The translations under genes and the position numbers were made by a program. 33,549 nucleotides of DNA from Reyranella massiliensis 521 (GTDB lineage Bacteria > Pseudomonadota > Alphaproteobacteria > Reyranellales > Reyranellaceae): contig CAMAYC010000047.1 in assembly GCA_945862125.1 (NCBI GenBank), positions 1 to 33,549 of the forward strand. The letters run 5' to 3'. The notes below the pieces were generated by a model. The model did no database searches. It saw only the letters and a program-made list of their open reading frames with translations, and had not been told where the DNA came from. Shown here one piece after another: positions 1 through 33,549 of this stretch. Position 1 is the first letter of the stretch, and every line of letters begins with the position of its first letter.

Positions 1-654
1 CTTGGGAAGCGAAATGGCCGCCTCTTCCCGGAAGGGGCCGGCGGCCGTCCGACGCAGCGCGGACAGGTGTCCGACGGTGCCCAGGGCCACCGCCAGGTCA
101 CGTCCCAGGGACCGGATGTAGGTGCCCTTGCCACAGGTCACCACTAAATATGCATGGTCCCTGTCAGGCCGGGCCAGAAGCGCCAGACCGTCGATACGAA
201 CACGGCGTGGCTTCATCTCGACCGTCTCGCCCGCCCGCGCGAGATCGTAGGCCCGCTGGCCGTCGATTTTGAGCGCGGAATAGGCCGGCGGCACCTGCTC
301 GATATCGCCCAGGAATCCGCCCAGGGCGCCGCGAATCGCATCATCCGTCGGCCGCGCATCGCTCGTGGCCGTTACGTCACCTTCCGCATCCTCCGTCGAA
401 CGGGCCTCACCGAACCGGAGGGTGAAACGATATTCCTTGCGGCCATCCATCACGAACGGGACCGTCTTGGTCGCTTCGCCCAGGGCGATCGGCAGCACGC
501 CGCTGGCCAGCGGATCCAGAGTGCCGCCGTGCCCTGCCTTCTGGGCGCCGAACAGGCGGCGCACCCGGCTGACGGCCGGCGTCGAGCCCAGCCCCACCGG
601 CTTGTCGAGCACGACCCAGCCGTCGATCTTGTCGCCCTTCTTCCTGCGCGCCAT
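1..654 (-). CDS. truB: tRNA pseudouridine(55) synthase TruB (3'-truncated by window edge)
   Basis: TruB isomerises U55 in the T-loop of tRNAs to pseudouridine. The first 218 codons are present and the C-terminal part, usually about 80 more residues, lies beyond base 1. The start is ATG at 654, giving [19 protein letters not shown]. The family motif [19 protein letters not shown] contains the expected catalytic Asp at residue 47. A second motif, [19 protein letters not shown], and the later [14 protein letters not shown] are also typical of TruB. It is the last member of the minus-strand rimP-nusA-infB-rbfA block but is separated from rbfA by a plus-strand gene, so it cannot simply be read through. 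Its start is 62 bases from the divergent start of that gene. No clear Shine-Dalgarno sequence precedes the ATG. Confidence 0.95.
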
Positions 655-716
655 GGACGCGCTTGTAGGCAGACAAATCGTTGGGCGCCAGCCACCGCTT
701 CAGGCAGGCTGCAGAT

Positions 717-2936
717 ATGACCTCGGCGCTTCAGTCGGACCGCATCCGGCAATACGTCCTTTTCGGACTGTTCTTCCTCTCGGGCGCCGCCGCCCTGATC
801 TACCAGACAGCCTGGCATCGCCTGCTCGGCCTCTTCGCCGGCGCCGACACGATCGCCGCCGCCCTCGTGGTGGGCGCGTTCCTCCTCGGTCTCGGCATCG
901 GCAGCCTGGCCGCCGGCCTCTATGCCGACCGGCTGTCGCGGCGGGCGTCGCTGATCGCTTTCGCCATTTGCGAAGTGGGCATCGCCGTCTTCGCGGTGCT
1001 GAGCCCCTGGCTCTACTACGACGTCATCTATCGCGAGTTCCTGCCGCTGGCCGCCTCGCGCGGCGTCATCTTCGCCGTGGTCTTCGCCGGCCTCCTGTGG
1101 CCGACCTTCCTCATGGGCTGCTCGCTGCCGTTCCTGTCGAAGGCGGTGGTGAGCCAGATCGCGGGCTCCGCCAAGCTGATCGGCTGGCTCTACGGCCTCA
1201 ATACGCTGGGCGCCGGTATCGGCGCCTTCATCGGCGGCTGGTACCTGATCGGCACTTTCGGTTTCGACAAGGCGATCTATGTCGGTGCGACGCTCAACCT
1301 GGTCGTCGCGCTGGGCGGCCTGCTGCTGGCGCGCGGCCTCGACATGGCGGATGCCGCGCCAAAGACCAAAGCCGCGTCGCTGCCGGACCCGGTCGACGGC
1401 GTCGTGTGGCGCTGGTCGTTGCTGGTGTTCATCAGCGGCTTTCTCATCGTGGCGCTGCAGATCGTCTGGTACCGGCTGATCGGCGTCCTGCTGCAATCCA
1501 ACGGTTACAGCTTCTCGCTGGTCCTTTCCGTCTTCCTTCTGGGCGACGCCGCGGGCCTCATGGTGGGCGCGCGGATGATCGACCGCATCGCCGATCCGCG
1601 GCGGTTCTTCTTCCTGATGCAGGGCGTGGCCACGACGCTGGCGCTGTGCGGCGCCTGGTTCGTCTATCTCGCCATCGGCGCCGGTATCCTGCCTTCCGAC
1701 TTCGTCGACGATGACGTCATGGGCGGCGGCGAAAAGAATATCCTTCTGATCATTCTGTTGCTGTTGGTGGTGGTGCTGCCCGCCTCCTTCATCATGGGCT
1801 TCTCCTTCCCCGTGGTGCAGAAGGCGGTGCAGCGCGACCTCGACCGGCTGGGCAGCCGTGTCGGCCTGGTGCAGCTCGCCAATATCATCGGCAACAGCAT
1901 GGGCAGCCTGGTCGCCGGTCTCGTGCTGCTCGATCTCGTGGGCACGGCCGGCACGCTGAAACTGCTGGTGGCGATCGGGCTCGCCTTTGCGGTGATGCAA
2001 CTCTTCGGCGCGCGCTCGACGCGCTGGGCCTGGCTGCCGGCGGCGCTGCTGACGGCGGGCCTGGCGTTGTTTCCCGGCGGCGAAGCGTTCTGGCGGCGGC
2101 TTCATGGCCTGACCGTCGAGAAGGCCATCGTCGCCGAGGACAAGACCGGCCTCAGCCTGCTGAAACTGGAGACGCCGCAGGACGGCAAGCTCTACATCCA
2201 GGGCCACTCCCAGAGCCGCCTGCCCTTCTACACCGTTCACACTTTCCTCGGTGCCATCGGGCCGCTGGTGCACGAGGCGCCGAAGCGCGTCCTGGTCATC
2301 GGCTCCGGCACCGGCGGCACGCCCTATGCGGCCGGCCTCAATCCGGTCACGGAGCGCGTGCGGGTGATCGAGATCGTGGCGCCGGTGATCGCCACCTTGC
2401 GCGACTATGTCGGCCAGGGCGGCAAGTCAGGCGTCGAGAGCCTTCTTGCCAGCCGGAAGTTCGAGATCGTCGTCGCCGACGGCCGCCACGCGCTCGCCCT
2501 CGATCCGACGCGCTACGACGTGATCGAGGCCGACGCCATCCTACCCAAGACCGCGCTGTCCGGCCTGCTCAACTCGCAGGAATTCTTCCGGCAGGTAAAG
2601 GCGAAGCTGGCGCCCGGCGGTCTCTATGTTCAATGGGCGCCGACGGCGCGCTCGATCGAGACGTTCCGGTCGGTCTTCCCCTACGTGACGATGGTGCACC
2701 CGGCGATGATCGGCAGCGACCGGCCGATCCCCTATGCGCGGGACAAGATCCTGGAATTGCTGGCACGGCCCGAGATCGACCGGCATCTGGCGGCGGCGCG
2801 TGTCGACCGCGGCGACCTCAGGAAATGGTTCGAGGACAAGAAGGTCGAGGTGCTGAACGACGGCAAGGTGGTGCCGGCGGCTTCGCCCAACACCGACTTC
2901 TTCCCGCGCGACGAATACTACCTCAATCGTCCTTGA
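717..2936 (+). CDS. Fused membrane protein / spermidine-synthase-like protein
   Basis: This 739-residue protein has about 450 residues of hydrophobic, MFS-like or SpeE-associated membrane segments, followed by a soluble Rossmann domain like spermidine synthase. The nucleotide-binding loop near residue 530 reads VLVIGSGTGGTPY rather than the usual GGGDGG. The later YDVIEADAILP corresponds to the aminopropyltransferase acidic motif, so the family is clear but the substrate is not. I chose ATG at 717; a TTG 12 codons upstream is possible but less likely. The gene lies on the plus strand between rbfA and truB, interrupting an otherwise co-directional operon. Its last 14 bases overlap the end of rbfA tail to tail. 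Polyamine synthesis should not be assumed because the substrate-binding residues are altered. Confidence 0.85.
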   Translation: MTSALQSDRIRQYVLFGLFFLSGAAALIYQTAWHRLLGLFAGADTIAAALVVGAFLLGLGIGSLAAGLYADRLSRRASLIAFAICEVGIAVFAVLSPWLYYDVIYREFLPLAASRGVIFAVVFAGLLWPTFLMGCSLPFLSKAVVSQIAGSAKLIGWLYGLNTLGAGIGAFIGGWYLIGTFGFDKAIYVGATLNLVVALGGLLLARGLDMADAAPKTKAASLPDPVDGVVWRWSLLVFISGFLIVALQIVWYRLIGVLLQSNGYSFSLVLSVFLLGDAAGLMVGARMIDRIADPRRFFFLMQGVATTLALCGAWFVYLAIGAGILPSDFVDDDVMGGGEKNILLIILLLLVVVLPASFIMGFSFPVVQKAVQRDLDRLGSRVGLVQLANIIGNSMGSLVAGLVLLDLVGTAGTLKLLVAIGLAFAVMQLFGARSTRWAWLPAALLTAGLALFPGGEAFWRRLHGLTVEKAIVAEDKTGLSLLKLETPQDGKLYIQGHSQSRLPFYTVHTFLGAIGPLVHEAPKRVLVIGSGTGGTPYAAGLNPVTERVRVIEIVAPVIATLRDYVGQGGKSGVESLLASRKFEIVVADGRHALALDPTRYDVIEADAILPKTALSGLLNSQEFFRQVKAKLAPGGLYVQWAPTARSIETFRSVFPYVTMVHPAMIGSDRPIPYARDKILELLARPEIDRHLAAARVDRGDLRKWFEDKKVEVLNDGKVVPAASPNTDFFPRDEYYLNRP

Positions 2937-3345
2937 TCTCCGGATCCTTGATGTCACGGGCGACGTCGGGACGGCGCAGCAAGGCGCCGATCCTGTCGGC
3001 CTCGTCGAAGGTCCGGTCGAGTTCGAAGCGGATGTCCGGCGCGCTGCGCAGGCCCGCACTCTCGCTGACCCGGGCGCGAAACCACGGTGCCGCCCGGCGG
3101 AGTGCGGCGAGAAAGCGCTCCTCGTCCTTGCCGCCCAGCGGCACGACGAAGGCGGTGGCGTTGCGCAAGTCGGGGCTGACATCGACCGACGTCACCGTGA
3201 TCGAGGCGTCGCGCAGGTCGGGATCGCGCATGTTGCCGCGCTCGAGAAGCTGGGCGAGCAGATGCCGAAGCTCTTCTCCCACCCGGAGCTGGCGCTGCCC
3301 GGGGGCACGCTTCTTTTCACGTTCGGACGAGCGACGCCGCGGCAT
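2923..3345 (-). CDS. rbfA: Ribosome-binding factor A
   Basis: RbfA binds the 30S subunit during late 16S rRNA maturation and cold adaptation. The 140-residue protein has the usual length, with a short basic N-terminus (MPRRRSSEREKKRAP) typical of alphaproteobacteria. This is followed by VGEELRHLLAQLLERG, then DLRDASITVTSVDVSPDLRNATAFV, given here only as the KH-like core near residues 40-70, and ends with PDIRFELDRTFDEADRI. The start is ATG at 3345 with an AGGAA-type Shine-Dalgarno sequence. infB lies 60 bases upstream, and that gap holds a 12-bp inverted repeat immediately before the ribosome-binding site. The stop codon is inside the end of the convergent membrane/spermidine-synthase-like gene. 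Confidence 0.95.
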   Translation of the reverse strand: MPRRRSSEREKKRAPGQRQLRVGEELRHLLAQLLERGNMRDPDLRDASITVTSVDVSPDLRNATAFVVPLGGKDEERFLAALRRAAPWFRARVSESAGLRSAPDIRFELDRTFDEADRIGALLRRPDVARDIKDPEIKDD

Positions 3346-3367
3346 GGCGTGTTCCTTCTCTTCCTCT

Positions 3368-3392
3368 CCCTTTCGCGGACTCCGCGAAAGGG
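3368..3392 (-). other. Perfect 12-bp hairpin in the infB-rbfA spacer
   Basis: The arms CCCTTTCGCGGA and TCCGCGAAAGGG are exact complements separated by one base, so the loop will open to about three to five bases. On the minus strand the hairpin follows the infB stop and ends just before the purine-rich ribosome-binding region of rbfA. There is no T tract, so it is not a standard intrinsic terminator. It could be an RNA processing site, an mRNA stabiliser or a translational control element. Confidence 0.6.
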
Positions 3393-3405
3393 GAGGAGAA
3401 TGGCC

Positions 3406-6141
<2,736 letters not shown>

Positions 6142-6173
6142 ATCGCGTGTTGTCCTTGGTCCGCTCCGGCCCG

Positions 6174-6800
6174 TCAACCGGCGCTATTCAGTCGATACCC
6201 GCGCCACCGCGCTGCACCGACCGCAATTCGTTGAATGAACTCGCCACCCGCGTCATCGCGGGCAACCGCCACATAGACCGCCTGCTCGCGGCCAAAGAGG
6301 CCGCCCAGCGACGTTGCATCGCCCAGCCGCGCAAGCGGCAGGCCGGTGGCGGTGAGCTTGCCCAGCCCGTCGCCGTCGGCCTCGTCGGCCACGACCAGCA
6401 ACCCGACGCGGCGCTGGGCGATCATCTGCTCGACCTTCACGAAGCCCGCCACGGCCCGGCCGGCCCGGCGCGCCCGGCCGAGATCGGCCAGCGTCCGCTC
6501 CAGCAGGAGCCGTTCGACCCGTTCCGCCAGGTCCGCCGGCGCCTTCACGGCGGCCCGCGCGGCCTTGGAGAACAGGTTCTTTTCCACGGCGCGCTGGAGC
6601 GCCGCCCGTTCCGCCCGAACCCAAAGGCCACGACCCGGCAGCCGCCGCGCCAGATCCGGCACGACCTCTCCTTCCGGCCCGACGACGAAGCGGATCATCC
6701 GCTCCGGCGTTCCTTCCGTGCCGGTCGCGATGCAGGTGCGCATCGGTCCCGGTGCGGCAGGCACCGTGAGGTCAGATTGGGTCATGGCGATGGCAGGCAT
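6174..6800 (-). CDS. ylxR: YlxR/DUF448 RNA-binding protein with L7Ae-like C-terminal domain
   Basis: This protein of about 208 residues starts with a YlxR domain: MRTCIATG, then [20 protein letters not shown] and GRGLWV, which is the family signature. The second half, from about residue 110, resembles a ribosomal L7Ae/L30e-type RNA-binding domain, for example [17 protein letters not shown] and [13 protein letters not shown]. This two-domain form is common between nusA and infB in alphaproteobacteria. The role is presumed to be RNA binding linked to transcription or ribosome assembly. The start is uncertain: ATG at 6800 is used, with a GGAG about 13 bases upstream, but ATG at 6785 or TTG at 6803 are alternatives. 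It lies 19 bases downstream of the nusA stop. Confidence 0.88.
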
Positions 6801-6819
6801 CAAGGTCGGCAGTCTCCGT

Positions 6820-8358
6820 TCAGGCCTTGGCCGCTTCGGCGGCCGGGGCGGCCTCGTCGGCGAACCAGTGCTCGCGCGCCTTCATGATGATGGCGTTGGC
6901 GGTGTCGTTGTCCATGGCGCTCTCGCCCACGATCTCGCGCAACTCGTCGGAGGCGAGGTCGGCGAGGTCGTCGAGTGTCTTCACGCCCTTGTCGCCCAGC
7001 GCCACGATCATCGCGAGGTTCAGGCCCTCGACCGCCTGCACTTCCTCGCTCACGCCCAGATCGGCGAGACGCGAAGCGAGTTCGGCATCGCGCTTTTCGA
7101 TGAACTCACGGGCGCGGCGCTGCAGCTCGGTGGCGATCTCCTCGTCGAAACCCTCGACGGTGGCGAGATCCTCGACCGCGGTGTCGGACACGTCCTCGAC
7201 CGAGCCGTAGCCTTCGGCAACCAGCAGATGGGCGATCACGTCATCGACGTCGAGCGCCAGCTTGAACAGCTCGGTGCGCTCGCGGGTTTCCTTCTGGCGC
7301 CGCTCGCTTTCCTCGGTCTCCGTCATGATGTCGATTTCCCAGCCGGTGAGCTGGGAGGCGAGCTTGACGTTCTGGCCGCGGCGGCCGATCGCGAGGCTGA
7401 GCTGATCGTCGGGCACGACGACCTCGGTCTTGTTCTTTTCCTCGTCCATCAGCACCTTGCTGACCTCGGCCGGCGCCAATGCGTTGACGATGAAGTTCGC
7501 CGTGTCCTGCGACCACGGAATGATGTCGACCTTCTCGCCCTGCAGCTCCTGCACCACGGCCTGGACACGGCTGCCGCGCATGCCGACGCAGGCGCCGATC
7601 GGGTCGATCGAGCTGTCGTGGCTCAGTACGGCGATCTTGGCGCGGCTGCCGGGATCGCGGGCCACGGCCTTGATCTCGATGATGTTGTCGTAGATTTCCG
7701 GCACTTCCTGCATGAACAGCTTGGCCATGAACTGCGGATGGCTGCGCGACAGGAAGATCTGCGGGCCACGCGGCTCCTCGCGCACATCGAAGATGTAGGC
7801 ACGGACGCGGTCGTTTACGCGCAAGGACTCGCGCGGGATCGTCTCGTCGCGGCGGATCACGCCCTCGGCACGCTGCAGGTCGATGGTGATGTTGCCGTAG
7901 TCGACGCGCTTGACCACGCCCGACACGATCTCGCCGATGCGATCCTTGAACTCTTCGTACTGGCGCTTGCGCTCGCTCTCGCGCATCCGCTGCGTGATGA
8001 CCTGCTTGGCGGTCTGGGCGGCGACGCGGCCGAAGTCGATCGGCGGCAGCTCGTCGGTCAGGAAATCGCCGACCTGGGCTTCCGGATTGCGGCGTTGCGC
8101 CTCGACCAGCGGGACCTGGGTGTTCTCGTTCTCGATCGGATCGGCAACCTGCATATAGCGCAGCAGCTTGATCTCGCCGGTCTTGCGGTCGATCTCGGCG
8201 CGGATGTCGTGCTCCAGCCCGTACTTCGCACGGCCGGACTTCTGGATGGCCTGCTCCATCGCCTCGAGCACTTCCTCGCGCTCGATGCCCTTTTCGCGCG
8301 CGACCATGTCGGCCACTTGCAGCATCTCCAGGCGCGGAATGTCGGCAGTCGTTGCCAT
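6820..8358 (-). CDS. nusA: Transcription termination/antitermination factor NusA
   Basis: NusA binds RNA polymerase and nascent RNA and modulates pausing, termination and antitermination. The 512-residue protein has an N-terminal RNAP-binding domain (EKGIEREEVLEAMEQAI), an S1 domain near residues 135-200 (GEIVSGVVKRVDYGNI), and two KH domains including DPIGACVGMRGSRVQAV and LAIGRRGQNVKLASQLTGW. It also has C-terminal acidic helix-hairpin-helix repeats (LLVAEGYGSVEDV and LNLAMIVALGDKGVKTLDD). The start is ATG at 8358 with AGAGGAA about eight bases upstream. The upstream neighbour rimP ends 41 bases away on the same strand. Length and domain order are normal. Confidence 0.97.
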   Translation of the reverse strand: MATTADIPRLEMLQVADMVAREKGIEREEVLEAMEQAIQKSGRAKYGLEHDIRAEIDRKTGEIKLLRYMQVADPIENENTQVPLVEAQRRNPEAQVGDFLTDELPPIDFGRVAAQTAKQVITQRMRESERKRQYEEFKDRIGEIVSGVVKRVDYGNITIDLQRAEGVIRRDETIPRESLRVNDRVRAYIFDVREEPRGPQIFLSRSHPQFMAKLFMQEVPEIYDNIIEIKAVARDPGSRAKIAVLSHDSSIDPIGACVGMRGSRVQAVVQELQGEKVDIIPWSQDTANFIVNALAPAEVSKVLMDEEKNKTEVVVPDDQLSLAIGRRGQNVKLASQLTGWEIDIMTETEESERRQKETRERTELFKLALDVDDVIAHLLVAEGYGSVEDVSDTAVEDLATVEGFDEEIATELQRRAREFIEKRDAELASRLADLGVSEEVQAVEGLNLAMIVALGDKGVKTLDDLADLASDELREIVGESAMDNDTANAIIMKAREHWFADEAAPAAEAAKA

Positions 8359-8399
8359 GTCTCTGTTCCTCTTGCTTCTATCGTGTTCGTTCGTGTCGT

Positions 8400-8906
8400 T
8401 CAGTGAGCCTGCCCGGCGCCCTGGTGGGCCAGGCGATGTTCCTCGATCAGTGCATCGGTCATCTCGAGCTTGGCGCGGGAGACGGCCGACAGCGGCACGC
8501 CGGTTTCCTCGCCACTCTCGAGCCGAAGCTTCACGATGCCGTCCTCGAGCCCCAGCAAAGTGCCCTTGAAGCGACGACGGCCCTCGACCGGCTCGGTGGT
8601 CTCGAGGCGGGCCATGTGGCCCGTCCAGCGTACATAGTCCTTGGCCCGGGTGAGCGGCCGGTCGATGCCCGGCGAACTCACCTCCAGCGTGTAGGCGCTG
8701 GTGATCGGATCCTCGACGTCCAGCACCGCAGATAGGGCGCGTGAGACGTTGGCGCAATCCTCGACGTCCATCGGCCGTCCATCGGCCGGCTCGATCATGA
8801 CCTGCAGGGTGCCGCCACGGCTCAAGTGGACGCGAACCAGCTCGAAGCCCATGCCGACGATGGTCGGGGCGACGATGTCTTCGATTCGACGCAGCAGATC
8901 GGTCAC
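8400..8906 (-). CDS. rimP: Ribosome maturation factor RimP
   Basis: RimP assists 30S subunit maturation. The 168-residue protein has the expected two-domain pattern: LLRRIEDIVAPTIVGMGFEL at the N-terminus, then DVEDCANVSRALSAVLD and the hallmark YTLEVSSPGIDRPLT, followed by an SH3-like C-terminal domain. I place the start at GTG 8906, giving VTDLLRRIED, because upstream codons in the same frame run through the leader hairpin and are not family-like. The Shine-Dalgarno sequence for this GTG is weak. A promoter and an attenuator-like hairpin lie in the 110 bases upstream, suggesting that the whole operon is controlled here. Confidence 0.93.
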   Translation of the reverse strand: MTDLLRRIEDIVAPTIVGMGFELVRVHLSRGGTLQVMIEPADGRPMDVEDCANVSRALSAVLDVEDPITSAYTLEVSSPGIDRPLTRAKDYVRWTGHMARLETTEPVEGRRRFKGTLLGLEDGIVKLRLESGEETGVPLSAVSRAKLEMTDALIEEHRLAHQGAGQAH

Positions 8907-8952
8907 GAGGGCGGAGTTTCTCGACGTTAGGGGCCGCGGGCTTTCGGCAAAT

Positions 8953-8983
8953 GAAAAGAGCGGGTTTTTGGCCCACTCTTTTT
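8953..8983 (-). promoter_or_regulatory. rimP leader attenuator-like hairpin
   Basis: On the minus strand the sequence reads AAAAAGAGTGGG, CCAAAAA, then CCCGCTCTTTTC. This is an 11-bp stem with one G-U pair and a U-rich 3' arm, resembling a Rho-independent terminator. It lies in the leader between the predicted promoter and the rimP start, about 45 bases before the GTG. Position and structure match what I recall as the rimP-leader family described from premature-terminator surveys in alphaproteobacteria. NusA feedback on this terminator is a plausible but unproven mechanism. Confidence 0.75.
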
Positions 8984-9020
8984 GTTTGGTTCGTCCCGCG
9001 AACCCGATGAGGATGGCGCG

Positions 9021-9049
9021 GATATAGGCGCAGTATCGCCAACTGGCAA
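9021..9049 (-). promoter_or_regulatory. Sigma-70-type promoter for rimP-nusA operon
   Basis: On the minus strand a -35 TTGCCA (9049-9044) is followed, after a 17-base spacer, by -10 TATATC (9026-9021). The predicted transcription start near 9014 gives a leader of about 108 bases that contains the attenuator-like hairpin. The match is good for a GC-rich genome, but it is a reading of the sequence only. Confidence 0.6.
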
Positions 9050-9115
9050 GCTTTTCCCGCATCCGGACGGCTTTCTTATTGAGGCCCGAATACCGCCAGC
9101 AAGGGCCTGCCAACC

Positions 9116-10378
9116 GTGAAAAGATCGACCTTTGGCAGGAGGGCTGGATTGGGGGCGGGTGAGTCGAAGCCGGGCAGATTCTACCACGGCTGGTGGGTGG
9201 TCTTTTGCGCCTTTGTCATGGCCCTCTATGGGTGGGGTCTCGGCTTCTATGGGTTGAGCCTATATCTGGTAGCGCTCAGCAAAATCCACGGCTGGTCGCC
9301 CGCCACCATCTCGGCCGGCATCAGTTTCTTCTATGTAGCTGGCGCCTTCCTGGTGATGCAGGTCGGCGACGCCATCCAGAACAGGGGGGCGCGGATCGTC
9401 GTCCTGACCGGCGTCAGCCTGATGGGGCTGGGCGTGGTGGGTCTCACGGTGATCGAGCAGCCCTGGCAGCTCTACGCTGCCTTCCTGGTGATGATCCCGG
9501 GCTGGGCCGCGCTGGGAGGGGCCGCGATCAACACCATCATCGCCCAGTGGTTCAACCGCCGCCGCGGTCTTGCCGCCAGCATGGCGCTGAACGGCGCCAC
9601 CTGCGGCGGGCTGCTGTTCGCACCGGCCTTCGCCTGGGCGATCGATACGATGGGCTTCGCCAAGGCCTGCGCCGCCGCTGTCGTCATTGTGTTGGCCACC
9701 CTGTGGCCGCTGGCGACATTCGCGTTGCGCCCGCGCCGGCCGGAGGAGCATGACGCAGGCGACGAACCCTTCCTCGTTGTGGAGCCGGCCGGCACGCCAA
9801 GGAGCCGAGCCCAGTTCCTGCGCGAGCCGCGCTATCTCACGATGGTCGGTGCCTTTTCGCTGGGCCTGCTGGCGCAGATCAGCTTCATCGCCCATCAGGC
9901 GGCCTTCCTCGAGCCGACGCTCGGCCTCAAAGAGGCCGGCCTGGTCGTCAGCGTCACGGCCTTATCGGCCCTGATCGGGCGCTTCTCCGTCGGCCTGGTG
10001 ATCGACCATGTCGATCGCCGTGGCGCCACCTGTGCCAACCTCGCCATACAGGTCGTGGGCATGATCGTGCTGCTCTCGACCTCGTCGGTGTTCGGCCTCT
10101 ACCTCGGCTGCATCCTTTTCGGCTTCGGCGTCGGCAACCTGATCACGCTCCCTGGCCTGATCATGCAGCAGGAATTCCCGCGCCGCGATTTCGCCCGTGG
10201 CGTCAGCCTGAACGTCGCCATCACCCAACTCGTCGCGGCGACAGGACCGTCGATCCTGGGCGTGCTGTACGGCCTGTCGGGCGACTATCGCACTTCGCTG
10301 ATCGCCTGCCTGGTGATGCAGGTCGCCGCTGCCATCCTGGTGCTGGTCCGGCCCGGTCCCCGGCCTATCGACGCCTGA
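9116..10378 (+). CDS. MFS transporter (oxalate/formate antiporter-like)
   Basis: This 420-residue integral membrane protein has about twelve hydrophobic segments. It begins with the motif FYHGWWVVFCAFVMALYGWG, common in the OFA and monocarboxylate-type branch of the major facilitator superfamily. A cytoplasmic loop around residues 200-235 carries the charged stretch RPRRPEEHDAGDEPF. The substrate is unknown; small carboxylates are a guess from the subfamily resemblance. The start is GTG at 9116, which is the best available because no ATG occurs before the first membrane segment. It is divergent from rimP, and its last 14 bases overlap the end of trmB tail to tail. Confidence 0.85.
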   Translation: MKRSTFGRRAGLGAGESKPGRFYHGWWVVFCAFVMALYGWGLGFYGLSLYLVALSKIHGWSPATISAGISFFYVAGAFLVMQVGDAIQNRGARIVVLTGVSLMGLGVVGLTVIEQPWQLYAAFLVMIPGWAALGGAAINTIIAQWFNRRRGLAASMALNGATCGGLLFAPAFAWAIDTMGFAKACAAAVVIVLATLWPLATFALRPRRPEEHDAGDEPFLVVEPAGTPRSRAQFLREPRYLTMVGAFSLGLLAQISFIAHQAAFLEPTLGLKEAGLVVSVTALSALIGRFSVGLVIDHVDRRGATCANLAIQVVGMIVLLSTSSVFGLYLGCILFGFGVGNLITLPGLIMQQEFPRRDFARGVSLNVAITQLVAATGPSILGVLYGLSGDYRTSLIACLVMQVAAAILVLVRPGPRPIDA

Positions 10379-11057
10379 AGCGCAGGAACGCCGGCTGATG
10401 GCCGGCCAGCATCTTCTGTTCATAGCGCGTCGGCGGCCAATCGGCCGGACGTCCGCGCCAGTCGGCCGGACGCTCGGCCAGCCATTCGAACGCGGCATGT
10501 GTGCAGGCGTGCTCGATCATCCACGGCAGATAGCTCGGATCGTCGGTCGCAAGCCGCAGCTCGGCACCAGGCTTCAGCAGTCGCGCCAGCACGTCGAGAT
10601 TGGCCCGCTGCACGAAGCGCCGCTTGTGATGACGAGACTTCGGCCATGGATCGGGGAACAGCACGAAGGCACGTGACAGCGAAGCGTCGGGCAGCGCCTT
10701 CATCACCAGCATCGCGTCGTCGGTGAACAGGCGAATGTTCCCCACGCCCTCGCGCTCGATATGGGCGAGGCATTTGGCGACGCCGTTGATATAGGGCTCG
10801 CAGCCGATCAGCCCGACCTTCGGATGTTCCCTCGCCTGCCAGACGAGATGCTCGCCGGCGCCGAAGCCGATCTCGAGCCACACGCCATCGGCCGGCAGCG
10901 TGCCACCGAAAAGGCCCGCCAGATCGATCTTTTGCGGCTCCGACGGCACGACGACCATGAGCCGCGGCAACAGCGTCGCGAGCAGCGATTGCTGCCCGTC
11001 GCGCAGTTTCTTGCCGCGGCGCCGACCGTAGAGGGTGCGCTCGCGGACGTCGCTCAC
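10365..11057 (-). CDS. trmB: tRNA (guanine-N7-)-methyltransferase
   Basis: TrmB methylates G46 in the variable loop of tRNAs using S-adenosylmethionine. The 230-residue protein has the SAM-binding motif WLEIGFGAGEHL, followed by GCEPYINGVAKCLAHIE, the highly conserved FVLFPDPWPKSRHHKRRFVQ and LRLATDDPSYLPWM. The GTG start at 11057 overlaps the stop codon of the upstream ThDP enzyme gene as GTGA, so the two are translationally coupled on the minus strand. This length fits the family, and in-frame codons further upstream belong to another frame of the neighbour. The stop overlaps the end of the convergent MFS gene by 14 bases. Confidence 0.95.
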   Translation of the reverse strand: MSDVRERTLYGRRRGKKLRDGQQSLLATLLPRLMVVVPSEPQKIDLAGLFGGTLPADGVWLEIGFGAGEHLVWQAREHPKVGLIGCEPYINGVAKCLAHIEREGVGNIRLFTDDAMLVMKALPDASLSRAFVLFPDPWPKSRHHKRRFVQRANLDVLARLLKPGAELRLATDDPSYLPWMIEHACTHAAFEWLAERPADWRGRPADWPPTRYEQKMLAGHQPAFLRFRRR

Positions 11058-12598
11058 ATGATCACGTCGATGAGATACGGACCCTTTTGCGACATGGCGT
11101 AGGTGAGCTGCTTGGTGAGCTCTTCCAGGTTGGTCGCCTTGCCGGCGGGGACGCCCATGCCCTTCGCCAGATCGGTGAACTGCAGCGTCGGACGGTCGAG
11201 CGTCAACATGTCGATGGCGCGCGGGCCGGGATTGGCCGCACCGACATCGGCGAGCTGGCTGTAGAGAATGTTGTAGGAGCGGTTCGAGAAGATCATCACG
11301 CAGACGTCGAGATTCTCGCGCGCCATCGTCCACAGCGACTGGATCGTGTACATCGCCGAGCCGTCGCCGATCATGCAGATGACCTTGCGGTCGGGACAGG
11401 CTACGGCCGCACCAACAGCGACGGGACCCCCGAAGCCGATCGAGCCGCCCATGTTGTTCAGCCAGTCGTGCGGCGGCGCGCCGGCCGAGAACGGGAAGAA
11501 GCCGCGGCCGGTGGTCACCGACTCGTCGACCACGATTGCGCCTTCCGGCATCGTGGCGCCGAGCGCCTGGCCGAGACCATCGAGCGTGAACTTGCCGGTC
11601 GGACGCTCGGGACGGCTCGGCTGGGCAACGCCCGCAGCCTTCTCGTTCATCGCGTCGAGTTCCATCGCCAGCGCCTCGAGCGAGCCCAGGATATCGCCTT
11701 CGACCGGGCAGAGGACAGTCGTCTCGCAGCCGTCCGGTGTGAGCACCGACGGCTTGCCGGGATAGGCAAAGAAGGCGAACGGCGCCTTGGCGCCGCACAG
11801 CACCATCTGCTGCGTGCCCTTGAGCTGGGCCTGGGCGTTCTCGATCACGAAGTGCAGGCGCAACACCGGAATTCGGCCCGCGCCACGCTCGATGCGTGCC
11901 GTACCGCCGGCGCCCTGCACCTTGCAGCCGGTCTTCGCCGCGATCTTACCGGCGAGTTCGAGGCCGCGCGCGCGCAAGGCGCGACCGCCGATAAACAGCA
12001 TCGAGTTCGGCTTCTTCAACGCCTTGGCGGCGGCAACGACTTCTTCCTTCGAGGGTTTGGGCGCAGCAGGCGCCGCCGGCGTTTCGGCCACGCCATCGGC
12101 CTCACCCCACGCGGTGTCGGCCGGCAGGATCAAGGTCGCGATCTGGCCCGGCGCCACGTTGGCGGCCTGGGTCGCGAGCGCGCCATCGCCGGCGACAGTC
12201 TTCGACGTGGGCGAGGTCTTTACCCAATGCGAGAACGGCCGCGCGATGCCCTCGATGTCGGCGGTGAGCGGCGTATCGTACTTGATGTGATAGAGCGCAT
12301 GCTCGCCCACGATGTTGACGACGCCCGAACCGGCCTTCTTGGCGTTGTGCAGGTTGGCCGCCGCATTGGCGAGGCCGGGCCCGAGATGGAGCAGCGTCGA
12401 GGCCGGCTTGTCGGTCATGCGGTAGTAGCCGTCGGCGGCTCCGCTGCACACGCCTTCGAACAGGCCGAGCACGCAGCGCATGCCTTCGACACGGTCCAGG
12501 GCGCCCACGAAATGCATCTCGGACGTGCCGGGATTGGCGAAGCAAACCTCGACGCCGCCCTTGACCAGGGTCCGTACCAGACTCTCCGCACCGTTCAT
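11054..12598 (-). CDS. ThDP-dependent acetolactate synthase-like enzyme
   Basis: This 514-residue protein has the three-domain layout of the acetolactate synthase and benzoylformate decarboxylase family. The N-terminal PYR domain has the activating Glu at residue 48 in VLGLFEGVCSGAADGYYR. The middle domain is shortened and Ala/Lys-rich. The C-terminal PP domain carries the ThDP-Mg motif CMIGDGSAMYTIQSLW with SNRSYNIL. Early residues NPGTSEMHFVGAL are typical of IlvB-like proteins that are annotated as acetolactate synthase but are not part of branched-chain amino acid operons. No small subunit or other ilv gene is adjacent, so a decarboxylase or carboligase on another 2-keto acid is as likely. 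The start is ATG at 12598. It is coupled to trmB. Confidence 0.85.
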   Translation of the reverse strand: MNGAESLVRTLVKGGVEVCFANPGTSEMHFVGALDRVEGMRCVLGLFEGVCSGAADGYYRMTDKPASTLLHLGPGLANAAANLHNAKKAGSGVVNIVGEHALYHIKYDTPLTADIEGIARPFSHWVKTSPTSKTVAGDGALATQAANVAPGQIATLILPADTAWGEADGVAETPAAPAAPKPSKEEVVAAAKALKKPNSMLFIGGRALRARGLELAGKIAAKTGCKVQGAGGTARIERGAGRIPVLRLHFVIENAQAQLKGTQQMVLCGAKAPFAFFAYPGKPSVLTPDGCETTVLCPVEGDILGSLEALAMELDAMNEKAAGVAQPSRPERPTGKFTLDGLGQALGATMPEGAIVVDESVTTGRGFFPFSAGAPPHDWLNNMGGSIGFGGPVAVGAAVACPDRKVICMIGDGSAMYTIQSLWTMARENLDVCVMIFSNRSYNILYSQLADVGAANPGPRAIDMLTLDRPTLQFTDLAKGMGVPAGKATNLEELTKQLTYAMSQKGPYLIDVIM

Positions 12599-12784
12599 CG
12601 ACCGCCCCCGAATACTGAAACAAGGGGCGCACCGTAGGCCGTTGACCGGGGCCAAGCCATTGCGATTACTCGCAAATTCCAGGATGCGAGGCCGCCGCGC
12701 TCATGCTGGTCGATGTTCCCTCTTTATTCTCAACGATTTATTCAGTATACTTGAACTAATATTTCAGAACGAAAGACATTTCCC
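12599..12784. promoter_or_regulatory. Divergent intergenic region with candidate promoter
   Basis: This is the spacer between the ThDP enzyme gene and the divergent unknown gene. It becomes AT-rich from about 12720. A TATACT hexamer at 12746-12751 could be the -10 element for the plus-strand gene, with a poor -35 TTTATT at 12723-12728 and a 17-base spacer. No other gene or clear operator is visible. Confidence 0.35.
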
Positions 12785-13261
12785 ATGAGCGCTTCGGTCC
12801 CCTCCGATAGCTCGACCATCGATACGGCGTTTCTCGTCGGTCCCGAATTGGTCGAGTTCGATCGCCACGACCTTCCCATCTATGCCTCTCTTGAATCGCG
12901 CTGGGCAGATGCCGGCCTCGACTCTCCGTCCTATGGCGCGTCGCTCGACCGGCTATTCGGTGAGCCCGGCGCCATCTTCGTGAGCGGCCCGATCGGCGCC
13001 GAGGAACAGGCTGCCGCCCTCGCGGCGACGACGTTGCCGTCCGAGGATCCGATGGTCGTCCTGGCCGGTCTTTCCGATGGGCTGATCCTGCCCGCCGCCG
13101 AAGCCGGTGACGCGCTCGCCCTGCCGTCGGGCGCCCAGCAGGCCCCGGAGATCGTGACGATCTTCGATGTCGGCATCGACGCCTTCGCCGTGGTGCATCT
13201 GCATGGCGGCAGCCTCTGGGACTCCTCCAGCGACGCCTGGGCCTTCGACTACACGACCTGA
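12785..13261 (+). CDS. Hypothetical acidic protein, 158 aa
   Basis: I do not recognise this family. The protein is acidic, Ala/Gly/Ser-rich and soluble in appearance, with no signal peptide, membrane segment or cysteine cluster. Its second half alternates short hydrophobic strands with loops (MVVLAGLSDGLILPAA and VTIFDVGIDAFAVVHLHGG), suggesting an alpha/beta fold. The ATG at 12785 follows an AT-rich region with a possible -10 element but only a weak ribosome-binding site (GAAAGA). It is a monocistronic gene or paired with the next small ORF 89 bases downstream. Coding character looks real, because base composition at codon third positions is strongly G/C. Confidence 0.65.
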   Translation: MSASVPSDSSTIDTAFLVGPELVEFDRHDLPIYASLESRWADAGLDSPSYGASLDRLFGEPGAIFVSGPIGAEEQAAALAATTLPSEDPMVVLAGLSDGLILPAAEAGDALALPSGAQQAPEIVTIFDVGIDAFAVVHLHGGSLWDSSSDAWAFDYTT

Positions 13262-13350
13262 TCCCGTCTCGGCGGGCGCATATCGACGACCGATCAAAAG
13301 ATGTAGGGTGAGGCCCGGTCCACAGTGGGTCGCACAAGCGAGGACTTCGC

Positions 13351-13620
13351 ATGACCTACAGGCTCTGGTGGACCGTCGGCTACGTTTGCACCTCGGAAAA
13401 AGAATTCCTGGCTGCCAAGCACCGCCTGCTGCCCGCGACTTACGAGATGCTGGACGATGCGCTGCGCCGGGCCAACCAGGTCGGCCAGGCCGGCGGTGTC
13501 GCCTGGTTGATCGAAGGCGACGACAAGACCCGCCTCGGCCGCGCCGCCATCGAGCGGACGATCGAGAAGCGCGGCAGCGAACTGGTGGTCCAGCCTGCGA
13601 CCGGCAACGCCGGGCGGTAG
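13351..13620 (+). CDS. Small hypothetical protein, 89 aa
   Basis: This small soluble protein begins MTYRLWWTVGYVCTSEKEF. It has a helix-rich middle (LPATYEMLDDALRRANQVG) and a short strand pair, VAWLIEGDD. The overall pattern resembles small conserved hypothetical proteins of alphaproteobacteria, but I cannot assign a family. A GAGG about eight bases before the ATG supports the start. Its stop is nine bases from the end of the convergent amidohydrolase gene. Confidence 0.6.
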   Translation: MTYRLWWTVGYVCTSEKEFLAAKHRLLPATYEMLDDALRRANQVGQAGGVAWLIEGDDKTRLGRAAIERTIEKRGSELVVQPATGNAGR

Positions 13621-13629
13621 TGGCGGCCA

Positions 13630-14823
13630 CTAGGCCGCGTCGCCCAGCTCGAGCTGGACGAGGTTCATCCAGTAGGCGGCGCCCGTCGTCAGGATCTTGT
13701 CGTTGAAGTCGTAGAGCGGCGAATGCACGTTGTGGCAGCCGCCTTCGATCGTGCCGCCGTTGCCGATCATGATGTAGGCGCCCGGCTTCTTCTCCAGCAT
13801 GAAGGCGAAATCCTCGGCGCCGGCGATCGGCTGCGTGTTGGGCTCGACATTCTCGCGGCCAACCGTGGCCGCCGCGGCTTCGACCGCAATCGACGTCTGC
13901 TCCGCCGCATTGATCAACGCCGGATAGCGACGGTGATACTTGCTCACCGCCTCGCAGCCGCCGGCCTGCGCGATGCCCGCCGCGACCTCGGCCAGGCGGC
14001 GCTCCAGCAGCGACCGCACCGCAGGAGAGAAGCTGCGCGCAGTGCCCTTGATCAGCACTTCCGACGGGATGACGTTGGGCGAGCCCGGCGTGCCGCACGC
14101 GATATGGCCGACGCTCAGGACTGCTGCCTGGTTCGACGGCACGTTGCGGCCGACGATGCCTTGGATCGCCACGATGAATTGCGCCGCGACAAAGGTAGGA
14201 TCGGTGCCGCGATCGGGCATGGCGCCGTGGCCGCCGGTACCCTTGAAAGTGACCTCCCAGCTATCGGACGAGGCGAGCATCGCGCCGGGACGGATGGCGA
14301 AGTGGCCGACCGGAAAGCCCGGCATGTTGTGCATGCCGTAGACGACGTCGCAGGGGAACTTGTCGAACAGGCCTTCCTCGATCATCACCCGCGCGCCACC
14401 CAGCCCCTCTTCGGCGGGCTGGAAGATGAAATGCACCGTACCGGCAAAGTCGGGCGCCGCCGCGAGCTGCTTGGCGGCACCCAGCAGCATCGTGGTGTGA
14501 CCGTCATGGCCGCAGGCATGCATCTTGTTGGGGATCGCCGAGGCGTAGTCGAAGTCGTTCTTCTCCTGCAGGTGCAGCGCGTCCATGTCGGCGCGCAAGC
14601 CGATTGTCTTCTGGCCCGGCCGGCTGCCCTTCAGGGTGCCGACGACGCCGGTCGTGGCCAGCCCACGATGGACCTCGATGCCCCAGGAGGTAAGCTTGTC
14701 GGCCACGATCTGCGAAGTCCGCTCCTCCTCGAACGCTGTCTCGGGATGGCGATGGATGTCGCGACGGATGGCGGTGAGGTCCGCGAGGTCGGCGGCCAGG
14801 AGATCGGGTGTGTATTGGGTCAT
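13630..14823 (-). CDS. M20-family amidohydrolase (hippurate hydrolase-like)
   Basis: This 397-residue zinc-dependent amidohydrolase belongs to peptidase family M20D, whose members hydrolyse N-acyl amino acids and related amides. The sequence contains RRDIHRHPETAFEE at residues 20-34 and GLRADMDALHLQE near 75-87. The metal-binding HACGHDGHTTMLLGAA has Cys104 and His106, and FQPAEEGLGGARVM has the catalytic Glu pair at 138-139. The dimerisation domain includes GTGGHGAMPDRGTDP, and the last metal-ligand region is PIAGAEDFAFML. The start is ATG at 14823. It has no obvious Shine-Dalgarno sequence and lies only 27 bases downstream of a strong minus-strand terminator, so its transcript must begin almost at the start codon or depend on readthrough. 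Confidence 0.9.
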   Translation of the reverse strand: MTQYTPDLLAADLADLTAIRRDIHRHPETAFEEERTSQIVADKLTSWGIEVHRGLATTGVVGTLKGSRPGQKTIGLRADMDALHLQEKNDFDYASAIPNKMHACGHDGHTTMLLGAAKQLAAAPDFAGTVHFIFQPAEEGLGGARVMIEEGLFDKFPCDVVYGMHNMPGFPVGHFAIRPGAMLASSDSWEVTFKGTGGHGAMPDRGTDPTFVAAQFIVAIQGIVGRNVPSNQAAVLSVGHIACGTPGSPNVIPSEVLIKGTARSFSPAVRSLLERRLAEVAAGIAQAGGCEAVSKYHRRYPALINAAEQTSIAVEAAAATVGRENVEPNTQPIAGAEDFAFMLEKKPGAYIMIGNGGTIEGGCHNVHSPLYDFNDKILTTGAAYWMNLVQLELGDAA

Positions 14824-14849
14824 GGCCGAAGACTAGCGTCGGCTGGCGC

Positions 14850-14892
14850 AAAAAGAAAAGAAAACGGCGAAGCCGGTTGCCCGACTTCGCCG
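14850..14892 (-). terminator. Strong intrinsic terminator with GCAA tetraloop
   Basis: On the minus strand bases 14892-14865 form a 12-bp stem, with one U-G pair, closed by a GCAA tetraloop: CGGCGAAGTCGG, GCAA, CCGGCTTCGCCG, with the loop closing bases shared as read. It is followed directly by TTTTCTTTTCTTTTT at 14864-14850. This is a textbook Rho-independent terminator oriented for minus-strand transcription coming from the right. The M20 gene starts downstream of it, so it must terminate some other transcript encoded at 14895-15420. Confidence 0.85.
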
Positions 14893-15290
14893 CTTCATAC
14901 GTCCCGGAAAGTACGCTCGTCACGTTCCTCCGCGGGGCGCGGTCCACCGTGACCCCGGAGGGACCACGAAGGGCTAGTGAAATTGCGAGATCCCCGCTCG
15001 CCGCCACCATCCTCGGGTGCAGGCCGTCCATGCGCATGGACCTCCCACAACGAATCCCCGGCTGCTTTTTCCTGCCAGCGCTCTCCCTCGCGAAGGGCGC
15101 GCATCGTCCCGTCGGACGAGTTCGCAGGGCACTCCGAGAACCCTTCAGCGGCTTTCGCCACCGCGAGGAACCTTTCGGCCCCTCTCCGCGTGATGCGACC
15201 ACCACGCTTCGTTGAGAGAAACCTTCCGCCTCGACGCGCAAGCCCGCAAGCGCGGCTTGATTGGCTTTTCGGTGGATTGGCTGGATAGCG
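14893..15290 (-). ncRNA. Candidate structured RNA of about 400 nt, unrecognised
   Basis: This stretch has no convincing protein gene, although minus-strand frames are open because of the high GC content. It is dense in stable hairpins: CCGCG/CGCGG at 14930-14942, GGTCC/GGACC at 14941-14965, a 16-bp palindrome at 15026-15041, TCGTCC/GGACGA at 15104-15119, and CAAGCC/GGCTTG around 15240-15258. It ends in the strong minus-strand terminator. I tested it by eye for the RNase P core (GAGGAAAGTCC), a tmRNA T-loop or ANDN tag, and SRP RNA, and found none. The 5' end is uncertain. A protein reading ending at 14895 is the main alternative. Confidence 0.35.
15026..15041. repeat. 16-bp perfect palindrome GTCCATGCGCATGGAC
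   Basis: The sequence equals its own reverse complement over 16 bases. As RNA it would fold into a six-bp stem with a GCGC loop. It lies inside the candidate structured RNA. Confidence 0.7.
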
Positions 15291-15328
15291 AGGACTGAAT
15301 CGCGCGGGCCTCAAGGGAATGTGGCGCA

Positions 15329-15344
15329 AGTGCGTCGACGCACT
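15329..15344. repeat. 16-bp perfect palindrome AGTGCGTCGACGCACT
   Basis: This perfect dyad lies 77 bases before the GST start and to the right of the candidate RNA, where a promoter for either would be expected. It could be a repressor operator for either transcript. No second copy is visible in the window. Confidence 0.55.
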
Positions 15345-15420
15345 AAGGCTCGCTGCGCCCGTTGTGCGCACCGTTTGCATCCTGCACAGTCCGATGCTCC
15401 TTCCTCCGTGATGATCGGCC

Positions 15421-16227
15421 ATGACAGAGTCCGCCAAGCTCTCCGGAGCAAAACCCCGCCTCTATCAAACGCCGTCGTCCTACTATTCGATGATCGCGCG
15501 CCTCGCGCTCGCCGAAGGCGGCATCGCCCACGAGCGCGTCTTCGTCGACATCCACTTCCGGCTGAGCCAGCAACAGCCGGACTATGTGCGGATCAATCCG
15601 GGCATGACCGTGCCGACACTGGTGCTGGCCGATCGCATCCTCGATCAGAGTCGTGACATCGCCGAGTATGCGCTCGGCGCGACGCCCGACGGTGAGACGA
15701 AAGCCTGGCTCGACCTTCACTACGGCTATCCGATCGAGGAATTGACCTTCGGCGGGATTCTCGCCCGCAACCCGCTGGCGCGGATCCTGATCCCGAAGCG
15801 GCTCGAGGCGACCCGCCGCCAACTCCTGGCACTTGCCGCCAGAAATCCCGATCTCGCTTCCGTCTATGAGGCGCGCGCCGCGGTCTTCGCCCGGCGCGTC
15901 AGCACCTTCGAGCCGGATGCCGTCGTAAAGCTTTCGGAGCGGCGTCGCACTGAGGCCATCGGCTTCATGGACCGGCTCGAGCAGACTTTGAGCGATGGCC
16001 GCGCAGTGTTGGTACCGCCGGCCTATGGCGTCGCCGATGTCGTCTGGACCGTGTTTCTCGGGCGCATGGAGTTCGCCGGTCTCGGCGCGGAGATCCCCAA
16101 GCGGCCGGCGCTCGCGCGCTACTGGGGCGTCCTGCAGGCGCGTCCCAGTTTTTCCGCGGCCGACATATGGACGAAGTTTCATGTCGGCCGCCTGATCGGC
16201 GGGATTTTGGGCATCGACAGAAGCTGA
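15421..16227 (+). CDS. Glutathione S-transferase family protein
   Basis: This 268-residue protein has a thioredoxin-like N-terminal domain (PRLYQTPSSYYSMIARLALA), with the cis-Pro motif GMTVPTLVLADRILDQSRDI near residues 60-80. The QSR corresponds to the usual glutathione-binding E/D-S position. An all-helical C-terminal domain follows, containing the conserved VADVVWTVFLGRMEF region in place of the usual N-capping box. The catalytic Ser or Tyr is probably within PSSYYS but cannot be assigned. The start is ATG at 15421, with no strong ribosome-binding site. It is longer than a typical GST (about 210-230 residues) because of an extended middle segment. The neighbours give no substrate clue. 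Confidence 0.8.
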   Translation: MTESAKLSGAKPRLYQTPSSYYSMIARLALAEGGIAHERVFVDIHFRLSQQQPDYVRINPGMTVPTLVLADRILDQSRDIAEYALGATPDGETKAWLDLHYGYPIEELTFGGILARNPLARILIPKRLEATRRQLLALAARNPDLASVYEARAAVFARRVSTFEPDAVVKLSERRRTEAIGFMDRLEQTLSDGRAVLVPPAYGVADVVWTVFLGRMEFAGLGAEIPKRPALARYWGVLQARPSFSAADIWTKFHVGRLIGGILGIDRS

Positions 16228-16239
16228 CGGCGTGACGCC

Positions 16240-16647
16240 TTAAGCTGCTCGATCCGTGGCGGTGCAGAAAAGGGCCAGCTTGTTGCCCAACGGATCGCGC
16301 AGGTAACCCACGAAGAAATTCCTGCTGTACTGAGCGCGGAAGCCCGGTGCGCCGTCATCCGTGCCACCAGCCGCCATGCCGGCGCTGTGCAGGGCGTGAA
16401 CCTGGGCATGCGTCGGTACACGAAAGGCGATCATCGAGCCGTTGCCAACCGTCGCGTCCCGCCCATCGTAAGGCTTCCTGACATACACGGCACAGTGACC
16501 GTCGAAGCGATCGGGAATGTCGGGGAGCGTGTAAGCCACTCCGTCTTTCTGCTGTGCCTTTTCATAGCCAAGCGGCCCGAGGACCGCCGTATAGAACCGC
16601 TCTGAGCGCGGGATATCGTTCGCGCCGATCGTCAAATAATTCAGCAT
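16240..16647 (-). CDS. VOC (glyoxalase/bleomycin resistance) family protein
   Basis: This 135-residue vicinal oxygen chelate fold protein begins MLNYLTIGANDIPRSERFY, followed by TAVLGPLGY and ending with FFVGYLRDPLGNKLALFC. The two usual metal ligands appear to be missing: the first strand has Asn-Tyr where many members have His, and DPLGNKLALF lacks the Glu found in DPxGNxxE. It may therefore bind a ligand or act without metal. The start is ATG at 16647, with AGGGG six bases upstream; TTG and GTG codons immediately before it are alternatives. It lies on the minus strand, divergent from hisA and convergent with the GST gene. Confidence 0.82.
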   Translation of the reverse strand: MLNYLTIGANDIPRSERFYTAVLGPLGYEKAQQKDGVAYTLPDIPDRFDGHCAVYVRKPYDGRDATVGNGSMIAFRVPTHAQVHALHSAGMAAGGTDDGAPGFRAQYSRNFFVGYLRDPLGNKLALFCTATDRAA

Positions 16648-16732
16648 CACCAACCCCTATCCCGTGCGTGCCGGTGCGCCCCACTCGAACGGGGTGGCGT
16701 GCCGCCGTCCGGCGCGCTAAACCCCCGCCGCC

Positions 16733-17461
16733 ATGATCCTGTTTCCCGCCATCGATCTCAAGGACGGCAAGTGCGTTCGCCTGCTGCGGGGCGACATGGC
16801 ACGGGCCACGGTGTTCAACGACAGCCCGGCGGCGCAGGCCAAGGCATTCGCCCAGGCCGGCTGCGAATGGCTGCATCTCGTCGACCTCAACGGCGCCGTC
16901 GAGGGCCATCCGGTGAACCGCGCCGCGGTCGTCGAGATCCTGAAGGAGATCGATGTGCCGGCGCAGCTCGGCGGCGGCATTCGCACCATCGAAAGCATTT
17001 CCCAGTGGTTCGATGCCGGCGTGAGCCGCGTCATCCTGGGCACGGTCGCGGTCAAGGAGCCGGGCCTGGTGAAGGCCGCCTGCAAGCAGTGGCCGGGCAA
17101 GGTGGCGGTCGGCATCGACGCCCGCGAGGGCATGGTTGCGGTCGATGGCTGGACCAAGCAGAGCACGGTGCGCGCGCTGGACCTTGCGCTGCGCTTCGAG
17201 GACGCCGGCGTCGCCGCCATCATCTATACCGACATCGATCGCGACGGCGCCATGGGCGGCGTCAATGTCGACGCCACAGTGACGCTGGCCCAGCATCTCA
17301 CCACGCCGGTGATCGCCTCGGGCGGCGTTAGCTCGCTCGACGATCTGCGCGAGCTGCGGCCGGCCGAGGAGCATGGCATCATCGGCGCCATCGTCGGCCG
17401 CGCGCTTTATGACGGCCGCGTGACGGTGCCCGACGCCATCCGCGTCCTCAAAGGCGAATGA
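16733..17461 (+). CDS. hisA: ProFAR isomerase HisA (histidine biosynthesis)
   Basis: HisA isomerises the aminoaldose ProFAR to the aminoketose PRFAR, the fourth step of histidine synthesis, using a (beta/alpha)8 barrel. The 242-residue protein has catalytic Asp8 in [14 protein letters not shown] and Asp129 in GIDAREGMV. Its phosphate-binding motifs are QLGGGIRT near residue 78 and VIASGGVSS in the second half. Length is normal. The start is ATG at 16733 with no clear Shine-Dalgarno sequence. hisF follows after ten bases on the same strand. Unlike many alphaproteobacterial loci, hisH is not immediately upstream; a divergent VOC gene is there instead. Confidence 0.97.
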
Positions 17462-17474
17462 GGTAGGGCGAGTG

Positions 17475-18248
17475 ATGCTGAAGGTCCGCATCATCCCCTG
17501 TCTCGACGTCAAGGATGGCCGCGTCGTGAAGGGCGTGCAGTTCGAGTCCCTGCGCGATGCCGGCGATCCCGTCGAGCAGGCCCGCATCTACGACGCCGCC
17601 GGCGCCGACGAGCTCACCTTCCTCGACATCACGGCCAGCCACGAGAACCGCGACACCATCCTCGATGTCGTCGCCCGCACGGCGGAACAGTGCTTCATGC
17701 CGCTTACCGTGGGCGGTGGTGTGCGGACCATCGAGGACATCCGCCGCCTGCTGCTGGCCGGCGCCGACAAGGTCGGGATCAACTCCGCCGCCGTGACGCG
17801 GCCGGAGTTCGTCAAGGAAGCCGCCGAGAAGTACGGCGACCAGTGCATCGTGGTGTCGATCGACTCCCGGCAGACCGCGCCCGGCAAATGGGAGGTCTTC
17901 ACTCATGGCGGGCGCAAGGGCACGGGCCTCGACACGCTGGACTGGGCGCGTCGGATGGCACGGTCGGGCGCGGGCGAGCTGCTGATCACCTCGATGGACC
18001 GCGACGGCACCAAGTCGGGTTTCGACCTGGAACTCACCCGTGCGGTCTCCGATGCCGTGCCGGTGCCGGTGGTGGCCTCGGGCGGCGTGGGCACGCTCGA
18101 CGACCTGCTCGACGGCGTCACCAAGGGCGGCGCCTCGGCGGTGCTGGCCGCCTCGATCTTCCATTTCGGCGAGTTCACCATCGCCCAGGCGAAAGAACAT
18201 CTCGCCCGCGCCGGCGTTCCGGTACGACAAATCTCGCGCGCGGCGTGA
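17475..18248 (+). CDS. hisF: Imidazole glycerol phosphate synthase subunit HisF
   Basis: HisF is the cyclase subunit that, with ammonia from HisH, converts PRFAR into imidazole glycerol phosphate and AICAR. The 257-residue barrel has catalytic Asp11 in [15 protein letters not shown] and Asp130 in VVSIDSRQ. Its phosphate-binding loops are LTVGGGVRT and VVASGGVGT, and it has the family signature [14 protein letters not shown] chose ATG at 17475, with AGGTAGGG upstream; the adjoining GTG three bases earlier is a possible alternative. It is flanked by hisA and hisE on the same strand. The HisH partner must be encoded outside the window. Confidence 0.97.
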
Positions 18249-18339
18249 AATTGGCGTAAAATGGCCGCAGCGCCCGAGCAAGAGGCGCCAGGATCGCGTA
18301 GGTCCGCCCTTCCCCCGGGCGGCGGAGTTCTCCCCCTCG

Positions 18340-18726
18340 ATGGCCAAAGACAAGAAAGCCAAGAAGAAGGCGTCGAAGAAAAGACGCCAGGACGATGTCG
18401 CGAGCGCCGACGAGCATGTGCTCGACCGGCTCTACGTCGTGATCGACAGCCGCAAGGGCGCCGACCCCGAATCCTCCTATACGGCACGCCTGTTCAGCCG
18501 CGGCCGTGCCCAGATCGCCAAGAAGCTGGGCGAGGAAGCGGTCGAGGCACTGATCGAGGGCATCAAGGGCGACCGGCCGAAGCTCGTCGCCGAAAGCGCC
18601 GACATGCTTTACCACCTGCTGACCCTGTGGGCCGCGACCAACGTGAAGCCGAAAGCTGTGTGGACCGAACTGGCCCGCCGCGAAGGCCTGTCGGGCATCG
18701 CTGAGAAGGCGAGCCGCAAGAGGTAG
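18340..18726 (+). CDS. hisE: Phosphoribosyl-ATP pyrophosphatase HisE
   Basis: HisE hydrolyses phosphoribosyl-ATP to phosphoribosyl-AMP, the second step of histidine synthesis. The 128-residue protein has the all-alpha MazG-like core: LDRLYVVIDSRKG, then SSYTARLFSRGRAQIAKKLG with EEAVEALIEGIKGD carrying the acidic metal ligands, and ESADMLYHLLTLW. An unusual Lys/Arg-rich N-terminal tail of about 18 residues (MAKDKKAKKKASKKRRQDD) precedes the core. The ATG at 18340 is 91 bases after hisF and is preceded by a GC-rich hairpin (CCGCCC/GGGCGG near 18303-18322) and GGAG about 12 bases upstream. A start without the basic tail is not available as ATG, so the extension seems real. Confidence 0.93.
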   Translation: MAKDKKAKKKASKKRRQDDVASADEHVLDRLYVVIDSRKGADPESSYTARLFSRGRAQIAKKLGEEAVEALIEGIKGDRPKLVAESADMLYHLLTLWAATNVKPKAVWTELARREGLSGIAEKASRKR

Positions 18727-18772
18727 CCGCGTTCGGTATAGTTGTCGGACGACAATGACTCCGGAGCCCGTC

Positions 18773-19159
18773 ATGCCCGCCTACGACCGCAACAACGTCT
18801 TCGCGCGCATCCTGCGCGGCGAGTTGCCCTGCAAGAAAGTCCACGAGGACGCGTTCGCGCTGGCCTTCCACGACATCAACCCGCTGGCGCCAGTGCATGT
18901 GCTGGTGATCCCCAAGGGTGAATACGTGAGCCAGGCGGACTTCTGCGCCGCGGCGCCACAGGAGTTGCTCGTCGGCTTCTGGCGCGCGGTGGCGAAAGTC
19001 GCCAAGGATCTCGGCCTCGAGCCCGACGGCTACCGCATGGTCGCCAACCACGGGCCCAATGGCGGCCAACTCGTGTTCCATTTTCACGTCCACCTGTTCG
19101 GCGGCCGGACGATGAGCCACCGCATGGGCAACGCACCAGGCCCGGAAAGCCAGGAATGA
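18773..19159 (+). CDS. HIT-family nucleotide-binding protein
   Basis: Histidine triad proteins hydrolyse or transfer nucleoside phosphoramidates. The 128-residue protein has the expected sequence from NNVFARILRGELPCKKVHED to the HIT motif FHFHVHLFGG, with His103, His105 and His107. ATG at 18773 is preferred because GGAG lies six bases upstream; an ATG six codons earlier lacks a ribosome-binding site. HIT genes commonly follow hisE in alphaproteobacteria, so it probably belongs to the his operon. Its stop overlaps the next gene's start as ATGA. Confidence 0.93.
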   Translation: MPAYDRNNVFARILRGELPCKKVHEDAFALAFHDINPLAPVHVLVIPKGEYVSQADFCAAAPQELLVGFWRAVAKVAKDLGLEPDGYRMVANHGPNGGQLVFHFHVHLFGGRTMSHRMGNAPGPESQE

Positions 19160-20196
19160 TTGGTCGCCGCGCGCTGGTCGCGGCGGGCCTGCTGACGCCG
19201 CTGGCCGCCCGCGCCCAGAGTCCATGGAAGGGCTACTACGCGAGCGGCGCGACAGAACGCATGGTGCGATTCGACGGCAGCAATGGTGCGACGCTGGCTG
19301 GCACGTTGCTCCTGCCGCGCTGGAGCGAATTGCAGAAGGTGCCGGGCGTGGTGCTGATCGCCGGCAGCGGTCCGACCGATCGCGACGGCAACAACCCGCT
19401 GGTACCCGAGCGTCTCGATCTCCTGAAGCAGATCGCCGAGCTTCTGGCAGCAGCCGGTATCGCCAGCCTGCGCTACGACAAGCGCGGCATCGGCGGTTCG
19501 ACGCCGCGGCCCACCGGCTCGCTGGAAGAACAGGAGCGATTCTTCGCCTGGGAGAATTTCGTGGGCGACGTCGCCGCCGCGCATCGCGAGTTGCTCCGGC
19601 ACGACGAGATCAAGCCCTACGCCACCGCCCTGCTGGGCCACAGCGAGGGCGGCCTGCTCGCCCTAGCGGCCGCCGGGGCGCTGTCGGCCAGGGAGATGGG
19701 ATCGCGCAAGCTGCATGGGCTGGTCCTGGCTGCAACGCCGGGACGTCCGCTCGCCGACATCGTACACGCCCAGCTCGTCCGCAGCGCGCCGTCACTGGTC
19801 GAGCCGGCCGACCGGACGATGAGCACGATCATCGCCACCGGCCGCGTGCCCGCCGGCCTGCCGCGCGAGCAACAGGCACTGTTTCCGCCCTATGCCGGGC
19901 CGTTCCTGCAAAGCGTGCTGGCCTTCGATCCGGCCAAGGCGCTGGCCAGTCTGGACATCGCCTGCCTGATCCTGCAGGGCGGCGCCGACCGCCAGGTCGT
20001 GCCGATGGTAGACGTCCAGCCGCTGATCGACGCGCTCGGCCAACGCAGCGGCCCGGGCGAGGCCGTGATCGTGGCGTCCGTCAGCCACAATCTCAAGCTC
20101 GTCACGGGGCCCGCCGATCCGGGCTTCGCCGGACCCGTGGCACCCGCCGTTGCCGACAAGCTCGCGAGCTGGCTGCGTCCATTGCTGGGCGCTTGA
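19156..20196 (+). CDS. Exported alpha/beta hydrolase
   Basis: This 346-residue protein has an N-terminal signal-like segment, MIGRRALVAAGLLTPLAARAQ, with a twin arginine and a likely cleavage after ARA near residue 20, so it is probably exported. The alpha/beta hydrolase core has the oxyanion region VVLIAGSGPTDRDGNNPL, the strand ASLRYDKRGIGGS, the nucleophile elbow LLGHSEGGLLAL with Ser163, and CLILQGGADRQV with the acid residue. The catalytic His is in VSHNLKLV. The substrate is unknown, probably an ester. The start ATG overlaps the HIT gene stop, indicating translational coupling, although the functional link with HIT is not obvious. Confidence 0.88.
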   Translation: MIGRRALVAAGLLTPLAARAQSPWKGYYASGATERMVRFDGSNGATLAGTLLLPRWSELQKVPGVVLIAGSGPTDRDGNNPLVPERLDLLKQIAELLAAAGIASLRYDKRGIGGSTPRPTGSLEEQERFFAWENFVGDVAAAHRELLRHDEIKPYATALLGHSEGGLLALAAAGALSAREMGSRKLHGLVLAATPGRPLADIVHAQLVRSAPSLVEPADRTMSTIIATGRVPAGLPREQQALFPPYAGPFLQSVLAFDPAKALASLDIACLILQGGADRQVVPMVDVQPLIDALGQRSGPGEAVIVASVSHNLKLVTGPADPGFAGPVAPAVADKLASWLRPLLGA

Positions 20197-20246
20197 TCGC
20201 GCGCGATGAGAGGTCGATCATCCCCGGCAAAGACGGAGGAAGCGGC

Positions 20247-21113
20247 ATGGGCGTGACGGTGAAGCCGGTGACATCTGCTGTCGGCGCGGAGATTTTCGGC
20301 GTCGACCTCAGGCGCTTGAACGATCAGGATTTCGCTGCGATCGAACGGGCCTGGTATGCTCATTCAATGATCCTGCTGCGCGGCCAGACGCTCAGCGACG
20401 ACGACCTGCTGGCCTTCAGCCGCCGCTTCGGCGAACTCGATCCGCCGCCCAACCAGGAGCGTGGCCGCATCAGCCCACCGGGCTATCCCGACATCTACGT
20501 CGTCTCCAACGTGCTCGACGCCAAGGGCGATCCGATCGGCGCGCTGGGTGACGGCGAGGCCGTCTGGCACACCGACATGAGTTACCTCGACACGCCGCCC
20601 GATGCCTCGATGCTCTACTCGCTCGAAATCCCCTCGACCGGTGGAAACACCTGGTTCACCAGCATGCAGGCGGCATGCGATGCGCTGCCGGGCGACCTCA
20701 GACGCAAGATCGAGGGGCGCAGGGTCAAGCACGACGGCACCTACAATTCCGGCGGCTATCTGCGCAAAGGCGTGACGCCGACCGACGATCCGATGGCAGC
20801 GCCGGGCGCCTGGCATCCCGCGATCCTGCGTCACCCGGTCAACGGCCGCGCCACGCTCTACCTCGGCCGGCGTCGCAACTCCTACGTCGAAGGCTACTCG
20901 CGCGAGGAGTCCGATGCCGTACTCGAAGCGCTGTGGGCGCATGTCACTCAACCGCGCTTCGTCTACGAGCATGTCTGGAAGCTGGGCGACCTCGTGATGT
21001 GGGACAACCGCTCGACCATGCATCGCCGCGATCCGTTCGACAGCTCGCAGCGCCGCGTCATGCATCGCACCCAGATCAAGGGCTCGCACAAGCCCATGGC
21101 TTTCGCGGCCTGA
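20247..21113 (+). CDS. TauD/TfdA-family 2-oxoglutarate dioxygenase
   Basis: This 288-residue Fe(II)/2-oxoglutarate-dependent dioxygenase is similar in layout to TauD and TfdA. The iron ligands are His108 and Asp110 in AVWHTDMSYLDTPP and His259 in DNRSTMHRRDPF. Arg270 in QRRVMHRTQIKG would bind 2-oxoglutarate. The early motif GAEIFGVDLRRL is also characteristic. The start ATG at 20247 has GGAGGAA five bases upstream. The next gene, an FAD oxidase, begins 29 bases downstream, so the two probably act on related compounds. The substrate cannot be named from sequence; taurine and aryloxyacetates are only examples from the family. Confidence 0.92.
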   Translation: MGVTVKPVTSAVGAEIFGVDLRRLNDQDFAAIERAWYAHSMILLRGQTLSDDDLLAFSRRFGELDPPPNQERGRISPPGYPDIYVVSNVLDAKGDPIGALGDGEAVWHTDMSYLDTPPDASMLYSLEIPSTGGNTWFTSMQAACDALPGDLRRKIEGRRVKHDGTYNSGGYLRKGVTPTDDPMAAPGAWHPAILRHPVNGRATLYLGRRRNSYVEGYSREESDAVLEALWAHVTQPRFVYEHVWKLGDLVMWDNRSTMHRRDPFDSSQRRVMHRTQIKGSHKPMAFAA

Positions 21114-21142
21114 CCAACAACAAGAACAAATCGGAGGGAACC

Positions 21143-22735
21143 ATGCGGCGCCAGAAGAAATTCTATGCCTGGGGCTATGCCGACGAGGACCTCTCGCCGG
21201 AGGAAATCAAGCCTTGGGAAGCCGAAATCGCCCAGCGCTACGGGCTTTCCGGCTTCGACGTGACGCCGCCTCCGAAAGCCGAAGAGATCACCCTGCGCAA
21301 GCCCAGGGTCGACGTGCCCGCGGCGCTGCAGTCGCTGGTGCGGACCGATCACCTGACGCGGCTGGAACACAGCTACGGCAAGGCGGGCTTCGATGCCACA
21401 CGCATGTTCATGCGCTCCGTGCCCAACCCGCCCGACGCCGTGGCCTTCCCTGGGACCGAACAGGAGGTGATCGAAGTCCTCGACTGGTGCGATCGGATCG
21501 GCGCCAAGGCGATCCCCTATGGCGGCGGCTCGTCGGTCGTGAAGGGCATCGAGCCCGCCGCTTCCTTCGACAAGGTCGTGACGATCTCGATGCGCCACAT
21601 GGACAAGGTGCTGGAGGTCGACGCCGTCAGCCACGCCGCGCGCATCCAGGGCGGCATCTACGGGCCCGCTATCGAGGATGCGCTGCGCGACACGCCGTTC
21701 ACCATGCGCCACTACATGCAGGCCTATCGCTGCTCGACCCTGGGCGGCTGGATCGCCACGCGCTCGGGCGGCCACTACGCCACGCTCTACACCCATATCG
21801 ACGACTTCGTGGAGAGCACGCGTGTCGTGACGCCCCAGGGCACGCTCGAATCGCGCCGCCTGCCCGGCTCCGGCGCCGGTCCCTCGCCCGACCGGATGTT
21901 CATCGGCTCCGAAGGCATTTTGGGCATCATTACCGAAGCCTGGGTGCGGCTGCGCAAGAAGCCGACCTTCCGGGCCTCGGCCAGCGTGCGGTTCAAGGAT
22001 TTCTTTGCCGGCGCTGACGCGGTGCGCGAGATCACCCAGGCGGGACTCTATCCCGCCAACTGCCGCCTGCTCGAAGCGCGCGAGGCGCTACCCGGGATTC
22101 CGTGGAGCAACGAGGAGGCGGTGCTGGTGCTGGCCTTCGAATCGGCCGACCACCCGCTCGACGCCTGGATGGCCCGGGCGCTGGAAATCTGCCGCGACCA
22201 CGGCGGCGTGGCCGACGCGTCGGGCGGCGACGACGAGAACGCCCATCGCAGCGGTGCCGCCGGCGCCTGGCGCAACAAGTTCATCCGCGCCCCACACTAC
22301 AGCGAGCACGCCGTGGCGCGGGGGATTCTCAGCTCGACCTTCGAGACCTCGATGACCTGGGAGCGTGTGCGCGACTTCCACGGCAAGATCACGAAGATCG
22401 CCAAGGACACGATCAAGCGGGTGACCGGCCGCGAGGGCACTGTCACCTGCCGCTTTACCCACGTCTATCCCGACGGGCCGTGCCTCTACTTCACCTTCGG
22501 CGGCATCCTCGACAAGACCAAGGCATTGGACCAGTTCATGGAAGTGTTGAGCACCTGCACGGCCGCGACCGTCGAGCATGGCGGCACGACCACGCATCAC
22601 CATGCCGTCGGCCGCTTCCACCGGCCGTTCTACGACAAGCAGCGGCCCGAGTTGTTTGCCCGGGCGCTGCGCGGCGCCAAGCGCGAACTCGACCCCAGGG
22701 GAATGATGAACCCTGGGGTGCTGATCGATCCCTGA
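21143..22735 (+). CDS. FAD-binding oxidase resembling alkyl-DHAP synthase
   Basis: This 530-residue flavoenzyme is of the vanillyl-alcohol oxidase/PCMH type and is most like alkyl-dihydroxyacetonephosphate synthase and related 2-hydroxyacid dehydrogenases. The FAD phosphate loop is AKAIPYGGGSSVVKG near residue 130, and YRCSTLGGWIATRSGGH follows near residue 195. The C-terminal region carries TTHHHAVGRFHRPF around residue 486, corresponding to the His cluster of the family. The start ATG has GGAGGGAACC upstream. The N-terminal YAWGYADED segment is typical of bacterial homologues. Whether it makes ether lipids or oxidises a hydroxyacid is open. Its last codons contain an 8-bp inverted repeat facing the convergent binding-protein gene. 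Confidence 0.87.
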   Translation: MRRQKKFYAWGYADEDLSPEEIKPWEAEIAQRYGLSGFDVTPPPKAEEITLRKPRVDVPAALQSLVRTDHLTRLEHSYGKAGFDATRMFMRSVPNPPDAVAFPGTEQEVIEVLDWCDRIGAKAIPYGGGSSVVKGIEPAASFDKVVTISMRHMDKVLEVDAVSHAARIQGGIYGPAIEDALRDTPFTMRHYMQAYRCSTLGGWIATRSGGHYATLYTHIDDFVESTRVVTPQGTLESRRLPGSGAGPSPDRMFIGSEGILGIITEAWVRLRKKPTFRASASVRFKDFFAGADAVREITQAGLYPANCRLLEAREALPGIPWSNEEAVLVLAFESADHPLDAWMARALEICRDHGGVADASGGDDENAHRSGAAGAWRNKFIRAPHYSEHAVARGILSSTFETSMTWERVRDFHGKITKIAKDTIKRVTGREGTVTCRFTHVYPDGPCLYFTFGGILDKTKALDQFMEVLSTCTAATVEHGGTTTHHHAVGRFHRPFYDKQRPELFARALRGAKRELDPRGMMNPGVLIDP

Positions 22736-22739
22736 AGCG

Positions 22740-23831
22740 CTACGTCCTGTCGCTCCGATAGACCGCAAGCTCGGCGCGGGTGTCGGCGATCGAGAACCAG
22801 CGGTGCTGCTCGGCGCGGAACTGGCGCCAGTTGGTCAGGATCTTCTTGAACTGCGGGCTTTGCGCCGCTTCCTCGTCGAGCACCGATTCGGTCGCAACGC
22901 GCAACGCCCTGATGACGTCCTCGGGCAGCACCGAGAGCTGCGTGCCGGAGGCGACCAGGCGGGCGATCGCCGGTGCGTTCTTGGCGTCGTATGATGCCAG
23001 CATGTCGGTCATGGCATAGTAGCCGGCGTACTTGAGGATCGCCTGGTAACGCGGCGGCAGGCTGGCCCACGCCGCCTTGTTGACCATCAACACATTGTTG
23101 GCTTCGACCTCCATGACGCCCGGCGTGTAGTAATATTTCGCCACCTTGTTGAAGCCGAGCTTCTCGTCGTCGTACGCGCTCACCCACTCGCAGGCGTCGA
23201 GCGTGCCGCGTTCCATCGCCGGATAGATCTCGCCGCCGGCGATTTGCTGCGGCACGGCGCCGAGCTTGGCGAAGACCTTGCCGCCGAAGCCGGCGGTGCG
23301 GATTTTGAGGCCGACGAAGTCGGCCGGCGTCTTCAGCTCCTTGCGGAACCAGCCGAACATCTGGCCGCCGGTGTTGCCGGCGGTCAGTCCCACGACGTTG
23401 AAGCTGTCATAGACCTCGTCCACCAGCTTCCGGCCATCGCCGTAGAGCATCCAGGCATAGTGCTGGCGCGGCGTCAGGCCGAACGGCAGCGAGCCGTCGA
23501 AGATGAAGGACGGGTTCTTGCCGATGTAATAGCCGGTGTAGGTGTGGCCGCATTCGACCGTGCTGTTCGATACCGCGTCCAGCACCTGCAGTCCGGGGAC
23601 GATCTCGCCGGCGGCGAAGGGCTGCAGCACGAACTTGCCGTCGGTCATCTCGCCGACGACGCGCGCCATTGTCTGCGATGCGCCCCAGAGCGTGTCGAGG
23701 CTCTTGGGAAAGCTCGAGGTGAGGCGCCATTTGACGTTCTCGTTGGTCGCCTGGCCGAAGGCCGGCGTGGCGGCGGCCATGGCGGCCATCGAAGCGGCGA
23801 CGGGGCCGAACTGTCGGCGTGTGACGGTCAT
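22740..23831 (-). CDS. TRAP transporter solute-binding protein
   Basis: This 363-residue periplasmic binding protein of the DctP/TakP type feeds TRAP transporters for carboxylates and related anions. The N-terminus MTVTRRQFGPVAASMAAMAA has a twin-arginine Tat-like signal, with cleavage expected near AFGQA. Core motifs include SSFPKSLDTLWGASQTMA, AGEIVPGLQVLDAVSN, LKIRTAGFGGKVFAKLGA, which holds the ligand-binding Arg region, and GGEIYPAMERGTLDACEW. The membrane subunits DctQ and DctM are not in this window, so it is an orphan. The start ATG has GGAGGAA upstream. A LacI-type operator and a -10-like TATTTT lie 49-69 bases upstream. Confidence 0.9.
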   Translation of the reverse strand: MTVTRRQFGPVAASMAAMAAATPAFGQATNENVKWRLTSSFPKSLDTLWGASQTMARVVGEMTDGKFVLQPFAAGEIVPGLQVLDAVSNSTVECGHTYTGYYIGKNPSFIFDGSLPFGLTPRQHYAWMLYGDGRKLVDEVYDSFNVVGLTAGNTGGQMFGWFRKELKTPADFVGLKIRTAGFGGKVFAKLGAVPQQIAGGEIYPAMERGTLDACEWVSAYDDEKLGFNKVAKYYYTPGVMEVEANNVLMVNKAAWASLPPRYQAILKYAGYYAMTDMLASYDAKNAPAIARLVASGTQLSVLPEDVIRALRVATESVLDEEAAQSPQFKKILTNWRQFRAEQHRWFSIADTRAELAVYRSDRT

Positions 23832-23879
23832 GGGGCTTCCTCCGGTTTTGCTGTTGAAGAAATACTAGGCGGGCGCTTG

Positions 23880-23893
23880 TGGTATCGCTACCA
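23880..23893 (-). promoter_or_regulatory. LacI-type operator upstream of the TRAP binding-protein gene
   Basis: On the minus strand it reads TGGTAGCGATACCA, a 14-base dyad with a central CG, typical of the LacI family. The identical sequence occurs at 25782-25795. Here it begins one base after the -10-like TATTTT (23900-23895), so a bound repressor would cover the transcription start. Confidence 0.75.
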
Positions 23894-23911
23894 GAAAATA
23901 CATGAATTCCG

Positions 23912-24697
23912 TCAGCTGGCGCTCCAGCCACCGTCGATCGGAATTGCCGCGCCGGTGATGTCGCGGCCGGCCGGGCCGCACAGAACGGCGGCGAGCGACG
24001 CCACGCCCTCCATCGCCACGAAGCGGCCAGACGGCTGGCGCGACGCCATGAAGGAACGCACCGCGTCGTCGCGCGAGAGACCCTCGTTGCGGGCCACGAA
24101 CTCCGCCAGCCGCTGCTCGATCGCCGGCGTCGGCGACGAGCCGGGACAGATGGCGTTGCAGGTGATGTTCTGGCCGGCCACTTCGAGCGCCACGGCGCGG
24201 GTGAAGCCGATCAGCGCCGTCTTGGTCGTAACGTAGTCGACGCGGTTCACCGCGCCGCGCTGGCCGTAGATCGAGGAGATGTTGACGATGCGGCCGAAAT
24301 CGCGACGGCGCATCCCGGGGAGCGCAAGCCGCGTGACGTGAAACGCCGATGAGAGATTGACCGCCAGCGCCCGGTCCCAATCCTCGACCTTGAAATCTTC
24401 CAGCGGTGCGAAATGCCGGACGACGGCGTTGTTGATCACAATGTCGATTGCCCCGAAGGCGCGATCCGCCGTCTCGACGAGGTCGGTGATCTGAGCGGGG
24501 ACGGCGAGGTCGGCGCCATGGTGAAGAACGCGCACGCCGTGACTGTCCTCGATATGCCGGCGCCTGGCCTCGATCTCCGCCGGATCGCCAAAGCCGTTCA
24601 GCATGATGTGGCAGCCTTCGGCCGCGAGCCTCTCCGCCATGGCGTAGCCCAGGCCTTGCGTCGAGCCGGTGATGAGGGCGCATTTGCTTTTCAGCAT
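23912..24697 (-). CDS. Short-chain dehydrogenase/reductase (3-hydroxybutyrate dehydrogenase-like)
   Basis: This 261-residue classical SDR has the NAD(P)-binding motif GSTQGLG at residues 11-17 and INNAVVRH in place of the usual NNAG. The catalytic set is Ser142 in NISSIYG, Tyr155 and Lys159 (YVTTK). Post-catalytic NAICPGSSPTPAIEQRL and the C-terminal GAAIPIDGGWSAS resemble 3-hydroxybutyrate dehydrogenases. The real substrate is unknown and may be a sugar acid or hydroxyacid, given the neighbours. It starts nine bases after the LacI-family gene stop and is probably co-transcribed with it. The binding-protein gene follows after an operator. Confidence 0.9.
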   Translation of the reverse strand: MLKSKCALITGSTQGLGYAMAERLAAEGCHIMLNGFGDPAEIEARRRHIEDSHGVRVLHHGADLAVPAQITDLVETADRAFGAIDIVINNAVVRHFAPLEDFKVEDWDRALAVNLSSAFHVTRLALPGMRRRDFGRIVNISSIYGQRGAVNRVDYVTTKTALIGFTRAVALEVAGQNITCNAICPGSSPTPAIEQRLAEFVARNEGLSRDDAVRSFMASRQPSGRFVAMEGVASLAAVLCGPAGRDITGAAIPIDGGWSAS

Positions 24698-24706
24698 GAG
24701 GTCCTT

Positions 24707-25732
24707 TCAGGTGCTTTCGCGCTGGACGATCTCGAAGCCGACGTCGATGCGGATGCGCTCAGGCGACGCGCCCAGCAGGCGGTTCACAAGGAGTTCAGCG
24801 CTGCGCCGGCCGATCTCGTGTCGCGGGATTCGCAGGGTCGTGACCGTAGGAACGGCATGACGCAGCAGATCGAGATCGTCGAAACTTGCGATGGCAACAC
24901 GGCCGGGCACCGCCCAGCCGCGGCGCTGGCACTCGAACAGCGCGCCCACGGCGAGTACATCACCCGCAAAGAAGGCGGCATCCAGGCCAGGATGCGTCTG
25001 GACCAGCCGCACCAGGGCATCGCCGCCTTCGCTGAAACCACCGGGTGCCTCTAGTACGAGGCTGGGATCGGCCGGCAGGCCGAGCTCCTTCAGCGCCGCG
25101 AAGTAGCCGCGACGGCGTTCCTCCGAGCGGTCGTTGTCGCGCAGCGGCAGGGTCACGAAACCGATCTTGCGATAGCCGAGGCGGCCCAGATGGGCGGTCA
25201 TCGCCCGCGCGGCCTCGAAGTTGGAATAGCTCACGGCCATGTCGAGCGGCTCGGCCGGCAGATTGCCGGTCTCGATCACCGGCACGCCGGTCTTGGCGAC
25301 GAGATCGCGGACGCCCTTGGTGTGCGTCGTGTTATGCAGGACGAGGCCGCAGACGCGCTGGGCGAGCAGCGCCGAAACGAGTGCCTCCTCGTCGTCGAGC
25401 CGATGGCCGCTGTTGGCGATCATCAGATGAAAGCCGTTGGCGCGCAGGACGTCGGAGATGGCCTGGATCATGTTGGCATAGAGCGAATTCTGGATGCTCG
25501 GCACGATCAGGCCGACCACATTCGAGCGCTTGGACGACAGGCTTCCGGCGATGCGGTTGGGCAGATAGCCGAACTCGCGCACCGCAGCATCGACCTTGCG
25601 CCGCATCTTCTCCGACACCGTCGACGGCGCGCGTAGCGCGCGCGACACGGTCATGGGTGACACGCCGGCGTGGCGGGCGATGTCGCTCATCTTGATGTCG
25701 TCGCCACCGTTTCGCTTTGCCTTTCGGCTCAT
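24707..25732 (-). CDS. LacI-family transcriptional regulator
   Basis: This 341-residue repressor-type regulator has an N-terminal helix-turn-helix (KMSDIARHAGVSPMTVSRAL) and hinge helix (YLPNRIAGSLSSKRSNVVG). It continues with a periplasmic-binding-protein-like sensor domain containing VGLIVPSIQNSLYANMIQA, VIETGNLPAEPLD, GYRKIGFVTLPLRDND and VAIASFDDLDLL. It resembles the GntR or gluconate-type branch. ATG at 25732 was chosen; codons further upstream run into the operator region and are not conserved. It is divergent from the beta-hydroxyacid dehydrogenase gene. The shared 100-base spacer contains one of two identical operators, and the second lies before the TRAP gene. The effector is unknown, but a sugar acid or its catabolite is likely. 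Confidence 0.93.
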   Translation of the reverse strand: MSRKAKRNGGDDIKMSDIARHAGVSPMTVSRALRAPSTVSEKMRRKVDAAVREFGYLPNRIAGSLSSKRSNVVGLIVPSIQNSLYANMIQAISDVLRANGFHLMIANSGHRLDDEEALVSALLAQRVCGLVLHNTTHTKGVRDLVAKTGVPVIETGNLPAEPLDMAVSYSNFEAARAMTAHLGRLGYRKIGFVTLPLRDNDRSEERRRGYFAALKELGLPADPSLVLEAPGGFSEGGDALVRLVQTHPGLDAAFFAGDVLAVGALFECQRRGWAVPGRVAIASFDDLDLLRHAVPTVTTLRIPRHEIGRRSAELLVNRLLGASPERIRIDVGFEIVQREST

Positions 25733-25750
25733 CGTGGGTCGTGCTCCGGA

Positions 25751-25780
25751 TTGACGCTTTCGAGGCCACGAGATTATAGG
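25751..25780 (+). promoter_or_regulatory. Promoter for the beta-hydroxyacid dehydrogenase gene
   Basis: -35 TTGACG (25751-25756) and -10 TATAGG (25775-25780) are separated by 18 bases. The LacI-type operator begins one base after the -10, so repression by steric hindrance is expected. Confidence 0.55.
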
Positions 25781-25781
25781 A

Positions 25782-25795
25782 TGGTAGCGATACCA
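25782..25795 (+). promoter_or_regulatory. LacI-type operator in the lacI-dehydrogenase spacer
   Basis: TGGTAGCGATACCA is identical in sequence and gene-relative orientation to the site at 23880-23893. It lies over the expected transcription start of the plus-strand dehydrogenase gene and 50 bases upstream of the lacI start, so it may also give autoregulation. Confidence 0.8.
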
Positions 25796-25832
25796 AGAGA
25801 ACGAAAGAGTAAGCACGCCGTGGAGGAACGAT

Positions 25833-26729
25833 ATGGCTGATGACATTCTGGGATTCGTCGGCGTCGGACGCATGGGCGGGCCGATGGCCTCGCGCCTGCT
25901 CGATGCAGGCCATCGCCTCTGCGTCTATGACCTGTCCGAAGCGGCGACCGCGCCGCTGGTGGCGCGCGGTGCGCAGCTCGCGGCCTCGCCGGCCGAGGTC
26001 GCGTCGGTCGCCAGCATCGTGATCATCAGCCTGCCGACGCCCGACGTGGTGAAGCAGGTCGTGCTGGGCGGCAACGGCGGCATCATCAACGGCTCCAGCG
26101 TGAAGCTTGTGATCGACCTGTCGACCACGGGTCCCACGGTTGCCACCGAAGTGGCAGCCCAACTCGCCGAGCGGCGGATCGGCTGGGTCGATGCCCCGGT
26201 GAGCGGCGGCGTGACCGGCGCCAAGGCCGGAACGCTCGCCGTCATGGTGTCGTGTCCCAAGCCCGTTCTGCCGAAGATCGAGCCCGTCCTGAAGGTCTTC
26301 GGCAAGCTGTTCCATACCGGGGAAAAGCCGGGCCTTGCCCAATCGGCAAAGCTCGCGAACAACCTGCTCGCCGCCACCGCGATCGTCGCCACCTCGGAGG
26401 CGATGGCAATGGGCGTCAAGGCGGGGCTCGACGCCAAGGTCCTGATCGACATCATCAATGCCTCAAGTGGCCGCAACAGCGCGACGCAGGACAAGTTCCC
26501 GCGCGCCGTCCTGCCGCGAACGTTCGACTTCGGCTTCACCACGGGACTTTCCTACAAGGACGTTCGTCTCTGCATCGAGGAGGCCGAGGCGATGGGCATT
26601 CCCATGGTCGTGGGGGCGGCGGTCCGCCAGATGCTGGCCGTCACCAAGGCGCGGTTCGGTGCCGATTCGGACTTCACCTTCGTGGCCAAGGTGCTGGAGG
26701 AGTGGGCCGGCATCGAGATCCGAGGCTAG
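25833..26729 (+). CDS. Beta-hydroxyacid dehydrogenase (3-hydroxyisobutyrate / tartronate semialdehyde reductase family)
   Basis: This 298-residue NAD(P)-dependent enzyme has the Rossmann motif LGFVGVGRMGGPMASRL at residues 6-22 and the substrate-binding DAPVSGGVTGAKAGTL. The catalytic lysine is Lys173 in GLAQSAKLANNLL. It could reduce tartronate semialdehyde or act on another beta-hydroxyacid. The SDR, TRAP binding protein and LacI regulator nearby favour a sugar-acid or aldarate type pathway. The start ATG has GGAGGAACGAT upstream. Its stop is immediately followed, without a gap, by the stop of the convergent comM gene. Confidence 0.92.
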   Translation: MADDILGFVGVGRMGGPMASRLLDAGHRLCVYDLSEAATAPLVARGAQLAASPAEVASVASIVIISLPTPDVVKQVVLGGNGGIINGSSVKLVIDLSTTGPTVATEVAAQLAERRIGWVDAPVSGGVTGAKAGTLAVMVSCPKPVLPKIEPVLKVFGKLFHTGEKPGLAQSAKLANNLLAATAIVATSEAMAMGVKAGLDAKVLIDIINASSGRNSATQDKFPRAVLPRTFDFGFTTGLSYKDVRLCIEEAEAMGIPMVVGAAVRQMLAVTKARFGADSDFTFVAKVLEEWAGIEIRG

Positions 26730-28349
26730 TTACGCCGCCATAGCCGCGCGCGGCTGGGGACGACGATAGCTCAGCGCCTCTGCGATGTGCAGACGGCGCA
26801 CCGACTGGGAGCCGTCGAGATCGGCCAGCGTGCGTGCGACCCGAAGGGTGCGGTGCCACGCACGCGCCGAGAGGCCGAGACGTTCGGCAGCGCGCGTAAG
26901 CAGCGCCCGGCCCTCGGCGTCGGGCTCGGCAATGGCGGCCAGCAGGGCTCCGTCGGTATCGGCATTGCAGCGTGCCTTTGACCAGCCGCGCGCCCTGTCC
27001 GACAACAAGCCCGCCGCAGGATCGGCTTCGACCGCCAGAAGCTTGCCCTTGCGATCGAGCTCGGCCAGCCGCTCGCGCTGGACTGCGCGGGCCGCCGCCA
27101 CCCGCGCCGCGACATCGGCAGAGCTCTCGGCCGGTGGTGGCAGCGCCAGATCGGCGGCGCCCACCGCCGGTACATCAATGCAAAGATCGATTCGATCGAG
27201 CAGCGGTCCCGAGAGCTTGCCCTGGTAATCGACACCGCAGCGCGGCGCGCGACCGCAGGATTGCGACGGCTCCATCAGGTGGCCGCAGCGGCAGGGGTTC
27301 ATCGCTGCGACGAGCTGGAAGCGCGCCGGATAGGTGACGTGGGCATTGGCGCGCGCCACGGTCACGCGGCCCGATTCCAGCGGCTGGCGCAGCGCCTCCA
27401 GGGTGGCGCGGCTGAACTCCGGCAGTTCGTCGAGGAACAACACACCGTGATGCGCCAATGAAACCTCGCCCGGCCGCACGCGCTGGCCGCCTCCGATCAG
27501 CGCCTGCAGGGTCGCGGAATGGTGGGGGTCGCGGAAGTTGCGGCGGCGACTGAGCTTGCCCTCGGTGAGATCGCCCGCCAGTGACCGGACCATGGAGGCT
27601 TCCAGCGCCTCATCCGGTTCGTGCGGCGGCAGCAGGCCCGGCAGCCGCGCCGCCAGCATCGACTTGCCCGAGCCTGGCGGGCCGATCATCAGGAGGTTGT
27701 GACCGCCGGCCGCGGCCACCTCGAGCACGCGCTTGGCGCTTTCCTGGCCCTTGATCTCCGATAGGTCGGGATAGACGGATCGGTCATCGGCGATCAACGC
27801 CTCCGGCGCGGCCAGGGTCTGCTGGCCGCGCAGATGGTTGATCAGGGCGAGCAGCGAGGGAGCCGCGACGATGGCAGGACGATCGGAGTCGTCGGCCTCG
27901 AAGCCACCCCAGGCTGCCTCGCCGCCGCACACCGCCGGGCAGATCAGGCCGCGCCCCGACGAGGCCGCGGCGATGGCCGCGGGCAGCACGCCGGGTACGC
28001 GGCTCAGCGTTCCATCCAGCGCCAGTTCGCCCAACACAACGAAATCCTCCAGGCATTCACGGGTAAGCACGCCCATGGCAGCGAGCAGCGCCAGCGCGAT
28101 CGGCAGGTCGTAGTGGCTGCCTTCCTTGGCGAGGTCGGCCGGCGACAGGTTGACCGAGATGCGCTGCGGCGGGAGCGCCAGACCCAGCGCCCGGAGCGCC
28201 GCCCGCACCCGCTCGCGGCTTTCGCCCACCGCCTTGTCGGCAAGGCCCACCATGGCAAAGGCGACGGTCCCGGGCGCGATCATCACCTGTACATCGACCG
28301 GCAGGACGTCGACGCCCTGGAAAGCCACGGTCCGCACCCTTGCCTGCAT
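26730..28349 (-). CDS. comM: ComM/YifB Mg-chelatase-like AAA+ ATPase
   Basis: ComM is a hexameric helicase that promotes branch migration during natural transformation; in non-competent bacteria its role is less clear. The 539-residue protein has an N-terminal Lon-protease-like fold (VMIAPGTVAFAMVGLADKAV and ISVNLSPADLAKEG) and Walker A GPPGSGKS at 223-230. Walker B is VLFLDELPEF near 303-311, and AMNPCRCGHL with Cys353, Cys355, Cys365 and Cys371 suggests a zinc site. It continues with GPLLDRIDLCIDVPAV and ends in the conserved helical lid. The start is ATG at 28349 with GGGAG upstream. A LexA-type box overlaps its promoter, so it is probably SOS-inducible. Confidence 0.95.
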   Translation of the reverse strand: MQARVRTVAFQGVDVLPVDVQVMIAPGTVAFAMVGLADKAVGESRERVRAALRALGLALPPQRISVNLSPADLAKEGSHYDLPIALALLAAMGVLTRECLEDFVVLGELALDGTLSRVPGVLPAAIAAASSGRGLICPAVCGGEAAWGGFEADDSDRPAIVAAPSLLALINHLRGQQTLAAPEALIADDRSVYPDLSEIKGQESAKRVLEVAAAGGHNLLMIGPPGSGKSMLAARLPGLLPPHEPDEALEASMVRSLAGDLTEGKLSRRRNFRDPHHSATLQALIGGGQRVRPGEVSLAHHGVLFLDELPEFSRATLEALRQPLESGRVTVARANAHVTYPARFQLVAAMNPCRCGHLMEPSQSCGRAPRCGVDYQGKLSGPLLDRIDLCIDVPAVGAADLALPPPAESSADVAARVAAARAVQRERLAELDRKGKLLAVEADPAAGLLSDRARGWSKARCNADTDGALLAAIAEPDAEGRALLTRAAERLGLSARAWHRTLRVARTLADLDGSQSVRRLHIAEALSYRRPQPRAAMAA

Positions 28350-28372
28350 GTCGTTCTCCCGATCCTTCAGGA

Positions 28373-28387
28373 GAACAATTATAGAAC
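28373..28387 (-). promoter_or_regulatory. LexA box (GTTC-N7-GTTC) over the comM promoter
   Basis: On the minus strand the sequence is GTTCTATAATTGTTC, an exact fit to the direct-repeat SOS box of alphaproteobacterial LexA. Its seven-base spacer contains the -10 TATAAT (28383-28378). A -35-like TTTACT lies at 28405-28400 with a 16-base spacer. Binding would therefore block RNA polymerase. Confidence 0.8.
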
Positions 28388-28405
28388 GATTAACCTACAA
28401 GTAAA
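28378..28405 (-). promoter_or_regulatory. comM promoter
   Basis: -35 TTTACT, a 16-base spacer and a consensus -10 TATAAT on the minus strand, with the start expected near 28371 about 22 bases before the comM ATG. The surrounding 80 bases are AT-rich, in contrast to the rest of the window. Confidence 0.65.
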
Positions 28406-28467
28406 TCCCGTATAGGTTGTATTCTAATGCCATCAAGGGGACCCTCGGCAGCGTGCTGCATTCAGGT

Positions 28468-29607
28468 CTAGTCTTCGAGGGTGCCCGCGAGACGCTCCGC
28501 GGCTTCGGCATAGTCCTTCATGAAGTCGTAGACGACCGAGCGCGCCGACTGTTCGGTGTTCATGAGGCCGACCGCCTGGCCGACATAATAGGTGGCGAGC
28601 CGCTGGGCGCCTTCGTGGCCGCCGGCGGCAAGCCTGTCGATCTTGGCCAGCGCCGGACGGCTGATGAGGCCCTGCAGCGGCATCGGCAGCGGATCTGGGG
28701 CGCTTTCGCCGTGCCAGCCGTCGGTCCAGGCCGACTTGAGCTGCCGCGTCGGCTTGCCCGTCCGGCTGCGCGACCGCACGGTGTCGCGCGAGGTCGCGGC
28801 CAGCATCTTCTTCTTCACCGTCGGGGTGGTCTCGGCCTCCGCCGTCGTCAGCCAGACCGAAGCGGTCCAGACGCCGGCGGCGCCCATTGCCATGCATGCC
28901 GCCATCTGCCGCCCGGTCGCGATGCCGCCGGCCGCCAGCACGTCGATGTCCTTGTAGCCCTCGACCGCCTGCAGAACCTCGGGCACCAGCACCATGGTCG
29001 AGATCTCGCCGCAGTGTCCGCCCGCTTCGGTGCCGGCAACCACGAGAATGTCGACACCTGCCTTCGCGTGCTTGATCGCGTGTTCCTTGGCGCCGGTGAG
29101 GGCGCCCACCAGGATGCCCTTGTCGCGCGCCCGCGCCATGATGGCCGGCGGCGGCACACCGAGCGCGTTCACGAACAGCTTGATCGGGTGGCTGAAGGCG
29201 ACATCGAGAAGTCGCGCCGCGCCGCCTTCCCGCATGTTGTCGGTATAGTCGTGATCACCCTGGGGCGTGGTCCAGAGATCGCCCGTATCGATGCCGTGCT
29301 TGGCCAGCAGGCCCGCGACATGCCGGCGATGTTCGGGCGGCACGCGCGCCTCGAGATCGGCCGCCGTCAGCCCGCCCTCCTTGTCTTCCATCTTGTTGGG
29401 AATCAGCAGGTCGATGCCGTAGGGCTTGCCGTTCACATGCTCGTCGATCCATTTGAGATCGATCTCGAGACTCTCCGCCGTGTGGGCGACGGCACCGAGC
29501 ACGCCGAAGCCGCCGGCGTTCGACACGGCGGCCACGACGTCGCGGCAATGGCTGAAGGCGAACAAAGGAAACTCGATCCCGAGCTTCCTGCACAAGGCCG
29601 ACTTCAT
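28468..29607 (-). CDS. Nitronate monooxygenase / FMN-dependent dioxygenase
   Basis: This 379-residue TIM-barrel flavoprotein is of the 2-nitropropane dioxygenase family. It begins LCRKLGIEFPLFAFSHCRD and contains AGGFGVLGAVAHT, FVNALGVPPP and the FMN-binding, catalytic-His segment VVAGTEAGGHCGEISTM. It continues with DVLAAGGIATGRQMAACMAMGA, mentioned here as the phosphate-binding GGIATG, and GAAGVWTASVWL. The family oxidises nitronates, but many members have other substrates. The gene starts four bases after the LLM monooxygenase stop on the same strand, so the two are almost certainly one operon. Confidence 0.9.
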   Translation of the reverse strand: MKSALCRKLGIEFPLFAFSHCRDVVAAVSNAGGFGVLGAVAHTAESLEIDLKWIDEHVNGKPYGIDLLIPNKMEDKEGGLTAADLEARVPPEHRRHVAGLLAKHGIDTGDLWTTPQGDHDYTDNMREGGAARLLDVAFSHPIKLFVNALGVPPPAIMARARDKGILVGALTGAKEHAIKHAKAGVDILVVAGTEAGGHCGEISTMVLVPEVLQAVEGYKDIDVLAAGGIATGRQMAACMAMGAAGVWTASVWLTTAEAETTPTVKKKMLAATSRDTVRSRSRTGKPTRQLKSAWTDGWHGESAPDPLPMPLQGLISRPALAKIDRLAAGGHEGAQRLATYYVGQAVGLMNTEQSARSVVYDFMKDYAEAAERLAGTLED

Positions 29608-29611
29608 GGTT

Positions 29612-30841
29612 TTATTCCGCCGCCTTGCCCAGGCCCTTCGGCACCTGTGCGCCGGCCGCTGTCACGCGCGGGTTGGTCGTGACCTTGAGCGCCTCGGCAG
29701 CGTCCTTGTTTTCCATGATCTTGGCCATGATGGCCTGGCCGGCGCGATCGAACACGGCGCGATTCTCCTGGAGATACTTCTCCGACTCGCGAAGCTTGGT
29801 CACATAGCCGTTGATCTCGGGGATCACGTAGCGCGCGACCATGTCCCAGCTGCGGAAGGTGTTCTCGGGATTGGCCCAGTCGTGCACGAAGCCGACGCAG
29901 GTGCCGAAGCCGCCGCTCTGGCGAATGACGTCCTTGATCATCTTGATCAGGTCGTCCGGCGTGCCGATGACGGCGGCCGAGCCTGCGCCCGAGATCTGCT
30001 CGACGGCTTCGTCCGGCGACTTGTAGGCCACCGAGCCCGGCCGCTGCAGCGTCGCGTGGATGTACTGATTGTGCCAACGCATCAGCCCGTGCTTGGCCTC
30101 CTCGCGCGCCTTCTCAGCTGTCTCGGCGATGTGCCAGTTGAGCAGCACGCGCCAGTTCTTCCGGTCGACGGTCGTGCCGTGTTTCTTGGCCGCGCTCTCG
30201 GCGAAGCCCCACTGCGTCGGCAGCGCAGTCAGGCCCTCAGTCGACATCGAGCCCAGCGAGATGATGCCGATCCCGTACTTGCCGGCCAGCGTCATGCCCG
30301 ACGGGCTGATCTGCGAGGCCACGGCGAAGGGCATTTCCTCCTGCAGCGGCAGGAGCTGGAGGCCCGCGTCGTGCAGGTCGTACCACTCGCCCTTCTGCGT
30401 CACGCGCTCGCCGCGGAACAGCCGGCGGATGATGTCGATGCCCTCGTCCTGGCGGTCGCGCTGGGTCATCGGATCGATGCCGAGGGCATAAGCGTCGGAC
30501 GGCAGGGCGCCGGGGCCCGAACCGAAGATCGCGCGGCCGCCGGTCATGTGGTCGAGCTGCACCATGCGCTGCGCGACGTTGAAGGGGTTGTGGTAGGGTA
30601 GCGAGATCACGCCAGTGGCGAGCTTGATGCGCTTGGTGTGCTCGCCGGCCGCGGCCAGGAACATCTCGGGCGAGGCGATCATCTCCCAGCCCGAGGAATG
30701 ATGCTCACCGCACCAGAACTCGTCGTAACCCAGCTCGTCGAGATGCTTTACGAAGGCGATGTCGCGCCGGAACTGCAGCATCGGATTTTCGCCGATGGGA
30801 TGATGAGGGGCGAGAAATGCGCCAAATCCTAGCCGCGCCAT
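29612..30841 (-). CDS. LLM-class flavin-dependent monooxygenase
   Basis: This 409-residue protein is a luciferase-like (bacterial luciferase alpha/beta, limonene monooxygenase-type) enzyme. It begins MARLGFGAFLAPHHPIGENP, with FVKHLDELGYDEFWCGEHHS, IKLATGVISLPYHNPFNVAQ and DHMTGGRAIFGSGPGALPSD, all diagnostic of the class. The flavin probably comes reduced from a separate reductase. I use ATG at 30841, which has GGAGGAG six bases upstream; an ATG eight codons earlier is possible. It is followed after four bases by the nitronate monooxygenase gene. The substrate is unknown. Confidence 0.92.
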   Translation of the reverse strand: MARLGFGAFLAPHHPIGENPMLQFRRDIAFVKHLDELGYDEFWCGEHHSSGWEMIASPEMFLAAAGEHTKRIKLATGVISLPYHNPFNVAQRMVQLDHMTGGRAIFGSGPGALPSDAYALGIDPMTQRDRQDEGIDIIRRLFRGERVTQKGEWYDLHDAGLQLLPLQEEMPFAVASQISPSGMTLAGKYGIGIISLGSMSTEGLTALPTQWGFAESAAKKHGTTVDRKNWRVLLNWHIAETAEKAREEAKHGLMRWHNQYIHATLQRPGSVAYKSPDEAVEQISGAGSAAVIGTPDDLIKMIKDVIRQSGGFGTCVGFVHDWANPENTFRSWDMVARYVIPEINGYVTKLRESEKYLQENRAVFDRAGQAIMAKIMENKDAAEALKVTTNPRVTAAGAQVPKGLGKAAE

Positions 30842-30929
30842 GGGAGACTCCTCCGGTGAAGACATTGGTCGATCGCCAGACTTGAGCCTGCCCCACTGCC
30901 TGTCCAGAGCTATCGACCGCACCGCGAAT

Positions 30930-32090
30930 TCAGGGCGCCTTCAGGCGGCGTGTCAGTTCGCCGGCGATCAGCTCATAGGTGTAGGCGGTCGGGTGCCCGT
31001 CGTGGGGAATGAGAAGCAGCGACACGTCGGTGGTGCTGGTCAGCCTGTCGACCGAGACCAGCGGAATTCCGAGCTTGCGCAGCCTGTTCAGCACGGTGAC
31101 CAGGAAGTCCGACGAGGCGCCGTAGCTGGCCTGGGAGGTTTCATCCGGCCACGAATAGACGACGATCAGCGGCGCGCCGAACTTCTCGCGCACCAGCAGC
31201 TGCAGGCGTGCCATCAGGGCCACGAACAGGTCGGCCTGCTCTTCCTGGCGCTGGCGCATGCCGATCGCATCGACGAACAGGAACTGTTCGCCCAGCAGGT
31301 ACTTCAGCCCGGCCAGCGGATGGGTCCAGCGATACTCGTTGAACGAACCCGTGTGGCGCAGCTTGCCGTCTTCGAGAACGTAGCGCGGCGAGGAGCCCAG
31401 CCATGAGCCGTCGCCGGTCACCCGCGCGAGGTGTGCCGGAATGATCCAGCTCACCACCGCCTTGACCGACTGGCCGACATAGCGATCGAGGAGACCCGCT
31501 TCGATCGCGCGCACGAGATGGTTGGGCCCGTAGCCCGGCACGCCCAGGTTGACGGTGCGCACCGCGTAGTCGTTCACCTTGGCGAACTGCGCGGCCAGGG
31601 TCTGGTCGTCGGGCAGGCCCTGGCCGAAGATGAAGGAGTCGCCCAGGAACAGATAGGTATCGGATCCGGCAGGCCCCGGCGGCGTGACGCGGGCGGCGCT
31701 GTCGTCGAAATGATAGGTGCGGCGGTAAACCGTCTCCGGCCCGAACGTCACCGTCGCGATGGCCTGGCTGTTGGGCAGCGGGCGGAATCCCAGGGTCGGA
31801 TCGGGCGGCGGCCACCATTTCGGATCGGTCGTCCTGACGAGCCCCTGCCCGATCGGCGTCGGTGTCAGGAAGCCTGCAACGGCGTCGAGGAGCGCCAGGC
31901 TGACGGCAAGCGCCGTGGCCAGCAGGGCACCCGTCCGCCAGCGGTTGCCGCGCAGCAGCACGACGCCCGCGAGCCCAAGCACTGCCGCCAGGAGGCACGC
32001 CCAAAGTGCCGACGGCAGCACCGACGCACCGATCGCCAGCAGCACCAGCAGCCCTGCCGCAATCATGTAGTTTCGCCGACCGCCGGCCAT
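30930..32090 (-). CDS. Membrane-anchored SGNH/GDSL hydrolase-like protein
   Basis: This 386-residue protein has three hydrophobic segments at residues 9-27, 28-46 and 54-75, followed by a large, probably periplasmic, domain. The domain has SGNH block I as YLFLGDSFIFGQGLP, with nucleophile Ser152, then VNLGVPGYGPNHLVRAIE, and a C-terminal IPHDGHPTAYTYELIAGEL that supplies the Asp and His of the catalytic pair. Such proteins often modify cell-envelope polysaccharide. The start is ATG at 32090, with GAGG upstream. The 500-base gap before it contains a candidate promoter and four TGTGACA-type elements. It is separated from the LLM gene by 88 bases. Confidence 0.8.
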   Translation of the reverse strand: MAGGRRNYMIAAGLLVLLAIGASVLPSALWACLLAAVLGLAGVVLLRGNRWRTGALLATALAVSLALLDAVAGFLTPTPIGQGLVRTTDPKWWPPPDPTLGFRPLPNSQAIATVTFGPETVYRRTYHFDDSAARVTPPGPAGSDTYLFLGDSFIFGQGLPDDQTLAAQFAKVNDYAVRTVNLGVPGYGPNHLVRAIEAGLLDRYVGQSVKAVVSWIIPAHLARVTGDGSWLGSSPRYVLEDGKLRHTGSFNEYRWTHPLAGLKYLLGEQFLFVDAIGMRQRQEEQADLFVALMARLQLLVREKFGAPLIVVYSWPDETSQASYGASSDFLVTVLNRLRKLGIPLVSVDRLTSTTDVSLLLIPHDGHPTAYTYELIAGELTRRLKAP

Positions 32091-32122
32091 TGACCTCAAG
32101 GCGTCTCCCCGGAGAAGGGTGC

Positions 32123-32151
32123 GATGTACGTGGTCGAACGGGAAACATCAA
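32123..32151 (-). promoter_or_regulatory. Candidate promoter for the SGNH hydrolase gene
   Basis: On the minus strand -35 TTGATG (32151-32146) and -10 TACATC (32128-32123) are separated by 17 bases. The -10 match is poor, which would suit a promoter that depends on the activator-like sites just upstream. Confidence 0.4.
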
Positions 32152-32161
32152 TGTGGGCGGC

Positions 32162-32235
32162 GGTGTCACACCCAATGGTGTCACACCAAGTTGAGACAAA
32201 TGTTGTGACACGGGCTGAGCGCCCCACCTGTGACA
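32162..32235. repeat. Four TGTSACA elements upstream of the SGNH gene
   Basis: TGTCACA occurs at 32164-32170 and 32179-32185, and its complement TGTGACA at 32204-32210 and 32229-32235. The first two are parts of an 11-base direct repeat, GGTGTCACACC, at 32162-32172 and 32177-32187. The second copy extends to TGGTGTCACACCA, an odd-length dyad. Start-to-start spacing is 15, 25 and 25 bases. They sit directly upstream of the candidate -35, as binding sites for an activator would. Confidence 0.6.
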
Positions 32236-32594
32236 TCGTGAGAATCTGCCTCTGCGGCCCCACCCCTGACAAGCTTGGGGGGGCGGCTGCAGATGACCGT
32301 CAAAACTTAGTCCTCGGACGCGCTTTTTGCGCCTCGGTCCACCCCACTGCCGGACGGTCGTCGGCGGGGGCAGCCTTTGCTTGCTACTCACGGTTCAGCG
32401 CTGGGGCACTTACCGAGGGACGGCCCCTCATCCTCCAGGGATCGTACCCGGCGAGCGCGCCGGGCGCGGCATGGTCAAATGTTCGGATCGGCGTCAGCTC
32501 GGGCTTTGCAGACAGGCCTAGCGACGATATCAGGAATATAGCCCAAAACCTGTTGAACTTGCAACTATCTCATTGCCTGCGCTTCGCGCTTGCC
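32236..32594. other. Gap without a recognised gene
   Basis: Between the TGTSACA elements and the end of the MgtC-family gene I find no convincing protein or RNA gene. It has a G/C-run inverted repeat (GCCCC...GGGGC, about 32256-32286), a small hairpin GCGC-TTTTT-GCGC near 32319, and a less GC-rich stretch at 32530-32580. A plus-strand reading across this region has no family resemblance and continues antisense through mgtC, so I take it as spurious. Confidence 0.5.
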
Positions 32595-33308
32595 TCACCC
32601 CTCCGGAATCGAGCGGTCGATCTGCCAGGTCGCGGCCGAGACGTTGGGCTCGAGGCTGAGGCGGCCCACGATCTGTTCCAGCGCCGCGTCGTTACGCTTG
32701 GCGGCGACGGCCTGCGCCGTCACCGTCACCTTCGAGGTGTCGGCGATGTCCTCGCTGTCGAGACGGCGAAGCCCGAGCCCGGCCTGCGACAGGGCATTGA
32801 GCAGCACCGAGCGCATCTGTGCCTCATCGGCGCCCTTGCAGGCGATCTCCACGGTGTATTGGGTTTCCGCATCGCTCGACGTCAGCAGCCGGGTGTTCAT
32901 GACGTGCACCAGCGGCCGCAGCAGGAGGTTGGTCCCGATCACGAAAGCCGCCGCCAGCAGGCTGGGGCCGGCGAAGCCCGCGCCGGCAATGGTGCCGACC
33001 ATGGCCGAGCACCACAGCGTCGCCGCCGTGTTGAGGCCATGCACATTTACGCCCTCGCGCAGGATGACGCCGGCGCCCAGAAAACCGATACCGGTCACCA
33101 CCTGGGCGGCGATGCGGGTGGGATCGCCCTCGCCCACCAGACCGGAGAATACGACAAAGCCCGAAGCGCCCAGCGCGACCAGGGCATTGGTGCGTAGCCC
33201 CGCCATCTTCTGCTGCCATTGCCGCTCGATGCCGATGGCCGAACCGAGGATCAGTGCGAGGCCGAGCCGTAGCGCCGGTTCGCCCAGAGAGGGGATGTCG
33301 AATTGCAT
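32595..33308 (-). CDS. MgtC/SapB family membrane protein
   Basis: This 237-residue protein has an N-terminal membrane half of four to five helices with the family signatures GLALILGSAIGIERQWQ, GLRTNALVALGAS, VVTGIGFLGAGVILREG and GLNTAATLWCSAMVG. The C-terminal half, from about residue 145, is a soluble ACT-like domain (TQYTVEIACKG). MgtC proteins help bacteria cope with low magnesium and intramacrophage growth, and several inhibit the F-type ATP synthase; many homologues are housekeeping membrane proteins of unknown role. The start ATG has AGGAGGGGCG upstream. No Mg-responsive leader is evident. It lies 44 bases downstream of a NepR-like gene on the same strand. Confidence 0.93.
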   Translation of the reverse strand: MQFDIPSLGEPALRLGLALILGSAIGIERQWQQKMAGLRTNALVALGASGFVVFSGLVGEGDPTRIAAQVVTGIGFLGAGVILREGVNVHGLNTAATLWCSAMVGTIAGAGFAGPSLLAAAFVIGTNLLLRPLVHVMNTRLLTSSDAETQYTVEIACKGADEAQMRSVLLNALSQAGLGLRRLDSEDIADTSKVTVTAQAVAAKRNDAALEQIVGRLSLEPNVSAATWQIDRSIPEG

Positions 33309-33352
33309 CGCCCCTCCTAATCAGGGGAGCGTTGCGGCTTGATGACGAAAAC

Positions 33353-33549
33353 CTAGTCGTCGACGCCCGCACGCAGCGCCTTCCGGCGCGCAGCGTCGCA
33401 ATCGATCAGGGCGACCAGATTGTCAGGCAATGGCTCGCTCGCGATCGAATCGTAGAGTTCGTGCAATTGCTTGTGCAGCCACCGGTCGAAAGGCGCATCG
33501 CCCGAGGGCTGCTCGCCTGGCCGGTCGGCAACCGTCAGGACGCAGCCGC
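33353..33549 (-). CDS. NepR-family anti-sigma factor (5'-truncated by window edge)
   Basis: The last 64 codons of a small protein are visible, too short to stand out without a start codon. The core reads FDRWLHKQLHELYDSIASEP, then LPDNLVALIDCD, closely matching the NepR pattern of a helix followed by LYD-x-hydrophobic-x3-EPLPD-x3-hydrophobic. NepR sequesters the general stress sigma factor EcfG and is released by phosphorylated PhyR in alphaproteobacteria. The TAG stop is at 33355-33353. The start lies at or beyond the window edge. No phyR or ecfG is in view, so it could be the main NepR or a paralogue. Confidence 0.6.
   Translation of the reverse strand, partial: GCVLTVADRPGEQPSGDAPFDRWLHKQLHELYDSIASEPLPDNLVALIDCDAARRKALRAGVDD

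Follow-up and report, generated by a model that had tools for sequence, protein, structure and literature searches.

The window analysed here is a stretch of Reyranella DNA of 33,549 nucleotides. Between an M20-family amidohydrolase gene (Pfam Peptidase_M20; 13630 to 14823, minus strand) and a divergent glutathione S-transferase-like gene (GST; 15421 to 16227, plus strand) lies a segment of about 430 nt (14851 to 15280, minus strand), which we interpret, from comparison with its homologues, as a stand-alone structured non-coding RNA gene with its own intrinsic terminator, with a probability of roughly 0.8. Both protein genes are outside the RNA unit, the amidohydrolase being downstream of its terminator, and the 5′ end of the unit is uncertain by some tens of bases. 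Two small genes at 12785-13261 and 13351-13620 (both plus strand) have no Pfam match, and their relatives are found near the amidohydrolase in other genomes of the genus.

Terminator and limits of the RNA unit

The original prediction had placed a minus-strand terminator upstream of the amidohydrolase start, and this was confirmed. The terminator (14851 to 14896, minus strand) is made of a stem, helix 20 (14896-14861), with a 12-bp core including one U-G pair, a GNRA loop (GCAA here), and then CTTTTCTTTTT, the U tract ending at 14851. Twenty-seven bases separate this end from the amidohydrolase start at 14823. Among the 5 terminator-like sites detected in 13300-17500 (mean of 2.3 when this region is shuffled), it is by far the longest, with 16 counted pairs versus 5 to 6.

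To delimit the unit, pairwise identities to four close relatives (G018, G019, G021 and G023) were used. The unit itself is 93-94% identical, the 52 bases adjoining its 5′ side (15334-15283) 71-79%, the spacer beyond those bases 80-88%, and the 26 bases 3′ of the terminator 73-88%. Because identity drops in the adjoining 52 bases, the 5′ end of the RNA was placed near 15282. Third codon positions are 73-84% identical in the amidohydrolase and 86-92% in the GST gene (66 positions); the latter are nearly as conserved as the RNA unit, which is a point against. A transcript had been expected from 14895-15400: a conserved unit is present, but it spans approximately 15280 to 14851 and falls short of 15400. 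A weaker conserved block exists upstream of the 5′ end. At 15309-15324 (minus strand), this block, CCACATTCCCTTGAGG, has an inverted repeat CCAC...GTGG in several carriers of the RNA, which suggests a hairpin or a protein site. As a promoter, it fits no clear consensus, and the one sigma-70-like site detected in 13300-17500 does not lie upstream of the RNA.

Carriers of the RNA and their gene neighbourhoods

A DNA search of the window's own genome found a single copy of the RNA. When extended to 61 genomes (this one and 60 relatives), it gave some match in 14, nine of which, the window's own included, hold the RNA itself. In four of the remaining five, the match is confined to the spacer at the terminator and the amidohydrolase start, with a further match on the GST side in two, and the fifth is an apparent chance match inside a gene. 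Covariance models were built from the first nine carriers. Model R1 detected the RNA in 17 of 65 genus genomes, with E of 2.9e-17 or better, and model R2 added G085, which brings the total to 18 Reyranella genomes. No R2 score lies between 95 and 22 bits, and R2 misses G084, where the RNA is cut by a contig end. R1 also yielded 14 further rows (E from 0.0028 to 0.87): one is G085, real according to R2, one lies antisense to the RNA of a carrier, and at the other 12, R2 run over the same 65 genomes gave nothing at E 0.1. The covariance models thus found no copy in 47 of the 65 genus genomes, and therefore this is no housekeeping RNA. With model R3, 28 of these 47 genomes were retested, together with two outside genomes, G250 (same family, another genus) and G037 (same order, another family). 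Three weak matches were obtained, two due to a single perfect hairpin with A after it and the third due to helix 6 (helix numbers refer to the common fold described below); they were not accepted as homologues. The perfect hairpin, GAGGGGCCGAAAGGCCCCTC, is identical in two RNA-less genomes (L183 1501-1658, L185 1501-1628 (-)) and resembles helix 5; it might represent a terminator seen from the opposite strand.

A 19-base motif was found in 39 stretches of assembled genome contigs. Fourteen of them scored strongly with both R1 and R2, and L149 with R2 only; L132 matches only at its end, to the 5′ 50 positions of R2, and the other motif stretches stayed at or below 19.4 bits (R2). The RNA is thereby present in assembled records whose titles name Asaia bogorensis (L136 and L149) and, for the 5′ 50 positions only, Rhizobium sp. 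Q54 (L132); the titles of L136 and L149 look wrong, because their positions agree with the genus genomes G083 and G085. The G085 version (L149, ~650-1060, minus strand) is shorter, with a terminator-like hairpin directly after the part with helices 15-16. Helices 17 and 19, not seen there, may therefore be optional.

No convincing homologue was found outside Reyranella, in 385 genomes of the class or in phage and plasmid collections. The class search with R3, which included the window's own genome and a few genus members, gave three weak matches besides the own genome; only 7 first-look candidates were scored per listed genome, so that remote relatives could be missed. The best outside match (G292, 32.9 bits) is without helix 5 and looks coding by eye. 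A phage or plasmid origin was considered, and neither collection gave a match; two viral contigs with the 19-base motif reached at most 18.5 bits with R2.

In 13 of the 18 carriers, the RNA points at the adjoining amidohydrolase; in one of these, G083, the 463-base spacer holds a 105-aa ORF on the other strand. The amidohydrolase does not follow directly in G005, G010, G024, G066 and G085. Transporter-like genes are interposed in G005 and G024, and other genes in G010 (kinds judged by eye); the 6.6-kb contig of G066 has neither hisA nor the amidohydrolase, and the G085 RNA runs into an opposite-strand gene, transporter-like by eye, at that gene's 3′ end. On its other side, the RNA has hisA as its immediate divergent neighbour in 5 carriers (G005, G024, G032, G077, G083) and adjoins the GST gene in 8 (G000, the window's own genome, G018, G019, G021, G023, G075, G079, G081); contig ends interrupt the locus in G010, G082 and G084, and the arrangement is different in G066 and G085.

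Among 17 RNA-less genus genomes checked, 15 keep the amidohydrolase at at least 82% identity (in pieces in G009). On an amidohydrolase tree of 33 of the 65 genomes, comprising 16 of the 18 carriers (all except G066 and G085), RNA presence needs 5 changes, 2 of them forced by well-supported branches, versus 11.3 with shuffled labels. We read this history as mostly vertical descent with losses, regains being possible. In G008, G029, G031 and G035, which group with the carrier G010 (support 94/84), the spacer resembles the terminator and amidohydrolase start (74-82% over 55-62 bases), and this remnant looks like a scar of RNA loss. In L010-L013, where the RNA is absent, the spacer before the amidohydrolase has a hairpin resembling the RNA's terminator, a probable deletion scar.

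The common fold and its support

Sixteen of the 18 carriers were aligned (alignment A4), leaving aside G084, cut by its contig end, and G085, short and divergent. The RNAalifold consensus on A4 has 123 pairs. In this fold, 97.4% of 1949 cells are paired, versus 40-51% when the fold is slid along the alignment, and 29 of the 123 pairs and 77 cells are changed on both sides, against a maximum of 50.7% paired and 8 such pairs for slid versions. None of 500 shuffles reached the paired share, the both-side pairs, the both-side cells or the covariation score, and 14 of 500 reached the number of further pair types. A tree-based simulation keeping per-column change counts (200 runs) attained at most 91.6% paired and 20 both-side pairs. 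These figures are flattering, because the fold was counted on the very alignment that had served to derive it. The tree-aware test of single column pairs found none with E < 0.05, nor even E < 1; two pairs under E 5 lie outside the fold, and 4 of the top 100 are inside, for 0.13 expected. The fold as a whole exceeds shuffles and tree simulations; no single pair is significant.

With respect to strand, the fold contains 342 G-U cells versus 19 C-A, and reading the other strand lowers the pairs to 80.8% and shifts the consensus energy from -147.0 to -83.6. These comparisons indicate that the minus strand is the correct strand of the RNA. Folding energy was unremarkable: without the terminator, the minimum free energy was -175.8, versus -167.6 (sd 6.2) for 100 shuffles (z -1.3). 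Only 40 pairs are common to the minimum-energy folds of the window (151 pairs) and of G024 (157 pairs), and of 302 changed cells in four divergent copies, only 145 keep their pair in the window's own fold. The dense hairpins that had drawn attention to the region thus do not on their own exceed chance. It is conservation and maintained pairing, not folding energy, that carry the case.

Support is good for helices 4-6, 11, 14-17, 19 and 20, and helices 1-3 are provisional. The hairpins of helix 5 (15165-15184, minus strand, as for all helices below) and helix 6 (CGGTGGCGAAAGCCGCTG, 15146-15163) both end in a GNRA loop in 16 of 16 sequences, GAAA, GCAA, GTAA, GAGA or GGAA in helix 5; in helix 6, 6 of 7 pairs never vary. 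The letters of the GNRA loops vary while their class is kept, including in the terminator (15 of 16), whose helix 20 has 3 of 16 pairs changed on both sides and all cells paired in the 16-sequence alignment. The branched domain of helices 8-11 (15056-15139) is provisional except for helix 11, where 3 of 8 pairs are changed on both sides. The 16-bp palindrome noticed at the outset is present at 15026-15041 and corresponds to helix 14. Its GCGC loop is found in 16 of 16 sequences; stem changes are compensated in G077, and by eye GCGC is also kept in G085 with a changed stem. In helices 15-16 (14972-15012), 2 of 13 pairs are changed on both sides, both in helix 16, and the corresponding numbers are 3 of 9 for helix 17 (14948-14968) and 4 of 8 for helix 19 (14908-14930). 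A conserved 5′ segment (15269-15280, minus strand), AATCCACCGA here and AATCCACCGG in most sequences, shows complementarity to CGGTGG, the 5′ arm of helix 6. In divergent copies about 5 pairs seem possible by eye, and this pairing is a possible switch.

Known RNA families and possible roles

The window gave no Rfam 15 match at gathering score, 6S RNA and SRP RNA being among the families tried, and it holds no tRNA or tmRNA (ARAGORN was used for tmRNA). In 14700-15500, the only Rfam matches had E of 4.9 and 9.2, both outside the RNA. Seven homologue loci gave seven matches far below gathering scores, one of which (E 4.6, ctRNA family) falls on the RNA's terminator in L095. RNase P RNA (RF00010) resembles the present RNA in its size near 400 nt, and the two-piece alphaproteobacterial tmRNA (RF01849) in size and taxon, but each has a separate locus in the same genome, at G000:C13:31794-32189 (302.8 bits) and G000:C14:14361-14701 (255 bits), respectively. 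RNase P RNA was found elsewhere in all 9 genus genomes tested, and the alpha tmRNA in 6 of 6, own genome included. The RNA is thus not RNase P RNA or tmRNA, and it gave no SRP RNA match at gathering score, in line with the lack of their features noted at the outset. OLE, ROOL and GOLLD, whose models the Rfam 15 library presumably includes, gave no covariance-model match over gathering score in the window. In common with these large ornate RNAs, the Reyranella RNA would be stand-alone, several hundred nucleotides long, and rich in conserved helices. PMC12286853 describes a kissing loop in OLE RNA that is symmetric and contains a palindromic tetranucleotide, and ROOL and GOLLD as larger and encoded by phages and prophages. 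The GCGC loop of helix 14 could be like the OLE kissing loop, a resemblance and not a membership; as compared to ROOL and GOLLD, the Reyranella RNA is smaller and has no match in phage or plasmid collections. No earlier description of it was found in the small part of the literature on Reyranella, and on noncoding RNA in the genus, that was covered.

Several other explanations of the locus have to be weighed. The original prediction allowed for an odd small protein gene, which would leave codon-type substitutions in homologues. Long stop-free frames do occur in single sequences, and the prediction was right that the stretch has no recognisable protein, its 180-aa ORF being without Pfam match. 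In 14 relatives (the partial G010 left out), however, changes relative to the window fall evenly on the three phases (265/297/291), single-base indels occur even between relatives at 91-95% identity, and no frame is open throughout in all 16 sequences. Because of the missing codon rhythm and the single-base indels, we conclude that this is no protein gene, and a dual-function RNA that includes a short ORF is just as improbable, this being the least credible of the readings. A decaying, non-functional remnant of an RNA or mobile element would agree with the patchy presence (5 changes on the 33-genome tree), but is very unlikely given the maintained pairing and the 93-94% identity of the unit, versus 71-88% for its flanks and 73-84% for third codon positions of the amidohydrolase.

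The orientation towards the amidohydrolase in 13 of 18 carriers, with a spacer of 463 bases in G083, raises the possibility of a cis-acting leader (riboswitch or attenuator), in which the terminator, unless opened by a signal, would end transcription ahead of the start codon. Being upstream of the same gene in only those 13, the RNA was not assigned to this class. As the amidohydrolase does not follow directly in the other 5, it would not be an amidohydrolase leader; moreover, all 16 sequences keep the terminator stem paired, and 15 of 17 RNA-less genomes still keep the amidohydrolase. We consider a leader improbable, albeit less so than a remnant. A more serious competitor, although still a doubtful one, is an antisense-type small RNA pairing with mRNAs via conserved segments (5′ AATCCACCGG, and CTCACGAAG) that are mostly unpaired in the consensus. 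The intrinsic terminator with its U tract is in keeping with such a role, but the length and the many maintained hairpins probably exceed the needs of a pairing RNA.

The minus-strand RNA initially envisaged, conserved, structured and about 400 nt long, is thus supported by homologues, maintained pairing, GNRA loops and the lack of a coding signal. It would be transcribed from its own promoter, and action in trans as a folded RNA fits best; cells could presumably do without it. As to its mode of action, we tentatively put first a compact RNA that binds either itself or a protein; in this view the GCGC loop of helix 14, invariant and self-complementary, is a candidate dimerisation contact. Base pairing with target mRNAs ranks as the next likeliest mode. 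Slightly less probable still is a new genus-bound large RNA class, in which the GCGC loop would mediate a dimer or higher complex and the GNRA-capped hairpins would give rigidity to an RNA-only or RNA-protein machine. The invariant loop hints at homo-oligomer formation as in OLE, ROOL and GOLLD, and is the only sign of it seen.

From these sequence comparisons, we propose that the locus encodes a real, new lineage-bound family of structured RNA, so far in part of Reyranella only. According to PMC12286853, bacteria have few large structured RNAs, several of them without an assigned function. Owing to its patchy presence in one genus, the RNA offers natural pairs of carriers and non-carriers, and its role should be accessible by deletion in cultured Reyranella.
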